The notes under the pieces: model-generated
What the model was told of the DNA's origin: nothing
The model's input: only the letters and a program-made list of their open reading frames with translations
The model's database searches: none
Shown here: one piece after another, positions 1 through 64,000 of the stretch
Position numbering within the stretch: the first letter of the stretch is position 1
How the letters are laid out: every line of letters starts with the position of its first letter
Made by a program: the position numbers and the translations under genes
DNA from: Glutamicibacter creatinolyticus
GTDB lineage: Bacteria > Actinomycetota > Actinomycetes > Actinomycetales > Micrococcaceae
Direction of reading: 5' to 3'
Length of the DNA: 64,000 nt
Assembly (NCBI RefSeq): GCF_006094275.1
Contig: NZ_CP034412.1
Coordinates: 1 to 64,000, forward strand

Positions 1-1443
1 GTGAGCACCGACGAGACCAATACCATTGGCAGCTCATGGCGTCAGGTGATCCGCCAGATCGAGGATGACGACCGGGTCAAGGCGCGCTACCGCCCGTTTG
101 TATCGCTGGCCAAGGCCCAGGGTCTGATCGGCAGCACTCTCTTGGTAGCAGTGCCCAACGATCTCACACGCGATATTCTCCAGACGCAACTGCGCGAACC
201 TCTTGACGATGCACTGCGCATTGTCTTCCAAGACGAGATTCGCTGTGCAGTCAGTGTTGATCTGACGCTGGCAGATTCTGAGGAAGAAGAGAAGGCCGAG
301 GATGTCGCTGCTGCCGCAGCCATCGAAGAAGACACCGGGCCAGAGCCTACCGGCCCACGTCCCAAGCCGGCGCCGCAGCCGACTCCCCCATCGAATTCTC
401 AAGAGTTCGGTCGTCTGAATCCGAAGTACATTTTTGACACGTTTGTGATCGGTTCCTCCAACCGCTTCGCCCACGCCGCAGCGGTGGCGGTCGCTGAAGC
501 GCCGGCCAAGGCCTACAATCCTTTATTCATTTATGGAGATTCGGGACTGGGCAAGACTCACCTCCTGCACGCCATTGGGCACTATGCTCGCCACCTGTAT
601 AAGGGCATCCGGGTTCGCTATGTAAATTCCGAAGAATTCACAAATGACTTCATCAATTCAATTCGGGATGACGAGGGCGCAAGCTTCAAGCAGACCTATC
701 GCAACGTGGACATCCTGCTCATTGACGACATCCAGTTCCTTGCGAATAAAGATGCCACCCAGGAAGAGTTCTTCCATACCTTCAATGCGTTGCACAACCA
801 CAACAAGCAGGTAGTGATTACCTCCGACCTGCCTCCGAAGCAGCTACAGGGCTTCGAAGACCGGATGCGTTCCCGCTTCGAATGGGGTCTACTCACGGAT
901 ATTCAGCCTCCGGAGCTGGAAACACGTATCGCCATCCTGCGTAAGAAAGCAGATGCCGAGAACCTGTCCGCGCCCAGTGACGTCATGGAGTACATCGCTT
1001 CCAGGATCTCTACAAATATCCGCGAACTGGAGGGTGCCCTGATTCGGGTGACGGCGTTCGCTTCCCTGAATAATCAGCAGGTTGACCTGACGCTGGCGGA
1101 AACCGTGCTGAAGGATCTCATCAGCGAAGACGGCGCGCAGGAGATCACTCCCTCCACCATCATCAAACAGACCGCCGAATATTTTGGTTTGACTATTGAC
1201 GAGCTGAACAGCAAGTCGCGAACGCGTACTTTGGTCACCGCGCGACAGATCGCCATGTACCTGTTGCGGGAATTGACCGACATGTCGCTTCCTAAGATCG
1301 GTGCGGAGCTGGGCGGACGTGATCATACGACGGTGATCCACGCCGATCGCAAAATCCGCGAACTTATGGCTGAACGTCGTGCCATCTTCAACCAGGTCAC
1401 AGAGCTAACTAACCGCATCAAACAGAGCCAGCGAGAACATTAG
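1..1443 (+). CDS. dnaA: Chromosomal replication initiator protein DnaA
   Basis: This protein binds DnaA boxes as an ATP complex, opens the origin and recruits the helicase. The 480-residue product shows the four usual domains: an N-terminal interaction domain (about 1-90), an acidic then proline-rich linker (about 92-135), an AAA+ domain from about 138 with Walker [10 protein letters not shown] at 179-187 and Walker [11 protein letters not shown] near 236, and a C-terminal DNA-binding domain with the signature [15 protein letters not shown]. The frame opens with GTG at the first base of the window, so its promoter lies outside. An origin-like spacer and dnaN follow, the standard order. Codon use is visibly less GC-rich at third positions than in gyrA. 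Confidence 0.98.
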
Positions 1444-1973
1444 GACCGAAAACCACAGCTGTGGATAGATTTGTGGATGAACTGGTGACAGCTCCAGAGG
1501 TCTCTGCGGATAACTCAGGGGGTCGCTGTGGATCTAAAAAACCGTGAAACTGAGTATCAACACCTTCGTGGAACTGAGTTCCACTTGAAACCACAGACTG
1601 TTCACATGCACAATCTGGGTTCGATCTGCCCTTTAATCGGTTATCCACAGGATCCACAAGGGTTATTAACACTCCCCCTTTAAACCCTTAGGCCTTCAAA
1701 TAACGAGTCCTTGTTCCCCTGACCTATGCCTCTCACCGAACACCAAGATCAGCTGTCGCTGATGTCGGAGACATTCTGGACAACGCAGGAACCTCGTGAC
1801 ATCACATCGAGCCACTTACCGGAGCGATCAGCTTTTCTCGGTGAGAGCAATAGCTCTAAACATGGCAAGATTGACCTTGCTCCGTGGTTCGTTGTCTATG
1901 CTTAAGAACTCGGTAGAGATTGACCTCAAAGGCTTGCTGGCAAGCTAGTGCGCTCCGAAAGGCGGATTGATTC
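1444..1973. other. oriC-like spacer between dnaA and dnaN with DnaA boxes
   Basis: This 530-base gap holds no credible gene. Against the consensus TTATCCACA I find one perfect box at 1641-1649 and one-mismatch boxes on the opposite strand at 1460-1468, 1472-1480 and 1505-1513, with weaker ones at 1527-1535 and 1650-1658. An AT-rich stretch follows the perfect box at about 1660-1700. The gap also has a 12-base direct repeat GTGRAACTGAGT at 1544-1555 and 1568-1579, and a perfect inverted repeat GTGGAAC-TGA-GTTCCAC at 1568-1584. In actinobacteria the replication origin usually lies between dnaA and dnaN, so this is the default oriC call, but box quality is modest and a denser cluster exists at 16.25-16.73 kb. 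Confidence 0.75.
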
Positions 1974-3101
1974 GTGAAGTTCAGCGTTGAAAAGGATGTG
2001 TTGGCTGAAGCCGTGTCCTGGACCGCTCGGTCTTTGTCTCAGCGTCCGCCGTCTCCGGTCCTAGCCGGTATTTTGCTGACCACCAATCAAGGAATGGTTC
2101 GGCTTGAAGGATTCGACTACGAGATCTCCTCGCATATCCAAATTCCCGCTGACATTTCCGAAGAAGGCTCGATTCTCGTTTCGGGACGCCTCCTGGCGGA
2201 CATCACCCGAAGTTTGCCTCAGTCCACCGTGACGATTGAAACCGAAGGGTCAAAGATCACGGTGACCTGCGGTCGCTCACGGTTCCATCTGGCAACGATG
2301 CCAGTGGATGAATACCCTGAACTGCCCAAACTCCCGGAAGTCTCGGGAACCGTGGACGGTCAAGCTTTCGCCGAAGCAGTTTCACAGGTGATTGTTGCTG
2401 CCTCAAAGGACGACACCCTTCCGGTTCTGACCGGGATCAAGGTTGAAATTGAAAATGACCTGATAACGTTCCTGGCCACCGACCGTTACCGATTGGCCAT
2501 GCGTGAGCTGCACTGGAAGCCTGCCCAGCCGGAAATCTCAACCTCACTGCTCATCAAGGCCAAAACGCTCAATGAAGTCGCCAAGACCTTGGCTTCAGCG
2601 GGAGAATTGAAGATTGCCATTGGCGAGAACGGCGAAATGGTCGGTTTCGAAAGCGCCAACCGGCGCACCACCTCGCTGCTGATCAACGGCGATTACCCCA
2701 AGATCCGATCGCTCTTCCCCGAAAACACCCCGATTCATGCGACCGTGCGCACCAACGAACTCATTGAGGCGGTTCGCCGCGTCTCGGTGGTGGCCGAACG
2801 AAATACTCCAGTACGCATGGCATTCACCGACGGACAGCTGACATTGGATGCTGGAACCGGGGAAGACGCCCAGGCCGAAGAAGCAATCGAAACCCAGCTC
2901 TCCGGTGAAGACATCACCGTCGCCTTCAACCCCACCTACCTGGGTGAAGGGCTGGGATCCTTCAACACTGACTACGTGCGCTTCTCATTCACCAGTGCAC
3001 CTAAGCCGGCAATGATGACCGGACAGGCCTCGGCCGAGGATGACGATCAGGACCAGTACCGGTATCTGGTCATGCCTGTGCGCCTTCCGAACGCGAACTA
3101 A
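1974..3101 (+). CDS. dnaN: DNA polymerase III sliding clamp (beta subunit)
   Basis: The product is the ring-shaped processivity clamp of the replicative polymerase. The 375-residue protein has the family length and begins MKFSVEKDVLAEAV, with the three repeated clamp folds readable along the chain, including the central LPVLTGIKVEI and ATDRYRLAMRE motifs and the C-terminal YLVMPVRLPN end that closes typical DnaN proteins. The start is GTG, preceded by a purine-rich GAAAGGCGG at 1957-1965 that can act as ribosome binding site. It sits between the oriC-like spacer and recF, as in most bacteria. Confidence 0.98.
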   Translation: MKFSVEKDVLAEAVSWTARSLSQRPPSPVLAGILLTTNQGMVRLEGFDYEISSHIQIPADISEEGSILVSGRLLADITRSLPQSTVTIETEGSKITVTCGRSRFHLATMPVDEYPELPKLPEVSGTVDGQAFAEAVSQVIVAASKDDTLPVLTGIKVEIENDLITFLATDRYRLAMRELHWKPAQPEISTSLLIKAKTLNEVAKTLASAGELKIAIGENGEMVGFESANRRTTSLLINGDYPKIRSLFPENTPIHATVRTNELIEAVRRVSVVAERNTPVRMAFTDGQLTLDAGTGEDAQAEEAIETQLSGEDITVAFNPTYLGEGLGSFNTDYVRFSFTSAPKPAMMTGQASAEDDDQDQYRYLVMPVRLPNAN

Positions 3102-3155
3102 CTACCTTTGCGGTGGGGGCAGGCAGCCCTCACCGCTTTCATTTCAGGACTCTTG

Positions 3156-4319
3156 GTGTACATCTCGCAACTCTCCCTCACCGACTTTCGCTCCTACGCG
3201 CAAGCCGATGTGCGGTTGGCTCCGGGGATCAACGTACTGATCGGTCCCAACGGGGTCGGCAAAACAAATATCGTCGAGGCCGTCGGCTACCTCGCCACCT
3301 TGTCATCGCACCGGGTGAGCAACGATGCGCCGCTGATCCGTTTCGGTGCCGAGCGGGCCATTATCCGCGGAGCCCTGCATCGAGCCGAGCGCGTCACCTC
3401 GCTGGAGGTTGAAATCACCAGCGGGAAGGTCAACAGGGCGCGGATCAACCGCGCCAATCCGGTGCGGGCGCGAGAAATCGTGGGGATTGTTCGCACCGTA
3501 CTGTTCGCCCCCGAGGATTTGGCCTTGATCAAGGGTGACCCGTCCAACCGCCGCAAGTTCCTAGATGACTTGTTGCTTTCCCTGCGCCCAGCGGAAGTGG
3601 CCACAAAGAACGACTACGAACGCATCGTCAAGCAGCGCAATGCGCTGCTGAAGTCGGTGCGCGGACGCACCACCCTCAACTCATCGCAAGAAGCAACCCT
3701 GCAGGCATGGGACCTGCAACTGGCCGCCATGGGCGCAAGGTTGATGCACGGACGGCTTCGGGTGCTGGAACTGCTCGAGCCCTACATGGCGGCGGCCTAC
3801 GCCGACTTGGCCGACGGCGCCAAGAGCGCGAGCACCCAATACCTCAGTTCGATCAGTGGAGAGGGTCCGGAGGCGGAACTGGATCATTCGCAGTTGCCCG
3901 GCCTCACCCAGCAGCAGCTGCAGGAACAGCTGCTGCACATGGTTGAATCCAACCGGGACCGTGAGCTGGAGCGGGGGATCACCTTGTTTGGCCCGCACCG
4001 CGACGACGTGGCCTTGTATCTGGGCAGCACCCCGGCCAAGGGCTACGCCTCTCACGGCGAAACCTGGTCCTTCGCACTGGCGCTGCGCCTGGCCGCCTAC
4101 CGCGTGTTCGGCGATGACGACCCGCGTCCGGGATCCGGGCCGATCCTGATCCTCGACGACGTTTTCGCCGAATTGGATGCCACCCGCCGCGATCGCCTGG
4201 CCCATATTGTTGCCGGCGCGGAGCAGGTGCTGGTCACGGCGGCGGTGCCCGAGGATGTACCATCCACGCTCAAGGGCAGTTTCTTCCAGGTTAGTCCGGG
4301 ACACGTCGATGACGTCTGA
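3156..4319 (+). CDS. recF: DNA replication and repair protein RecF
   Basis: RecF is an SMC-like ATPase that loads RecA at gapped DNA with RecO and RecR. I place the start at GTG 3156, giving the conserved opening MYISQLSLTDFRSY and 387 residues; AGGA at 3146-3149 is well spaced for it. The open frame extends upstream to 3108 but that part looks unlike RecF. Walker A is IGPNGVGKTNIVEA near the N terminus and the Walker B and signature region reads LILDDVFAELD near the C terminus. It overlaps the next gene by 11 bases, which suggests translational coupling. Confidence 0.96.
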   Translation: MYISQLSLTDFRSYAQADVRLAPGINVLIGPNGVGKTNIVEAVGYLATLSSHRVSNDAPLIRFGAERAIIRGALHRAERVTSLEVEITSGKVNRARINRANPVRAREIVGIVRTVLFAPEDLALIKGDPSNRRKFLDDLLLSLRPAEVATKNDYERIVKQRNALLKSVRGRTTLNSSQEATLQAWDLQLAAMGARLMHGRLRVLELLEPYMAAAYADLADGAKSASTQYLSSISGEGPEAELDHSQLPGLTQQQLQEQLLHMVESNRDRELERGITLFGPHRDDVALYLGSTPAKGYASHGETWSFALALRLAAYRVFGDDDPRPGSGPILILDDVFAELDATRRDRLAHIVAGAEQVLVTAAVPEDVPSTLKGSFFQVSPGHVDDV

Positions 4320-4836
4320 GGAAGAGATTGACCCGGCCAAGGCACTGCTGAACCGGATGCGCCGTCTGGCCGAGGAACGCGGGGAAACCCGCATCGATGC
4401 CGCACGCATGGCCCGCGTGCAGCAGCGCCAGGCGGCACGCAAGTCCGGGGACAAGGCTCCCCGCAAGGCCGCCGACGGGGGCCGGGACCCCAGGGTCATT
4501 GGCGAAGTGATTTCCCGTTTATCCAAAACCCGCGGCTGGGGAACCCAGGTGGCCGTGGGCTCGGTGCTCGGACGCTGGGAAGAGATCGTGGGTCCCGACG
4601 TGGCTGCCCACTGCAAGCCCGAGTCCTTTGCGGATACGGTGGTGGTGGTGCGCTGCGATTCCACCTCGTGGGCCACCCAGCTGCGGCTGCTGACCCACCA
4701 ACTGCTCAAGCGCTTCGACGCGGAGCTGGGGCCAGGAATTGTCACCGTGATCAAGGTGCTGGGTCCCAACGCCCCCTCCTGGCGCCATGGCAGTCGTTCG
4801 GTCGCCGGCCGTGGTCCGCGGGACACCTACGGGTAG
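4309..4836 (+). CDS. dciA: DciA-type helicase operator (DUF721 protein)
   Basis: The 175-residue product begins MTSEEEIDPAKALLNRM inside the end of recF and carries a DUF721 domain in its second half (ILSRL-like start, then LGRWEEIVGPDVAAHCKPESF and the WATQLRLL segment). Proteins of this family between recF and gyrB assist the replicative helicase DnaB in bacteria lacking DnaC or DnaI. The N-terminal half is charged and probably flexible. The position between recF and gyrB is the conserved actinobacterial one, which supports the call more than the sequence alone. The ATG at 4309 is chosen because the longer open frame upstream reads as shifted recF. Confidence 0.88.
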   Translation: MTSEEEIDPAKALLNRMRRLAEERGETRIDAARMARVQQRQAARKSGDKAPRKAADGGRDPRVIGEVISRLSKTRGWGTQVAVGSVLGRWEEIVGPDVAAHCKPESFADTVVVVRCDSTSWATQLRLLTHQLLKRFDAELGPGIVTVIKVLGPNAPSWRHGSRSVAGRGPRDTYG

Positions 4837-5119
4837 AAATTGCTGGCGTGCCATGTGGCGCTCTCACGCCCCCGGTGCATGCATCCCCCCTCAGTTGCGG
4901 TCCCCGAACCTCTTAGATGCAGGATTTTGTGCGTTTAGCGGCCTGTTTTGAGACGCCGATCCCAGCATTTTTCCATAAACCGGGTAGAATTGGTGTAAGT
5001 GTGCCCGCGCGGGAGTGTTGCGATTCATTCCGGTCAGGGCATAGGAACATGGCCGCGTCTTTCCGGATCAACCGGAAGCATCGGCCAGCGCATCAAAATT
5101 CGAGGAGTACGTAGCACCC
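4837..5119. promoter_or_regulatory. Leader and probable promoter region of gyrB
   Basis: This gap before gyrB holds no convincing gene; the short open frames in it have no family resemblance. It is richer in A/T than its flanks around 4920-4990 and contains a -10-like TAGAAT at 4985-4990. I see no good TTGACA-like -35 at the matching distance, so the promoter call is weak. The start of gyrB lacks a strong ribosome binding site other than CGAGGAG at about 5100-5106. Confidence 0.35.
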
Positions 5120-7180
5120 GTGTCTACCGAAAACGCTTCACCGCAGGAGCCAGCGAACAGCCCCAGCTCCACGGAATCGATGTCTTCCAAAGTTGAACAC
5201 ACCTATGGAGCCCAGGACATCACGGTGCTCGAGGGCCTGGAGGCCGTCCGCAAACGCCCCGGCATGTACATCGGCTCCACCGGACCGCGCGGGCTGCACC
5301 ACCTGGTCTATGAAGTCGTGGACAACTCTGTGGACGAGGCCCTGGCCGGGTACTGCGACACCATCGAGGTGACCCTGCAGGCCGATGGCGGGGTACGCGT
5401 GGAGGACAACGGCCGCGGAATCCCGGTGGACGTGCACCCCACCGAGGGCAAACCCACCGTTGAGGTCGTCATGACGATCCTGCACGCCGGCGGCAAGTTC
5501 GGCGGTGGCGGCTACGCCGTGTCCGGCGGCCTGCACGGTGTAGGCATTTCCGTGGTCAACGCGCTGTCCCGACGCGTGGAGACCGAGGTCCGCCGTGAGG
5601 GCTATGCCTGGCGGATCTCCTTCGCCAACGGCGGGGTCACCCAGCAGGAGCTGACCCGGGGCGAGGAAACCCAGGAAACCGGCACCATCCAGACCTTCTA
5701 CCCGGATCCGGACATCTTTGACACCACCGAGTTCGACTTCGAGACGCTGCGGGCCCGCTTCCAGCAGATGGCGTTCCTGAACAAGGGGCTGCGCATCCGG
5801 CTGACCGACGAACGGGTGCTGCACACCGAGGACGCGCTGGAGGACGACGAGGCCGGGCAGGACGCCGACCCCAAGCCCCGCGTGGTGGACTACCTGTACG
5901 AAAACGGCCTGCTGGACTACGTCAAGCACCTGAACCAGGCCAAGAAGGTCGAGCTGGTGCATGATGAGGTCATCGCCTTCGAGGCCGAGGACACCGAACG
6001 CGGAATCAGCATCGAGGTGGCCATGCAGTGGACCACCGCGTACGCCGAATCGGTGCACACCTACGCGAACACCATCAACACCCATGAGGGCGGCACCCAC
6101 GAAGAGGGCTTCCGTGCCGCGCTGACCAGCCTGATCAACCGCTACGCCCGGGAAAACAAGATCCTGCGCGAAAAGGACGACAACCTCACCGGCGATGACG
6201 CCCGTGAGGGGCTGACCGCGGTGGTCTCGGTCAAGCTTGCCGAACCGCAGTTCGAGGGGCAGACCAAGACCAAGCTGGGCAACTCGATTGCCCGCGGCTT
6301 CGTGCAGGGCGTGGTCAACGACCAGCTCGGCGACTGGTTCGGGCGCAACCCGGGCTCGGCCAAGGACATCATCCGCAAGGCCCAGCTGGCCTCCCAGGCC
6401 CGCGTCGCCGCCCGCAAGGCGCGTGACAACGCCCGGCGCAAGTCCCCCATGGAGTCCTTCGGCATGCCGGGCAAGCTCTCGGACTGCTCCTCGAAGAACC
6501 CCGAGGAATGCGAGATCTTCATCGTCGAGGGTGACTCGGCCGGCGGTTCGGCCAAGCGCGGGCGGGACCCGCACACCCAGGCGATCCTGCCGCTGCGCGG
6601 CAAGATCCTGAACGTGGAGCGCGCCCGCCTGGACCGCGCACTGGGCAACGCCGAGGTGCAGGCGATGATCACCGCCTTCGGCACCGGCATTGGCGAGGAA
6701 TTCGACATGGCCAAGCTGCGCTACCACAAGATCGTGCTGATGGCCGACGCGGACGTGGACGGCCAGCACATCACCACGCTGCTGCTGACCCTGATCTTCC
6801 GCTTCATGCGCCCGCTGATCGAACAGGGCTACGTCTACCTGGCCTCCCCGCCGCTGTACCGGATCAAGTGGTCCAACGCGCCGCACGAGTTCGTCTACAC
6901 CGACAAGGAACGCGACGACGCGCTGCTGGCCGGGCAGGCCGCGAACAGGCGCCTGCCCAAGGACAACGGCATCCAGCGCTACAAGGGCCTGGGCGAGATG
7001 GACTACTCGGAGCTGTGGGACACCACCATGGACCCCGAACACCGCACCCTGCGCCAGGTGGCGATGGACGACGCGGCCGCCGCCGACGAGGTGTTCTCCG
7101 TGCTGATGGGCGAGGACGTCGAATCCCGGCGCAGCTTCATTCAGCAGAACGCCAAGGACGTGCGCTTCCTGGACATCTAG
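5120..7180 (+). CDS. gyrB: DNA gyrase subunit B
   Basis: GyrB is the ATPase and half of the DNA-gate subunit of gyrase, which puts negative supercoils into DNA. The 686-residue protein shows the GHKL ATPase domain ([14 protein letters not shown], the glycine-rich [19 protein letters not shown]), the transducer domain, and the Toprim domain with [14 protein letters not shown] near residue 470 and the metal-binding DADVDGQH near 542, ending in the usual [14 protein letters not shown]. The start is GTG; about 30 N-terminal residues rich in Ser, Pro and Glu precede the conserved part. A gap of 79 bases separates it from gyrA, so the two are probably co-transcribed. Confidence 0.98.
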
Positions 7181-7259
7181 TCCCAGGTGCGCTCCGCGCA
7201 GACACTTCGCCGCATGACGGCGTGACTACCTAAAAGCTTGACTTACCCAAAGGGATGAA

Positions 7260-9890
7260 ATGAGCGACGAGCAGACTCCTGGCAGCGAACCGGTCGACGG
7301 GGAGATCGTGGCCGACGGCGGCGACGTGCTGGACCGCATCGACCAGGTTGACTTGCAGACCGAAATGCAGCGGTCCTACCTGGACTACGCGATGGCCGTG
7401 ATCGTCGGGCGTGCGCTGCCCGACGTGCGCGATGGGCTCAAGCCCGTGCACCGGCGCGTGCTGTACGCGATGTACGACGGCGGCTACCGTCCCGAACGCG
7501 CCTACAACAAGTGCGCCCGCGTGGTCGGCGAGGTCATGGGCCAGTACCACCCGCACGGCGACAGCGCGATCTACGATGCGCTGGTGCGCCTGATCCAGGA
7601 TTGGGTGATGCGCTACCCGCTGGCCCTGGGACAGGGCAACTTCGGCTCCCCGGGCAACGACGGGGCCGCCGCCCAGCGTTACACCGAAACCAAGATGGCC
7701 CCGCTGGCCATGGAAATGGTCCGGGACATCAACGAGAACACCGTTGACTTCCAGGACAACTACGACGGGAAGAACCAGGAGCCGGTGGTCCTGCCGGCCC
7801 GCTTCCCGAACCTTCTGGTCAACGGTTCCTCAGGCATCGCGGTGGGCATGGCCACCAACATTCCGCCGCACAACCTGCGCGAGGTCGCCGAGGGTGTGCA
7901 GTGGTACCTGCAGAACCCGGAGGCCTCCCGCGAGGAGCTGCTGGCCGCGCTGATGCAGCGCATCAAGGGCCCGGACTTCCCGTCCGGATCGATGATCCTG
8001 GGCACCAAGGGCATCGCCGACGCCTACCGCACCGGCCGCGGCTCGATCACCATGCGCGCGGTGGTCAACGTGGAGGAAATCCAGGGCCGCACCTGCCTGG
8101 TGGTCACCGAACTGCCGTACATGGCCAACCCGGACAACCTGGCGATGAAGATCGCCGACCTGGTGCGCGACGGGAAGATCTCGGGCATCGCGGACATGCG
8201 CGACGAGACCAGCGGCCGCACCGGCCAGCGTCTGGTGATCATCCTGCGCCGCGACGCGGTGGCCAAGGTGGTGCTGAACAACCTCTACAAGCACACCGAG
8301 CTGCAGTCCAACTTCTCCGCGAACATGCTCGCCATCGTCGACGGGGTGCCGCGCACCCTGCCGCTGGACGGATTCATCCGCCACTGGGTCACCCACCAGA
8401 TCGAAGTGATCGTGCGCCGCACGCAGTACCGGCTGGCCAAGGCCGAGGAGGAAGCCCACATCCTGCGCGGGCTGCTCAAGGCCCTGGACGCGCTGGATGA
8501 GGTCATCGCGCTGATCCGCCGCTCCTCCACCACCGAGGCCGCCCGCGACGGGCTGATGGAGCTGCTGGACATCGACGAGGAGCAGGCCCGCGCCATCCTG
8601 GACATGCAGCTGCGCCGCCTGGCGGCCCTCGAGCGCCAGAAGATCCAGGACCGCCATGCGGAGTTGGAAACCATGATCACCGAGTTCAAGGCGATCATCG
8701 CCGACCCGGCCCGCCAGCGGGAGATCGTCTCGGAGGAACTGGCCGAGATCGTGGACAAGCATGGGGATGAGCGCCGCACCCGGATCCTGATGGGCTACGA
8801 CGGGGACATGAGCGTCGAGGACCTGATCCCCGAGGAGGAGATGGTCGTGACCATCACCCGCGGCGGCTACGTCAAGCGCACCCGGATCGACAACTACCGC
8901 TCCCAGGCCCGCGGCGGCAAGGGCATCCGCGGGGCCAGCCTGCGCGGGGACGACGTGGTGGAGCACTTCTTCGTCACCTCCACCCACAACTGGCTGCTGT
9001 TCTTCACCAACCACGGCCGCGTCTACCGCACCAAGTGCTACGAGCTGGCCGAGGCCAGCCGGGACGCCAAGGGCCAGCACGTGGCCAACGTGATGGCCTT
9101 CCAGCCTGATGAGCACATCGCCCAGGTGTTGGATCTGCGCACCTACCAGGACGCCGAATACCTGATGCTGGCCACCCGCGACGGGCTGGTGAAGAAGACC
9201 CGCCTGGAGGACTACGACACCAACCGCACCGCCGGGGTCATCGCGATCAAGCTGCGGGAGGGCGATGAGCTGGTCTCCGCCCAGCTGCTGACCCCCGAAG
9301 ATGACGTGATGCTGGTCTCACGCAAGGGACAGTCGGTGCGCTTCACCGCCACGGACACCGCCCTGCGCCCAATGGGCCGGGCCACCTCCGGGGTGACCGG
9401 CATGAAGTTCCGCGACGGGGACGAGCTGCTGGCCGCCGATGTGGTGCGTGATGACTCCTACGTCTTCACCGTCACCAACGAGGGCTACGCCAAGCGCACC
9501 GAAGTCTCCGAATACCGTGTGCAATCCCGTGGTGGCTTGGGCATTAAGGTGGCCAAGCTGAACGAGGAGCGCGGCGAACTGGTCGGCGCACTGATCGTGG
9601 AGGAAAGCGACGAGGTGCTGGTGGTGATGCAGTCGGGCAAGGTGGTGCGTTCGGCCGTTTCCCAGGTCCCATCCAAGGGGCGTGACACCATGGGCGTGAT
9701 CTTCGCCAAGCCCGGCAAGAAGGACCACATCATCGCGGTGGCCAAGAACTCCGAGGAAGAGCTCGAAGAGAACTTGGAGGAAAGTGCAGTACCGTTGAAC
9801 CCAGAAAATACGACCACTGAATCATCCGAGGACGATCACACCCCCACCGAGGGCACCGCGGATGAAAGCACTGACGGAGGTAACGCATGA
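7260..9890 (+). CDS. gyrA: DNA gyrase subunit A
   Basis: GyrA cleaves and rejoins DNA and wraps it for supercoiling. The 876-residue protein has the catalytic tyrosine at 141 in [10 protein letters not shown], and the quinolone region reads [10 protein letters not shown] with Ser102 and Asp106, the residues of drug-sensitive enzymes. The C-terminal beta-pinwheel includes the GyrA-box form QARGGKG, and the chain ends in an acidic, Ser/Thr-rich tail of about 45 residues, common in actinobacteria. AAAGGGATGAA gives a purine-rich ribosome site just before the ATG. Its stop overlaps the next gene by 4 bases. Confidence 0.98.
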
Positions 9891-10540
9891 GTACACCATC
9901 GACGCCTCGCCCGAGCGGTAATGGTGAATCAGGCAATGCGACACCACGGACCACTCAGGTGAAAAGGCCGGCGCAGGGCACCGCCCCGCGCGGCAACCAG
10001 CCCCGTCCGGCGGCCCGCCCGGGCACCGGCACCGCGCGTCCGGCCACCGGTTCCCGGCCCGCCGCCGGCCAGGCCCGCCCCGCAGGCGCCGCCCGCCCGG
10101 CAGCCGGTCGTCCCGCCCCGGCCAATGCCCGACCGGCCGGCAGCCAGGAGAAGCTGGTGCGTCCGGCTCCGAAGGCCAAGGTGCGCAAGGCCCGGCTGCT
10201 GGTGTCGAAGGTGGAGCCGTTCTCGGTGCTCAAGCTCGCCTTCCTGCTTTCGGTCGCCTTCGGCGTGGTCACCGTGGTGGCCGCGGTGGCGTTCTGGGCG
10301 GTGCTGGATCTGACCGGCACGTTCGACAGCTTCAACCAGCTGATGCGCGACGCGATCGGGGCCGACAGCGGCTTTGACCTGCGTGACGCGTTCTCGCTGG
10401 GCCAGGTCGCCTCCTACGCCACCATTCTCTCGGTGGTCAACGTGGTGGTCATTTCGGTGCTCTCGATGCTGGGCGCGGTCCTGTACAACATCGCTGCCTC
10501 GCTGGTCGGCGGCGTCGGAGTCACCCTGACCGACGACTAA
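9887..10540 (+). CDS. DUF3566 membrane protein downstream of gyrA
   Basis: The 217-residue product starts inside the gyrA stop (ATGA), so it is translationally coupled. Its first half is a disordered, low-complexity stretch of Ala, Pro, Arg and Gly with repeated ARPA and RPAAG units (about residues 20-90). The second half is a DUF3566 domain with two membrane helices, about [20 protein letters not shown] and [20 protein letters not shown], joined by a short acidic loop. DUF3566 proteins follow gyrA in most actinobacteria (the CwsA neighbourhood in mycobacteria) and their biochemical role is not settled. I infer a membrane-anchored protein with a basic cytoplasmic tail. Confidence 0.9.
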
Positions 10541-10562
10541 ACACGCACCGCAACGCGCTTTT

Positions 10563-10610
10563 CGAGCCCTGGAGGGATCTGTGATGGATGCCACCAGGGC
10601 TCGATTTGTG
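10563..10610 (+). terminator. Probable terminator after the gyrA operon
   Basis: A perfect 10-base stem CGAGCCCTGG (10563-10572) pairs with CCAGGGCTCG (10594-10603) around a 21-base loop and is followed by a short T-rich run. It lies between the DUF3566 gene and tRNA-Ile. The long loop and weak T tract keep the confidence moderate. Confidence 0.55.
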
Positions 10611-10661
10611 TCCGGGCCAAAACCCCGGTAATGTTTTATTTCGTTCCGAAGGGAATGGCAA

Positions 10662-10735
10662 GGGCGTATAGCTCAGGCGGTTAGAGCGCTTCGCTGATAA
10701 CGAAGAGGTCCCAAGTTCAAGTCTTGGTACGCCCA
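10662..10735 (+). tRNA. ileT: tRNA-Ile (anticodon GAT)
   Basis: The 74-base cloverleaf has acceptor arms GGGCGTA and TACGCCC with discriminator A, a D-arm AGCTCAGGCGGTTAGAGCGC, the anticodon loop CTGATAA inside the stem TTCGC... (anticodon GAT), and a T-arm with GTTCAAG. No CCA is encoded at the 3' end. A tRNA-Ile(GAT) after gyrA is the normal arrangement in actinobacteria. Confidence 0.96.
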
Positions 10736-10765
10736 CGGAAACCTTGCCACTGGGAAAGAGGGAAA

Positions 10766-10885
10766 ATGAAAAAGATCCTGATTCTCGGCTCGATCGCGGC
10801 CGCTGCAGCGGTTCTGATCAAGAAGGCCAAGGGTTCTTCGGAAACCAAGGAGACCTGGCAGCAGGTCACCGACAAGGTATCCTGA
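10766..10885 (+). CDS. DLW-39 family small membrane peptide
   Basis: This 39-residue open frame lies between tRNA-Ile and tRNA-Ala and begins MKKILILGSIAAAAAVLIKK, followed by a charged tail with ETWQQVTDKVS. One hydrophobic segment (about residues 4-18) flanked by lysines indicates a small membrane peptide. The length, position and the acid-aliphatic-Trp tail pattern match the DLW-39 family of actinobacterial peptides found next to these tRNAs; its function is unknown. GGAAA just before the ATG and GAAAGAGG slightly upstream can act as ribosome site. It would be missed by length-filtered gene calling. Confidence 0.8.
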   Translation: MKKILILGSIAAAAAVLIKKAKGSSETKETWQQVTDKVS

Positions 10886-10892
10886 TCCCTGC

Positions 10893-10968
10893 GGGGGTAT
10901 GGCGCAATTGGTAGCGCATCTGCTTTGCAAGCAGAGGGTTAGGGGTTCGAGTCCCCTTACCTCCACCA
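10893..10968 (+). tRNA. alaT: tRNA-Ala (anticodon TGC), CCA encoded
   Basis: The acceptor arms GGGGGTA and TACCTCC (one G-T pair) enclose a D-arm GGCGCAATTGGTAGCGC, the anticodon arm CTGCTTTGCAAGCAG with anticodon TGC, and a T-arm GGGGTTCGAGTCCCC. The discriminator A at 10965 is followed by CCA in the DNA. It starts only 7 bases after the DLW-39 stop codon. Confidence 0.96.
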
Positions 10969-10976
10969 GCACATAG

Positions 10977-11007
10977 AATCCCATCCCACACCGGATGGGA
11001 TTTTTGC
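10977..11007 (+). terminator. Rho-independent terminator after tRNA-Ala
   Basis: A perfect 10-base stem AATCCCATCC (10977-10986) pairs with GGATGGGATT (10993-11002) around a 6-base loop and runs directly into TTTTT. It is well placed to end the tRNA-Ala transcript and also separates it from the convergent glycosyltransferase. Confidence 0.85.
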
Positions 11008-11049
11008 TTTAACCACGCCAGGTTCCCGGCGCCTGCCAGGAGAAAACGC

Positions 11050-12231
11050 TCAGCGGCCCGTCCATGCGTGCTCTGCGGCGGCAACGTAGTGGCCGAGCAG
11101 CTGATCCCCGATGCGGCCCCAGGAGCGCTCCTGGACGCTTTCCAGCGCCGCTGCGGAGAACGCCGCGCGCTTGGCGTCATCATAGATCAGATCGGCCACC
11201 TGGGAACGCAGCTGCATCAGGTTCCCGGGCTGATACAGCCAGCCGTTGTGCGAGGAAGAGACCAGGTCCACCGGTCCCCCGCGTCCAACCGCCACCACCG
11301 GGACCGCACTGGCCATGGCCTCCTGGATGGTCTGGCAGAAGGTCTCCGACTGCCCCGGGTGCACGAACAGATCCAGGGAGGCCAACATCTCGGCCAGCTC
11401 GATGCCGCGCAGGAAGCCGGGGAAAACGGCACCGGGCAGCTGCTGCTGCAGGCTTTCACGCAACGGCCCGTCACCGACGATCACCAGCCGCGTGCCGGGA
11501 AGGCCAGCCAGTACCCGCAGGTCGCCGACCTGCTTCTCCGCTGCCAGGCGTCCCACGTAGCCGATGATCCGCTGTCCGCCGGGCGCCAGGCGCTGCCGCA
11601 GTTGCTCGTTTCTTCGCACCGGGGTGAATAGGGCGGTGTCCACGCCCCGGCGCCACAGCTTGACGCGTCCCACCCCCAGCTGCTGCAGCTGCGAACGGGA
11701 GAACGTGCTGGGGGCCAGGGTCAGGTCCGCCGCCAGGTGAATGGCCCGCACATGTTCCCACAGCCGGGCCTCGAGCCAGGGCACGCGGTACGGACGGGCA
11801 TAGGCCGGCACCTCGGTCTGGTAGACCGCCACGGTGGGCAGGCCCAGCTCCCCCGCGGCCCGCAGTGCCCGCCAGCCCAGCACGAAGGGACTGGCCAGGT
11901 GGACGACATCCGGGGCCGAGGCGTGGAACATGCGGCGCAACACCCCGACCGGGCCAGCGGCCAACCGGACGCCGGGATAGCTGGCTAGGGACATGGAGGG
12001 CAGGGTGCGTACCGGAAAGCCGCAGTACTGCCCCGGAACTCCCCTCCCGCGACGCTGCAGCGCATGGGAGGCGGCAGGGGCGATCACCTCGGCCTCGTGG
12101 CCGGTGGCCCGCAGATGCTCCAGGGTGCGCAGCACCGAATTGGTGACTCCGTTGGTGTGGGGCAGGAACGATTCGGCGACGATGCTAACCTTCACGCCAC
12201 CCATCGTGGAAGGCGCATATGGCCGCTTCAT
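11050..12231 (-). CDS. GT4-family glycosyltransferase (PimB/MgtA-like)
   Basis: The product (393 residues from ATG 12231) has two Rossmann-like halves of a GT-B glycosyltransferase. The N terminus reads VSIVAESFLPHTNGVTNSV, the usual opening of actinobacterial mannosyl- or glucuronosyltransferases acting on lipid carriers, and the C-terminal half has GYVGRLAAEKQV, VIVGDGPL and the family 4 donor-binding segment LFVHPGQSETFCQTIQEAMASAVPVVA, shown here as a whole region near residues 295-320. It probably transfers a nucleotide-activated sugar to a membrane glycolipid. ATG 12204 is an alternative start closer to the conserved part. Substrate cannot be read from sequence. Confidence 0.85.
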   Translation of the reverse strand: MKRPYAPSTMGGVKVSIVAESFLPHTNGVTNSVLRTLEHLRATGHEAEVIAPAASHALQRRGRGVPGQYCGFPVRTLPSMSLASYPGVRLAAGPVGVLRRMFHASAPDVVHLASPFVLGWRALRAAGELGLPTVAVYQTEVPAYARPYRVPWLEARLWEHVRAIHLAADLTLAPSTFSRSQLQQLGVGRVKLWRRGVDTALFTPVRRNEQLRQRLAPGGQRIIGYVGRLAAEKQVGDLRVLAGLPGTRLVIVGDGPLRESLQQQLPGAVFPGFLRGIELAEMLASLDLFVHPGQSETFCQTIQEAMASAVPVVAVGRGGPVDLVSSSHNGWLYQPGNLMQLRSQVADLIYDDAKRAAFSAAALESVQERSWGRIGDQLLGHYVAAAEHAWTGR

Positions 12232-12293
12232 GAACCGCTCGGCTCCCCGGGATGAACTTCGCGTTCGTGCACCGCCGTGCCATGATATTGCAC

Positions 12294-13286
12294 ATGCCCA
12301 CGCACGACCAATATACCGCTGATGCCGCGCAGGAAAACGAAACCCGCAGTGCACGCACCGCGGTACTGCTCTTTCCGGCCTTGATCCTGCTTGGCGGGCT
12401 GACCGGCATGCTGATGCCCGCAGCCTTCCAGCCGCTGTCCCCGTTGATCAATCCGCTGCTGATGGTGATCATGTTCGGCATGGGACTGACCCTGACCCTG
12501 CCGGACTTCGGGATGGTGCTGCGTCATCCGCTTCCGGTGCTGGGCGGGGTCTGCGCCCAGTTTGTCATCATGCCGCTGGTGGGTTGGGCCATCGCCGCGC
12601 TGCTGGGCCTGGATCCCGCGCTGGCCGCCGGCGTCATCCTGGTCGGCTGTGCCCCCGGCGGCACCGCCTCCAATGTCGTGACCTACCTGGCACGCGGCAA
12701 TGTGGCACTGTCCGTGGCCATGACCAGTATCTCCACCCTGCTGGCACCACTGCTCACTCCCCTGCTCACGCTTTGGCTGGCCGGGCAGTACCTGCCGGTG
12801 GCTGCCGGGTCGATGGCCGGCACCGTAGTTCAAATTGTGCTGATTCCGGTCCTGCTGGGCCTGGTCATCCGGTTGCTGTTCAACCGGGCGGTGGAAGCCG
12901 TCCTCAAGGCCCTGCCCTGGGTTTCCGTACTGGCGATCGCGTTCGTGGTCACCATCATCGTTGCCGGCAGCGCCCAGACCATTTTGCAGGCCGGACTGTT
13001 GGTGCTGGTTGCGGTGGTCCTGCACAACGCGGCAGGACTGCTGCTGGGTTATGGAGTCGGAGCCGCACTACGGTTGCCCGAGGGGTCCAAGCGCACCGTA
13101 TCCATCGAAGTGGGAATGCAGAACTCGGGATTGGCCGCCGGATTGGCAACCCAGTACTTCTCCCCTGAAGCCGCTCTTCCAGGCGCGGTGTTCTCCGTCT
13201 GGCACAACCTCTCAGGAGCCCTCGTGGCCGCGTTCTGGCGACGTCGGCGCCAGAACGCCGAGGCAGCAGGCGCCTCCAAGAACTAG
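12294..13286 (+). CDS. Bile acid:sodium symporter (BASS) family transporter
   Basis: The product (about 330 residues from ATG 12294; ATG 12252 and 12282 are possible) is a polytopic membrane protein with about nine or ten helices. Family landmarks are MLMPAAFQPLSPLINPLLM in the second helix, the sodium-site motif VGCAPGGTASNVVTYLARGN and the late EVGMQNSGLAAGLA segment, all typical of BASS transporters. Members carry organic anions such as bile acids, pantoate or keto acids with sodium; the substrate here is unknown. It is divergent from the glycosyltransferase with a short shared promoter region. Confidence 0.9.
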   Translation: MPTHDQYTADAAQENETRSARTAVLLFPALILLGGLTGMLMPAAFQPLSPLINPLLMVIMFGMGLTLTLPDFGMVLRHPLPVLGGVCAQFVIMPLVGWAIAALLGLDPALAAGVILVGCAPGGTASNVVTYLARGNVALSVAMTSISTLLAPLLTPLLTLWLAGQYLPVAAGSMAGTVVQIVLIPVLLGLVIRLLFNRAVEAVLKALPWVSVLAIAFVVTIIVAGSAQTILQAGLLVLVAVVLHNAAGLLLGYGVGAALRLPEGSKRTVSIEVGMQNSGLAAGLATQYFSPEAALPGAVFSVWHNLSGALVAAFWRRRRQNAEAAGASKN

Positions 13287-13370
13287 CCGGCCACAGGCGG
13301 CTACAGCACCTTGCGGCAACATAGGACTCGCGAGGCGGTCAACAGCGGGACGGAAATGTAGCCTTGATTG

Positions 13371-14258
13371 GTGACCATCCTTCTTGTGATCGTAGGCGTC
13401 CTGGGAGTCTCCGCCTCCGGCCCACTGATTGCGGCGTTTCCCGGTGTTCCCGTCTTGGCGATGGCCTTGTGGCGGAACTTCGGCGCCACCGCGGTGCTGG
13501 TGGCGCCGACACTGCACCGGGATCCGACCTCGTTTCGCCGCATGGGTCGACGCGAATGGGCCTTTTGCTCCATCGCCGGAGTCTGCTTGGCTTTGCACTT
13601 CGTCTGCTTCATGTACGCAGTGCGCATGACCTCGGTGGCTGCCGCAACGGCCTTGGTCTGCATCCAGGGTGTCTGGATTGTGGTGTTCCAACGGTTGCGG
13701 GGAGTTAGCTGCACCCGCATGGTGTTCCTGGGAATTGCGCTGTCCATCACCGGCGTCGTGATCATCACCGGTTTTGATCTCGGGCAGGGGCGTGAGGCCA
13801 TTCTCGGTGACCTTCTGGCTATCCTCGGAGGAATGCTTGCAGGAGCATATACCCTAGCGGGGTCGTTGGCGCGGCGGACAATGTCAACCGGTGCCTATGC
13901 ATCGGTCTGCTATGCCGTGACCTCCCTGGTACTGCTGGCGATTTGCCTCCTGGCCGGGGAGCGGATCTGGGGTTTTGACGCCTGGGGATGGTTTGGCATC
14001 GTCGCGCTCACCGTGTGTTCGCAGCTTCTGGGTCATACGGCCCTAAACCATTTGCTGAGCATCCTCGGTCCACTGACGGTCTCGACTCTCATTTTGCTCG
14101 AGATCCCCGGTGCGGCATTCATCGCGGCGCTGATGATCGGCCAGCTCGTGCCCGCCGGAACCATTCTGGGCCTGATCGTGATCCTCGGCGGCCTAGTTCT
14201 CGTGGTCCGCGGACAAGCCAAGCCCGAGCCACCCACTGTGCCCCTCGAATCACCGTAA
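13371..14258 (+). CDS. EamA/DMT-superfamily transporter
   Basis: The 295-residue product (GTG 13371; a TTG at 13368 is also in frame) is made almost entirely of hydrophobic helices, about ten, in two repeated EamA halves. Readable landmarks are the first-half AATALVCIQGVWIVVF and the second-half TVSTLILLEIPGAAFIAAL, which match the end of each EamA repeat. Such proteins export amino acids, nucleosides or other small metabolites; nothing here identifies the substrate. Third-position GC is lower than in genes beyond 20 kb. A strong terminator follows. Confidence 0.85.
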   Translation: MTILLVIVGVLGVSASGPLIAAFPGVPVLAMALWRNFGATAVLVAPTLHRDPTSFRRMGRREWAFCSIAGVCLALHFVCFMYAVRMTSVAAATALVCIQGVWIVVFQRLRGVSCTRMVFLGIALSITGVVIITGFDLGQGREAILGDLLAILGGMLAGAYTLAGSLARRTMSTGAYASVCYAVTSLVLLAICLLAGERIWGFDAWGWFGIVALTVCSQLLGHTALNHLLSILGPLTVSTLILLEIPGAAFIAALMIGQLVPAGTILGLIVILGGLVLVVRGQAKPEPPTVPLESP

Positions 14259-14265
14259 AACTAGT

Positions 14266-14317
14266 CAAGCACGTGCATTCCCTTAAAGGAATACACGTGC
14301 TTGGCTTGGTCTTTTTT
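14266..14317. terminator. Bidirectional terminator between convergent genes
   Basis: A 16-base stem with one mismatch (CAAGCACGTG at 14266-14275 with CACGTGCTTG at 14294-14303, extended by CATTCC with GGAATA) surrounds a 6-base loop, and a run of six T follows at 14312-14317. It lies between the EamA gene and the convergent small membrane protein gene and can serve both. Confidence 0.85.
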
Positions 14318-14318
14318 G

Positions 14319-14525
14319 CTATTCGGACGCCAGCTTGCGAATGTCTTCGGTCTCGGCTTCCGTGGACTTTGCCACTGGAGACTGCGGCTCAGTCGAAGGG
14401 GCCGGCATTTGCCAGGGGTCTTCAATCGGCTTTGACGCCTTCCACACCGCTACTAACGCGGCAACGGCCGCGGCGAGCACACCGATCATCATGAACTTGC
14501 CGAACCCGAACTTCTTCTTTTCCAT
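14319..14525 (-). CDS. Small single-pass membrane protein, unknown function
   Basis: The 68-residue product begins MEKKKFGFGKFMMIGVLAAA: a basic N terminus, one membrane helix (about residues 11-29), then an acidic and proline-rich tail with DPWQMPAPSTEPQSP. A textbook ribosome site AAAGGAG lies 7 bases before the ATG, which makes it a credible gene. It resembles in layout the short DLW-39 peptide (basic start, one helix, Trp-containing acid tail) but is longer. I do not recognise a named family. The convergent EamA gene ends just beyond its stop across a shared terminator. Confidence 0.75.
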   Translation of the reverse strand: MEKKKFGFGKFMMIGVLAAAVAALVAVWKASKPIEDPWQMPAPSTEPQSPVAKSTEAETEDIRKLASE

Positions 14526-14707
14526 GTGAACTCCTTTAGCTAGGCCACGCGCTGGCCCAATGGAAGACCTTCGACTCATCCAGCCTATGCACTTTCTCCC
14601 TGTCGCACCATGCGGGAATCGCCAGACCACGCCTTTACGGCGTTTTTCACTCAACGCGTACAGGTGTCTTTGGCGGTCGCCGGTCTCAACGTGGGAGAAT
14701 AAGGAGC

Positions 14708-15253
14708 ATGACCGCAATTGCAACGCATAAAGCCACAATCCACACCAATAAGGGCGACATCGTCGTCAACCTCTTTGGCAACCACGCCCCGAAGACCGTG
14801 AAGAACTTCGTGGGACTGTCCACCGGTGAGCAGGAATGGGTGCATCCCGAAACTGGCGATAAGAAGACCGATACCCCGCTGTACAACGGCACGATCTTCC
14901 ACCGCATCATTTCCGACTTCATGATTCAGGGCGGCGATCCGCTGGGCCAGGGCTTTGGCGGCCCCGGCTACCAGTTTGATGACGAGATCAACCCTGAGCT
15001 GGACTTCAACGCGCCCTACAAGCTGGCCATGGCGAACGCCGGCATTCGCATGGGTCGTGGAACCAACGGATCCCAGTTCTTCATCACCACCGTTCCCACC
15101 ACCTGGCTGCAGGGCAAGCACACCATCTTCGGTGAGGTTGTTGACGAGGACTCGCGCAAGATCGTTGACTCGCTGAACGCAGTGGCCACCGACGGGCGTG
15201 ACAAGCCGCTTGAGGACGTCGTCATCGATTCGATCGATATCGAGACCCTCTAG
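14708..15253 (+). CDS. ppiA: Cyclophilin-type peptidyl-prolyl cis-trans isomerase
   Basis: This enzyme speeds proline isomerisation during folding. The 181-residue cytoplasmic protein has no signal peptide and shows the active-site segment FHRIISDFMIQGGDPLGQG, the NGSQFFITT core and a final HTIFGEVVDE, all hallmark cyclophilin motifs. AAGGAG lies just before the ATG. It matches mycobacterial PpiA near the origin (gyrA, ppiA, crgA order). A hairpin of moderate quality follows its stop. Confidence 0.96.
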   Translation: MTAIATHKATIHTNKGDIVVNLFGNHAPKTVKNFVGLSTGEQEWVHPETGDKKTDTPLYNGTIFHRIISDFMIQGGDPLGQGFGGPGYQFDDEINPELDFNAPYKLAMANAGIRMGRGTNGSQFFITTVPTTWLQGKHTIFGEVVDEDSRKIVDSLNAVATDGRDKPLEDVVIDSIDIETL

Positions 15254-15276
15254 GATCTTCGCGTCATCGACGCCGC

Positions 15277-15318
15277 GGGCTCCGGTCGCCATTGAAGTGG
15301 CGGTCGGAGCCCATACCT
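15277..15318 (+). terminator. Hairpin after ppiA, probable terminator
   Basis: The stem GGGCTCCG (15277-15284) pairs with CGGAGCCC (15305-15312) and is extended by seven more pairs including two G-T pairs, around a loop of about six bases. The following T run is short, so this could be a weak terminator or an mRNA end stabiliser. Confidence 0.5.
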
Positions 15319-15367
15319 TTAACGTCCCCGCCGCTTCCCCAACACTAAATATCTGAGGAACACCCCC

Positions 15368-16225
15368 ATGTCCTACGGGCAAGTCTCACCGGAATCAACG
15401 CAGGTACCGACGTGCTACCGGCATCCAGACCAGATCTCCTACGTGTCCTGCCATCGATGTGGGCGACCAGTATGCCCACGGTGCCAGGTCTCTGCCCCGG
15501 TAGGGGTGCAATGCATTGAGTGTGTCCGCAACGCCAACAGGGCCATACCCAGTGCGAAGACCGAGTTTGGTGGGACCGCCCGCTCGAGTGCAAAACCGGT
15601 GGTGACCTACACCCTGATCGGCGTAAATTTGCTGATATATGTCCTGCAATGGGTCATCCCCAATTTCACGCAGCAAATAGTGCTCGTCGGCGCACTGGCT
15701 TACTGGGAGCCCTGGCGTGTACTGACCAGCGCTTTCGCCCACTCGCAGGGGTCTTTGCTGCATATCGCCATGAATATGTACGGCGTGTATATCTGCGGGG
15801 TGCTGCTGGAACCGCGTCTTGGACGCATGCGCTTTGGCTGGCTCTATTTCCTCTCGGCCTTGGGTGGTTCTCTGGGCGTCTTGCTTCTCAGTGACCCGTA
15901 CACTGCGACTTTGGGTGCATCGGGAGCGCTCTCGGGTTTGTTCCTGGCCTTGTTTGTGGTTTTCCGTACCAACCGGACCGCGTTGCGCCAAATGGGAATT
16001 GTCCTACTGCTAAATGTCGTTATGGGCTTCGTGGTGCCCGGAATCTCCTGGCAAGGCCACCTAGGCGGAGCAGTGCTTGGCCTAGCTGCCGCAGCGTCCA
16101 TCGTACTTATCCCCAAGGGATCCCAGCGGACGACCTTGCAATTTGTTCTGCTCGGTATTCTCAGCGTGGTGGTAACGGGCATGCTCTATCTGGCAGCGGT
16201 GACCGTTCGTTTTCCACTGGCCTAG
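15368..16225 (+). CDS. Rhomboid-family intramembrane serine protease with N-terminal zinc finger
   Basis: The 285-residue protein starts with a cytoplasmic B-box-like zinc-binding module: CYRHPDQ, then two CxxC pairs (CHRC, CPRC) and a further CIEC pair. A rhomboid domain of about six membrane helices follows. The catalytic serine is S185 in GASGALSG and the partner histidine is H231 in SWQGHLGG; the HxxxN element is HIAMNMYG. It should therefore be an active membrane protease. The gene sits between ppiA and the DnaA-box cluster, and the position matches a rhomboid often found near the actinobacterial origin. Its substrate is unknown. Confidence 0.93.
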   Translation: MSYGQVSPESTQVPTCYRHPDQISYVSCHRCGRPVCPRCQVSAPVGVQCIECVRNANRAIPSAKTEFGGTARSSAKPVVTYTLIGVNLLIYVLQWVIPNFTQQIVLVGALAYWEPWRVLTSAFAHSQGSLLHIAMNMYGVYICGVLLEPRLGRMRFGWLYFLSALGGSLGVLLLSDPYTATLGASGALSGLFLALFVVFRTNRTALRQMGIVLLLNVVMGFVVPGISWQGHLGGAVLGLAAAASIVLIPKGSQRTTLQFVLLGILSVVVTGMLYLAAVTVRFPLA

Positions 16226-16259
16226 TTCGAACACTACTCCAGTGCCTTATCCACACTGC

Positions 16260-16298
16260 TTATCCACACTGTTAATAACTTACACACATGTAATTCCC
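16260..16298 (+). repeat. DnaA-box direct repeat, copy 1
   Basis: This 39-base unit begins with a perfect DnaA box and continues CTGTTAATAACTTACA and then GTAATTCCC. It matches copy 2 at 16539-16577 with four substitutions over its whole length. Confidence 0.85.
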
Positions 16299-16538
16299 GA
16301 GCCGAACCGGGTTGTTAGATGCCGTGGATTCCCTTGTTGCCGGGGCTGGAGGGCAGACGTTCAACTATTTTACACAGGAATCTCCACACCTGTGGATAAC
16401 TTTTAAACAGGGCCTGTAGATTCACGTTTTCCGAGCATGGAAGCATTCGGATCGCCTGATTCGAATTTTTAAACGACTCAAGGCTGACATGTACTTATAT
16501 GGACTTCTGGTGACTCAAAGTGCTCGTATCCACAGCGG

Positions 16539-16577
16539 TAATCCACACTGTTAATAACTTACAGGCGTGTAATTCCC
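16539..16577 (+). repeat. DnaA-box direct repeat, copy 2
   Basis: This second copy of the 39-base unit begins with a one-mismatch DnaA box (TAATCCACA) and keeps the CTGTTAATAACTTACA core and the GTGTAATTCCC end. It lies 279 bases after copy 1 in the same direction. Confidence 0.85.
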
Positions 16578-16795
16578 CTCCCTCCACTTCCCGGGATCCC
16601 CGGGTTTTCGGTTCTTTTGGGGGAGGCGCCGACGGACTTCTCCCCAGCTGTGGATAACTTTGTGAACAAGTTGTCGCGAAAGATTCCCACAGGTGCTGTG
16701 GATAGATGTGGGGAGCTGTTGATAACTGCGCAATCAAATCGCCCGCCTATTAGGCAAGGAGGATGTCGCCGGCGGCTCGGGGCGGGATTTTCCGC

Positions 16796-17407
16796 CTAGA
16801 ACAGGGGGAGGATCAGGCGGATCGCAAAGTAGAGCATGAACAGGCAGATGAACCCGTCGAGCAATTGCCAAGCGCGTGGCTTGGCGAAGATGCGCGCCAA
16901 ATAACGCGAGCCAACACCGAGGGCCATGAACCAGACCAAGCTGGCGACGATGGCACCAGCACCAAACTGCCAACGGGCACCGGCAAATGAGTTGCCGATA
17001 GAACCCAAGAGCAGAACGGTATCAACGTAGACGTGAGGGTTGAGCCAGGTGAGGGCGAGGGTGGTCAACGCCACTCTCCATGCCGAGGATTCGCTGGGGG
17101 AGTTCTTGGTAGCCATGCTCGTGGGAGAGAGCGCGCGGCGTAGCGCGAAGAGGGCATAGAGTGCCAGAAAAAGTGCTCCACCTATGCGTGCCGCACTCAT
17201 GATCCATTCCGCGCGCTCTATCAGGGCACCCAGGCCGGCAATACCCGCAGAGATCAGGACAATGTCCGAGAGCATGCAGATGATGATCGCCACCCAAACG
17301 TGCTGACGAGTGATTCCCTGGCGCAGGATGAAGGCATTTTGGGCGCCGATCGCGACGATGAGCGACAGTCCGGTGCCGAAGCCCAACAGGGCAGGTGTAG
17401 CAAGCAT
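16796..17407 (-). CDS. LysE/ArgO-family basic amino acid exporter
   Basis: The 203-residue membrane protein has about six helices and begins with the family opening GFGTGLSLIVAIGAQNAFILRQG (residues 9-31), then TWLNPHVYVDTVLLLGSIG around the fourth helix, both diagnostic of LysE/ArgO exporters of lysine and arginine. It protects cells from excess basic amino acids. It is divergent from a LysR-type regulator 71 bases away, the same arrangement as lysE-lysG in Corynebacterium. I cannot tell lysine from arginine preference. Confidence 0.93.
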   Translation of the reverse strand: MLATPALLGFGTGLSLIVAIGAQNAFILRQGITRQHVWVAIIICMLSDIVLISAGIAGLGALIERAEWIMSAARIGGALFLALYALFALRRALSPTSMATKNSPSESSAWRVALTTLALTWLNPHVYVDTVLLLGSIGNSFAGARWQFGAGAIVASLVWFMALGVGSRYLARIFAKPRAWQLLDGFICLFMLYFAIRLILPLF

Positions 17408-17410
17408 GTA

Positions 17411-17438
17411 GCAACAGTAGAAAAACCCCAGAACTGTT
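17411..17438. promoter_or_regulatory. Inverted repeat in the exporter/LysR promoter region
   Basis: CAACAGT (17411-17417) is mirrored by ACTGTTG (17432-17438) across 14 bases, inside the 71-base gap between the divergent exporter and LysR genes. LysR regulators normally bind such dyads upstream of the gene they control, so this is a candidate operator. The assignment rests on position only. Confidence 0.4.
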
Positions 17439-17478
17439 GTCGAACTTAAAAGTCTTAGGACACTTTAGAGTTGCTAAT

Positions 17479-18363
17479 GTGAACTTCGATTTTGAGCAGC
17501 TGGAGACTCTCCTGGCGGTCATCGAGGCTGGCAGCTTCGATGGCGCCGCCATTGACCTGGGGATCAGCGCTTCAGCGGTGAGTCAGCGCATGAAGGCACT
17601 GGAGAAACGGGCCGGGACCATTCTCGTGTTGCGTAGTAAGCCGGTGCGGCCCACCGAGCCCGGTGTCACGGTGCTGCGCTACGCGCGCCAGATCGTCTCC
17701 CTGGGCAGAGAGCTGAACACGCATCTGGGGGAAGGGGAGCATGCGGAAACGCCCCAACGGATCACCATTGGCGTCAATGCCGATTCCCTGGCAACTTGGT
17801 TCATCGACGTTCTGCGGGAACTGGGTCGCCGCGAGGACCTCATTTGTGATTTGCGCAGGGGAGATGAGCACCGTAACGCGGAACTGCTGAGGAAGGGCGA
17901 GGTCAGTGGGGTGGTGACGACCGGCGCCGATGCGGTGCAAGGATGCGCGGTGCAAAAGTTGGGAACCATGCGCTACTGGGCGGTGGCATCAACGGAATTC
18001 ATTGCCCGCCGAGGCGGAATGGCGCCACGTGACTGGCTGGCGGTGGCCCCGGTGGTGATCTTTGACCGCGACGATCCGCTGCAAGCCCAGCTGCGTGGGC
18101 GAGTGACCGGACAGTCAACGTGGGACGGAGTGGCGACGCACTATGTCCCGGACTCGTGGCGTTACGCTACGGCAATTGAGGCAGGTATGGGCTGGGGGAT
18201 GCTGCCGGAACTGCAGCTGCGGCAGCTGCCTGAGCTGCACCGTCTTGACGATGCATGGAGCATTGAGGTGCCGCTGTACTGGCAACGGTGGTCCATGGGT
18301 TCGCGGGCACTGGACAGTTTCGGTCGGATTCTGATGTCCGCGGCACAGGCCGCCGGGCTTTAG
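17479..18363 (+). CDS. LysR-type regulator of the exporter (LysG/ArgP type)
   Basis: From GTG 17479 the 294-residue product begins MNFDFEQLETLLAVIEAGSF and has a winged helix-turn-helix (SASAVSQRMKALEKRAG) and an effector domain. The sequence pattern and the divergent LysE-type exporter point to the LysG/ArgP group, which turns on basic amino acid export when lysine, arginine or histidine builds up. No ribosome binding site precedes the GTG, and a -10-like TAGAGT at 17466-17471 lies seven bases upstream, so the message may be leaderless. An earlier in-frame start at 17437 would overlap the regulatory gap and is less likely. Confidence 0.9.
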   Translation: MNFDFEQLETLLAVIEAGSFDGAAIDLGISASAVSQRMKALEKRAGTILVLRSKPVRPTEPGVTVLRYARQIVSLGRELNTHLGEGEHAETPQRITIGVNADSLATWFIDVLRELGRREDLICDLRRGDEHRNAELLRKGEVSGVVTTGADAVQGCAVQKLGTMRYWAVASTEFIARRGGMAPRDWLAVAPVVIFDRDDPLQAQLRGRVTGQSTWDGVATHYVPDSWRYATAIEAGMGWGMLPELQLRQLPELHRLDDAWSIEVPLYWQRWSMGSRALDSFGRILMSAAQAAGL

Positions 18364-18400
18364 GCTGTCTACGCTGCGGACCACAGCGGTGTTGCGGAAA

Positions 18401-18673
18401 CTATTTCCAATTTGTGGTCATGAAGAAGCCGATCATGGCAATGCCAAAACCGATCACGATGTTCCAGCCACCAATGTTGGGGATGGGGAAGAGCGTCTGC
18501 GAAATGTAGTACACCATGACCCAGACCAGGCCAAGGAGCATCAGCCCGAACATTACCGGCTTGTACCAAACCGGATTCGGGCTCTCAGCGCTGCGCGCCG
18601 CGCGCTCCGCGGCGGCCTGGGGCTTCTTCGTGCGACGCTTCGATTCCGGCAATGTATAGCTCCCTAGCTTCAT
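18401..18673 (-). CDS. crgA: Cell division protein CrgA
   Basis: CrgA is a small actinobacterial divisome protein that interacts with FtsZ-ring and peptidoglycan-synthesis partners. The 90-residue product has a basic N-terminal tail of about 35 residues, two membrane helices (VMFGLMLLGLVWVMVYYISQ and IVIGFGIAMIGFFMTT) separated by the conserved FPIPNIGGWN segment, and ends in NWK, as CrgA does. A -10-like TACAAT lies six bases before the ATG and there is no clear ribosome site, so it may be leaderless. The place between ppiA and pabA is the conserved one. Confidence 0.94.
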   Translation of the reverse strand: MKLGSYTLPESKRRTKKPQAAAERAARSAESPNPVWYKPVMFGLMLLGLVWVMVYYISQTLFPIPNIGGWNIVIGFGIAMIGFFMTTNWK

Positions 18674-18859
18674 CAGCTCATTGTATTAAACAGGACTCGC
18701 CACGGCGTTCCCGGTAGTCTTAGGAACGAAGTATCACCGACAAGACGATCCATACTTCGCGTAGCTTCCATACTAGCCGTTGCGCCGCTTCCCGCGGGGG
18801 CTAACTGGCTATGATGCGAACAACTTTGCTCCAAGTATCCCGTGCTAAGGACCGCCCCT

Positions 18860-19624
18860 TTGAACCGAACGCTTGCCCGGCCCGGACGCCGAACCGACCG
18901 CCGTCCCGTCAGCGTGGGTAATCGTCTGCTCGGGTTTTTCGGGGAACTGCTGATCACCCTCGGAATTGTGTTGATGCTCTTCGTTGTGTGGGAATTATGG
19001 TGGACGAATATTGACTCGGCCCACGCGCAGAAGCAGGCCACCGGTGAGCTGGTGCAAAGCCTGGGCGAAGTGAACATCCCCGAGACGGTGGATGAAAAGG
19101 ACTACGGACCGGCCCCCGTTACGGAGATCGCCGATGCAGAGACCTTCGGAATCATGTATTTTCCGCAGTTTGGCCGAAATGGAACGCATCATCCGGTCAC
19201 CAATGGAGTGGGCAGCGATGTGATCGACAGCGTGGGCATCGGCCACTATCCCACGACCCAGAAGCCGGGGGAGCAGGGCAACTTCGCGGTCGCGGCCCAC
19301 CGCCAGACGCACGGACAGGTTTTCTGGGACATCGACAAGCTCGGGGACGGCGACAAGGTCTACCTGCAGACCAGGCAGGGGTACTACACCTACACCTGGC
19401 GCAAAACCGAGATCGTCCCGCCCAGCGCCGGAGAAGTGCTGTTGCCGGTGCCCCACGAGTACGGAGCCGAACCGACCACCTCGATCCTGACCATGACCAG
19501 CTGCCATCCGCCGTTCACCACCCGTGAACGCATCATCGCCTACTCAGAACTGACCAGCTGGCGACCGCTGGAGGCGGGGCCTCCCGAGGAGATCCGGAAC
19601 TTGGTCAAGGACGCCACGAGCTAG
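18860..19624 (+). CDS. Class E sortase
   Basis: Sortases anchor surface proteins to the cell wall. This protein has a basic N terminus, one membrane helix (LITLGIVLMLFVVWELWW), a spacer, and the sortase domain with the histidine in NFAVAAHRQTHGQVF, the catalytic cysteine in ILTMTSCHPPFTT and the arginine in RERIIAYS. The layout and TMTSCHP form fit class E, the housekeeping type in many actinobacteria, which prefers LAxTG-like signals. I choose TTG 18860 because AAGGA at 18847-18851 is correctly spaced; GTG 18842 is in frame too. No sortase substrate lies nearby. Confidence 0.92.
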   Translation: MNRTLARPGRRTDRRPVSVGNRLLGFFGELLITLGIVLMLFVVWELWWTNIDSAHAQKQATGELVQSLGEVNIPETVDEKDYGPAPVTEIADAETFGIMYFPQFGRNGTHHPVTNGVGSDVIDSVGIGHYPTTQKPGEQGNFAVAAHRQTHGQVFWDIDKLGDGDKVYLQTRQGYYTYTWRKTEIVPPSAGEVLLPVPHEYGAEPTTSILTMTSCHPPFTTRERIIAYSELTSWRPLEAGPPEEIRNLVKDATS

Positions 19625-19633
19625 GGGTAGGAA

Positions 19634-19801
19634 ATGTATTCATGGATTTTTCGTAATTTGCCCGGACCGCTGTGGTTTCGCGTCATCCAGGCACTGATTC
19701 TGATTGCCGCAGTCGTACTATTACTGATGGTGTATGTTTTCCCGTGGCTGAGCCAGTTCAGCCCCTTTACCGAGTCGACGATTGGTTTGAGGATACTGTG
19801 A
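19634..19801 (+). CDS. 55-residue membrane peptide coupled to pabA
   Basis: This short frame starts 9 bases after the sortase stop, with GGGGTAGGAA as ribosome site, and begins MYSWIFRNLPGPLWFRVIQA. A single strong membrane helix follows (about residues 17-38), then a Pro/Ser/Phe-rich tail. Its stop codon overlaps the GTG of the glutamine amidotransferase gene by 4 bases, so it is very likely translated and coupled to it. Similar small membrane peptides sit at this spot in related genomes, to my knowledge without a known function. It is below common length cut-offs. Confidence 0.75.
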   Translation: MYSWIFRNLPGPLWFRVIQALILIAAVVLLLMVYVFPWLSQFSPFTESTIGLRIL

Positions 19802-20439
19802 GTGCGACAAAGATCCTGGTGATCGACAACTACGACAGCTTTGTCTACACCCTCGTCGGATACCTGCAGGAGCTGGGGGCGCAGACCACGGTCATCCGCA
19901 ACGACGACCGGGACCTTTCCGGGGCCATTGCGCTGGCCCAGGAGCATGACGGGGTGCTCATCTCGCCTGGGCCGGGGGATCCGGCCGGGGCCGGGGTCAG
20001 CATTGACCTGATCAAATGGTGCGGCGAGCACAACAAGCCGATGCTTGGGGTCTGCCTGGGGCATCAGGCCCTCGCCGAGGCCTACGGTGGCACGGTGACC
20101 CACGCCGAACAGCTGATGCACGGCAAGACCTCGCTGGTGCGCCATGCTGAGCATCCGGTCTTCGCGCAGGTGGCCAACCCGTTCACGGCAACCCGCTACC
20201 ACTCACTGGCCGCGGTGCGCTCCACGATCCCGCAGGAACTGGAAATCATCTGCGAAACCGAGGACGGGGTAGTGATGGGTCTGGCGCACCGCACCGCGCC
20301 GCTATGGGGGCTGCAGTACCACCCGGAATCGGTGCTGACCCAGGATGGCTACCTGATGCTGGGCAACTGGCTGCAGTTTGTGGGGCTCGAGGGAGCCGCT
20401 GCCAAAGCCGCCGGACTCAGCCCGCTCTTCTCCGCGTAG
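19798..20439 (+). CDS. pabA: Anthranilate/aminodeoxychorismate synthase glutaminase subunit
   Basis: The product (213 residues from GTG 19798) is a class I glutamine amidotransferase that feeds ammonia to a chorismate-using synthase. It opens MSATKILVIDNYDSFVY, has the oxyanion segment ISPGPGDP, the nucleophile in GVCLGHQALAEAYGG, and the closing His-Glu pair in GLQYHPES. Both PabA (folate) and TrpG (tryptophan) fit; no trp genes adjoin it, and in actinobacteria the copy beside pknB is generally taken as pabA/trpG. It overlaps the preceding membrane peptide gene by 4 bases and converges on pknB. Confidence 0.92.
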   Translation: MSATKILVIDNYDSFVYTLVGYLQELGAQTTVIRNDDRDLSGAIALAQEHDGVLISPGPGDPAGAGVSIDLIKWCGEHNKPMLGVCLGHQALAEAYGGTVTHAEQLMHGKTSLVRHAEHPVFAQVANPFTATRYHSLAAVRSTIPQELEIICETEDGVVMGLAHRTAPLWGLQYHPESVLTQDGYLMLGNWLQFVGLEGAAAKAAGLSPLFSA

Positions 20440-20440
20440 C

Positions 20441-20459
20441 CTCCCGCCCGGGGCGGGAG
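20441..20459. terminator. GC-rich hairpin between pabA and pknB
   Basis: CTCCCGCC (20441-20448) pairs with GGCGGGAG (20452-20459) around a 3-base loop in the 28-base gap between the convergent pabA and pknB stops. No T run follows, so the termination role is inferred from position. Confidence 0.5.
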
Positions 20460-20467
20460 ACAGGGAA

Positions 20468-22318
20468 CTAGTCCTCCTTGGCCGAGGGCGAAGGGCTCTC
20501 GCTGGGGGATTCGCTGGACTCAGCCGATTCATCCGGCGACGGGCTGGAAGAGGCGGCCGCCCGGGCGATGGTCAGCTGGATGGTGCTGCCCTGTTCCACA
20601 TCCTCGTTCGGGCCGGAGGACTGCTCGAGCACGGTGTCGACGGCTTCGCTGCTCTCCTCATAGGTGTACTGCACCTTCAGGCCGAGGTCATCGGCCTCGA
20701 GCTTCGCCTTGGCGTCATCCAGGCTGGACCCGGTGACATCCGGGACGGTGACCTTGCCGGTGGACAGGATCAGGTCTACCTGCGAGCCGACCTTGACCTT
20801 GGAACCCATTTCCGGGCTGGTCTGCACCACCCAGTCGGTGGGGATGCTTGGATGGTTGATCCTGGTGACTTCGCCAACTTCCAGCCCGGCTTCACGCAGT
20901 GCCTCGCGCGCGGCGACCTCTGTCTGGTTTGCCAGCGAATCGGGGATGGTGCGCTGTTCAGAGCCGTCGGAGATGTACAGGCGCACCAGGCTTTCCTTGG
21001 GCACCGAGGCACCGCTCTTCGGGTCGGTGCGCACCACCAGGTCCTCGTCGACGGCGTCGCTGTATTCGTGCTCCACCTGCACGTTCAGGTTCAGCGCGGT
21101 CAGCTGGGCGGTGGCTTCCTCCTCGGAGAGCTTTTCCACGTTCGGGATGCCCACCGGGGCGTTGCGCTCCTGGTCCAGCTGGATCATCCGGTAGACCATG
21201 AAGCCGGCGACGATGACCGCGATCGCGGCAATGATGGAGATCAGCCAGAACATGCCCCGGTTGGACTTGTGCCGCCGGGTCGCGTCGTGCAGCTGCTGGC
21301 GGCTGGCGAACACCGGGTGCTCGTCGGTGGGCGGACGGATGGCGGACGCATCGTATGCGGCGGCCTCGGCGTCCATCGCCTGGGTCGGCTCCTGGTAGAG
21401 GGCGACCGTGGGCTGGGTGCTGGTGGCCAGCTGCGGGTCCTGGTAGGGGATGCCGTGCAACGCGTCGTCCAGGGCCCGGGACAGGTCCGCGGCCGAGTCG
21501 AAACGGTCGTCGCGTTCCTTGGCCAGCGCCTTGAGCACCACAGCATCGTAGATCTGTGGAACGTCCGGGTTTGCCTCGCTGGGCGGCACCGGGTCCTCGC
21601 CGACGTGCTGGTACGCCACCGATACCGGGGAGTCCCCGGTGAAGGGTGGCTCGTGCACCAGCAGTTCATAGAGCAGGCAGCCGGCGGAGTAGATGTCGGT
21701 GCGGTGGTCCACGATCTCCCCGCGTGCCTGCTCCGGGGAGAGGTACTGGGCGGTGCCCACCACCGCGGCGGTCTGGGTCATCGTGGCCGAGGAGTCGTTC
21801 ACGGCCCGGGCGATGCCGAAGTCCATGAGCTTGACGTGCCCGTCGTCGGTGACCATGACGTTGGCCGGCTTGATGTCCCGGTGCACCACGTGGTTCGCGT
21901 GCGAGTGCTCCAGCGCCTGGCAGACCCCGTGCATCACGTCCACGGCGAACTCGGGTTCGATCCGCTCTTCCTTCAGCATTTGGCGCAGCGTGCGCCCGGT
22001 GACGTACTCCATCACGATGTAGGGCAGCTCATCGGGCCGGGTGTCCCCGGCCGGGATGACCCCGGTGTCGTAGACGCCCACGATGTTCGGGTGGCTGAGC
22101 CCGGCCACCGCCTTGGCCTCACGCTCAAAGCGCGCCACCACCATCGAATCGCGCGCCATGTCCGGGCGCAGCAGCTTGATGGCGACCTTCCGGGAAAGCA
22201 CCCGGTCCATGCCCAGGTACACGTCCGCCATCCCCCCGCGCCCGATCAGCGACTGCAGCTCGTAGCGCCCTGCCACCAGGTCGGGCACGCCCGGCGGAAG
22301 CACTGACTGTTCGTTCAT
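20468..22318 (-). CDS. pknB: PASTA-domain Ser/Thr protein kinase PknB
   Basis: This is the essential-type membrane kinase that senses peptidoglycan fragments and tunes growth and division. The 616-residue protein has a cytoplasmic kinase domain (GRGGMADVYLG loop, catalytic lysine in VAIKLL, HRDIKPANV near 143, DFGIA, activation loop Thr residues in MTQTAAVVGTAQYLSPEQ), one membrane helix near 355-375, and three extracellular PASTA repeats (about 380-588), ending in a Ser/Pro/Glu-rich tail. Its start overlaps the pknA stop by one base. It is the last gene of the minus-strand fhaA-pknB operon. Confidence 0.97.
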   Translation of the reverse strand: MNEQSVLPPGVPDLVAGRYELQSLIGRGGMADVYLGMDRVLSRKVAIKLLRPDMARDSMVVARFEREAKAVAGLSHPNIVGVYDTGVIPAGDTRPDELPYIVMEYVTGRTLRQMLKEERIEPEFAVDVMHGVCQALEHSHANHVVHRDIKPANVMVTDDGHVKLMDFGIARAVNDSSATMTQTAAVVGTAQYLSPEQARGEIVDHRTDIYSAGCLLYELLVHEPPFTGDSPVSVAYQHVGEDPVPPSEANPDVPQIYDAVVLKALAKERDDRFDSAADLSRALDDALHGIPYQDPQLATSTQPTVALYQEPTQAMDAEAAAYDASAIRPPTDEHPVFASRQQLHDATRRHKSNRGMFWLISIIAAIAVIVAGFMVYRMIQLDQERNAPVGIPNVEKLSEEEATAQLTALNLNVQVEHEYSDAVDEDLVVRTDPKSGASVPKESLVRLYISDGSEQRTIPDSLANQTEVAAREALREAGLEVGEVTRINHPSIPTDWVVQTSPEMGSKVKVGSQVDLILSTGKVTVPDVTGSSLDDAKAKLEADDLGLKVQYTYEESSEAVDTVLEQSSGPNEDVEQGSTIQLTIARAAASSSPSPDESAESSESPSESPSPSAKED

Positions 22319-24138
22319 CAGTTATCTTCCGTGGCCGATGCGGTGGGCGAGGAGGAGGGGGCGGCGGCAGGGGAGGAAGTCTCGGCCGGTGCCGAGGAGG
22401 TGGCTTCGGTCGGCTCGGGGCTGGGCTCCGGGCCGGAGGAGATGACCAGGCTGACCTTGCTCCCCGGGGTCTGGCTGCTGCCGGCGGCCGGGCTTTGGCT
22501 CAGCACGGTGCCGGCCGGCTCGTCGCTGGCACGCTCGGTCACCGAGCCGACCGACAGGCCGGCCTGTTTCAGCTGCGACCTGGCGGCACTGGAGGACTGG
22601 CCGACCACGCCGGGCACCTCCACGGTTTCCGGGGCAATGGCGTAGGTGACCCGCACGGTCGATCCCGCATTGACGGTGCCCATCGGGGAAATGTCGGTGA
22701 CGTTGCCCGGATCCTCGTCCTGCATGGGCCGAGCCACCGCGTCCACCTTCAGGCCCAGGTCCCGCAGCTGCGCGGTGACCGCATCAATGTGCTGGCCGAG
22801 CAAGGCGTTGCTGACCTGCACCGTCTTCGGCGACTGCGCATCCTCGGAAGGGGAGCTGGCGGCGATGGTGCTCTGCGTCGGCTCGGTGGTTTCCTCGCTC
22901 GGCTCGCTGCTGGTCTCGCTCGCGCTCACCGTGGGGGAGACGCTGGACTCATCACCGTCGCTGGCGCCGGTGAACATCGGCATCAGCCAGGCCCCCAGGG
23001 CGATCAGCACCGCCAGGACGATGACCACGATCAGCGGGACCAGCCACGGGGCGCGCTTCCTCTCCTCCTGGTCGTGGGCGTCCTCGTTGTCTGCCAGCCC
23101 ATCGGAGTCGAAGTCCTGGTAGCTGGAGGAGGCCTGCAGCGACTGGGTGGCCGCCGGGGTGACCGGTAGGGCGCTGGTGGCCGGGGCGGCAGCCTGCACC
23201 GTGGTGTCCTGGGTGGGCACCGCCTGGGTCTTCTCATCGTCCAGGTTCATCGCCTGGGTGGCGGTGTCCTCGATCCCGGTGCGCAGCATGCCGGGCACCG
23301 CGAGCACCGCGGTGTGCGTGTCCTCGTGGCGGAGGGCCTCGGCGGCGTCGGCCAGGGCGTTGGCGTTCTTCGGGCGGTCGGCCGGGTCCTTGGCCAGCAT
23401 GGACATGATCAGCTGGCGCACCGGGGCCGGAATGGATTCGGGCAGCGGCGGGGGAGTGTCGTTGACCTGGGCCAGTGCGATGGCGATCTGGGATTCGCCG
23501 GTGAAGGGCCGGCGTCCGGCCAGCAACTCGTAGCCGATGACACCCAGCGCGTAGATGTCCGAGCTGCCGGTGGCGGTCTGCCCGGTGGCCTGTTCCGGGG
23601 CCAGGTACTGGGCGGTGCCCATCACCTGGCCGGTGGCGGTCAGCGGGACCTGGTCGGCCAGTCGGGCGATGCCGAAGTCGGTGATCTTCACCTTGCCCGA
23701 GGGGGTGACCAGGATGTTGCCCGGCTTCACGTCACGGTGCACCAGCCCGTGCTCGTGCGCTGCGGCCAGGGCCCGGGCGGTTTGGGCGATCAGCGACAGC
23801 GTGCGGTCCACATCCAGCTTGCGGTCCCGTTCAATGATGGTTGACAGCGGCGGGCCGGGCACCAGTTCCATGACCAGGTAGGCCGAGCCCTCTTCCTCGC
23901 CGTAGTCGAAGACGCCGGCGATGCCCGGGTGGTTCAGCAGTGCGGTGTGCCGGGCCTCCACGCGGAAGCGCGTGAGGAAGCCCTCGTTGCCGGTGTACTC
24001 CTCCTTGAGGATCTTGATGGCCACCAGCCGACCCAGCACCTGGTCGCGAGCCTTCCAGACTTCGCCCATGCCACCGATCGCGATGCGGTCGGTCAGCTTG
24101 TAGCGACCTCCCAATGTAGTACCGGTAACTGGTCTCAC
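22318..24138 (-). CDS. pknA: Ser/Thr protein kinase PknA-like, with PASTA repeats
   Basis: This second kinase begins [21 protein letters not shown], with [22 protein letters not shown] and [13 protein letters not shown], all kinase landmarks intact. A long Thr/Ala/Gln-rich linker leads to a membrane helix near 363-389. Outside, two PASTA-like repeats (about 436-572; for example [22 protein letters not shown] as a region) precede a Pro/Glu/Ser/Ala tail. In Mycobacterium PknA lacks PASTA repeats, so this copy differs from the textbook protein. It overlaps pbpA by 4 bases and pknB by 1. Confidence 0.95.
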
Positions 24139-25586
24139 TGGTTGAACACCGCCTCTGTCATTTGCTTCATAAGGGAAACCGCCAACCGGTGGTTCTTGTC
24201 GTAGTCAATTCTTTCAAAGGCCACCGTGATGGCCACTTCGGGGTCATCGCCCGGGGCGAAGCCGGTCACCCAGGAGTTCACCGTGCGCCCCGGCTGGTCA
24301 TCCGGCACATCCGCGGTGCCGGTCTTGACCCGCAGGTCCACGCCGGGCACGTTGGCCCGCATCGCCGTGCCGGACTGCACCGGGCCCTTCATCAGTTCGG
24401 CGACCTTGTTGGCCACCTCCTTGGTGGTGGCCGTGGAGAACTCCTTCGGCTTGGTCTCCTCCAGGACTCGCAGGTCCGGGGCGATGACCTTCTTGACCAG
24501 GTTCGGCTGCATGATCACCCCGTCGTTGGCGATGCCCATGGCGACCATGTTCATCTGCAGTGGGGTGGCCTGCACGTCACGCTGGCCAATGACCGACTGG
24601 GCCAGTTCGCCGGCGCTCATGTTGGGCTTGAACTGGCTTTCGGTTACCTTCAGCGGGATGTTCAGCTGTTGGTTGAAGCCGAAGCGCTCGGCCACGTCCT
24701 CGAACGGTGCCGAACCCAGCTTCTCGCTCATCTGCGCGAACGGCGTGTTGCAGCTCTGCGCGGTGATGAAGCGCAGATCCGCCTGCGTCCGGTTGGCGCA
24801 GATTCCCTCGGCGAAGTTGCTGATCTTCGCGCCCTGGATGTTCACCTGCTGCGGGTTGGGGACCGGGGTGTCCATGTCGTACTTCCCGGACTCCAGCCCG
24901 GTGACCAGATCCAGGATCTTGAAGGTCGATCCGGGGCTGAACCGGTTGCCCAGCGCCGGGTTGACGTAGGGGCTCAAACCCTTGACGCCGGTCAGCTTCT
25001 TCAGGTTCTCCGAGGCGGCCTTGGTGGAATGCACCGAGAGCTTGTTCGGGTTGTAGCTGGGCTTGGAGGCCATGGCCAACACGTCGCCGGTCTTCACATC
25101 GGTGACGATGATGGTGCCGCGCAGTCCGTCGGGCAGCATGTTGAACGCCTTGTGCTGCAGCTCGTCGTCGATGGTCAGCTCCACCGAGGCGCCCTCGGTG
25201 GTCTTGCCGGTGAACAGCGCGGAGAGCCGGTCAAAGAGCAGGTCGGAGCTCTTGCCGGTCAGCCAGTCGTTCAGCTCGCTTTCCAGATGAGTGGACATGT
25301 TGGCCAACGAGTAGAAGCCGGTCAGGTGCGCGTACACCTCCGGGTCGTTGTAGACGCGCTGGTAGGTGAACTGCCCGTCCTCGGTTGGCACCGACTCCGC
25401 GATCGGCTTGCCGTCCACCAGGATCGCCCCACGGGGCATGTCGAATTCACGGTACAGCTCACGCTTGTTCAGGGCGTTGCCCGCCAGCTGGTCGGCGGCG
25501 AAGAACTGGATATAGCTCAGCGCCCCGAAACAGACCAGGAACATCACCATCAGGGCAACCCAAACGCGCCGAATGGCCTGATTCAC
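24135..25586 (-). CDS. pbpA: Class B penicillin-binding protein (PbpA)
   Basis: This is a peptidoglycan transpeptidase that works with its RodA/FtsW partner. The 483-residue protein has an N-terminal membrane anchor ([20 protein letters not shown]), a pedestal region with the RGAILVDG motif, and the transpeptidase domain: S220-T-F-K223 in [12 protein letters not shown] in AQSCNTPFA, and KTGTADV. All catalytic motifs are intact. It overlaps rodA by one base and pknA by four, consistent with joint translation and with control by the nearby kinases. Confidence 0.96.
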
Positions 25587-26971
25587 TAGCTTTTCACCGC
25601 CTTCGGATCGCTGGCACCGGGGGTGGCCACTTCATCGGTCGGGCCCACATGCCCGGTCATTGGTCTGCGTGAGTTGTGGGAGATCAGCAGCAGCAGCGCC
25701 ACAATGATCCAGTTCGCCAGCAGTGAGGATCCGCCGGCCGCCATGAACGGGGTGGCCAGACCGGTGAGCGGGATCAGCCGGGTGACCCCGCCAATGATCA
25801 CGATGCACTGCAGCGCCAGGGTGAAGGACAGGCCGGTGGCCAGCAGCTTGCCGAAGCTGTCTCGCGATCCCAGTGCGGCGCGCAGCCCACGGGAGACCAG
25901 CAGCAGGTAGAGCATGATGATGGCGGCCACGCCGATCAGCCCCAGCTCCTCGCCGAAGGAGGCGATGATCATGTCCGAGTTGGCCAGCGGCACCCGGTAG
26001 GGCGAACCGTTGCCCAGCCCCGTGCCGATCAGCCCGCCGTCGGCCATGCCGAACAGGCCTTCGACGATCTGCATGCTGCCGCCGGTGGCGTAGTAGATGT
26101 CCGGGTTGAACGCGTCCAGCCAGGTGGTCAGGCGTCGGGTCACGTGGCTCATGGTGGTCGCGGCGAACACGCCGCCGACCGCCACCATCAGCAGGCCGAT
26201 GACCACCCAGGAGATGCGGGCGGTGGCCACGTAGATCATCACGATGAACAGGCCGAAGAACAGGATCGAGGACCCCAGGTCGCGCTGGACCACCAGCACG
26301 CCGATGGACAGGATCCAGGCGACCACCATGGGCGCCATGTCCCGCATGCGCGGCAGCTGCATGGGACCGACCTTGCGCCCGGCCATCAGGATCAGGTCGC
26401 GGTTGGAGGAGAGATAGCCGGCGAAGAAGATCGACAGGGTGATCTTGGCCAGCTCACCGGGCTGCAGGGAGAACCCGGCCACCCGGATCCAGATCCGCGC
26501 GCCGTTGATGGTCACCCCGAGCCCGGGAATCATCGGAAGCAGCAGCAGCACAATGGATGCCAGCAGGGCGATATAGGTAAAGCGGCGCAGGTTGCGGTGA
26601 TCGCGCACCGCCCACATCACCACCGCGGCGATGAGCATGGCGATGCCCGTCCACAGCAGCTGGCGGAACGATTGCTCCGTGGACTTTGCCAAGTCCAGGC
26701 GGTAGATCATGGCCAGACCCAGCGAGTTCAGGGCGATCGTAATCGGAAGTATTACCGGATCAGAATATTTGGCGAAAAGCCGCAATAGGATGTGGACCAG
26801 CAGCGCCAGGCCACTGAGGATCCCCATCTCCAACACGAAGCCGCTGCGGTCGGTTTCCTCGGTGGCGGTCCCGATCAGGTAGAAGGCGGCGAAGCCAACT
26901 CCCAGGGCGAGCACGAGCAGGAGGAGTTCGAAATTGCGCCGGGGAACCGGTGCTGTCTGCAATTCGCTCAT
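25586..26971 (-). CDS. rodA: SEDS peptidoglycan polymerase (RodA/FtsW family)
   Basis: SEDS proteins polymerise glycan strands from lipid II together with a class B PBP. The 461-residue protein has about 12 membrane helices. Family landmarks include QLLWTGIAMLI, the PGELAKITLSIFFAGYL region with conserved glutamate, QRDLGSSILFFGLFI with the catalytic aspartate, and the C-terminal GGVTRLIPLTGLATPFMAAGGSS segment (region near 395-417). Its gene overlaps pstP by 4 bases and pbpA by 1, forming the polymerase-transpeptidase pair of the operon. Confidence 0.96.
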   Translation of the reverse strand: MSELQTAPVPRRNFELLLLVLALGVGFAAFYLIGTATEETDRSGFVLEMGILSGLALLVHILLRLFAKYSDPVILPITIALNSLGLAMIYRLDLAKSTEQSFRQLLWTGIAMLIAAVVMWAVRDHRNLRRFTYIALLASIVLLLLPMIPGLGVTINGARIWIRVAGFSLQPGELAKITLSIFFAGYLSSNRDLILMAGRKVGPMQLPRMRDMAPMVVAWILSIGVLVVQRDLGSSILFFGLFIVMIYVATARISWVVIGLLMVAVGGVFAATTMSHVTRRLTTWLDAFNPDIYYATGGSMQIVEGLFGMADGGLIGTGLGNGSPYRVPLANSDMIIASFGEELGLIGVAAIIMLYLLLVSRGLRAALGSRDSFGKLLATGLSFTLALQCIVIIGGVTRLIPLTGLATPFMAAGGSSLLANWIIVALLLLISHNSRRPMTGHVGPTDEVATPGASDPKAVKS

Positions 26972-28365
26972 TGCATGATCTCCTCACAGTAGGCGGGCAC
27001 GGGTTCCTGGTCATTGTTCTGGTCGTCCTTGGACGGGGCCTGCACCGGACATTTCTGCTTGGCGGTCACCAGCAGTTCGTGCACCATCGCCTGGGCGTGG
27101 TTCAGGTCCTGCGCGTAGAGCGAGGACTCGACCCGCTGACGCGAATAGGTGGGCAGGGCCTCGAGCGGGATATTGCTGACCGACTCCACCTCGGAGAGGG
27201 AGATCGGCCCCAATTCCTGGGGCACCCCGCGGTAGATGGCCACATTGCCGTCCTTGGGAGCCACGAAATACTGGGTTTGGGTCCACAGGTAGCCCCACGC
27301 GCCGACGATCACCACCAGCACGCTCATCAGGGTCAGCAGCGCCGGCAGGAACCAGCGTCGACGCGGGCCGTGGCTCTCGAGCGGGTCGAGCATGTCGCCC
27401 GCTTCCGGTGAACGGTGGGTGAGCAGGGCCGCGGCGCGGCGCTCACCGGTGCTCTGGGTTACCACCGGGATCTGCCCGGTCTGGGTGGCCAGGTCGGCGG
27501 CGCCCACCAGTACGTGCGGGCGCTGGGAGATCTCATGGCGGATCAGCGAGGCGCTGGCCTCGATGTCACCCTCCACGGCGATCGTCAGCTGTCCGGTGTC
27601 CGGTTCCGGCTCCCCGGAGACCGCCTGGACCGGGGGCAGGTCAGGAGTTTCGACAATGTCGAACAGGACGATGGTGACGTTGTCCGGCGCCCCGTTGTGC
27701 AGGGTCGTGGCCACCAGGTCGGCCGCGATCTCCTCCAGGTCCGCGGTGGTGCGCATCGCCTGCTCAATGATTTCGTCGGGCACCACATCGGTCAGGCCGT
27801 CGGAGCACAGCAGCCAGCGTTCACCGACCGCGGCCGGCAGCTGCTGGATGTCCAGTTCGGGGGAGGCATCCGAATCGCCAAGGACGCGCAGCAGCACGTT
27901 CTTGTGCGGGTGCACCGATGCTTCCTCGGGGCGGATTCGGCCTTCCTCGACCAGGCGCTGCACGAACGTGTGGTCCCGGCTGATCTGCTCGAACACCCCG
28001 TCCTTCAGCCGGTAGGCGCGCGAGTCGCCGATGTGCGCCAGGTGCAGCGTTTCCTCGGAGAGCAGCAGCGAGGTCACGGTGGTGCCCATGCCCGAAAGCT
28101 TCGGGTTCGCGCCCACCAGTTCGTTCAGCACCAGGTTCGCCGCCTGGATCTCATCGGGCAGCGCGTTCTGCGGGTCCGGGGTGTAGCGGCGGTCCAGGTG
28201 GATCAAATCCAGCACGGTGGAGGCCGAAGCCACGTCGCCACCGACATGCCCGCCCATGCCGTCGGCCAGCACCGCCAGGTACTCGCCAACGTAGGCCGAA
28301 TCATCGTTCTTTGAACGCACTCGGCCTACGTCTGACAGGGCGGCAAACTTGAGCTTCAATGCCAT
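26968..28365 (-). CDS. pstP: PP2C-type Ser/Thr protein phosphatase PstP
   Basis: PstP removes phosphates added by PknA and PknB. The 465-residue protein has a cytoplasmic PP2C domain (about 1-240) with the metal-binding motifs RSKNDDSAYVG, VLADGMGGHVGGD, TSLLLSEETLHLAHIGDSRAY and CSDGLTDVVPD. A linker, one membrane helix (about LLTLMSVLVVIVGAWGYLW) and a smaller extracellular part follow. It lies 3 bases after fhaB and overlaps rodA by 4, so kinase-antagonist and wall enzymes are made together. Confidence 0.96.
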   Translation of the reverse strand: MALKLKFAALSDVGRVRSKNDDSAYVGEYLAVLADGMGGHVGGDVASASTVLDLIHLDRRYTPDPQNALPDEIQAANLVLNELVGANPKLSGMGTTVTSLLLSEETLHLAHIGDSRAYRLKDGVFEQISRDHTFVQRLVEEGRIRPEEASVHPHKNVLLRVLGDSDASPELDIQQLPAAVGERWLLCSDGLTDVVPDEIIEQAMRTTADLEEIAADLVATTLHNGAPDNVTIVLFDIVETPDLPPVQAVSGEPEPDTGQLTIAVEGDIEASASLIRHEISQRPHVLVGAADLATQTGQIPVVTQSTGERRAAALLTHRSPEAGDMLDPLESHGPRRRWFLPALLTLMSVLVVIVGAWGYLWTQTQYFVAPKDGNVAIYRGVPQELGPISLSEVESVSNIPLEALPTYSRQRVESSLYAQDLNHAQAMVHELLVTAKQKCPVQAPSKDDQNNDQEPVPAYCEEIMQ

Positions 28366-28368
28366 AGG

Positions 28369-28848
28369 CTAGGCCTTCAACTCCAGCACAGTCTTGCCAA
28401 TGCGGATCCGCTGGCCCAATTCCACGGGCTGCGGACGCGACAGCTGGTTCTCCCCGATAAAAGTGCCGTTGGTGGATCCCAGGTCCTCCAGGAACCAGCG
28501 CGAACCCTGCGGGAAGAGCCGGGCGTGGCGACCGGAGGCGTAGTCGTCTTCCAACACGACGGTTGCATCCTGGGCGCGCCCAAAGAGGATCGGCTGGCCG
28601 TCAAGCTTGATTTCGCGGCCGGAAAGTGGGCCTTCCACCACCTGCAGGGCGGTGGCCGTCTTGCGGGCGGTCGGTTCGGGTTCAGCCAGTGTCGGGTTCT
28701 TCTTGATCGCCCGGGCGCTGGGCTGGCCGGTGCGGGCGCGGGTCCCGATGACCAGGTCACGGCGCATGGCGCCCACGACGCTGAGCACCAGAAGCCACAG
28801 CAGAACCAGGAAGCCCAGGCGGAACAGGGCGAGCAGCAGGTCGTTCAT
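28369..28848 (-). CDS. fhaB: FHA-domain protein FhaB
   Basis: The 159-residue protein has an N-terminal membrane helix (LALFRLGFLVLLWLLVLSVV), a basic and proline-containing linker with a TRARTGQPS segment, and a C-terminal FHA domain that binds phosphothreonine: GRAQDATVVLEDDYASGRHA and LEDLGSTNGTFIGENQL regions are intact (residues about 85-155). FhaB is a known substrate and reader of PknB-type kinases and binds the RodA/PbpA side of the wall machinery. It overlaps fhaA by 4 bases. Confidence 0.95.
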   Translation of the reverse strand: MNDLLLALFRLGFLVLLWLLVLSVVGAMRRDLVIGTRARTGQPSARAIKKNPTLAEPEPTARKTATALQVVEGPLSGREIKLDGQPILFGRAQDATVVLEDDYASGRHARLFPQGSRWFLEDLGSTNGTFIGENQLSRPQPVELGQRIRIGKTVLELKA

Positions 28849-29687
28849 GCGCGTCCCTTCTGCCCCTGGGCGATGAGTCGGAAGACAACCTTGGTCTTGC
28901 CCAGGGAAATGACCGAGCCATCGCCCACCCGGGTCTCGCCGTTGACCTTGCGGCCGTCGACGAAGGTGCCGTTGGTGGACCCCAGATCGAGCACCACGTA
29001 GTCATCTCCTCTTTGTTCGACACGGAAATGTTGCCGGGAAACGCCCGGGTCATCGATCGGGATGTCGGTGGAGGCTGAACGGCCCAGCACAATCGAATGA
29101 TGGTGCAGGGCATAGCGCTGGCCATCAACCTCCAGCACGGCCTGTTTGGCCACCGGTGCCGGGGCGGCGCGTGCCGGTTCGGGGCGGGCCGCGGCCCGCG
29201 GCTGGGCGGTGGTGCGTGGCTGCTCGGCCGCCGGGGTTGCCGGAGCCGGTGCTGCGGCCGGTGTGGGAGCGGGAGCTGGATTCTTTACCGACGCGGAGGC
29301 GGCGGCGCCTGCCGCGCCTTCCTTGATGGAGGCGCTGATCTCGACTTCACCGCGGCGGCGGTCCTCTTCGCCCACGAAGTGAATGCGGATGTTGTCCCGC
29401 ACCGAGTATCCCTGGCTCATCGCGTGCTCGGCGGTAACCTTGGCCATTTCGTTGACAACCGAGGAACCCCAGGCCTTGGCGGTCTGGTAGTCATCGTTGC
29501 TCAGGTGTACGACAAAGTCGTTGGGGGCAAGGCTGCGCCCTTCGCTGATGGCCAGGATGCCCCGGTCCATTTCATTGCGCAGGGCAGTAGTCAGTTCCAC
29601 CGGTTTGATCTCCGCGCTGCTGTTGCCACGAAAGAAGCTGGTGACGACCTTCTCTAGACCACGTTCGACGTTGTCGAGAAAGCTCAT
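28845..29687 (-). CDS. fhaA: FHA-domain protein FhaA with DUF3662 domain
   Basis: The 280-residue protein begins MSFLDNVERGLEKVVTSFFR, the start of the DUF3662 domain (about 1-125), continues with an Ala/Pro-rich linker, and ends in an FHA domain (ILGRSASTDIPIDD-like region, SRQHFRV, LDLGSTNGTFVDGRKV). FHA domains bind phosphothreonine, and FhaA family members bind phosphorylated kinase partners and the MurJ-like flippase homologue in mycobacteria. AAAGGAG lies 8 bases before the ATG at 29687, which is why the longer upstream frame is not used. It is the first gene of the seven-gene operon. Confidence 0.95.
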   Translation of the reverse strand: MSFLDNVERGLEKVVTSFFRGNSSAEIKPVELTTALRNEMDRGILAISEGRSLAPNDFVVHLSNDDYQTAKAWGSSVVNEMAKVTAEHAMSQGYSVRDNIRIHFVGEEDRRRGEVEISASIKEGAAGAAASASVKNPAPAPTPAAAPAPATPAAEQPRTTAQPRAAARPEPARAAPAPVAKQAVLEVDGQRYALHHHSIVLGRSASTDIPIDDPGVSRQHFRVEQRGDDYVVLDLGSTNGTFVDGRKVNGETRVGDGSVISLGKTKVVFRLIAQGQKGRA

Positions 29688-29717
29688 TTCGAGCGCTCCT
29701 TTCTTAGATTCACGCAT

Positions 29718-29747
29718 GTCGCAGGGCAAGTGCTTGGTTCCTGCGAC
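29718..29747 (-). promoter_or_regulatory. Inverted repeat in the fhaA leader
   Basis: GTCGCAGG (29718-29725) is mirrored by CCTGCGAC (29740-29747) with 14 bases between, about 30 bases upstream of the fhaA start. It could be an operator or an mRNA hairpin in the operon leader. A -10-like element TAAGAT on the minus strand lies just upstream at about 29776-29781. The function is inferred only from location. Confidence 0.35.
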
Positions 29748-29955
29748 CCGTGTGGCGCGGAACGTCTCTGTCGATCTTACTGTTTTCGGCTGTGGAAATG
29801 CAGGATGCCAACTGCACGCAGTCCGACGATACGGCAACGATTTGGACACCTAAAGAGTTTCAATTGTGTCGCTAACCACATTTGCCCATTTCGATTAGGA
29901 GAATCGAATCGAGTGTGTATAAGATTATTTTCGTTGCTGCGAGAGTAGCGAACAA

Positions 29956-30039
<84 letters not shown>

Positions 30040-30047
30040 CACACCGG

Positions 30048-30090
30048 ATATCCCGGGACATCACATAGTTGATGTCCCGGGATATTTCTT
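30048..30090 (+). terminator. Strong terminator after tRNA-Leu
   Basis: A perfect 16-base stem (30048-30063 with 30070-30085) around a 6-base loop runs into TTTCTTT. The stem contains CCCGGG twice. It ends the tRNA-Leu transcript. Confidence 0.88.
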
Positions 30091-30162
30091 TAACCCAGGC
30101 CCCGCGAGCCAGTCTGGATTCGGCGCTTGTCCCCGGCGCGCCGAGGCCTGAAGATGTAAGGC

Positions 30163-30666
30163 ATGGCCACACGACTTCTTCTGCTCGCCGACACCCACGT
30201 CCCCGCCCGGGCAAGGAAACTGCCCTCTGCGGTGCTTCAGGCCGTTGCGGCCGCCGATGCCGTGATTCATGCGGGGGACTGGATCGATCTGCCGACCTAT
30301 GAACTGCTCTTTAACCGGGCCCGCCAGCTCCATGGGGTCTACGGGAACAATGACGGTCCGGATTTGCGGCAGCGGCTGCCGGAAGTCGCGCACTTCACCG
30401 TGGAGGAGCTGAAGTTCTCCCTCATTCACGAGACCGGGCCTGCCCGGCGCCGTGAGGAACGCGCGGACGCGGCGTTTGCCGGCAGCGACGTACTGGTGTT
30501 CGGGCACTCGCATATCCCCTGGGATACGGTTTCTCCCGGCGGGATGCGCCTGCTCAATCCCGGTTCCCCCACGGGCCGGCGCCGCCAGCCACACTGCACC
30601 ATGATGAGCGTGGTGGTGACGGGGCGCCGCCTGGAGGTCGAATTGCACCGGGTGGAGCGCGACTAG
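30163..30666 (+). CDS. YfcE-like metallophosphoesterase
   Basis: The 167-residue protein is a compact calcineurin-like phosphoesterase with its metal ligands in order: LADTHVPARAR, HAGDWID, GNNDGPDL, GHSHIPW and the closing LNPGSPTGRR. That set and length match the YfcE/MJ0936 group, which hydrolyse phosphodiesters or small phosphoesters in vitro; physiological substrates are usually unknown. It stands alone on the plus strand after tRNA-Leu and converges on the ABC ATPase gene. Confidence 0.93.
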   Translation: MATRLLLLADTHVPARARKLPSAVLQAVAAADAVIHAGDWIDLPTYELLFNRARQLHGVYGNNDGPDLRQRLPEVAHFTVEELKFSLIHETGPARRREERADAAFAGSDVLVFGHSHIPWDTVSPGGMRLLNPGSPTGRRRQPHCTMMSVVVTGRRLEVELHRVERD

Positions 30667-30713
30667 GCCGGTCCTGGCCACCGGGCCCGGCGGCCAGGAC
30701 CATCAGTGGGAAG

Positions 30714-31781
30714 TCAGGCCTGGGTCAGGCGCTGGCCCGAGGCGGTGTCGAACAGGTGGATGTGTCCGGGCTCCGGGACGATGTTGATCTTCTCGCCCCG
30801 CTGCGGCGGCTTGCGCCCATCCACCCGCATCACCACCGGGTGGTCCTTGCCCTCAAGGTGCACGCTGCCGTAAATGTAGGCGTCCGCGCCGAGTTCCTCC
30901 ACCACGTCCACGTGCAGTTCGACACCCTCGCCCGGGGCTGCCCGGCGCAAATCCTCGGGACGGATGCCGAAGGTGGTGCCGCCGGAGGCTCCCGGGGCGG
31001 GGTAGGCCGTATTGCCGAAGGCCACCTGGCCCCCGGTCTCGGTGAGCTCCAGCAGGTTCATGGACGGGGAGCCGATGAAACCGGCGACGAAGACGTTGTT
31101 GGGCCGGTCATAGAGTTCACGCGGGGTTCCCACCTGCTGCAAGGTGCCTTCCTTCAAGACCGCCACACGGTCTCCCATGGTCAGCGCCTCCACCTGGTCG
31201 TGGGTGACGTACACGGTGGTGACCCCGAGCCGGCGGGTCAGCGAGGAGATCTGGGTGCGGGTCTGCACGCGCAGCTTCGCGTCCAGGTTCGACAGCGGTT
31301 CATCCATGAGGAACACCTGCGGTGAGCGCACAATCGCCCGGCCCATGGCCACCCGCTGGCGCTGGCCGCCGGACAACGCCTTCGGCTTGCGGTCCAGGTA
31401 CTGTTCCAGATCCAGCAGTTGCGCTGCCTCGCGCACACGCCGGGCCCGTTCTTCCTTGTCCACCCCGGCGATCTTCAGCGCGAAGCCCATGTTCTCCGCC
31501 ACGCTCATGTGCGGGTACAGCGCATAGTTCTGGAAGACCATGGCAATATCCCGGTCCTTGGGCGGAACGTTCGTGACGTCCCGGTCCCCGATGCGGATGG
31601 TCCCGCCGTCCACCTCCTCCAGCCCGGCCAGCATGCGCAGTGTGGTGGACTTGCCGCAGCCCGAGGGGCCGACCAGGACGAGGAATTCCCCATCGGCGAT
31701 TTCCAGGTCGATGCCGTCCACCGAGGGAACCAGTGCACCGGGATAGATACGCGTGGCTTTCTCAAAAGTCACAGATGCCAT
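30714..31781 (-). CDS. Sugar ABC transporter ATP-binding protein (UgpC/MsmK type)
   Basis: The 355-residue protein begins MASVTFEKATRIYPG and has Walker A GPSGCGKSTT, the signature LSGGQRQRVAMGRA, Walker B VFLMDEPLSNLDA, the His-loop VTHDQVEAL and a C-terminal TOBE regulatory domain with FGIRPEDL. This group powers carbohydrate importers and one copy often serves several permeases. No permease or binding-protein gene is nearby, so it is an orphan ATPase. AAAGGAA lies 8 bases before the ATG at 31781. It follows the lacI-type gene on the same strand with a 114-base gap. Confidence 0.95.
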   Translation of the reverse strand: MASVTFEKATRIYPGALVPSVDGIDLEIADGEFLVLVGPSGCGKSTTLRMLAGLEEVDGGTIRIGDRDVTNVPPKDRDIAMVFQNYALYPHMSVAENMGFALKIAGVDKEERARRVREAAQLLDLEQYLDRKPKALSGGQRQRVAMGRAIVRSPQVFLMDEPLSNLDAKLRVQTRTQISSLTRRLGVTTVYVTHDQVEALTMGDRVAVLKEGTLQQVGTPRELYDRPNNVFVAGFIGSPSMNLLELTETGGQVAFGNTAYPAPGASGGTTFGIRPEDLRRAAPGEGVELHVDVVEELGADAYIYGSVHLEGKDHPVVMRVDGRKPPQRGEKINIVPEPGHIHLFDTASGQRLTQA

Positions 31782-31895
31782 GACGACATTCCTTTCACGG
31801 GCAGGTACGTGCCCGACGATCCGTAGTGAAAGTGATATGGGTAACAGCATTCTTGCACACTTCTGCCCCGGGTTCCGGCCTGGTGTTGTTGGCCC

Positions 31896-32939
31896 CTAGG
31901 CTTGGGCGACGGTGGAGCCGCGCACCACGAGCTGTCCGGGCAGCACCAGATGCGAGGCATCCAGCGGTTCACCCTCGATGAGCCGGCGCAGCTGCCGGGC
32001 GGCCCCGCTGCCCAGCCCTTCGGCGTCCAGGTTGATGCTGGTCAATGGAGGATTGGTGGTGGAGGAGTAGGGAAGGTCATCGAAGCCGGCCACGGCCAGC
32101 TCGTCGGGAAGCTGCAGCCCGGCCACCCGGGCCTCCTGCAGCACCCCGTAGGCGTGGGTGTCGGTGGCGCAGCCGATCGCGGTGATCCCCTGCGCCTGCC
32201 ACTGCGGCCACGCCGCGGCGAAACCGGCGGCCGCCTCTCCCACGTCGATGGTGGTGGCGATCACCGCCCCCTCGGGTAGCTGCATTCCGTGTTCGTGCAC
32301 GGCATGGGTGAAGGCCTGCTGGCGCTGGCGCAGGGTGGCGGTCCCGGTGTTCGCGTCCAGGTACGCGACCTTGCGGTGCCCGAGTCCGGCGAAGTGTTCG
32401 ACCATGTCCCGGGCCCCCTGGGCGACATCCAGGTTGACGGCCGGCACCTGCGGCGGGGCGTCGGGGGCGTCGATGGCCACCACCGGGATGGGCGAACCCA
32501 GTTCGCTCAGGAACTGCCGGTTTGGCGCATCGATGAGCAGACCCGCCGGACGCAGGCCCAGCAGCCGGCGCACCTCCGGGACGCTGGGGGACTGGCCGGG
32601 ATCGGTGACCGAGAGCAGCAGCTGGTAGTCCGAACCCAGGACCTTGCGCACCCCGGCGATCAGCCGGGCGAAGAAGGGGTTGGAGATGTCCGGGGCGACC
32701 ATGATGACGGTGGAGCTCACACCCCGGGCCAGGGAGCTGCCGATCCCGTCCACCACGTACCCCAGATCGCTGATGGCCTGGCGCACCTTTTGCACGTTGC
32801 GCTCGGAAACCCGTCCGCTGGCCTTGCCGTTGGCCACCAGGGAGACGGTGGCGGTGGAGACCCCGGCCGCGCGGGCCACCATGGCCGCGGTGACGGGGCG
32901 TGGCGGCCGTTCGCCGGCGTTGGGGTCCTTGGGATTCAT
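31896..32939 (-). CDS. LacI-family regulator, likely of ribonucleoside use (UriR-like)
   Basis: The 347-residue protein has an N-terminal LacI helix-turn-helix (TAAMVARAAGVSTATVSLVANG, region 17-38, with hinge helix VRQAISDLGYV) and a periplasmic-binding-protein-like effector domain (ISNPFFARLIAGV, CATDTHAYGVLQ, LAVAGFDDLPYS). It is divergent from the nucleoside hydrolase-MFS-ribokinase operon across a gap with a clear palindrome, so it probably represses that operon and responds to ribose or a nucleoside. The arrangement resembles uriR of Corynebacterium. Confidence 0.92.
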   Translation of the reverse strand: MNPKDPNAGERPPRPVTAAMVARAAGVSTATVSLVANGKASGRVSERNVQKVRQAISDLGYVVDGIGSSLARGVSSTVIMVAPDISNPFFARLIAGVRKVLGSDYQLLLSVTDPGQSPSVPEVRRLLGLRPAGLLIDAPNRQFLSELGSPIPVVAIDAPDAPPQVPAVNLDVAQGARDMVEHFAGLGHRKVAYLDANTGTATLRQRQQAFTHAVHEHGMQLPEGAVIATTIDVGEAAAGFAAAWPQWQAQGITAIGCATDTHAYGVLQEARVAGLQLPDELAVAGFDDLPYSSTTNPPLTSINLDAEGLGSGAARQLRRLIEGEPLDASHLVLPGQLVVRGSTVAQA

Positions 32940-33004
32940 GTCACTATCCTATCCGCTGCGCCCTCTGGGGCAGGTGGGCGCGGGAACCCCAAACCCGAAG
33001 CCAA

Positions 33005-33032
33005 GTTAAGCGTTTGACGTAAAGCGCTTAAC
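33005..33032. promoter_or_regulatory. LacI-type operator between regulator and nucleoside operon
   Basis: GTTAAGCG (33005-33012) is mirrored exactly by CGCTTAAC (33025-33032), and a central-CG palindrome AAGCGCTT overlaps at 33022-33029. LacI-family proteins bind palindromes with a central CG of this type. It lies between the divergent lacI-type gene and the nucleoside hydrolase gene, 74 bases before the latter's start. Confidence 0.75.
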
Positions 33033-33105
33033 GGAGCAGAATCTTCCCAGAACCAAGCTCTGTACCGGCCCAAGCGGCCGGTTCCCCAATGATGTGGAGG
33101 ACCTG

Positions 33106-34101
33106 ATGGCCGTGACGAACCCCGATGCGCCGCGCAAGATCATCCTGGACTGCGACCCCGGGCATGACGACGCGGTGGCACTGCTGCTGGCCCATGGCAA
33201 CCCGCGGATCGACCTGTTGGCCGTCACCACCGTGGTGGGCAACCAGACCCTGGAAAAGGTCACCGCCAACGCGCTGGCCGTGGGAACCATCGCCGGAATC
33301 ACCGGTGTTCCCTTCGCCGCCGGTTGTGCCCGGCCGCTGGTGCGCACCATTGAAAACGCCCCCGACATCCACGGGGATTCGGGGATGGATGGACCGCTGC
33401 AGCCGGAACCGGCCATTGAACTGGATCGGCGCCACGCCGTGGACCTGATCATCGAGACGATCATGAGCCACGAACCGGGGGAAATCACCCTGGTGCCCAC
33501 CGGCGGGCTGACCAATATTGCGCTTGCCGCCCGCAAGGAACCACGCATCGTCGAGCGCGTGCGTGAAGTGGTGCTCATGGGCGGGGGCTGCCATGTCGGC
33601 AACTGGTCGGCCGTGGCCGAGTTCAACATCAAGATCGACCCCGAGGCCGCGCACATCGTCTTCAACGAATCCTGGCCGGTGGTGATGGTGGGCCTGGACC
33701 TGACGCACCAGGCGCTGGCGACCGACGAGGTCATCGAACGGATCGAAGCGGTGGGCACCGCCCCGGCCCGCTTCGTGCGCGAACTGATGGACTTCTTCAA
33801 GGCCGCCTACAAGGACGCCCAGGGCTTTGACGCCCCACCGGTGCACGACCCCTGCGCAGTTGCCTACGTCATCGACCCCACCGTGGTCTCCACCGTCAAG
33901 GTGCCGGTGGACATTGAACTGTCCGGCGCACTGACCCTGGGCATGACCGTCGCCGACTTCCGCGCCCCGGCCCCCGCCGACTGCAACACCTCGGTGGCAA
34001 TGGAGCTGGACCACGAACGCTTCTGGGACCTGGTGATCCAGGCGCTGCACAACATCGGTGAAGTCCAGCTGCCCACCGCACAGAACGCCGGTGCCCGGTG
34101 A
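33106..34101 (+). CDS. uriH: Ribonucleoside hydrolase (IUNH family)
   Basis: The enzyme splits nucleosides to ribose and base. The 331-residue product has the calcium-binding DCDPGHDDAVALLLAH, the later HGDSGMDGP, the LVPTGGLTNIALA region, the MGGGCHVGNWS segment and the C-terminal VHDPCAVAYVI; all metal and ribose ligands of the family look intact. ATG 33106 has GGAGG six bases upstream; an in-frame GTG at 33094 is less likely. It heads an operon with an MFS permease and ribokinase, so the released ribose can be phosphorylated. Uridine as main substrate is inferred from the Corynebacterium operon. Confidence 0.93.
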   Translation: MAVTNPDAPRKIILDCDPGHDDAVALLLAHGNPRIDLLAVTTVVGNQTLEKVTANALAVGTIAGITGVPFAAGCARPLVRTIENAPDIHGDSGMDGPLQPEPAIELDRRHAVDLIIETIMSHEPGEITLVPTGGLTNIALAARKEPRIVERVREVVLMGGGCHVGNWSAVAEFNIKIDPEAAHIVFNESWPVVMVGLDLTHQALATDEVIERIEAVGTAPARFVRELMDFFKAAYKDAQGFDAPPVHDPCAVAYVIDPTVVSTVKVPVDIELSGALTLGMTVADFRAPAPADCNTSVAMELDHERFWDLVIQALHNIGEVQLPTAQNAGAR

Positions 34102-35519
34102 GCGCCCCAGCGATGCCGGGAACCGACCGGCGCAATGCCGCGGGGTTGATGATCGCCCTGCTCACCGCCTGCGTGGCCTTCCAGCTCAACGCCTCCATGC
34201 TGTCCCCGGCCCTGGTCACCATGGGCGAGGAACTCAACGCCGACCAGGCCTCCATCGGGCTGAGCCAGACCTGGTTCTTCACCACGGCGGCACTGTTCTC
34301 CCTCTTCCTGCCGCGCTTCAGCGATGTGGTGGGGCGCAAGCGGGTGCTGGTGGGCATGATGCTGGCCACCGCCGTCGGTTCGATGATCGCCGCGCTGGCC
34401 CCCAACATCGGGTGGCTGTTCGTCGGGCGCATCATCCAGGGCGTCTCCGGGCCCACCGTGCCGCTGTGCCTGCTGATGCTGCGCAGCGCGGTGAGCGACC
34501 CGAAACGCTACGGCACCCTCATGGGATTGATCCTGGCCGTGAACGGCGGGGTGGCCGGGGTGGACTCCTTCCTCGGCGGCTACCTGGCTGAGAACTTCGG
34601 GTTCCGCTCGATCTTCTGGTTCATGGTCGTGCTCGCCCTGCTGGCCACCGTCGCGGTGGCGATGCTGTGCGCCGAAAGCAAGCCGCAGGCGGGGACCGGC
34701 ATGGACTGGCGTGGAGTCATCTACATTGTGATCGCCGTGGGTGCGCTGCTCACGGCCCTGAACGAGGCGGCCACGCTCATTGGCGCCTTCAGCACCGACA
34801 CGCTGCTGATTTCACTGGCGCTGCTGGCGCTCGCCGGACTGTGCTTTGCCGCGTTCTGGCGCACCGAACAGCGGGTCGCCGAGCCGATGGTGCAGATCCG
34901 CCATCTGCGCCTGCGTTCCACCTGGGCGCCGTTGTTGACCACCCTGCTGACGATGACCGGTATTTTCGCCGTCATCAACGGGATCATCCCGGCCTTCGTC
35001 CAGGCCGCCGAGCCCGGCTTCGGCATCGGGGCCACCCAGACCGCGCTGCTGATCCTGACCCCGTACGCCCTGCTGGGCTGGGTGTTCGGCCCCATCAGCG
35101 GACGGCTGGCCCCGGTCCTTGGCTACACCACGGTGCTGCGCGCCGGAATGATCGGCTCCATCCTGTCCCTGGTGCTGATCCTGGTCCTGGGCCTGAACTC
35201 CCTGCCGTGGATGATCGCCGGCAGCGCGTTGTTGGGCATCTGCTATGCCGGTACGGTGAACATCATGCTCAACGGACTGGGCGTGGTCCTCTCACCCCCG
35301 GGCAACCCGGGCTTCCTGCCGGGGATGAACGCCGGGGCGTTTAACCTCGGTGCCGGGGTCAGCTTCCTGCTGCTGCCGGCCGTGCAGGTGGCCGCGGCGC
35401 CGCTGGGCGTACACGGGTCCTACCTGGCCGTGCTGGTCACCGGCCTGGTCATTACCGTGCTGGCCCTGGCCACGTCGTTGTTGATTCCCAAGCCCGTCGA
35501 TGCGGAGGTCGAGGCATGA
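34098..35519 (+). CDS. uriT: MFS permease of the nucleoside operon
   Basis: The 473-residue protein is a major facilitator with about 14 helices (DHA2-like length). Motif A reads FSDVVGRKRVLVG after the second helix and the GRIIQGVSG segment marks helix 4. Its start overlaps the hydrolase stop by 4 bases and its stop overlaps ribokinase by 4. From the operon, it most likely imports ribonucleosides, as UriT does in Corynebacterium. The sequence alone would only support a drug/metabolite MFS. Confidence 0.88.
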   Translation: MSAPAMPGTDRRNAAGLMIALLTACVAFQLNASMLSPALVTMGEELNADQASIGLSQTWFFTTAALFSLFLPRFSDVVGRKRVLVGMMLATAVGSMIAALAPNIGWLFVGRIIQGVSGPTVPLCLLMLRSAVSDPKRYGTLMGLILAVNGGVAGVDSFLGGYLAENFGFRSIFWFMVVLALLATVAVAMLCAESKPQAGTGMDWRGVIYIVIAVGALLTALNEAATLIGAFSTDTLLISLALLALAGLCFAAFWRTEQRVAEPMVQIRHLRLRSTWAPLLTTLLTMTGIFAVINGIIPAFVQAAEPGFGIGATQTALLILTPYALLGWVFGPISGRLAPVLGYTTVLRAGMIGSILSLVLILVLGLNSLPWMIAGSALLGICYAGTVNIMLNGLGVVLSPPGNPGFLPGMNAGAFNLGAGVSFLLLPAVQVAAAPLGVHGSYLAVLVTGLVITVLALATSLLIPKPVDAEVEA

Positions 35520-36472
35520 ACGCCACACCAGGACGAGAAATTATCGTAGTCGGATCGCTGAACGCCGATTTGGGGATCTACACCCACCGCCACCCCCAGC
35601 CCGGGGAAACCCTGCACGGGCACGGCTTCAACGTCGGGCCGGGCGGCAAGAGCGCCAACCAGGCCGTGGCCGCCGCGAAACTGGGGGGCCGGGTGGCCCT
35701 GATCGGAGCCGTGGGCAACGACGCGAACGGTGCGATGCTGCTGGATTCCTGCCGGGCCGCCGGAGTTGACGTCTCCAGCGTCTACCGCCGGGGACAGGTG
35801 GAGACCGGGGTCGCGGTGATCACGGTGGATGCCAGCGGGGAGAACACCATTGTCATTTCCGCCGGCGCGAACGGCACCCTGGACCGTGAGGATGTGGAGC
35901 AGGAGGAGCAGCGCTTTGCCCAGGCCGGCGTGGTCTGCCTGTGCCTGGAGGTTGCCCCCGATACAGTGCTGGCCGCCGCGCAGGCCGGCCAGCGGCATGG
36001 CGCCACCGTGCTGCTGAACCTTTCCCCCTACGCGGAGGTGGACCCGGCGCTGGTCCAGGCCACCGACGTGCTGCTGGTCAACGTGCATGAGGCTTCCCAG
36101 TTCCTGGGCGGGCAGCCGCTGCCCGATGCCCAGGCGCCCCTCGCGGCCTGGTCTGCGGTGACCGACCTGCTTAGCACGCGGGGGATCAGGAATGCGGTCA
36201 TCACCCTGGGCAGTGCAGGCTCGGTGGTGCTCCAGGCCGGGATCGAGGCGGTGCGCATCGCTCCGACCAAGGTCAAGGCGATTGACACCACTGGTGCCGG
36301 GGATGCGTTTACCGGGGCGCTGGCCGCGCGGCTGGCCGCCGGGGATCCGCTGCACAGCGCGGCGGCCTACGCTTCGCGCAGCGCCGCGCTGGCCACCACC
36401 GCCAAGGGAACCCAGGCCGCCTACCCGGATGCGGGCCGCCTGGAAAGCAGCTTCGGCACCTCCCAGGTCTAA
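35516..36472 (+). CDS. rbsK: Ribokinase
   Basis: The 318-residue protein is a PfkB-family kinase. It opens VVGSLNADLGIYTHRHPQPG, has the first signature GPGGKSANQAVAAAKLGG and the second DTTGAGDAFTGAL with catalytic aspartate, and the ribokinase-type VLLNLSPYAEVD segment. It makes ribose 5-phosphate from ribose freed by the nucleoside hydrolase. The NADLG rather than NxD-type opening keeps it within ribokinases. It is the last gene of the three-gene operon. Confidence 0.93.
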   Translation: MNATPGREIIVVGSLNADLGIYTHRHPQPGETLHGHGFNVGPGGKSANQAVAAAKLGGRVALIGAVGNDANGAMLLDSCRAAGVDVSSVYRRGQVETGVAVITVDASGENTIVISAGANGTLDREDVEQEEQRFAQAGVVCLCLEVAPDTVLAAAQAGQRHGATVLLNLSPYAEVDPALVQATDVLLVNVHEASQFLGGQPLPDAQAPLAAWSAVTDLLSTRGIRNAVITLGSAGSVVLQAGIEAVRIAPTKVKAIDTTGAGDAFTGALAARLAAGDPLHSAAAYASRSAALATTAKGTQAAYPDAGRLESSFGTSQV

Positions 36473-36523
36473 GGCCACTGCGGCGTCATTCTGCAACGCC
36501 TCGGGAGTCGTTGACTTGGCTGT

Positions 36524-36539
36524 ATTCCAAGAATGGAAT
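36524..36539. promoter_or_regulatory. Inverted repeat upstream of the Cys-rich protein gene
   Basis: ATTCCA (36524-36529) is mirrored by TGGAAT (36534-36539) across AGAA, about 150 bases upstream of the copper-storage-like gene, and TTGACT at 36511-36516 just before it resembles a -35 element. It is a candidate operator. The rest of the 215-base gap shows nothing else I can name apart from an imperfect CTGGGG/CCCTAG dyad near 36612-36627. Confidence 0.35.
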
Positions 36540-36687
36540 GTGATGTCGGAGCATGGTCATGGGAGAGATCGTCACGTCGCCTTGGTAAACGCTCAATCGG
36601 GTGTACTGCTCCTGGGGTTATCCCTAGTGTCATGAGCAAGGTGAGCCGGAGCCACCGGCGCACCGCGCTTGTGGAAAGGGGAACATC

Positions 36688-37095
36688 ATGACGCACGTAA
36701 GCTCGATGCTCGAGACCTACCCGAAGGACCTGGCCGGGGTGGATCGCGAAAAGTTGGCCGCCTGCATTGCCGCCTGTTTTGAATGCGCCCAGGTCTGCAC
36801 GGCCTGCGCCGACGCCTGCCTGGCCGAGGACATGGTGGCAGAGCTTCGCACCTGTATCCGCACCGACCTGGATTGTGCCGACATCTGTGCCGCCACCGGC
36901 GCGGTGCTGACCCGGCAGACCGGGGCGAACCCGACCCTGCTGCGCTCCATCCTCGAAGCCTGCCAGGCCGCCTGCGAGGTGTGCGCCGAGGAATGCGAAC
37001 GCCACGCCGAGATGCACGAGCACTGCCGCATCTGCGCCGAGGCCTGCCGCCGCTGCGCCCTGGCCTGCGCCGACCTGCTGGCGTCCATGGCCTAG
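36688..37095 (+). CDS. Four-helix-bundle copper-binding protein (Csp, DUF326)
   Basis: The 135-residue protein has 18 cysteines, nearly all in CxxxC or CxxC spacing along predicted helices (for example AACIAACFECAQVC and CRICAEACRRCALAC) plus several histidines. This is the pattern of Csp copper-storage proteins, whose bundle core is lined by Cys and stores many Cu(I) ions. There is no signal peptide, so it would be cytosolic (Csp3-like). GGAAAGGGGAAC precedes the ATG. No other copper gene is beside it. Confidence 0.92.
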   Translation: MTHVSSMLETYPKDLAGVDREKLAACIAACFECAQVCTACADACLAEDMVAELRTCIRTDLDCADICAATGAVLTRQTGANPTLLRSILEACQAACEVCAEECERHAEMHEHCRICAEACRRCALACADLLASMA

Positions 37096-37138
37096 GCAAA
37101 GCGCCCCCGGCGTCGGCGCTGCCGCCGGCGCCCCGCCC

Positions 37139-37185
37139 AACGCCGTCGAGTCCCCGCCCCGTGGCGGTGCCCGGCGGCGTTGTCT
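37139..37185 (+). terminator. Possible terminator after the Cys-rich protein gene
   Basis: AACGCCG (37139-37145) can pair with CGGCGTT (37175-37181) with smaller GC hairpins inside, and TGTCTC follows. The loop is long and the T run poor. The surrounding 37096-37306 gap is otherwise GC-rich without a gene. Confidence 0.3.
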
Positions 37186-37306
37186 CATTCCGGGGGGCGA
37201 ATACGTGCGGAAACCGCTGGATTTTGTGATACCGATTAATGCCAAAGGCTCCGGCGATTACATAGACTGTTATCAAAGTTCAAGTCACCCCGACTAAGGA
37301 TGTGTC

Positions 37307-38005
37307 ATGGCTGTCAAAACTCCCCATCAGAACGTCACCTTCGACTCGGTCGACGGCGAGGCCCACGGATACCTGGCGGTGCCCGAATCCCGGCGCGGAC
37401 CCGGGGTGATTGTGATCCAGGAATGGTGGGGCCTGACCGACCACATCCGCGACGTGGCAGACCGACTGGCCGCCGAGGGGTTCGTCGCCCTGGCCCCGGA
37501 CCTCTTTGGCGGCTGGATCACCCATGACGGGGATGAAGCGGCCAAGATGATGAGCGAGCTGCCCGAGGCCGAAGGCGCCCGGCTGCTGGCCGGAGCCGTG
37601 GACTACCTGCTGGGGCGCGAGGAGGTCACCTCCACCAAGGTCGGTGCGATCGGCTTCTGCATGGGTGGTGGCTTCGTGCTGAACCTGGCTGCCCAGCAGG
37701 GGGAGAAGATTGCCACCGCCGTCCCGTTCTACGGGGTGGGCCAGGCGGTGCCGGATGACTACACGGGCGTCAAGGCCGCCATCCAGGGCCACTACGCCAT
37801 CCATGACGGGTTCTACCCCGTCGAGGACGCCCGGGCCCAGGAAGAGCAGATCCGCCGCGAATCCGGGGCGGAGGTCACCTTCTACTACTACGACGCGGAC
37901 CACGCCTTCCACAATGACCAGAACCCGGCGGGTAACTACAAGCCCGAATACGCCCGGCAGGCCTGGCAGCGCTCGGTCGAATTCCTCAAGAAGCACGCCG
38001 GCTAA
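37307..38005 (+). CDS. Dienelactone hydrolase family protein
   Basis: The 232-residue alpha/beta hydrolase has the family opening GYLAVPESRRGPGVIVIQEWWGL, the nucleophile C118 in GFCMGGG, and the acid and histidine in the YYYDADHAFHND region. Such enzymes open dienelactone in aromatic breakdown, but most paralogs act on unknown esters or lactones. No aromatic-degradation genes are adjacent. AAGGATGTGTC lies before the ATG. Confidence 0.92.
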   Translation: MAVKTPHQNVTFDSVDGEAHGYLAVPESRRGPGVIVIQEWWGLTDHIRDVADRLAAEGFVALAPDLFGGWITHDGDEAAKMMSELPEAEGARLLAGAVDYLLGREEVTSTKVGAIGFCMGGGFVLNLAAQQGEKIATAVPFYGVGQAVPDDYTGVKAAIQGHYAIHDGFYPVEDARAQEEQIRRESGAEVTFYYYDADHAFHNDQNPAGNYKPEYARQAWQRSVEFLKKHAG

Positions 38006-38096
38006 GGACTTTCACGTGGCACGCATCACATAGAGTGGTGTGCACAAGCGCGTGCTACGCACAGAACTGGAACATCAACCCAAGGAGAAACGCATT

Positions 38097-38528
38097 ATGT
38101 CTGAAACCATCATCGTGGGCGTTGACGGCTCGGAAACCGCACTGAAGGCCGCGCGCCGCGCCGCCGACCTGAGCGCCAAGCTCGGTGCCGAACTGGTCGT
38201 GGTGACCGCCCACGCCTCGGACAACACCGAGGTCGTCTCCATCGGCTCGGACACCTGGATCCTGGATGACGCCGAGCAGGCCCGCAAGCTGGCCGAGCGT
38301 GTGGCCCGCGACGTGCGCGACGCCCAGCCCGAGGCCAACGTCTCCGCCGCCGCCGGACACGGCAAGCCTGCCGAGGTGCTGATCTCCGAGGCCAACTCCC
38401 GCAACGCCTCGATGATCGTGGTCGGCAACGTCGGCATGCGCGGCCTGGGCCGCGTGCTGGGTTCGGTCGCCTCCTCGGTCGCCCACTCGGCACCGTGCGA
38501 TGTGCTGGTTGTGAAGACCGACAAGTAG
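38097..38528 (+). CDS. Universal stress protein (UspA family)
   Basis: The 143-residue single-domain protein begins MSETIIVGVDGSETALKAAR and ends with the ATP-binding loop GNVGMRGLGRVLGSVASSVA and CDVLVVKT. The G-2x-G-9x-G-[ST] pattern is present, so it is of the ATP-binding type. AAGGAG lies nine bases before the ATG. It stands alone between the dienelactone hydrolase gene and a LysR effector-domain gene, with a hairpin after its stop. Confidence 0.95.
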   Translation: MSETIIVGVDGSETALKAARRAADLSAKLGAELVVVTAHASDNTEVVSIGSDTWILDDAEQARKLAERVARDVRDAQPEANVSAAAGHGKPAEVLISEANSRNASMIVVGNVGMRGLGRVLGSVASSVAHSAPCDVLVVKTDK

Positions 38529-38545
38529 GACACTGCGCACCGCAG

Positions 38546-38584
38546 ATGCGTGGCCACCGGGATCCGGCGGCCACGCATTAGTCT
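38546..38584 (+). terminator. Hairpin after the universal stress gene
   Basis: ATGCGTGGCC (38546-38555) pairs with GGCCACGCAT (38569-38578), with an inner CCGG pair, followed by TAGTCTTT. It lies just before the next GTG start, and may terminate the stress gene transcript. Confidence 0.6.
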
Positions 38585-38590
38585 TTAAGC

Positions 38591-39280
38591 GTGCAACAGC
38601 TACGCATTACCTACGCCGCCGGGGTGGTTCCGGGCAAATGGATTGACCGTTTCGCCCAGCGCTACCCGCAGATCGAGCTCAGCGCCCGGCGCCACGACGC
38701 CGGGCCGATCCTGGAGGAACTGTCCGCCGGGCGCGCCGATGTGGTGTTCGTGCGCTACGCCCCCGGGCAGTCGCCGAAGGACGAGACCCGCCACGTGATC
38801 CCGCTCTACCAGGAGCTGGAGGTGGTGTGCGCCGCCCGTGAGCACGACGTGGAGTACTACGACGAGAGCATTCCGGCCGCCGAGGTGGAAAAGTTTGCGC
38901 TGCTGGACCTGGCGGACTACCCGCCCGAGCGCGGCGGGGTGGAGATGGCGCTGGAGGTGGTGGCCAGCGGCGCGTTCGTGGCCCGCATGCCGATGAGCCT
39001 GGCCCGGCTGCACGCCCGCAAGGACGTCATCCACCGCGTGATCGAGGACGGGCAACCCACCCAGATTGGCATTAGCTGGCCGGTGGACGCGGCGAACCTT
39101 GAGATCGTGGAGGAGTTCATCGGGGTTGTGCGCGGGCGCAGCGCCACCAGTTCCCGGCAGGCCTCGGTGCGCCAGAAGCAGCAGCACCAGGCCCGCACCG
39201 AACGCAAGGCCGGGCGCAAGCCCGCGGCGGGCGGCAACCCGTCCCCGGGACGCCACCCCAAACCCCGCAAGCGCCGCTAG
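38591..39280 (+). CDS. LysR-type effector domain protein lacking a DNA-binding domain
   Basis: The 229-residue product starts with GTG and reads directly into a LysR substrate-binding domain (LRITYAAGVVPGKWIDRF, ELSAGRADVVFVRY, EVVASGAFVARMP). There is no helix-turn-helix in front of it; the bases upstream hold the stress gene's terminator, so it is not a broken gene. After residue about 180 comes a tail of roughly 45 residues rich in Arg, Lys, Gln and Pro, ending KPRKRR. It may be a stand-alone effector binder, or the tail may contact nucleic acid. Similar orphan domains occur in related actinobacteria. Confidence 0.85.
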   Translation: MQQLRITYAAGVVPGKWIDRFAQRYPQIELSARRHDAGPILEELSAGRADVVFVRYAPGQSPKDETRHVIPLYQELEVVCAAREHDVEYYDESIPAAEVEKFALLDLADYPPERGGVEMALEVVASGAFVARMPMSLARLHARKDVIHRVIEDGQPTQIGISWPVDAANLEIVEEFIGVVRGRSATSSRQASVRQKQQHQARTERKAGRKPAAGGNPSPGRHPKPRKRR

Positions 39281-39347
39281 CCCCGCCCCGGTGCGCCGGC
39301 CGCTAAAAGTCTAGTGGGGCAGGGGTTGGGCATGAGAAGGTGGGGTC

Positions 39348-40132
<785 letters not shown>

Positions 40133-40136
<4 letters not shown>

Positions 40137-40813
40137 TCCGCTACGGCACGCACCCGGACCAGTACCTGGAGGCGCACCTGCCCGCGGCGGCCACCGGGTC
40201 CGGGGCCGTGCTGATCATCCACGGCGGCTACTGGCGCACCGGCTACGACGCCGGCCTGGGCCGGCCCCTGGCCGCGGACCTGGCCCGGCGCGGGGTGGCG
40301 GCCTACAACCTGGAATACCGCCGCGGGCCGGGCAGCGCCCGGCAGATGGTGCAGGACGCGCGCACCGCGCTGGGGCTGATTCCCGCCGACGGGCCGCTGA
40401 GCGTCATCGGGCATTCGGCCGGCGCCCAGCTGGGTTGTGTGCTGGCCGCCGCCGAGCCGCGCATCACCCAGGTGATCAGCCAGGCCGGGCTACTGGACCT
40501 GCAATTGGCCCAACGGCTGCGGCTCAGTGACGACGCGGTGCCCCTGATGCTGGGCGACACCCCGTTGGCAGAGGTCAACCCGGTGGCGCTGTGGCCGATG
40601 AGGGCGCGTGTCATAATCTTTCATGGGAGCCAGGACGAGGATGTTCCGCTGCAGCTGGCCGAGCAGGCCGCCGCACAGGCCCGCGCCCGCGGCCAGGAGC
40701 ACCGCACCGAAATTTTCGGCGGGGACCACTACACGTGGATTGACCCGGCCAGCGACCAGTGGCGGGCCTGCGTCGCAGAACTGGCACCCTGGCACTTTGG
40801 AGGAAGCACATGA
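40133..40813 (+). CDS. Alpha/beta hydrolase, kynurenine-formamidase-like
   Basis: The 226-residue protein starts with GTG inside the crotonase stop. It has the HGGYWRTG oxyanion motif typical of kynurenine formamidase-type esterases, the nucleophile elbow GHSAGAQL, the acid in HGSQDEDVPL and the histidine in GGDHYTW. It is a serine hydrolase, probably cytosolic. No other tryptophan-catabolism gene is here, so formamidase activity is uncertain and an esterase role is as likely. Confidence 0.85.
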
Positions 40814-41712
40814 ACCCGACGGTGATCGGCGAGGCGCTGGTCGATGTCCTGGCCCCCGGGATTTCCCCGCCCCAGGAGTTCGTGGGCGGCAGCCCGCTGA
40901 ACGTGGCCGTCTCGCTGGCCCGGCTGGGCTACCCCGGCACCCTGGTTTCCCGGTGGGGGCAGGACGAGAAGGGGCGCACCATCGAGCAGCACCTGGCCGA
41001 GAACCAGGTGAAGTTCCTGGGCGGCGCCGATGACAAGCCCACCGTGATCGCCCATGGCGTGCTGGACCCGGCCGGGGGAGCGACGTTCGCCTTCAACGCG
41101 TTCTGGCAGATGCCCACCCTGGTCACCGAACTGGATCCGGGCAGCCAGCTGGTGCACACCGGCTCGATCGCCACCCTGTTCAGCCCCGCGGAGCTGCTGC
41201 CGCTGATCACCCGCGCCCGGCAGCACGCGACCATCAGCTATGACCCGAACCTGCGCCCCTCGCTGGTCTCCAACCACGCCCAAACGGTGGCCGAGGTGGA
41301 GCAGTTCGTCGCCGCCGCGGACGTGGTGCGGGTTTCGGGCATCGACCTGCGCTGGCTCTACCCGATGCGCTCGGTCAAGCAGACCGCCCGCGCCTGGCTG
41401 GAGCTGGGACCTGCCATGGTGGTCTCCACCGCCGGGTCGGCCGGGTCCTTCGGGGTGGTGCGCGCCGGAACCGTGGAACAGCAGTCCAGGCTGGTGGAGG
41501 TCACCGACACCGTGGGCGCCGGGGACTCGTTCACCGCGGCGCTGCTGTGCTGGTTCGCCGACCACGGGCTGATCGGCGCCGGGCAGCGTGAGCGGCTGGC
41601 CGCGGTGAGTCTGCAGGAGCTGCAGGCCGCCCTGGACTTCGCCTCGAAGGCCGCTGCCGTCACCGTCACCCGGGCCGGGGCGAACCCGCCCTACCGCCGG
41701 GAGCTGGCGTGA
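40810..41712 (+). CDS. PfkB-family sugar kinase (fructokinase-like)
   Basis: From ATG 40810 the 300-residue protein has both PfkB signatures: GGSPLNVAVSLARLGYPG near the N terminus and DTVGAGDSFTAALL with the catalytic aspartate near the C terminus, and begins VIGEALVDVLAPG as fructokinases do. It likely phosphorylates fructose or a similar ketose. It overlaps its neighbours by 4 bases on both sides, in an operon with a HAD phosphatase and a phosphodiesterase. Confidence 0.9.
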   Translation: MNPTVIGEALVDVLAPGISPPQEFVGGSPLNVAVSLARLGYPGTLVSRWGQDEKGRTIEQHLAENQVKFLGGADDKPTVIAHGVLDPAGGATFAFNAFWQMPTLVTELDPGSQLVHTGSIATLFSPAELLPLITRARQHATISYDPNLRPSLVSNHAQTVAEVEQFVAAADVVRVSGIDLRWLYPMRSVKQTARAWLELGPAMVVSTAGSAGSFGVVRAGTVEQQSRLVEVTDTVGAGDSFTAALLCWFADHGLIGAGQRERLAAVSLQELQAALDFASKAAAVTVTRAGANPPYRRELA

Positions 41713-42503
41713 TCAAGATGATCGCCTCCGACCTGGATGGCACGATCGTCTCGGGAACCGGGCAGATCTCGGCCCGCACCCGGGACGCATTCCTGGCCGC
41801 CCGGGCCGCCGGGATCCACATCGTCTTCGTGACCGGACGGCCCTACCGCTGGCTGACCCCGATCGTGGACGCCTTTGGCGGGCTGGGAACGGTGATCTGC
41901 TCCAACGGGGCGGTGCTGTACGACCTGGAAAACGACCAGGTGCTGTGGGCGCAGACCATCGACATCGCCACCGCCCGCCAGGCCCAGCAGATCATCCTGC
42001 ACCATGAACCCCAGGCCAGCTTCGCCGCCGAAACCACCAAGGGCCTGCACCTGGGCCAGGGGTTCGCCCAGGCCGGGCGCACCCTGGGCTCCCTGGCGGA
42101 ACTGGACCTGCACAGCCAGGAGCTGGACACGGAGGGGATCGTGAAGTTCCTGGCGCGCTCGCCGGGGCTGCCGGTCGAGGAGTTCTACCAGGCCGTGTAC
42201 CCGGATTTGTCCCAGCTGCTGTGGCTGACCCATTCGGCCACCGACGTCTCGCTGCTGGAGATGGCGCACCTGGAGATCCACAAGGCGCACACGCTGAATG
42301 AGTACGCCCGCAAACTGGACATCAAGCCCGAGGAGATCATGGCGTTCGGGGACATGCCCAATGACATTGAAATGCTGCAGTTCGTGGGGCATGGGTATGC
42401 GATGGCCGATGGCCACCGCGAGACGCTGGCCGCCACACGGCTGACCGCCCCGCCGTTTTCCCAGGACGGGGTGGCCCAGGTGATCGAACGGCTGCTGAAG
42501 TGA
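41709..42503 (+). CDS. Cof-type HAD phosphatase
   Basis: The 264-residue protein has all HAD motifs of the IIB (Cof) group: DLDGTIVSGTG, the VTGRPYRWL second motif, a cap domain, and FGDMPNDIEML with the magnesium aspartates, followed by YAMADGHRETLA. Such enzymes remove phosphate from sugar phosphates and other small metabolites. GTG/ATG context overlaps the kinase stop by 4 bases, so kinase and phosphatase are made together. Confidence 0.93.
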   Translation: MIKMIASDLDGTIVSGTGQISARTRDAFLAARAAGIHIVFVTGRPYRWLTPIVDAFGGLGTVICSNGAVLYDLENDQVLWAQTIDIATARQAQQIILHHEPQASFAAETTKGLHLGQGFAQAGRTLGSLAELDLHSQELDTEGIVKFLARSPGLPVEEFYQAVYPDLSQLLWLTHSATDVSLLEMAHLEIHKAHTLNEYARKLDIKPEEIMAFGDMPNDIEMLQFVGHGYAMADGHRETLAATRLTAPPFSQDGVAQVIERLLK

Positions 42504-43228
42504 AGTTCGGTTTCAGCCACCGCGGGTACCGCCGCGGCGCCGAGGAGAACACGCTGGCCGCGTTTCAGCGCGCCTATGCGGCCGGGATCCGCCATTTCGA
42601 GACCGACGTGCGCGCCACCAGCGACCAGACCGTCTATGCCTTCCACGACGAAACCCTGGAGCGCATCACCGCCGGGACCGGCCGGTTCAACGACCTGAGC
42701 GCCGAGCAGGTCGGCGCGCTGCGGGCCGGCACCGAGCCGCTGGCCACCCTGGAAGAGCTCATCAACGCCTTCCCCGATGTCATGTTCAACATCGATGTGA
42801 AGGACGTGGCGGTCATTGCGCCGCTGGCCAAGGTCATTGAGCGCACCGCTAGCCATGACCGGGTGGCGCTGGCCTCCTTCGACACCGCCCGCACCCGGGC
42901 CACCGCCCACCTGCTCTCCCGCCCGGTGCGCACCAGCCCGGGCACCCGGGAAATGACCCGCATCTGGCTCTGGGCCCATCTGATCGGGCGGGTTCCGGCG
43001 AAATACCCCAAGGAGTTCTGGGCCGTCCAGGTTCCCCGGCGCCACGGCATGATCCCGGTGACCACCGGGCGCTTCATCCGCGCGGTGCGTCGTTCGGGCA
43101 TGCAGGTCCATGTCTGGGTGGTCAATGACGAGCCGAGCATGCGGCGGCTGCTGGATCAGGGGGTGGATGCACTGGTCAGCGATGAGGCGCAGCTGCTCAG
43201 CCGGGTGCTGCAGGACTACCCCAGGTAG
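42500..43228 (+). CDS. Glycerophosphodiester phosphodiesterase
   Basis: The 242-residue protein begins SHRGYRRGAEENTLAAF with the HRG and ENT motifs, then FETDVRATSDQTVYAFHDETL and FNIDVKD, which supply the calcium ligands and catalytic histidines of the GDPD family, and ends in the WVVNDEPSMRRLLDQGVDALVSD barrel segment. It has no signal peptide, so it probably recycles glycerophosphodiesters in the cytosol. The start is a GTG overlapping the HAD gene by 4 bases. It is the last gene of the five-gene operon. Confidence 0.94.
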   Translation: MKFGFSHRGYRRGAEENTLAAFQRAYAAGIRHFETDVRATSDQTVYAFHDETLERITAGTGRFNDLSAEQVGALRAGTEPLATLEELINAFPDVMFNIDVKDVAVIAPLAKVIERTASHDRVALASFDTARTRATAHLLSRPVRTSPGTREMTRIWLWAHLIGRVPAKYPKEFWAVQVPRRHGMIPVTTGRFIRAVRRSGMQVHVWVVNDEPSMRRLLDQGVDALVSDEAQLLSRVLQDYPR

Positions 43229-43354
43229 CGCTGCCGCCAGCTGAATTATCCGGCAAACCGCAGCCTCGCGCGCATGCCTCAGCTTCGATCGCCAAGCTCC
43301 TCCCCAGCAGCCCCGTGGCCTGGGACTCTGTGCGGGTGAACGCGGCCGGGACCG

Positions 43355-44344
43355 CTACCCGGAGATCTGCAGGGTCTGCAGGATCTGCGGGGCAAAGTGC
43401 TCGATCTCCGCCGGTTCGGCCTCCACCAGCAGCCGCAGCCAGGCCTCATGCTGGGCCAGCGGGGCGATCAGGCAGGCCGGGTCGATCAGCGCGTAGAGCT
43501 CGTCCGGGGTGCCGTAGGCGGAGAACTCCTCCAGGTAGGCGAACAGCGCCCGCATGATGCGCTCGTCCTGGATCTCGCAATCCCACCGCTGCTGCATCGC
43601 CGCCAGCGGCTGGGCCAGGGAGGAGAACGGGTGGGCCCAGTGCCCGGCCCCCAGGTTCAGGATCCGCCCGTGCAGCCCCACCTCCGGGGGAATGACCACC
43701 TGGTCCAGGCCGAAGGCGCCGTGTTCCACGCTCAGGGGAACCGGGGCCTGGGCCAGCACCTGGCAGGCTTCGGCCAGGGCCGGGGTGCCGGCATACAGCT
43801 CGTCGGCCTGTTCACCGGTGATTGCCAGCGGGTGCCCGTTTTCCAGGGACACGTGCAGCATCAGGGCCTGGTCGAACTGCTCGGGCAGGAACTGCGGATC
43901 CACCACCGGCATCCCGGCGTCAAAGAACGTCTGTTCCTGGCCCATCAGCCCCACCTGCAGCGAGGCCAGCGAACGCAGGGCAAATTCCCAGCTTTCCACG
44001 GTTTCCCCCAGGGCCTGCACCGTGTGCCCGAAGTCGGGGCTGAGCAGGTAGCCGGCGGTGCGGTCGATGGCCAGGGGCATGACCACCCGTTCGGGCAGCA
44101 GCTGCCCGGCCGCCACGGTGATCGCCGCCTCGGCCGTGAGGCCCGGGGCGGTGGCGGTGAAGATCAAATCGGCGGCGTCGGTGCGCACCAGGGCGCTGAT
44201 CTGCTGCAGGGTGGCGGGCCAGAAGTCCACGTCCCCCTCACGTTGGATGCCATAGGCCTCGCACGCGGCATCGATCCAGGCGGCGGTGTCCTCACGCCAT
44301 TCATTGCTGTTCCACACGTCTATCCAGTGAGCCACGTATTCCAT
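43355..44344 (-). CDS. Phosphotransferase-fold (APH/choline kinase) protein lacking catalytic residues
   Basis: The 329-residue protein follows the layout of the actinobacterial aminoglycoside-phosphotransferase family: a small N lobe, a YLLSPDFG hinge-like segment, then a C lobe. Where active members have HGDLHxxN, this one has H208-G-A210-F-G-L-D-Q215, and where they have DWGDA it has N230-L-G-A233-G, followed by the usual WAHPFSSLAQPL. The catalytic Asp, metal Asn and metal Asp are therefore all replaced. I infer a pseudokinase. ATG 44344 is preferred to 44362. It is divergent from the GH65 fusion gene. Confidence 0.75.
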   Translation of the reverse strand: MEYVAHWIDVWNSNEWREDTAAWIDAACEAYGIQREGDVDFWPATLQQISALVRTDAADLIFTATAPGLTAEAAITVAAGQLLPERVVMPLAIDRTAGYLLSPDFGHTVQALGETVESWEFALRSLASLQVGLMGQEQTFFDAGMPVVDPQFLPEQFDQALMLHVSLENGHPLAITGEQADELYAGTPALAEACQVLAQAPVPLSVEHGAFGLDQVVIPPEVGLHGRILNLGAGHWAHPFSSLAQPLAAMQQRWDCEIQDERIMRALFAYLEEFSAYGTPDELYALIDPACLIAPLAQHEAWLRLLVEAEPAEIEHFAPQILQTLQISG

Positions 44345-44424
44345 CGTAGTATGTCGCCGCAAGCCCCCGATGTTGCTACCGTGGGGCTGACGGCCAGTTT
44401 GTCCTCCACCAAAGGATTTTGCCT

Positions 44425-47400
44425 GTGAACTCTTCGCGTCCGATGTACCGACACCGTGACTTCAAAGCCGTGCTCTTCGACCTGGACGGGGTGCTGACCC
44501 CCACCGCCCAGGTGCACCGCGAGGCCTGGCAGGAGCTGTTTGACCGGTTCCTCTCGGCCCGCCACCCCGAGGCGGCGCCCTACACCCTGGATGATTACTT
44601 CACGCTGGTTGACGGGCGCCCGCGCTACGACGGGGTGCAGGCGGTGCTGGATTCGCGCGGCATCAGCCTGCCGCACGGCACCGGGCGGGACCTGCCCGGG
44701 TTTGAGACCGTGTGCGCGCTGGGGAACCTGAAGAACGACGTGTTCATCGACATCCTGGAACGGGAGGGCATCGCCCCCTACCAGGGGTCCTTGGACTTCT
44801 TGAACCAGGTGCTGGATGCCGGGCTGGACGTGGCGGTGGTCTCCTCCTCGCGCAACGCCCGCACCGTGCTGAACGCCGCCGAGCTGGCGGACTTCTTCCC
44901 CACCGTCGTCTCGGGCACCGAGGCGACGCTGCGCCAGCTGCCGGGCAAGCCGGCGCCGGACACGTTCCTGGCCGCCGCCCGGGACCTGGGCTGGCGCCCG
45001 GAGGAGTGCGTGGTCATCGAGGACGCGGTCTCCGGGGTGCAGGCCGCGGTGTCCGGCGGCTTCCGAGTGATCGGGGTGGCCCGGGAAAACAACGCCGCCT
45101 CGCTGGCCGAGGCCGGCGCGGACTTTGTGGTCACCGACCTGTCCGAGGTGATGACCGACGAATCCGGGGATGCGCTGAGCTACGACCCGTGGTCCATCAC
45201 CCTGGATGAGGCGCGCGACGACGAGGGCGCCCAGGACACCGTATTCTCCCTGGGCAACGGCTTTTTGGGGACCAAGGCCCCGATGCTGGGCGTGGGGGAC
45301 CAGGCGGGGGGCAGCTTCATCAACGGACTGCACGAGACCTGGCAGATCCGCTACGCGGAGAACGCCTACGGGCTGGCCTCCACCGGGCAGACGATGATCG
45401 CGGCCCCGGACTTCCGCACCATGCGTGTGTACATCAACGACGAGGCGCTGGAGGTGGGCCGCACCGAGATCGTGCGCGATGACCTGCGCCTGGACTTCCG
45501 GGACGGCACCCTGGTCTCCACTACGCTGTGGCGCACCGCCGAGGGCCACCGGGTGGCGGTCACCAGCCGCGCCATGGTCTCCTTCACCGACCGGCACCTG
45601 GCGGTGATTGATCTAAACGTGCGCCTGCTCGACGCTCCGGGGCACGTGGTGGTGCAGTCCTCGGTGATCGGCATCCCGCCCACCACCCTGGTTCCCACCC
45701 CGGCGGACCTGGATGCGGGGGAACCCTCATCGTTGGATCCGCGCAAGTCCGAATCCACCGGGCAGAACCCGCTGCAGCCGGCCGGGCATTATGAGCGTAA
45801 CGGGCAGGCAGGATTATCCTACATTGTGCGCGGCTCGGGAATGAGCGTGGCCACCGTCGCCGAACACCGGGCCAGCCTCACCGGCGGCTCATCCTCGGAG
45901 ATTCAGAGCACCACGCATGTCAACGAGGAACGTTCGGACCACGTAGTGAGCGTTACACTGCAGCCTGGCCAGGGACTGCGGCTGAGCAAGTTCGTGGCTT
46001 ACCACGCTTCGCGCCGGCACACGGCCCGGGAAATGGTGGCCCGCTCGCACCGTGCCCTGGGCCACCTGGTGCCGCGCGGCGCCGATGACCACTTCCGCGG
46101 CCAGCGCACCTACATGGGCGAGTTCTGGCAGCGCAGCGACGTGCGGGTGGACAGCGACGACAAGACGCTGCAGCGCAAAATCCGCTGGAACATCTTCCAG
46201 CTGGCCCAGGCCTCGGCCCGCGCCGACGGGCTGGGGATCTCGGCCAAGGGCACCAGCGGCAACGGCTACTCCGGGCACTACTTCTGGGACACCGAGATCT
46301 ATGTGCTGCCGTTCTTGACCTACACGAACCCGCAGTGGGCGCGCAACGCGCTGCGGGCGCGGGTCTCGATGCTGCCGGCCGCGACCCGCCGCGCGCAGAT
46401 CATGAACGAGGACGGGATCCTGTTCCCCTGGCGCACCATCAACGGTGAGGAGGCCAGCGCCTACTACCCGGCCGGTACCGCCCAGTACCACATCAACGCG
46501 GACATCGCCTACGCGCTGAACCGCTACATGAACGCGACCGGGGACGTGGAGTTCCTGCGTTCGGGCGGCGCGGAGATCCTGGTGGGCACCGCCCGGATGT
46601 GGTCCTCGCTCGGGTTCTGGCGGACCACCGGAAGCCGGCAGAGCTTCCACATCCACGGGGTGACCGGACCGGATGAGTACACCGCGATAGTGAACGACAA
46701 CGTCTACACGAACGTGATGGCGCGCTTTAACCTGCGCTGCGCCGCGGACATGCTCGACACCCTGGCCAACCGCTTCCCGCGCTTCCACGCCGAACTCACC
46801 GAGCGCCTGCAGATCCGCGAGGGGGAGGCCGAGAACTGGCGCAAGGCCGCGCACTGCTTCCACATCCCGTTCTCCGAACGGGTGGGCATCCACCCGCAGG
46901 ACGAGCACTTCTTGAACCGGGAGATCTGGGATGTGTCCAACACCGACCCGGCGAAGCTGCCGCTGCTGCTGCACTACCACCCGCTGGTGATCTACCGTTT
47001 CCAGGTGATCAAGCAGGCGGACACGGTGCTGGCCCTGTGGCTGCGCTCCAGCGACTTCACCGATGCGGAGAAGCTGGCGGACTTCAACTACTACGACCCG
47101 CTGACCACCGGGGACTCCTCGCTCTCCGCGGCCGTGCAGTCCATCGTGGCCGCGGAGGTCGGCTACCGGGACCTGGCCTACGAGTACTTCCAGGCGGCGC
47201 TGAACGTGGACCTGGAGAACTCGCACCGCAACACCGCCGACGGGGTGCACGTGGCCTCCACCGGCGGGGTGTGGGCGACGCTGATCTACGGATTCGCCGG
47301 CATGCGCGATGACGGGGACGTGCTCAGCTTCGACCCCCGGCTGCCGGCCAGCTGGTCCACGCTCTCCTTCCGGCTGGCGTGGCGCGGCTCGATGATCACG

Positions 47401-47622
47401 GTGCGGCTGAACAGCGATTCCATGCGGCTGAGCATGGAGGGCGGGGCCACCTTGTACTTCGCGGTGCGCGGGAAGAACTACTCGCTCTCGGCCTCCGAAC
47501 CGGTGGAGATCGAACTGGACGCCCACGGCCAGGTCCGCGAGGGCAAGCCCAGCATGGAGCACGTGGTGGCGCTGCACAGCGAGGACTCCGCCGACGTCAT
47601 GCAGCCCCCGCGCGGGTTCTGA
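44425..47622 (+). CDS. Fused beta-phosphoglucomutase and GH65 disaccharide phosphorylase
   Basis: The protein of about 1065 residues has an N-terminal HAD domain (1 to about 245) with FDLDGVLTPTAQVHREAW and GKPAPDTFLAAARDL, matching beta-phosphoglucomutase, joined to a GH65 phosphorylase domain. GH65 landmarks are VFSLGNGFLGTKAP, GYSGHYFWDTEIYVLPFLTY (regions) and the catalytic acid E751 in TGPDEYTAI, then HRNTADGVHVASTGG. Phosphorolysis of maltose, trehalose or kojibiose gives beta-glucose 1-phosphate, which the HAD half turns into glucose 6-phosphate. GTG 44425 fits AAAGGA at 44411; TTG 44419 is also possible. Confidence 0.93.
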   Translation: MNSSRPMYRHRDFKAVLFDLDGVLTPTAQVHREAWQELFDRFLSARHPEAAPYTLDDYFTLVDGRPRYDGVQAVLDSRGISLPHGTGRDLPGFETVCALGNLKNDVFIDILEREGIAPYQGSLDFLNQVLDAGLDVAVVSSSRNARTVLNAAELADFFPTVVSGTEATLRQLPGKPAPDTFLAAARDLGWRPEECVVIEDAVSGVQAAVSGGFRVIGVARENNAASLAEAGADFVVTDLSEVMTDESGDALSYDPWSITLDEARDDEGAQDTVFSLGNGFLGTKAPMLGVGDQAGGSFINGLHETWQIRYAENAYGLASTGQTMIAAPDFRTMRVYINDEALEVGRTEIVRDDLRLDFRDGTLVSTTLWRTAEGHRVAVTSRAMVSFTDRHLAVIDLNVRLLDAPGHVVVQSSVIGIPPTTLVPTPADLDAGEPSSLDPRKSESTGQNPLQPAGHYERNGQAGLSYIVRGSGMSVATVAEHRASLTGGSSSEIQSTTHVNEERSDHVVSVTLQPGQGLRLSKFVAYHASRRHTAREMVARSHRALGHLVPRGADDHFRGQRTYMGEFWQRSDVRVDSDDKTLQRKIRWNIFQLAQASARADGLGISAKGTSGNGYSGHYFWDTEIYVLPFLTYTNPQWARNALRARVSMLPAATRRAQIMNEDGILFPWRTINGEEASAYYPAGTAQYHINADIAYALNRYMNATGDVEFLRSGGAEILVGTARMWSSLGFWRTTGSRQSFHIHGVTGPDEYTAIVNDNVYTNVMARFNLRCAADMLDTLANRFPRFHAELTERLQIREGEAENWRKAAHCFHIPFSERVGIHPQDEHFLNREIWDVSNTDPAKLPLLLHYHPLVIYRFQVIKQADTVLALWLRSSDFTDAEKLADFNYYDPLTTGDSSLSAAVQSIVAAEVGYRDLAYEYFQAALNVDLENSHRNTADGVHVASTGGVWATLIYGFAGMRDDGDVLSFDPRLPASWSTLSFRLAWRGSMITVRLNSDSMRLSMEGGATLYFAVRGKNYSLSASEPVEIELDAHGQVREGKPSMEHVVALHSEDSADVMQPPRGF

Positions 47623-47632
47623 CCCGCGCGGG
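47607..47632. terminator. GC hairpin between convergent GH65 and sugar-porter genes
   Basis: CCCGCGCGGGT (47607-47617) pairs with ACCCGCGCGGG (47622-47632) around a 4-base loop. The hairpin spans the GH65 stop codon and abuts the convergent porter stop, so it can act for both strands. There is no T run. Confidence 0.55.
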
Positions 47633-49039
47633 CTAGAGCGTCATCTCCTCCAGCTTGCGTCCCTTGGTCTCCTTGACCATGAACAGCACGAACAGGAAGG
47701 AGAGCAGCGCGAAGCTGGCGTAGATGCCGTAGGCCAGCTGCAGCCCGGCCTCGGCCAGGGACGGGAACGTGGTGGAGACCAGGAAGTTGGTCAGCCACTG
47801 CGCAGCCGCCGCCACGCCCAGGGCCAGGGTGCGGATGGAGTTGGGGAACATCTCCCCCAGCAGCACCCACACCGCCGGGCCCCAGCTGGCGCCGAAGCCG
47901 ATCACGAACAGGTTCGCGCTGATCAAGGCGATGGTGCCCCAGGCCCCGGGCAGGCTCAGCGCCCCGTCGACGGTCACGGCCTGGGAGAACGCGAGCGTCA
48001 TGGCCCCCAGGGACAGGGTCATGATCCCGGAGCCGAGCAGCAGCAGCAGCTTGCGCCCCAGCACGTCGATGAGCGAGATCGCGATGATGGTCGCCACGAT
48101 GTTGGTCACCGAGGTGATCAGCGAGATGGTGAAGGAGTCCGATTCGGCGAAGCCCACCGACTTCCACAGGGTGGTGGAGTAGTAGAAAATCACGTTGATG
48201 CCCACCAGCTGCTGGAACATCGAAAGCAGGATGCCGATCCACACCACCGGGTGGAAGCCGAAGCGCCCGATCAGATCGGAGAAGGTCTGGTGGCGCTCCA
48301 GGTGCACGGTGGCGCGGATCTCCTCGATCTTCTGCTCGGTCATGGCGCCCGGCTCCATGCCCACATCCCGGGACAGGACCTGGGCGGCCTCCACGTAGCG
48401 TCCGCGTTCGACCAGGTAGCGCGGGGACTCGGGCAGCCGGGCGGCCAGCACCCCGTAGACCACCGCGGGCACCAGCAGCGACAGGTACATCCAGCGCCAG
48501 GCCTCCAGGCCGAACCAGCCCACCGCGTCGGCCGAACCCATCACGTACACCAGCAGCGCGCTGACCAGGAAGGCGATGAAGATGCCCACCACGATGCTCA
48601 TCTGCTGCAGCGAGCCCAGCCGGCCGCGGTGCGCGGCCGGGGAGATCTCGGCGATGTAGGCCGGGGCGATCACCGAGGCGAAGCCCACGCCCAGCCCGCC
48701 CACGATCCGCCAGATGATCAGATCCACCGGACCGAAGCAGAATCCGGCGCCCAGGGCGGAGGCGCCCAGCAGGACGGCGGCGATGATCATGGTGCGCACC
48801 CGGCCCACCCGCTCGGCCACCACCCCGGCCACCCAGGCGCCGATCGCGGCGCCGATCAGGGCGCAGGAGACGGTGAAGCCGATGGTGACCGCGTTCAGCC
48901 CGAACTGTTCCTGCACCGCATCCACGGTGCCGTTGACGATGGAGCTGTCATAGCCAAAGAGCAGCCCGCCCAGGGCCGCGCCCAGCGCGATCCCGATCAG
49001 GCGGGCCGATATCTTGCCATCCGTTGTGTGTGAGCTCAT
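47633..49039 (-). CDS. MFS sugar porter (sugar:H+ symporter)
   Basis: The 468-residue protein has 12 helices and sugar-porter signatures: GGLLFGYDSSIVNGT in helix 1, RVGRVRTM after helix 2, RIVGGLGVGFASVIAP in helix 4, PESPRYLVERGRY before the central loop and QQLVGINVIFYYSTTLW in helix 7. It probably imports a hexose, pentose or disaccharide with protons. ATG 49039 is chosen because MSSHTTDGKIS precedes the first helix directly. Its convergence with the phosphorylase suggests, but does not prove, a joint sugar pathway. Confidence 0.92.
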   Translation of the reverse strand: MSSHTTDGKISARLIGIALGAALGGLLFGYDSSIVNGTVDAVQEQFGLNAVTIGFTVSCALIGAAIGAWVAGVVAERVGRVRTMIIAAVLLGASALGAGFCFGPVDLIIWRIVGGLGVGFASVIAPAYIAEISPAAHRGRLGSLQQMSIVVGIFIAFLVSALLVYVMGSADAVGWFGLEAWRWMYLSLLVPAVVYGVLAARLPESPRYLVERGRYVEAAQVLSRDVGMEPGAMTEQKIEEIRATVHLERHQTFSDLIGRFGFHPVVWIGILLSMFQQLVGINVIFYYSTTLWKSVGFAESDSFTISLITSVTNIVATIIAISLIDVLGRKLLLLLGSGIMTLSLGAMTLAFSQAVTVDGALSLPGAWGTIALISANLFVIGFGASWGPAVWVLLGEMFPNSIRTLALGVAAAAQWLTNFLVSTTFPSLAEAGLQLAYGIYASFALLSFLFVLFMVKETKGRKLEEMTL

Positions 49040-49099
49040 GAGCCGATCGTAGCGCGTGGACGGTGCCAACCCTAGGCTTTCGCGTGCGCTGGTTTCCGG

Positions 49100-50392
49100 C
49101 TACCGCTGTTCGCCTGCGGCCGGGGCCGGGGCGTGGGCCGGATCGCTGCCGCGCCAGCGCGCCACCAGGGACATCAGGTGGTAGACCACCAGGGTGGCGA
49201 TGGTCCCCAGCGCGATCCCGCCCAGCTGGAACTGGCCGAAGCTGATCTCGGAGGTGACCGCGATGGCGATGATCAGGCCCACCCCGGCGGTCATCAGGTT
49301 GATCGGGTTGCCGAAGTCCACCCGGTGTTCGATCCACAGCCGGGCCCCGATGATGCCGATCATGCCGTAGAGCACGATCCCGGCCCCGCCGATGACCCCG
49401 GCCGGGATGGTGCCGATCAGCGCCCCGAACTTGGGCAGGAACGCCAGCGCCATGGCGGCGATCGCCGCCACCCAGTAGGCGGCGGTGGAGTAGACGCGGG
49501 AGGCGGCCATCACCCCGATGTTCTCCGCATAGGTGGTGGTCGCCGAGCCGCCGCCCAGCCCGGCCAGCACCGAGGCAGCACCGTCGGCCATCAGCGCCCG
49601 GCCGTTGAAGCGGGACAGGTCCCGCCCGGTCATCAGCCCCACGGTGCGCACGTGGCCGATGTTCTCGGCGATCAGCACGAACACGGCCGGCAGGAACATC
49701 AGCGCGGTGTCCAGGTGGAAGCTGGGGGTGTTGAATTCGGGCAGCCCGAACCAGGGGGCGTCGGCCACCGGGGCGAAGTCCACCTGCCCCTGGGCCAGGG
49801 CCACCAGGTAGCCGAGCACCAGGCCCACCAGGATCGAGAGCCTGCCCAGCAGCCCCTTGAACACGACGGTGGCCAGCACCACGGCCAGCACCGTGGCGAA
49901 GGTGGTCAGCGGAACCTGCTTCATCGGCTCCAGGGTCGCCCCGGCCAGATTCAGGCCGATCAGCGCCACGATGGTGCCCATCACCACCGGCGGCATCAGC
50001 GCGTGGATCCAGCCGGTGCCGGTCTTCTGCACCACCAGCCCGACCACGAACAGCAGCGCGCCGGTCATCACGATCCCGCCCAGGGCCGCGGACATGTCAT
50101 GGCTGGACATGGTGGCCATCACCGGGGCGATCAGCGCGAAGGAGGAACCCAGGTAGCTGGGCACCTTGTTCGCGGTGATCAGCAGGAACAGGATGGTGGC
50201 CACCCCGGTGAACAGCAAGGTGGTGGTGACCGGGAAGCCGGTCAGCGTGGGCACCAGGATGGAGGAGCCGAACATCGCCAGGATGTGCTGGGTGCCGATG
50301 GAAATGGTCTGCGGCCAGTGCAGCCGCTCATCCGGGGCGACCACCTCACCGGGGGTGATGGACTTCCCGTCGCCGTGGATCGACCATTTCAT
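49100..50392 (-). CDS. NCS2-family nucleobase permease (UraA-like)
   Basis: The 430-residue membrane protein with about 14 helices opens HWPQTISIGTQHILAMFGSSILVPTLTG (region 25-52) and has VFVLIAENIGHVRTVG with the substrate-binding glutamate and GGGSATTTYAENIGVMAASRV with the second one. These are uracil/xanthine permease hallmarks. AGGAGGAACACGC gives a strong ribosome site. It lies 34 bases after the thiD-tenA gene on the same strand without a visible terminator between, so it may belong to the TPP-controlled operon and carry a pyrimidine such as HMP; uracil is the default call. Confidence 0.9.
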   Translation of the reverse strand: MKWSIHGDGKSITPGEVVAPDERLHWPQTISIGTQHILAMFGSSILVPTLTGFPVTTTLLFTGVATILFLLITANKVPSYLGSSFALIAPVMATMSSHDMSAALGGIVMTGALLFVVGLVVQKTGTGWIHALMPPVVMGTIVALIGLNLAGATLEPMKQVPLTTFATVLAVVLATVVFKGLLGRLSILVGLVLGYLVALAQGQVDFAPVADAPWFGLPEFNTPSFHLDTALMFLPAVFVLIAENIGHVRTVGLMTGRDLSRFNGRALMADGAASVLAGLGGGSATTTYAENIGVMAASRVYSTAAYWVAAIAAMALAFLPKFGALIGTIPAGVIGGAGIVLYGMIGIIGARLWIEHRVDFGNPINLMTAGVGLIIAIAVTSEISFGQFQLGGIALGTIATLVVYHLMSLVARWRGSDPAHAPAPAAGEQR

Positions 50393-50426
50393 GCGTGTTC
50401 CTCCTGATTATGGGCCGGGAAGTATC

Positions 50427-51869
50427 TTACGCTTCGGCCCCCGATTGCGCGAAAAACGCCAGCTCGTGGCGGCTGGAGGTCTCAAAGGCCCGCCACATTG
50501 CCTGCCGGGTGCGTTCATCGGCCCGCCGGTAGGCGGCACGCACCATGCCGATCGCCGCCGCGGTGGCCGCATCGAACTCGGCGGATGAGTAGGTGGCCAG
50601 CCACTGCCGGTAGGGGTGTTGCCCGTGCCCGGCCGCCGCCAGCCGGGACCCGACGTCCTGGTAGATCCAGTAGCAGGGCAGGATCGCGGCGATCAGCACC
50701 GGGTAGTGGTGCCCGGCCGCCGCCAGGTGGTTCACGTAGTTCGCGGTGGTCTCGCTTCCGTGCGCCGCGGTGTCCAGCGCGAATTCGCGGTGCAGCGCCA
50801 TTTCCTCCTCGAACGTCGCCGAGGCGGCGGCGGCCCAGAAGCGCTGGGCGGCCGCGTCCGGGGCGATGATGCTGGCCTGGGCCAGCACCTGGGCGTAGCC
50901 GCGCAGGTACAGGGCGTCCTGGTTGATGTAGTAGTCGAAGTTCGCCCGCGGCAGGGTGCCCGCCCGCAGCTGGCGGATGAAGTCCAGCTCATCGATCCCC
51001 TCCCGGATCCCGGCGATGTCCTGCCACCACTGCTGCATCGGGTCCTGCGCCGGCGCCAGCCCCTGCCCGGACCACAGCCCGGCCAGGTGGTGCACCGGCC
51101 CGTGCCCGGCCCCCACTGACAGCTGCCCGGAGGCGGCGATCGCCTCGGCCAGGTACTCCTTGGCCGCGCCCAGCGCCGCCGCCCAGTTACCGCCGCGCGC
51201 GTACAGGCTGGCCAGGGCGCTGGAGAGCGTGCACCCGGTGCCGTGCGTGTTTTCGGTGTCGATCCGCGCGGCCGGGAAGTCGGCCAGCACCCCGGTAGCG
51301 TCCACCAGCGCGTCCGGGCACTGCTCCCCGCCCAGGTGCCCGCCCTTGGCCACCACCAGCACGTCGTGGGCGGCGGCCAGGCGCTGCGCCTGGGCCAGCA
51401 CGCCATCCCAGGTGGTGGCGCGCGCTTCACCCAGCAGCACCGCCAGTTCGTCCATGTTCGGGGTCAGCACCGTGGCCCGGGCCAGCAGCCGGGACATCGC
51501 CTGGTGGGCCGCGTCATCCAGCAGCCGGTCCCCGCTGGTGGCGATCATCACCGGGTCGAGCACCACCGGCAGCCCGGCCGGCTGTTCGCCCAGCCACTGC
51601 TGCACCGCGTCGATGATCCCGGCGTTGGCCAGCATCCCGATCTTCACCGCGTCGATGCGCACATCGGCGGCGATGCTGCGCAGCTGGGCGGTGACGAACT
51701 GCGGCTCAACGGCCTGCACCGCGTCCACGCCCCGGGTGTTCTGCGCGGTCAGGGACGTGATGGCGGCCATCCCGTAGCCCCCGGTCGCGGCGATCGCCTT
51801 CAAGTCCGCCTGGATTCCGGCGCCCCCGGAGGGGTCGGAACCGGCGATGGACAGGATGTTGTGGATCAT
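50427..51869 (-). CDS. thiD: Fused HMP(-P) kinase ThiD and thiaminase II TenA
   Basis: Residues 1 to about 255 form ThiD, which phosphorylates hydroxymethylpyrimidine: it opens ILSIAGSDPSGGAGIQADLK and has NTHGTGCTLSSALA near the end. Residues about 270-480 form TenA, which recovers HMP from damaged thiamine: DYYINQDALYLRGYAQVLA and the active-site cysteine in ILPCYWIYQDVG are present. The fusion channels salvage product into phosphorylation. Its start overlaps thiE by 4 bases, and the NCS2 gene follows. Confidence 0.95.
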   Translation of the reverse strand: MIHNILSIAGSDPSGGAGIQADLKAIAATGGYGMAAITSLTAQNTRGVDAVQAVEPQFVTAQLRSIAADVRIDAVKIGMLANAGIIDAVQQWLGEQPAGLPVVLDPVMIATSGDRLLDDAAHQAMSRLLARATVLTPNMDELAVLLGEARATTWDGVLAQAQRLAAAHDVLVVAKGGHLGGEQCPDALVDATGVLADFPAARIDTENTHGTGCTLSSALASLYARGGNWAAALGAAKEYLAEAIAASGQLSVGAGHGPVHHLAGLWSGQGLAPAQDPMQQWWQDIAGIREGIDELDFIRQLRAGTLPRANFDYYINQDALYLRGYAQVLAQASIIAPDAAAQRFWAAAASATFEEEMALHREFALDTAAHGSETTANYVNHLAAAGHHYPVLIAAILPCYWIYQDVGSRLAAAGHGQHPYRQWLATYSSAEFDAATAAAIGMVRAAYRRADERTRQAMWRAFETSSRHELAFFAQSGAEA

Positions 51870-52507
51870 TTCGCCTCCTGCCAGGCGCGCAGCAGCCCGC
51901 CGGCGGCCGCACCGGGGTCGGTGCTGGAGCAGATGGCGCGCACCACCGCCATGCCCTCGGCCCCGGCCGCGCGCAGCGCCGGGGCGTCCTCGGCCTGCAG
52001 CGCACCGATGGCCACGCAGGGCAGCTGGGCGATCTTCCGGGCCCGGGCGAAGCCCTCGATCCCGATCGGGGTGGGGTGGTCCTTCTTGGTGGGGGTGGCC
52101 CGGATCGCCCCGACGCCCAGGTAGTCGATCATCGAGGCGTTCGCGTTCGCCGCCGCCAGCTGCTCATCGGTGGAGGCGCTCAACCCCAAGGTGGCGTCCC
52201 CGATCAGTTCGCGCACCCGCTGCACCGGCAGGTCCTGCTGCCCGATGTGCACCCCGGTGACCGCGGCCCCGGCGGCCCGTGCCGCCAGGTACACGTCCAC
52301 CCGGTCGTTGACCAGCAGTTCGGCCCGGCCCGCGGTGAGCTGACCGGCGGCCAGGGCCAGTTCATAGAATTCGCGCGCGCTTTCCTCCTTGGCGCGCAGC
52401 TGGATCCACTGCACGCCGGCCTGCACGGCGGCCTGGATGACCTCAAGGGTGCGGTGCGGGGTGCAGCTGGCGGTGTTGGCGACCAAATATACGCCGAGAT
52501 TTCGCAT
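51866..52507 (-). CDS. thiE: Thiamine phosphate synthase
   Basis: ThiE joins HMP-pyrophosphate and thiazole phosphate. The 213-residue TIM-barrel protein shows GVQWIQLRAKEESAREFYE, LLVNDRVDVYLAARAAG, VHIGQQDLP and DYLGVGAIRATPTKKDH, including the pyrophosphate and magnesium ligands. AAGGA lies six bases before the ATG at 52507. It follows thiM with a 69-base gap that contains a GC hairpin, and overlaps thiD-tenA by 4 bases. Confidence 0.95.
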   Translation of the reverse strand: MRNLGVYLVANTASCTPHRTLEVIQAAVQAGVQWIQLRAKEESAREFYELALAAGQLTAGRAELLVNDRVDVYLAARAAGAAVTGVHIGQQDLPVQRVRELIGDATLGLSASTDEQLAAANANASMIDYLGVGAIRATPTKKDHPTPIGIEGFARARKIAQLPCVAIGALQAEDAPALRAAGAEGMAVVRAICSSTDPGAAAGGLLRAWQEAK

Positions 52508-52576
52508 GATTGTCCTTAAACCGCCCCCCTGCGGGGCCGGCGGGTTGACTCGTGGGCGGAATGAAGAATGAGGGAT

Positions 52577-53362
52577 CTAGAGTTCCTCGATGCGCACCGC
52601 ACCCAGTTCCTGCGGATCGGTCAGGGCCAGGGCGTCGAGGAACTGCGCGGCAAAGCTGCCCGGCCCCAGGGACAGGGCGGCGGCGCGTTCGGCGGCCCGC
52701 CCGTAATAGGCGTGGGCGGCCACGGTGGAGGTGAACACGTCCTGCCCGGCGGCGATCGCCGCCGCGGCGAACGCACCCAGAGCGCACCCGCCGCCGGTGA
52801 CGCGGGTCAGTTCGATCCCGTCGGTGTGCACCATGACCGTGCGCTGGGCACTGACCACGGCGTCGGCCGGCCCGGAAATCGCGACCACCGCGCCGTGGCG
52901 TTCGGCCAGTTCCCGCCCGGCGGCGATGGCCGCGGCCACGGGGTCGGCCGAATCCACCCCGCGCCCGGTGGACCGGTGCCCGGCCAGGGCCATGATCTCC
53001 GAGGCGTTGCCGCGGATCAAGGCGGGGCGCAGCGAAACGATGCGCTGGGCGTAGCGCGTGCGCACCGGCAGCGCACCAACGGCCACCGGGTCCAGCACCC
53101 AGGGCGTGTTGGCCTGGTTCGCGGCCTCGATCGCCTCATCCATGGCGGCCAGCTGTTCGGTGCTGGGGGTGCCCAGGTTCACCAGCACCGCGCAGGCGGT
53201 CTTCGCGAACGGCCCGGCCTCCCCGGGCAGGTTCGTCATGGCCGGGGCGGCGCCGGCGGCCAGCAGCGCGTTGGCGGTGAAGTTGGCGACCACGGTGTTG
53301 GTCAGGCAGAACACCAGGGGGCTGGTGTGGCGCAGTGAATGGATCACGGCAGGCAGGGTCAT
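52577..53362 (-). CDS. thiM: Hydroxyethylthiazole kinase
   Basis: ThiM phosphorylates the thiazole half of thiamine for salvage. The 261-residue protein begins LVFCLTNTVVANFTANALLAAGAAPAM (region 15-41), has IRGNASEIMALAG and the TGGGCALGAFAAA catalytic-loop region near the C terminus with the conserved cysteine. ATG 53362 directly follows a TPP riboswitch whose 3' end carries the ribosome site, which decides the start against the longer upstream frame. It heads the salvage operon thiM-thiE-thiD/tenA. Confidence 0.95.
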   Translation of the reverse strand: MTLPAVIHSLRHTSPLVFCLTNTVVANFTANALLAAGAAPAMTNLPGEAGPFAKTACAVLVNLGTPSTEQLAAMDEAIEAANQANTPWVLDPVAVGALPVRTRYAQRIVSLRPALIRGNASEIMALAGHRSTGRGVDSADPVAAAIAAGRELAERHGAVVAISGPADAVVSAQRTVMVHTDGIELTRVTGGGCALGAFAAAAIAAGQDVFTSTVAAHAYYGRAAERAAALSLGPGSFAAQFLDALALTDPQELGAVRIEEL

Positions 53363-53365
53363 GTG

Positions 53366-53445
53366 CGACATCCCTCCGCTAGTTTGAACTAGTTCAGGTT
53401 CGACGGGTGTCATCTCAGTCGGCGGCGCCGACACCCCGTGTCACT
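53366..53445 (-). promoter_or_regulatory. TPP riboswitch (THI element) upstream of thiM
   Basis: Read on the minus strand, this has the conserved THI boxes in order: GGGGTGTCGGC, CTGAGATGACACCC, GAACCTGA, the CTAGTTCAAACTAG arm and GCGGAGGGA. Stems P1 (GTGACAC with TGTCGCAC), P2 (GTCGGC with GCCGAC) and P4/P5 can form. The GGAGGGA in the last aptamer strand is also the only ribosome binding site of thiM, ten bases before its ATG. TPP binding should therefore block translation directly. Confidence 0.93.
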
Positions 53446-53514
53446 CGTGACCGAGCGTACGCAATCGCCCACCCGTTGACAAACCTGTGACGCGCCGCAC
53501 CGCGCCGCCCCCGG

Positions 53515-55104
53515 TCAGGGCCGGCCCGGCGCGCCCGGCGGTGCTGCAGGGCCGGCAGCAGCCGGGCGCCCATGTGCCGCTGCCGGGTGCTTTTCGGGGC
53601 CGGGGTGCGGGATGAGCAGCCGCGCCGGGAAGCACAGCACCGCCAGGCTGAGCCCGACCCATCCGTAGTCAAACCCGTAGCCGCAGAACAGCAGGGCGCC
53701 CAGGGCGGCGGTCACGGTGCGCAGCGAACGCAATTCGATCACCTGCCGGTACCAGCGCTCCCAGTGCCCATCCACCGCCCAGGCCACCTGCATCCGCCGG
53801 CTGGCCAGACGCACGGCGGCGTGGGCCAGCAACAGCACCGCCACCAGCAGCAGGATGAACGCCGCCGGGGCGGTGACCAGCCCCCACAGGTAGTCCAGTG
53901 GCGGGCGCAGCAGGAAGTAGACGCTGGCGGCCATCAGCAGCCCGGCCACCGGGTAGATCCAGCGCGGAAGCGGCCCCCAGTGCCGGGGCCCGGTCCGACC
54001 GGCCTTGCCGTGCACGTACCCCATGCTGCTGCCGGTAATCACCAGGTAGAGCAGGGCGGCGCCGGTGATCAGCGCCATCAGGTGCATCCCCGGCCGTGCA
54101 TCGGGCAGGGCCTGCGGCTGCGGTGAGTGCGTGGGCCACAGGACGAGCAGCAGGATCAGTGAGGCGCCCAGCGCCACGTACTGGGTGGCGAACAGGTGAT
54201 CGCGCAGGGCGCGCACCGGATGCCGCGGCACGGCGGTGACGCCCTCGAAGTTCTGCGGCGGGCGCCAGAACAGCATCACCAGGGCGACGCCGAGCACGGC
54301 GTAGTTCCCTACCGAATCCCAGCCGTCGCCCAGCGCGCGCAGCCGCTCAAGGTCCCCGACCGCGGCCTGCTGGTGGAACCACCGGGCCTTGTAGTGCAGG
54401 GCGGCCGCGCCGTTGGCGGCCAGGACCACGGCCACGGTGCGGTACAGCCGGTTCAGCCACACCCGGCGCAGCACCCGGTTGTCGTGCCGCGAGATCCCCG
54501 GCAGCGGCCTGCGGCGCAGGATCACCAGGCTGGCCAGGAGGGTGGCGGCCACCAGCAGCCCCAGGCAGAGGGCCAGGTACGGCAGCACCTCGCCGGCCGG
54601 GCGCAACCCGTCGGCGGCCGGGATGAAGTAGCTCATTTCCTCTTCGCTGAGCTCGCGCTGCGCGGTGGGAGCCCGGTAGGGCACATCGCCCGCCGCCCAC
54701 AGCGCGGTGAGCGAGCCGGCCAGGACCAGGACGAGGGCCGCCACCAGCTTGCCCGGCACCAGCCCGGTGCGCGGCTGCGGGTCGGCGCTGCGCTGCACGC
54801 GCGGCCCGGTGAACTGGGCCAGCACGTAGACGAACCCGACCCACAGCGCCGGGGTGGCGGCCCGCCCCACCGCGCCCGGCCAGCCGCCGGGCACCGCCTG
54901 CCCCTCCGCGCTGATCAGGTAGAAGGCATCGAACCAGTCGGTGGAGACGGCGGCGAGGAATCCGATGAGCGCGCACCACCGGGCGTACCGGCGCGCCTGG
55001 GACAGCAGGTTCCCGCTCCCGCTCGGGCTGAGGGCCCGCAGGATCAGCGCCACCAGGGCGGCGGCGACGGCGAACGAGCCCAGCGGGGCGCTCAGGTCGG
55101 TCAT
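53515..55104 (-). CDS. Polytopic membrane protein of unknown function
   Basis: The 529-residue product has about 12 hydrophobic segments separated by short loops, with a hydrophilic stretch near 150-175 (PYRAPTAQRELSEEEMSY) and an Ala/Pro/Gly-rich C-terminal tail. I see no motif of a transporter or enzyme family. Coding use is even and it starts ATG 55104, just beyond which the divergent aldehyde dehydrogenase gene begins. It stands alone after the riboswitch, separated from thiM by about 70 bases, and runs toward it. I give no function. Confidence 0.75.
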   Translation of the reverse strand: MTDLSAPLGSFAVAAALVALILRALSPSGSGNLLSQARRYARWCALIGFLAAVSTDWFDAFYLISAEGQAVPGGWPGAVGRAATPALWVGFVYVLAQFTGPRVQRSADPQPRTGLVPGKLVAALVLVLAGSLTALWAAGDVPYRAPTAQRELSEEEMSYFIPAADGLRPAGEVLPYLALCLGLLVAATLLASLVILRRRPLPGISRHDNRVLRRVWLNRLYRTVAVVLAANGAAALHYKARWFHQQAAVGDLERLRALGDGWDSVGNYAVLGVALVMLFWRPPQNFEGVTAVPRHPVRALRDHLFATQYVALGASLILLLVLWPTHSPQPQALPDARPGMHLMALITGAALLYLVITGSSMGYVHGKAGRTGPRHWGPLPRWIYPVAGLLMAASVYFLLRPPLDYLWGLVTAPAAFILLLVAVLLLAHAAVRLASRRMQVAWAVDGHWERWYRQVIELRSLRTVTAALGALLFCGYGFDYGWVGLSLAVLCFPARLLIPHPGPEKHPAAAHGRPAAAGPAAPPGAPGRP

Positions 55105-55180
55105 CGGCCCTCCTTTATCCAGCCCAATGTATCAACCCGGTGGCGCAAACGGGGGCCGGGGGATGACGTACGCTCGAGCC

Positions 55181-56614
55181 ATGGGAATCTTCACCTCACA
55201 GCAGCCGCCGGAACCGGTCGGGGAAACCGCGCCGCCGGTCGACGAGCACCCGGGCAAGATCGCGGAGATGATCGCGCACCTGCGCCGCTCCGCCGACGCG
55301 CGCATCACCCATCCGCGCCGTTTCCGCGCCCAGCAGCTGCGGGCCCTGGAGAAGATGCTGGCCGAACGCGAGGAGGACTTCATCGCCGCGCTCGCCGAGG
55401 ACCTGGGCAAGAGCGCGACCGAGGCGAAGTTCTCCGAGATCGACTTCCTGCGCACGGAAATCGACGTTGCCCAGCGCCACCTGGCCGAGTGGATGGACTC
55501 CACCTCGGTGAAGGTGCCGCTGTCGCTGCAGCCGGCGATGGCCAAGATCGAGCCGCGGCCGCTGGGGGTGGTGCTGATCATCGGCGTCTGGAACTATCCG
55601 CTGCAGCTGCTGCTGGCCCCGCTGATCGCCGCGATCGCGGCCGGCAACGCGGCGGTGCTCAAGCCCTCCGAACTGGCCCCGGCCACCTCCGGCACGATCG
55701 CCCGGCTGCTGCCGCACTACCTGGACCCGCGGGTGTACGCGGTGTGCGAGGGCGGGGTGGACACCGCCACCGAGCTGCTGGCCGCGCGCTGGGACCACAT
55801 CTTCTACACCGGCGGGGCGCGGGTGGCGCGGATCGTGGCGCGCGCGGCCGCCGAGCACCTGACCCCCACCACGCTGGAGCTGGGCGGCAAATGCCCGACC
55901 GTGGTGGACAACCACCTGCCGGCCACCGCCAAGCGGATCGCGTTCGCCAAGTTCATGAACAGCGGGCAGACCTGCGTGGCCCCGGACTACATCCTGTCCA
56001 TCGGGGACGCGGACGCGCTGGTTGACCGCCTGGCCAAGGCGATTAGCAGCTTCTACGGCCGGGACCCGATCAGCCACCAGGACTACGGGCGGATCGTCTC
56101 ACGCCAGCACTTTGAGCGGCTCACCGGGCTGCTGGAGCACGGGCGGGTGGTCATCGGCGGGCAGAGCGACGCCCAGACCCTGCGCCTGGCCCCAACGGTG
56201 ATGCGCGACGTGGAGCTGGACAGCCCGCTGATGACCGAGGAGATCTTCGGTCCGATCCTGCCGGTGATCGAGGTGGAGTCCTTCGACGCGGCCCTGCAGT
56301 TCATCGCCGAACGCCCCGCCCCGCTGGCCGCCTACCTGATGAGCGAGAACCCGCGGCTGCAGTCGATCTTCTCCGACCGGGTGCGGGCCGGGGCGATCGT
56401 GCACAACGCGCCGATGACCCACCTGATCGTCCCGACCCTGCCCTTTGGCGGCGTGGGGGACAGCGGCATGGGTTCCTACCACGGCAAGCACGGCTTTGAG
56501 CGGCTCTCGCAGATGCGTCCGGAGCTGAACAAGACCACGGTGATCGACACCCTGAACGCCGTCTACCCGCCCTACTCCTGGGCCAAGCGCAAGTTCATCG
56601 ACAAGCTCATCTAG
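55181..56614 (+). CDS. Aldehyde dehydrogenase (class 3-like)
   Basis: The 477-residue NAD(P)-dependent enzyme oxidises aldehydes to acids. Landmarks are the cofactor segment IGVWNYPLQLLLAPLIAAIAAGN (region), the general base in LELGGKCP, the nucleophile cysteine in NSGQTCVAPDY and the EEIFGPILPV segment. The order and length match class 3 or fatty-aldehyde types; no membrane tail is present. ATG 55181 is used because the longer frame upstream overlaps the divergent gene and has no homology to the family. Confidence 0.94.
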   Translation: MGIFTSQQPPEPVGETAPPVDEHPGKIAEMIAHLRRSADARITHPRRFRAQQLRALEKMLAEREEDFIAALAEDLGKSATEAKFSEIDFLRTEIDVAQRHLAEWMDSTSVKVPLSLQPAMAKIEPRPLGVVLIIGVWNYPLQLLLAPLIAAIAAGNAAVLKPSELAPATSGTIARLLPHYLDPRVYAVCEGGVDTATELLAARWDHIFYTGGARVARIVARAAAEHLTPTTLELGGKCPTVVDNHLPATAKRIAFAKFMNSGQTCVAPDYILSIGDADALVDRLAKAISSFYGRDPISHQDYGRIVSRQHFERLTGLLEHGRVVIGGQSDAQTLRLAPTVMRDVELDSPLMTEEIFGPILPVIEVESFDAALQFIAERPAPLAAYLMSENPRLQSIFSDRVRAGAIVHNAPMTHLIVPTLPFGGVGDSGMGSYHGKHGFERLSQMRPELNKTTVIDTLNAVYPPYSWAKRKFIDKLI

Positions 56615-56635
56615 CCCCGGCGCCGTGGCGGCGGG

Positions 56636-58240
56636 CTACACCTGGCCGGCCAGCGCGGCGTCCACGATCTGGCGGGCCTCGGCGAGCACCTGCTGCAGGT
56701 GCTCCTGGCCCACCGTGGATTCGGCGTAGATCTTGTAGATGTCCTCGGTGCCCGAGGGCCGGGCGGCGAACCAGGCGCGCTGGCTGGAGACCTTCAGCCC
56801 GCCGATCGGGTAGCCGCTGGCCTCGGTGGCCTTGGTGGTGATCGCGTCCCCGGCCAGCTGCGTGGCCTGCACCGCCTGCGCATCAAGCCGGCCCAGCACC
56901 TCCTTCTGCTGCAGGTCCGCCGGCGCGTCGAAGCGGGCGTAGTAGCTGGTGCCGTGTTCCCGCACCAGCTCGGCGTGCAGCTGGCTGGGGGACTTGCCGG
57001 TGACCGCACGGATCTCGCTGGCCAGCAGCGCCAGCATGATCCCGTCCTTGTCGGTGCTGAACGGGCGCCCGTCCCGGGTCAGGAAGGAGGCCCCGGCCGA
57101 TTCCTCCCCGCAGAACACCGCCCGGCCGGTGGCCAGCGGCTGCACGAAGTACTTGAAGCCCACCGGTACCTCCAGCAGCTGGCGGCCGTGGGCGGCGATG
57201 ACCCGGTCGATGAGCACCGAGGAGACCAGGGTCTTGCCCACCTGCGCGTCCCCCGGCCACTGCGGGCGGTGGGTGAGCAGGTAGTCGATGGCCACGGCCA
57301 GGAAGTGGTTCGGGTTCATCAGCCCGGCGTCCGGGGTGACGATCCCGTGCCGGTCCGCGTCCGCGTCGTTGCCCGTGGCGATGTCGTAGCTGCGGCGGTT
57401 CGCCACCAGGGAGGCCATCGCATCCGGGGAGGAGCAGTCCATGCGGATCTTGCCGTCCTTGTCCAGGGTCATGAACCCGAACCGCGGGTCCACCCGCTCG
57501 TTGACCACCTCCAGGTTCAGCCCGTAGCGCCGCCCGATTTCCCCCCAGTAGTGGGCCGAGGCCCCGCCCAGCGGGTCGGCGCCAATGCTGATCCCGGACT
57601 CGGCGATCGCGGCGAAGTCGATCACCTCGGCCAGGTCGGTGACGTACAGTTCCCGGAAGTCGAACGCCTCGGCGTCCGGTTCGGCCCGGCGGATCTGCCC
57701 GGATTCAAGCAGCTCGTTCGCGCGCTGGGCGATCGAGCCGGTGATTTCGGATTCGGCCGGCCCGCCGTGCGGCGGGTTGTACTTGATCCCGCCGTCGGCC
57801 GGTGGGTTGTGCGACGGGGTGATGATCAGCCCGTCGGCCTGCTGGCCGCCGGCGGCGTTGTGCACCAGGATGGCGTGGCTCAGCGCCGGGGTGGGGGTCA
57901 GCCCGTCCTCGGCCAGCACGCGCACCGAGTTGCCGGCCAGCACCTGCAGCACGGTGCGGTACGCCGGTTCGGACAGGGCGTGGCTGTCCTTGCCCACGTA
58001 CATGGGACCGGTGATCCCGGCCGAGACGCGGTAGTCCACCACCGCCTGGGTGATCGCGGCGATGTGCGCCTCGTTGAAGGAGCCGTTCAGCGAGCTGCCG
58101 CGGTGCCCGGAGGTGCCGAAGGAGACCCGCTGCCCGGCCTGCTGCGGATCGGGAACGCGGCTGAAGTAGGCGTCCAGGACCTCCTGCAGGTCGATCAGGT
58201 CTTCTTCGCGTGCCGGCTGTCCCGCGCGTTCGTGTGCCAT
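56636..58240 (-). CDS. pgm: Alpha-D-glucose phosphate-specific phosphoglucomutase
   Basis: This enzyme interconverts glucose 1- and 6-phosphate, feeding glycogen, trehalose and cell-wall sugar nucleotides. The 534-residue protein has [15 protein letters not shown], the phosphoserine loop [17 protein letters not shown], the metal loop DADADRHG and the sugar loop [17 protein letters not shown] fits the ATG at 58240 better than the one at 58246. It faces the aldehyde dehydrogenase gene at its end and the DUF4190 gene at its start. Confidence 0.96.
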
Positions 58241-58352
58241 GCCCATCCTTTGTCTGCCAGGTCAAGAGTCTGCTACTAGGCATCCTATCGGGGTTGGCCG
58301 TGCGCGCCGCGCCGGTTTCCCTGGTTCCCGGACGGTTTATAGGATGGAGGCG

Positions 58353-58676
58353 ATGAGCTACCACCCGTACCCCCAGAACACCTATGTGCCCCCGCCGCAG
58401 CCCACCGGACTCTCGGTGGCCTCCCTGGTCCTGGGAATCCTGTCCCTGCTTGGATTCCTGGTCATCATCTTCATCCCCCTGGCCGGGGTGATCACCGGCC
58501 ACCTGGGGTACCGGCGCGAGCCGGCCGGGCGCGGGATGGCCCTGGCCGGGCTGATCACCTCCTGGGTGGGGCTGGTGCTGGCGCTGCTGTGCTACGCGTT
58601 CATCATCTTCGTGTTCTTCTTCTCCGCCTCGTTCTACACCGACCTGAACCAGAGCGTGTACTCCGACTACGCCTAA
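58353..58676 (+). CDS. Small DUF4190 membrane protein
   Basis: The 107-residue product has a Pro/Tyr-rich N terminus (MSYHPYPQNTYVPPPQPTG) and the DUF4190 pattern: helix LSVASLVLGILSLLGFLVII, the GVITGHLGYRR turn and second helix ALAGLITSWVGLVLALL. Such proteins are common in actinobacteria and of unknown function. An in-frame ATG at 58344 is also possible. It is divergent from pgm and ends at a long bidirectional terminator. Confidence 0.88.
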   Translation: MSYHPYPQNTYVPPPQPTGLSVASLVLGILSLLGFLVIIFIPLAGVITGHLGYRREPAGRGMALAGLITSWVGLVLALLCYAFIIFVFFFSASFYTDLNQSVYSDYA

Positions 58677-58681
58677 GGGCG

Positions 58682-58738
58682 CGCAAACACGCCAATGGCC
58701 TGGCCCCCGCATGGGGACCAGGCCATCGTGTGTTTGCG
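58682..58738. terminator. Long bidirectional terminator
   Basis: CGCAAACAC (58682-58690) pairs with GTGTTTGCG (58730-58738), then ATGGCCTGG (58695-58703) with CCAGGCCAT (58718-58726), then CCCC with GGGG around a 4-base loop. It sits between the convergent DUF4190 and POT genes. The A and T ends of the outer stem fit termination on both strands. Confidence 0.8.
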
Positions 58739-58746
58739 GGGACCTG

Positions 58747-60213
58747 CTAGTGCACGGTGCCCATCAGCTTCTTCAGCGCCGGGGTGGCGGCGAACATCGC
58801 CAGGCCCAGCACCACCGCGGTGCCGCCCAGCCACAGGAAGTAGGCGACCTCATTGCCCTCGGTGTAGTACCCGGCCAGCACGCCGGACAGGGTGGTGCCC
58901 AGCGAGACCGAGAGGAAGAACAGGGCGATCATCTGGGTGCCGAACGCGGCCGGGGCCAGCTTGGTGGTCACCGCCTGGCCGATCGGGGAGAGCAGCAGCT
59001 CGGCGATGGTGCACAGCAGCAGGATCCCCACCAGGGCCAGCAGCGGGGTCTTGGCCAGCGAGTTCAGCGGGATGAAGCACAAGAAGGCGATGCCCACCAC
59101 GACCAGCGACAGGCCGAACTTCACGCTGGTGCGCGGCTGGCGGGAACCGAGCTTCGTCCACATGGTGGCGAACACCCCGGCCAGCAGCACGATGAACACC
59201 GGGTTGATGGACTGCACCCAGCTGGCCGGCATTTCCCAGCCGAACAGGTGGCGGTCCAGGCGTTCGGCCGAGTACGCGGCGATGAAGGTGAACTGCTGCT
59301 GGAACAGCGCCCAGAACGCGGCGGAGGCGATGTAGAACGGGATGAACGCGTACACGTGCTTGCGTTCGGTCGCATCCACCCGGGGGCTGCGCAGGATCAG
59401 CACGAAGTAGATGATGCTGGCGGCGATCACCACGTAGGCGATGGTGGAGGCCAGGTTCTCGGGGGTGACGATCTTCAGCGTGAAGGCCAGCACGATGACC
59501 ACCAGCACGGCGGCGAAGATCAGCAGGTAGCGCTTGCGCTCAGCGGTCGGCAGCGGGTTGGCGACCTGGCGCACCGACTCGGGCAGGTTCTTGCGTCCGA
59601 ACCCGTAGATGACCAGGCCCAGGGCCATGCCCACCGCAGCGGCGCCGAAGCCCACGTGGAAGCCGAAGTGCTTGTGCAGCAGCCCGGTCAGCAGCGGGCC
59701 GACCAGCCCGCCGATGTTTACGCCCATGTAGAAGATCGAGAAGCCGGCATCGGCCTTCGGGTCCTCCTTGGAGTACAGCGAGCCGACCAGGGCGGTGGCG
59801 TTGGCCTTCAGCCCGCCCGAGCCCACGGCCACCATCACCAGGCCGATGGCCAGGCCCACCACGCCGGGCAGCAGCGCCAGGGCCAGGTGACCGCCCATGA
59901 TCACGATCGCGGAGATGAACAGCACCCGTTCCGGGCCGAGCAGGCGGTCCGAGACCCAGGCCCCCAGGATGGTGCTCAGGTAGACCGCGCCACCGTAGGC
60001 GCCCACCAGCGACAGCGCCAGGCCCTGCTCCATGCCCAGGCCGCCCTCGGTGGCCGAGAAGTACATGTAGTAGGCCAGCAGTGCCTGCATGCCGTAGAAG
60101 GAGAAGCGTTCCCACATCTCGACGCTGAACAGGTTGGCCAGCGCGCCGGGGTGACCGAAGAAGGTCTTGCCCGTGCCGGTGGTGCTCGGTGAAACAGTAG
60201 ACATGCGTAACAT
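58747..60213 (-). CDS. POT-family proton-coupled oligopeptide transporter
   Basis: The 488-residue, roughly 14-helix protein has the POT signature EMWERFSFYGMQALLAYYM (ExxERFxxY), the FSIFYMGVNIGGLVGP region and the later FNP-free but conserved PSWVQSINPVFI segment. It should import di- and tripeptides with protons. AAGGG lies before the ATG at 60213. The amidase gene lies 70 bases upstream on the same strand, so the two may share a transcript. Confidence 0.93.
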   Translation of the reverse strand: MLRMSTVSPSTTGTGKTFFGHPGALANLFSVEMWERFSFYGMQALLAYYMYFSATEGGLGMEQGLALSLVGAYGGAVYLSTILGAWVSDRLLGPERVLFISAIVIMGGHLALALLPGVVGLAIGLVMVAVGSGGLKANATALVGSLYSKEDPKADAGFSIFYMGVNIGGLVGPLLTGLLHKHFGFHVGFGAAAVGMALGLVIYGFGRKNLPESVRQVANPLPTAERKRYLLIFAAVLVVIVLAFTLKIVTPENLASTIAYVVIAASIIYFVLILRSPRVDATERKHVYAFIPFYIASAAFWALFQQQFTFIAAYSAERLDRHLFGWEMPASWVQSINPVFIVLLAGVFATMWTKLGSRQPRTSVKFGLSLVVVGIAFLCFIPLNSLAKTPLLALVGILLLCTIAELLLSPIGQAVTTKLAPAAFGTQMIALFFLSVSLGTTLSGVLAGYYTEGNEVAYFLWLGGTAVVLGLAMFAATPALKKLMGTVH

Positions 60214-60283
60214 TTTTCGCCCTTCTTGACTTCGATGCCTACTTTTGCGATAGATCTCACACGGTTTGGTGGATCACAGCCTG

Positions 60284-61636
60284 TTATGCTTCGGCCAGCA
60301 GCTGGTGTGCCAAAATGAGCAGTTTTTCCTCGTTGGCGTGGGCTGAAATGAGCTGAATGCTCATTGGCATGCCATCGGCGGCGGTGGCCACCGGGACGGT
60401 GATCGCCGAGCACCCGGCGACGTTGACCATCGAGGTGTATGGGGTGTACTGGCACTGCAGCCGGTAGTCGGTGTCCGCGTCATGGCGGGTGTAGTAGCCG
60501 ATCGGCGGGGGCGTGTGGGCCATCGCCGGGGTGGCGATCACGTCATAGGCCGACCACTGGGCGATGAAGTCCGCGGCGATCTGCTTAATCCGGGTCGCGG
60601 CGCCCAGCGAGACCTGCGCGCTGCGCTGGCGGGAGCGGCGCCGGTAGTCCCGGGCCAGGGTGCCCAGCAGTGATTCGTCGCCGATCGCCACGTCCTTCAG
60701 CCCGTTGGTCCACACCGTGGCGAACGTTTCGGGGTAGTCCGGGGCGTAGCGCAGGTCGGCGGGCATGACGTGGTGGCGGTGCTCCAGCAGCCGCAGCCCG
60801 CGCTCGAACGCGGCCCGCGCGTCACTGCTGAGCCGGATCTGGTAGACCGGCTCAAAGGGGGAGTGGGTGCTGTAGCCGATGCGCAGCCCGCGCAGCGCGT
60901 CCACCGGCCCGTCCTGCAGGGCCGGCAGGTAGCGGTCCTGGCCGAGCATCGCATCCAGCAGCAGGGCGGTGTCCTTCGCATCGCGCCCCAGCGGACCGCT
61001 CACGGTCAGCTTCGGGGCGCCGAAGCGGTCCAGGTAGCCCTCGGCGACATCGGCCGGAACCCGCCCGAGCGCCGGCTTCAGGCCCACCAGCCCGCAGGCC
61101 GCGGCCGGGATGCGCACCGACCCGCCCCCGTCGCTGCCAGGGGCCAGCGGCAGCAGCCCGGCGGCCACCGCCGCCGCCTGCCCGCCGGAGGATCCCCCGG
61201 AGGACAGCTGGGGGTTCAGCGGGTTGCGGGAGGGGGCGGCGATCAGGTTCTCCGAATAACTGCTCAGCCCGAACTCCGGGACCTGGGTCTTTCCGGTGAT
61301 GACCACCCCCTCGGCGCGCAGCCGGGCCACCAGCGGGTGGTCGCGTGCCGCCACCAGGTGCGGCACCGCCCTGGACCCGTAGGTGGTGGGCATCCCGGCG
61401 ACCTCGTTCAGGTCCTTGAACGCGATCGGCATCCCGTGCAGCCGCCCGATGGGCCCACGCATGAACTGGCGGTCCGCGGCCGCCGCGGCCTGCAGCGCCC
61501 GCTGCTCCACGTGCACGAACGCGCCCAGGGAGGCGAAGCGTTCAATGCGCCGCAGGTAGTGTTCGGTCACTTCCCGGCTGGAGACCTCCCCGGCGGCCAG
61601 CTGGTTGCGCAACTTCAGGGCGGATGACGTCAACAT
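60284..61636 (-). CDS. Amidase (amidase signature family)
   Basis: The 450-residue hydrolase has the complete Lys-Ser-Ser triad: lysine in IAFKDLNEVAG, the first serine in LSSGGSSGGQAAAVAAGL (region) and the nucleophile in GSDGGGSVRIPAAACGLVG. It probably cleaves a small amide, for example as a general amidase; it is not a GatA, because no GatC/GatB lies near and the C terminus differs. It starts divergently from the rhodanese gene and may be co-transcribed with the peptide transporter, which hints at peptide or amide use. Confidence 0.92.
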   Translation of the reverse strand: MLTSSALKLRNQLAAGEVSSREVTEHYLRRIERFASLGAFVHVEQRALQAAAAADRQFMRGPIGRLHGMPIAFKDLNEVAGMPTTYGSRAVPHLVAARDHPLVARLRAEGVVITGKTQVPEFGLSSYSENLIAAPSRNPLNPQLSSGGSSGGQAAAVAAGLLPLAPGSDGGGSVRIPAAACGLVGLKPALGRVPADVAEGYLDRFGAPKLTVSGPLGRDAKDTALLLDAMLGQDRYLPALQDGPVDALRGLRIGYSTHSPFEPVYQIRLSSDARAAFERGLRLLEHRHHVMPADLRYAPDYPETFATVWTNGLKDVAIGDESLLGTLARDYRRRSRQRSAQVSLGAATRIKQIAADFIAQWSAYDVIATPAMAHTPPPIGYYTRHDADTDYRLQCQYTPYTSMVNVAGCSAITVPVATAADGMPMSIQLISAHANEEKLLILAHQLLAEA

Positions 61637-61703
61637 GTCTGCTTTCGATGCTCGAACTCATTAGTCTTATAAGCAAACACCCTATGCGAGAGGAACGCTA
61701 ACC

Positions 61704-62030
61704 ATGAGTGACTTCGAGACCGTCTCGGTGACCGAGGTGCCCGACGGGGCGCTGATCCTGGATGTGCGCGAGGACTTCGAATGGGTTGAGGGCCACGCCA
61801 AGGGCGCCACCCACATCCCGCTGGGCCAGCTTCCCGAACGCTTCGAGGAACTGGATCCGGATGTGGACACCTATGTCATCTGCCGCACCGGGGGCCGCTC
61901 CGCCCAGGCCTCGGCCTGGCTGACCGGGATGGGCTACTCGGTGTACAACATTGCCGGGGGCTCGGACGCGTGGATCGAGGCGCAGCTGCCGATGGAATCC
62001 GAAAACGGGCAGGAGCCGGCCGTTCGATGA
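61704..62030 (+). CDS. Single-domain rhodanese
   Basis: The 108-residue protein has the rhodanese fold DVREDFEWVEGHAKGATHIP and the active cysteine loop ICRTGGRSAQASAWL. Such sulfurtransferases move sulfane sulfur to cyanide or protein targets; the CRTGGRS loop is typical of the small single-domain type. AGAGGAACGC lies before the ATG. Its stop overlaps the pheA start (ATGA), so pheA is translationally coupled to it, an odd pairing. Confidence 0.94.
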   Translation: MSDFETVSVTEVPDGALILDVREDFEWVEGHAKGATHIPLGQLPERFEELDPDVDTYVICRTGGRSAQASAWLTGMGYSVYNIAGGSDAWIEAQLPMESENGQEPAVR

Positions 62031-62950
62031 GATATGCCTACCTGGGCCCGTCGGGAACCTTCACCGAGGCCGCCCTGCTGCAGGTTCCCGGCGCGGACGA
62101 GGCCGAGCGGGTCCCGGCCGCCAACGTGAACGAGGCGCTGGCGATGGTGCTGGAGGGCTCGGTGGACGGGGCGATGGTGCCGATCGAGAACTCCGTGGAG
62201 GGCGGGGTCTCGGCCACCCTGGACGCGATCGCCCGGGCCGACCACCTGCAGATCGTGCGCGAGGTGCTGGTGCCGATCACGTTCGTGCTGGCGGTGCGTG
62301 AGGACATCGACGCGCTGGAGCAGATCACCCAGATTTCCACGCATTCGGTCGCCTGGGCGCAGTGCCGCGGCTGGGTACAGGCCAATATTCCCGGAGCGGA
62401 ATTTATCCAGGGCTCCTCCACCGCGGCCGCCGCCGTGGGGCTGCAGGACCCCGAACAGCACCACCAGGCGGCGATCTGCTCGCCGCTGGTGGCCCACGAC
62501 CGCAACCTGAAGGTGCTGGTCGAGGGCGTGGAGGACAACCTGGGGGCGGTCACCCGCTTCTTCCTGGTCACCCGTCCCGGACCGCTGCCGGCGCCCACCG
62601 GGGTGGACAAGACCACCCTGATTGTCCCGCTGCCCGAGGACAAGCCCGGCGCGCTGATGGCGCTGCTGGAGCAGTTCGCCGCGCGCGGGGTGAACCTCTC
62701 ACGCATCGAGTCCCGGCCCACCGGCACGGGGCTGGGCAGCTACTTCTTCTCCGTGGACATCGACGGGCACCTGGCCGAGGAGCGGGTCGCAGCGGCGCTG
62801 ACCGGGCTGCACCGATTGTGCCCGGATCTGAAGTTCCTGGGCTCCTACAACGCCGCGGAGGGGATCACCCCGAGCATCGACTCACACAACTCCAACGAGG
62901 CCTTCATCCGGGCCCGGGAATGGGTGGGCCAGCTGCTGCACCGCCTCTAG
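62027..62950 (+). CDS. pheA: Prephenate dehydratase
   Basis: PheA makes phenylpyruvate, the last unique step to phenylalanine. The 307-residue protein begins YLGPSGTFTEAALLQVPG, has MVPIENSVEGGVSATLDA and the catalytic threonine region HNRT-like RFFLVTRPG, followed by an ACT domain with the phenylalanine-binding motifs PGALMALL and IESRPTGTGLG. It is thus a feedback-inhibited monofunctional enzyme. Its stop overlaps that of the convergent lipid kinase gene in the sequence CTAG. Confidence 0.95.
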   Translation: MRYAYLGPSGTFTEAALLQVPGADEAERVPAANVNEALAMVLEGSVDGAMVPIENSVEGGVSATLDAIARADHLQIVREVLVPITFVLAVREDIDALEQITQISTHSVAWAQCRGWVQANIPGAEFIQGSSTAAAAVGLQDPEQHHQAAICSPLVAHDRNLKVLVEGVEDNLGAVTRFFLVTRPGPLPAPTGVDKTTLIVPLPEDKPGALMALLEQFAARGVNLSRIESRPTGTGLGSYFFSVDIDGHLAEERVAAALTGLHRLCPDLKFLGSYNAAEGITPSIDSHNSNEAFIRAREWVGQLLHRL

Positions 62951-63990
62951 GCGGTGCGGATGCGCAGCGCCGACGGGTTGATCCAGGCCTGCAGGGTATT
63001 GACCATGCCGGTCGGGTCCCCGTCGATCTGCGTGTTCATCGGCTCCGTGCAGCGCAGCGAGACCTTCTTGGTCTTGTAGAAGGAAATCACCGGGATCTCG
63101 TTCTTCGCCCGGAACGCGGTCTTCAAAAAGATCCACACCCACCCGGCCGCCGAGCGCGGGGAGAGCACCACCGCGTCCAGGATCCCGTCATCGAGCTTCG
63201 CCTCGGGCACGAAGTCCAGGCCCTGCAGCTTGCCGCAGTTGGCGAACAGCACCGAACGCACCCGGCGGGTCTGCCAGGGGCCGTCCCCGAGCTGGAAGGA
63301 GACGCGCTTGCGCTGCCCGGGCAGCTGGCGCAGCCCGGCCTCCGAGTAGGCCAGCCAGCCGACCCGGCGCTTGAGCTGCTCGTCGGTGTCGTCAAAGAGG
63401 TCCGCGTCGGTGCCCACCCCGGCGATCACCAGGAACGCGTGGTCCGCCTCCGTGCCGTTCAGGTGCTGCAGGCGCAAATGCCCCACGTCGATGCGCCGCA
63501 CCCGGCCGCGCACCGCCAGCAGCGCGGTGGTGTGCACATCGTCGATCGGGATCTCCAGGTTGCGGGCCAGCAGGTTGCCGGTGCCCAGCGGCAGGATGCC
63601 CAGGGTTGCCTCCGCGCCCTCGATCACCTCGGCCACCGCGCGCACCGTGCCGTCCCCGCCGGCGGCCAGGATGGTGTCGCACCCGGCCTGCAGCGCCTGG
63701 CGCGCGCCGCCCTGCCCGGCGTCGTCCACCGTGGTCTCAAACACCAGCGGCTCGGGCAGCCCGGCCTCGGCACACACCCGACGCACCGCGTGGCAGGCGG
63801 TTTCGGCTTGTGACTTGGAGGGATTGACCACGATGGCGACCTGGCCGGCCGCGACCTGCTCCACCTCATCCGGTTCCCGGCTCAGCGGGCTGCTGGGTTC
63901 GATGAGCTTGCGCACCGACCGCCAGCTCAGCAGCGCGGCCACGCCGGCGCCGCCGGCCAATGAAGCGATGATCACGCGGTTTCTATGCAT
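62947..63990 (-). CDS. Diacylglycerol kinase-family lipid kinase
   Basis: The 347-residue protein has an N-terminal membrane helix (VIIASLAGGAGVAALLSW) and then a DAGK catalytic domain: AIVVNPSKSQ, AAGGDGTVRAVAE, and LPLGTGNLLARNLEIP. The nucleotide-binding GGDGT and the PxGTGN motif are intact. It likely phosphorylates diacylglycerol or a similar lipid for phospholipid or glycolipid turnover. The start is 10 bases from the window end, so the upstream neighbour is not visible. Confidence 0.93.
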   Translation of the reverse strand: MHRNRVIIASLAGGAGVAALLSWRSVRKLIEPSSPLSREPDEVEQVAAGQVAIVVNPSKSQAETACHAVRRVCAEAGLPEPLVFETTVDDAGQGGARQALQAGCDTILAAGGDGTVRAVAEVIEGAEATLGILPLGTGNLLARNLEIPIDDVHTTALLAVRGRVRRIDVGHLRLQHLNGTEADHAFLVIAGVGTDADLFDDTDEQLKRRVGWLAYSEAGLRQLPGQRKRVSFQLGDGPWQTRRVRSVLFANCGKLQGLDFVPEAKLDDGILDAVVLSPRSAAGWVWIFLKTAFRAKNEIPVISFYKTKKVSLRCTEPMNTQIDGDPTGMVNTLQAWINPSALRIRTA

Positions 63991-64000
63991 AGTGACTTCA

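Follow-up and report, generated by a model that had tools for sequence, protein, structure and literature searches.

The gap between the rhomboid and LysE-type genes of the window (the whole stretch of 64,000 nucleotides analysed) carries an array of DnaA boxes. Dense, conserved boxes were found at this convergent rhomboid–crgA junction, which usually lies near the origin, in the relatives compared. On sequence evidence, we hold with moderate confidence that the array gap is a DnaA-binding control locus, acting as a reservoir or timing site, and not the origin. We take the dnaA–dnaN gap to be the origin.

The features of the array gap are given below, with column identities as means over 18 genomes.

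16226..16795, no strand: whole convergent intergenic region with the array (sequence, ORF list and profile matches of the neighbours)
16247..16255, + strand: perfect DnaA box TTATCCACA, first of a tandem pair spaced 13 bp start to start (box scan; identity 0.98)
16260..16268, + strand: perfect DnaA box, second of the tandem pair (box scan; identity 0.99)
16270..16278, − strand: TTATTAACA motif (TGTTAATAA on the + strand), 1 base from box 16260 and inverted to it, possibly a weak box or a trio-like element (identity 1.00)
16391..16399, − strand: perfect DnaA box (box scan; identity 1.00)
16526..16534, + strand: one-mismatch DnaA box, first of a second tandem pair (13 bp), within the 51-bp direct repeat (box scan, repeat scan)
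16539..16547, + strand: one-mismatch DnaA box, second of the second tandem pair (box scan, repeat scan)
16549..16557, − strand: second TTATTAACA motif (identity 1.00)
16649..16657, − strand: perfect DnaA box (box scan; identity 0.99)
16661..16669, − strand: TTGTTCACA variant box, TGTGAACAA on the + strand (read from the sequence; identity 1.00)
16697..16705, − strand: one-mismatch DnaA box (box scan)
16717..16725, − strand: one-mismatch DnaA box (box scan)

The initial annotation had counted four perfect and four one-mismatch TTATCCACA boxes on both strands of this gap, and the scan returned the same eight, within 479 bp. The array includes a 51-bp direct repeat (86% identical, copies 279 bp apart), which carries a tandem box pair followed by TGTTAATAAC. 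Over 5000 dinucleotide shuffles of the gap 16226–16795 (51% GC), the mean number of boxes was 0.12 and the largest was 2, against the real 8. The genome (3,309,128 bp, one contig) contains 23 perfect boxes, 4 of them in the array. When up to one mismatch was allowed, 248 matches were found versus 185 for the box pattern read backwards, indicating that single one-mismatch boxes are near background and that clustering is the signal. Density was scanned in 500-bp windows around the 23 perfect boxes only, and the best counts were 8 for the array, 7 upstream of dnaB, 4 for the dnaA–dnaN gap and 4 near 3.14 Mb. The array is thus the densest cluster around any perfect box, and it is denser than the dnaA–dnaN spacer, as had been claimed. 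The count given for that spacer, one perfect box (1641) and three one-mismatch boxes (1460, 1472, 1505), was reproduced. The statement that no gene explains the array gap is probably also right. The sole ORF inside it in the list of ORFs of 80 aa or more (80 aa, 16495–16737, − strand) is crossed in the genus alignment by indels that are not multiples of three. An Rfam search of 15300–17500 gave no match. The gap holds 4 terminator-like sites (1.1 expected) and 1 promoter-like match (0.8 expected).

Four neighbouring genes were identified by profile matches.

15368..16225, + strand: gene for a rhomboid-family protease, the conserved landmark to the left of the array (PF01694, 6.6e-29)
16796..17407, − strand: gene for a LysE-type exporter to the right of the array, converging on rhomboid and lying here between the array and crgA (PF01810, 9.7e-36)
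17437..18363, + strand: LysR regulator gene of the ArgP/LysG family, divergent from that for LysE (NF002964, 2.1e-88; cut-offs of NF002964 and TIGR03298 exceeded, that of NF009888 not reached)
18401..18673, − strand: crgA, a cell-division gene with boxes at its 3′-end outside the family (PF06781, 9.1e-30)

The array gap lies between two 3′-ends in the window, and the LysE gene is reversed in 7/7 genus stretches. Since the immediate neighbours converge, control of either through a promoter in the gap is unlikely; the boxes of the window do not lie upstream of a gene start. A LysE exporter beside an ArgP/LysG regulator (16796–18363) adjoins the array. IciA is another name for the ArgP of E. coli. 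The available part of PMC4285127 gives the IciA of M. tuberculosis as an origin-binding inhibitor. The proximity is probably a coincidence, because LysE occurred in the stretches of only five genera (g1, g18, g21, g23 and g30).

The rhomboid gene with boxes downstream was present in all 18 genus genomes, and the alignment showed the boxes in nearly fixed register. This spacing was kept although the 17 other rhomboid proteins were only 58–69% identical to that of the window. The 72 columns of the window's own boxes had an identity of 0.92 across the 17 relatives, and 78% of them were the same in every one of these; the corresponding values for the remaining 407 columns of the box interval were 0.49 and 20%. 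With boxes named on the consensus and weak motifs included, the values were 0.95 and 74% versus 0.66 and 16% elsewhere in the array, and 0.97 and 81% versus 0.79 and 36% in the dnaA–dnaN gap. Consensus naming flatters box conservation, and the TTATTAACA motif was named after being seen; the contrast was repeated with the window's boxes only, as given above. The array boxes are selectively conserved. Among the matches listed, the paired motif with copies 264–281 bp apart occurred in Glutamicibacter, Paeniglutamicibacter, some strains filed as Arthrobacter and one Micrococcaceae bin.

In the family Micrococcaceae, stretches of up to 20 kb starting 600 bp before dnaN were taken from 40 genomes, and 5 stretches ended at contig ends. 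In the stretches holding rhomboid, the richest box cluster past dnaN was close to this gene, approximately 12–17 kb from dnaN, mostly with 4–14 boxes in 600 bp (G042 had only two). In G058 the box cluster was inverted as a block with rhomboid and its neighbour. In eight genomes rhomboid was located separately, and all eight had 3–8 boxes in the 1.5 kb after it. The gene was 106 kb from dnaN in G018, which had three boxes, each of them perfect, and 147 kb in G065, which had six. The initial annotation had proposed a comparison with the same gap in related genera, and the array was kept at the same gene junction there. At least three boxes lay within 2.5 kb after rhomboid in 42/42 family loci from 31 genera, moved loci included (7 loci were from the window's genus; genus g29 was left out). 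Weak arrays included those of G042, with four boxes in 2.5 kb and at most two within 600 bp, and G031, without a perfect box. The exact motif ATCCACANTGTTAATAAC was found in 52/295 family genomes and 7/32 genera, with single matches also in unrelated bacteria among the matches listed; the array is wider than this motif.

The crgA gene was found in 26 of the 42 family loci, always on the strand opposite to rhomboid. When the two genes lay within 1.5 kb, 8/11 loci had a box no more than 300 bp from crgA. When the interval exceeded 1.5 kb, only 1/15 did, and the array stood beside rhomboid. The box spacing after rhomboid was regular in the family. For neighbours up to 30 bp apart, + + pairs were spaced 12–13 bp in 39/42 cases and + − pairs 10–11 bp in 33/38, with − − pairs being less regular.

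The survey was extended to the class Actinomycetes, where 111/118 genomes had a rhomboid match. Forty loci from 24 families outside the window's family were fetched, picked by rhomboid match, size of contig and spread, and boxes were defined as TTATCCACA or TTGTCCACA with up to one mismatch. These 40 loci contained 84 boxes in the 700 bp directly following rhomboid, versus 5.1 expected from shuffles of the same sequence; for comparison, 112 kb of gene and upstream sequence held 11. At least three boxes in these 700 bp were present in 17/40 loci (10/24 families). Where crgA was found (27/40 loci, 18 families), it was always downstream of rhomboid on the opposite strand. All 27 loci had a box within 300 bp of the crgA 3′-end, 22 of them had two or more, and 83 boxes fell in 8.9 kb. 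In five loci (L319, L323, L326, L344 and L345) with a rhomboid–crgA gap of 1.3–2.7 kb, one or two boxes lay near crgA. Among the 13 loci without a detected crgA, 12 had 0–2 boxes in 700 bp and L325 had four.

We considered boxes locked to crgA alone and rejected this, in view of the single box-bearing crgA end among the 15 family loci with a long interval. As the boxes stay by rhomboid in the family and by crgA outside it, the constant feature is the rhomboid–crgA junction and not one gene end. In the class loci, + + pairs (5/8) and − − pairs (12/14) were spaced 12–13 bp, and + − pairs 10–11 bp in 5/12. The − − spacing of 12 bp was also the commonest in the dnaA–dnaN gap; therefore, this spacing is not special to the array.

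The search for an unwinding site used a signature simplified from the accessible sections of PMC8287927: two boxes 0–3 bp apart, a spacer of 2–7 nt and at least three NAN trios. One site was found in the window.

1641..1672, + strand: probable origin-unwinding site in the dnaA–dnaN gap (box 1641–1649, box 1650–1658, 5-nt spacer, three DnaA-trios at 1664–1672)

Across the genus, the signature occurred at the same aligned place of the dnaA–dnaN gap in 18/18 genomes and in the array in 1/18. The window's array showed no such combination of near-abutting boxes, short spacer and at least three DnaA-trios. In the family, the dnaA–dnaN gap had the signature in 28/35 stretches, and in many genera five trios followed the boxes. 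The array had it in 4/28, at differing places, with the same count in the 2.5 kb after rhomboid. The signature was missed in both gaps, or in the dnaA–dnaN gap, in 7/35 stretches (genera g12, g13, g14, g15, g16 and both of g21). Shuffles of the two gaps gave a signature candidate in 0 and 2 of 900 (mononucleotide) and in 2 and 5 of 900 (dinucleotide). The least stable 60-bp stretches of the array and the dnaA–dnaN gap were about equal, with means of −1.215 and −1.223 kcal per step. The trio-bearing TTATTAACA element of the dnaA–dnaN gap (1662–1670) recurs inverted beside array boxes at 16270–16278 and 16549–16557, and none of the 18 genomes differs at these places. With up to two mismatches allowed, six parS-like sites, two of them perfect, lie at 3300737–3305415 of the genome, approximately 4–8 kb left of dnaA, and they do not help to settle a 15-kb difference between the gaps. 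Kocuria rhizophila is, we assume, a member of the same family as the window's organism. Its genome has a putative oriC with trios placed between dnaA and dnaN, according to the available text of PMC12500396.

The GC-skew minimum, which the initial annotation had named as a check, gave a mixed answer. The raw cumulative minimum fell inside the array in 4/7 genus stretches (window, G001, G006 and G015). In the other three it did not, lying about 1 kb right of the array in G003 and elsewhere in G004 and G005, and gene orientation confounds this measure. For four of these stretches the skew was also followed into wider flanks. In the four genus genomes analysed at fourfold sites, the genes on the dnaN-to-gyrA side were at or near lagging-strand values, or below them. 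The dnaN–gyrA coding strands were C-rich at fourfold sites in 40/41 family stretches, including seven without the array in the stretch. The exception was G028 (genus g12, low GC), where these strands were strongly G-rich and the skew turned where gene orientation turned. Skew minima were at dnaN in the array-bearing relatives G078, G041 and G068. Since gene blocks point toward the array from both sides and the dnaN–gyrA strands are C-rich, a skew minimum between the blocks would arise even if no origin lay there. The skew, including its local minimum at 16.6 kb, therefore speaks neither for nor against an origin in the array.

The initial annotation had offered three roles for the array: the main origin with the dnaA–dnaN gap as its remnant, the second half of a split origin, and a datA-like titrating locus. 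A working origin at the array in this genus, with the dnaA–dnaN gap left as a remnant or as a control region of dnaN, appears quite unlikely to us. The greater number of boxes in the array, the raw skew minimum there in 4/7 genus stretches, the lagging look of the dnaN-to-gyrA-side genes in four genomes and the equally unstable 60 bp would all agree with it. They are set against the tandem boxes with DnaA-trios, found in the dnaA–dnaN gap in 18/18 genus genomes and 28/35 family stretches and in the array in 1/18 and 4/28, and against the conservation of the dnaA–dnaN gap itself. The skew minimum is moreover expected from gene orientation, minima lie at dnaN in three array-bearing relatives, and in two other relatives the boxes have moved to 106 and 147 kb from dnaN. 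The same relocated arrays weigh on the split origin, in which DnaA bound at the array would loop to the dnaA–dnaN gap and help to open it; the boxes stay at the rhomboid–crgA junction even at these distances. The available part of PMC4285127 describes bipartite origins as spanning no more than about 2 kb on either side of and including a spacer gene, with mollicutes treated separately. The two gaps of the window lie 14.6 kb apart, with no second cluster within about 2 kb across a spacer gene, and the dnaN–rhomboid distance varies from approximately 10 to 147 kb among relatives with boxes. A split origin would not tolerate such variation if the limit in that part of PMC4285127 holds. The trio-like motif in the array also points back at its box and not away from it. 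Looping would suit the conservation of both gaps and their common TTATTAACA motif. The excerpt of PMC13270200 recalls proposed DnaA domain I contacts between distant box clusters of the Streptomyces origin, with similar roles suggested in other actinomycetes. On balance, we regard this arrangement as unlikely.

With promoter control unlikely and a split origin disfavoured, a site that holds DnaA remains. The datA-like locus was the best fit of the three suggestions, by the conservation of the array and the origin signature elsewhere; the part that stood is the place and density of the boxes, and the titrating role itself is still a reading of the sequence. The array has the appearance of an oriC-proximal regulatory cluster, with dense boxes outside oriC, 14.6 kb from the dnaA–dnaN gap (106 and 147 kb in two relatives). 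On this reading, DnaA would bind the array cooperatively and be held there. Lying close to oriC, the array would be copied soon after initiation, the number of strong sites would double, and free DnaA would fall. The lowered free DnaA would delay re-initiation, as is reported for the oriC-near clusters of B. subtilis and S. coelicolor and for datA of E. coli. Several observations fit such a holding site less well. The raw skew minimum in 4/7 genus stretches is what replication starting at the array would give. Outside the family, only 17/40 loci had at least three boxes in 700 bp, and 1–4 boxes are little for titration. The accessible part of PMC5295017 judges the role of the B. subtilis clusters to be slight. 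Nor would simple titration lead one to expect a gene junction as fixed as this.

DnaA at the array might instead regulate a neighbour, either as a transcription factor or by acting where crgA or rhomboid ends (in this genus, LysE), as a roadblock or an aid to termination at the 3′-end. The boxes at the crgA 3′-end in 27/27 loci outside the family, including the five with a gap of 1.3–2.7 kb, and the excess of terminator-like sites (4 versus 1.1) are consistent with this. The neighbours converge with no promoter of either in the gap, the promoter-like matches are near expectation (1 versus 0.8), and within the family only 1/15 long-interval loci had a box at crgA, no single gene end being constant; we therefore consider regulation of a neighbour distinctly improbable. 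A DARS-like site, which would recharge ADP-DnaA to ATP-DnaA and not hold or inactivate DnaA, could use the box pairs at preferred short spacings for a defined nucleoprotein complex. IHF or Fis sites support DARS2 in E. coli. The sequence evidence here is alike for nucleotide exchange and for titration, and we rate recharging as very improbable. A broader proposal is that the array is an ancestral, class-wide initiation-control element of Actinomycetes whose position is selected, with DnaA bound there coupling initiation either to crgA or to how the origin region folds. A junction fixed across at least 18 families is not explained by simple titration; this proposal would have position selected as well as box number. 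A narrower version, with the function confined to the 3′-end of crgA itself, is weakened because the boxes stay by rhomboid in the family when genes intervene. The proposal is possible but doubtful, and the control locus described above remains our preferred reading of the array.

Other DnaA-box regions were found in the genome. A cluster directly upstream of dnaB (genome approximately 3254940–3255290; approximately 1440–1785 of locus L022) had 7 boxes, 2 of them perfect, in 500 bp. All 30 family loci returned had 4–10 boxes in the 600 bp before dnaB, from a search in which 50/50 genomes had a dnaB match. These boxes suggest that DnaA controls expression of the helicase, or that the cluster is another site holding DnaA. 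The family has at least three conserved DnaA-box regions: oriC, dnaB and the rhomboid–crgA junction. The dnaB gene occurs twice in the genome (3107043–3110851 and 3249273–3256293), inverted and approximately 146 kb apart, with a 100% identical protein match. The surroundings match in pieces of 96.7–100% identity, and nine segments of 34–1627 bp, some of them in the box cluster, are present in the copy at 3.25 Mb and absent from the other. This odd pattern may reflect a duplication followed by deletions, or an assembly problem. The GC skew between the inverted copies (3109129–3253000) is opposite to that of the sequence closer to the origin, a pattern that a recent inversion between the copies would produce. 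A small cluster of 4 boxes, 2 perfect, lies at 3139819–3140035 between genes that by eye resemble a SulP-type transporter and a LuxR-type regulator.

To our knowledge, how actinobacteria prevent DnaA from re-firing the origin is poorly understood. Besides the window's own family, at least 18 others have the array at one junction, which offers a single small non-coding deletion for study in several laboratory species, in many of them next to a cell-division gene. Box density and raw GC skew, the usual clues to an origin, can point to a gap other than the one with the unwinding signature. A literature search of titles and abstracts, with subscription papers thinly covered, found none on DnaA boxes at the crgA or rhomboid genes. 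Elements of this kind are known; a class-wide position at the rhomboid–crgA junction was not met in the literature searched, which is weak evidence of novelty.

Several known systems resemble the array. The basal unwinding module, as given in the accessible sections of PMC8287927, shares with the array the boxes and the trio-bearing TTATTAACA element, but it sits in the dnaA–dnaN gap and is lacking from the array in 17/18 genus genomes. The datA locus of E. coli, like the array, has dense DnaA boxes away from oriC, and both are expected to lower available ATP-DnaA once duplicated. datA works with IHF and promotes DnaA-ATP hydrolysis. The array is likened to it by box density and place; IHF and hydrolysis are features of datA. 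The box clusters of B. subtilis are also non-origin sites. The loss of six of them outside oriC (Okumura et al. 2012) causes early initiation, with a role judged slight, according to the available part of PMC5295017. It is their joint loss that gives early initiation; B. subtilis belongs to a different phylum from the window's organism, and no homology is claimed. According to the excerpt of PMC4585315, initiation at the wrong time can be repressed by oriC-near box clusters in both B. subtilis and S. coelicolor. Like the array, the S. coelicolor clusters lie outside oriC but near it, in an actinomycete. Smulczyk-Krawczyszyn et al. reportedly described them in 2006 as H69, H24 and D78. The crgA gene of S. 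coelicolor presumably lies on cosmid H69. In S. coelicolor, crgA is SCO3854, according to the part of PMC4255298 available. The four genomes of family f21 (7–10 Mb), which are probably Streptomyces, had 8–17 boxes before dnaN and 4–6 in the same rhomboid–crgA gap as the window's array. The dnaA–dnaN gap is the richer of the two in f21, whereas the array is the richer in the window. One published Streptomyces cluster may be the same element as the array.
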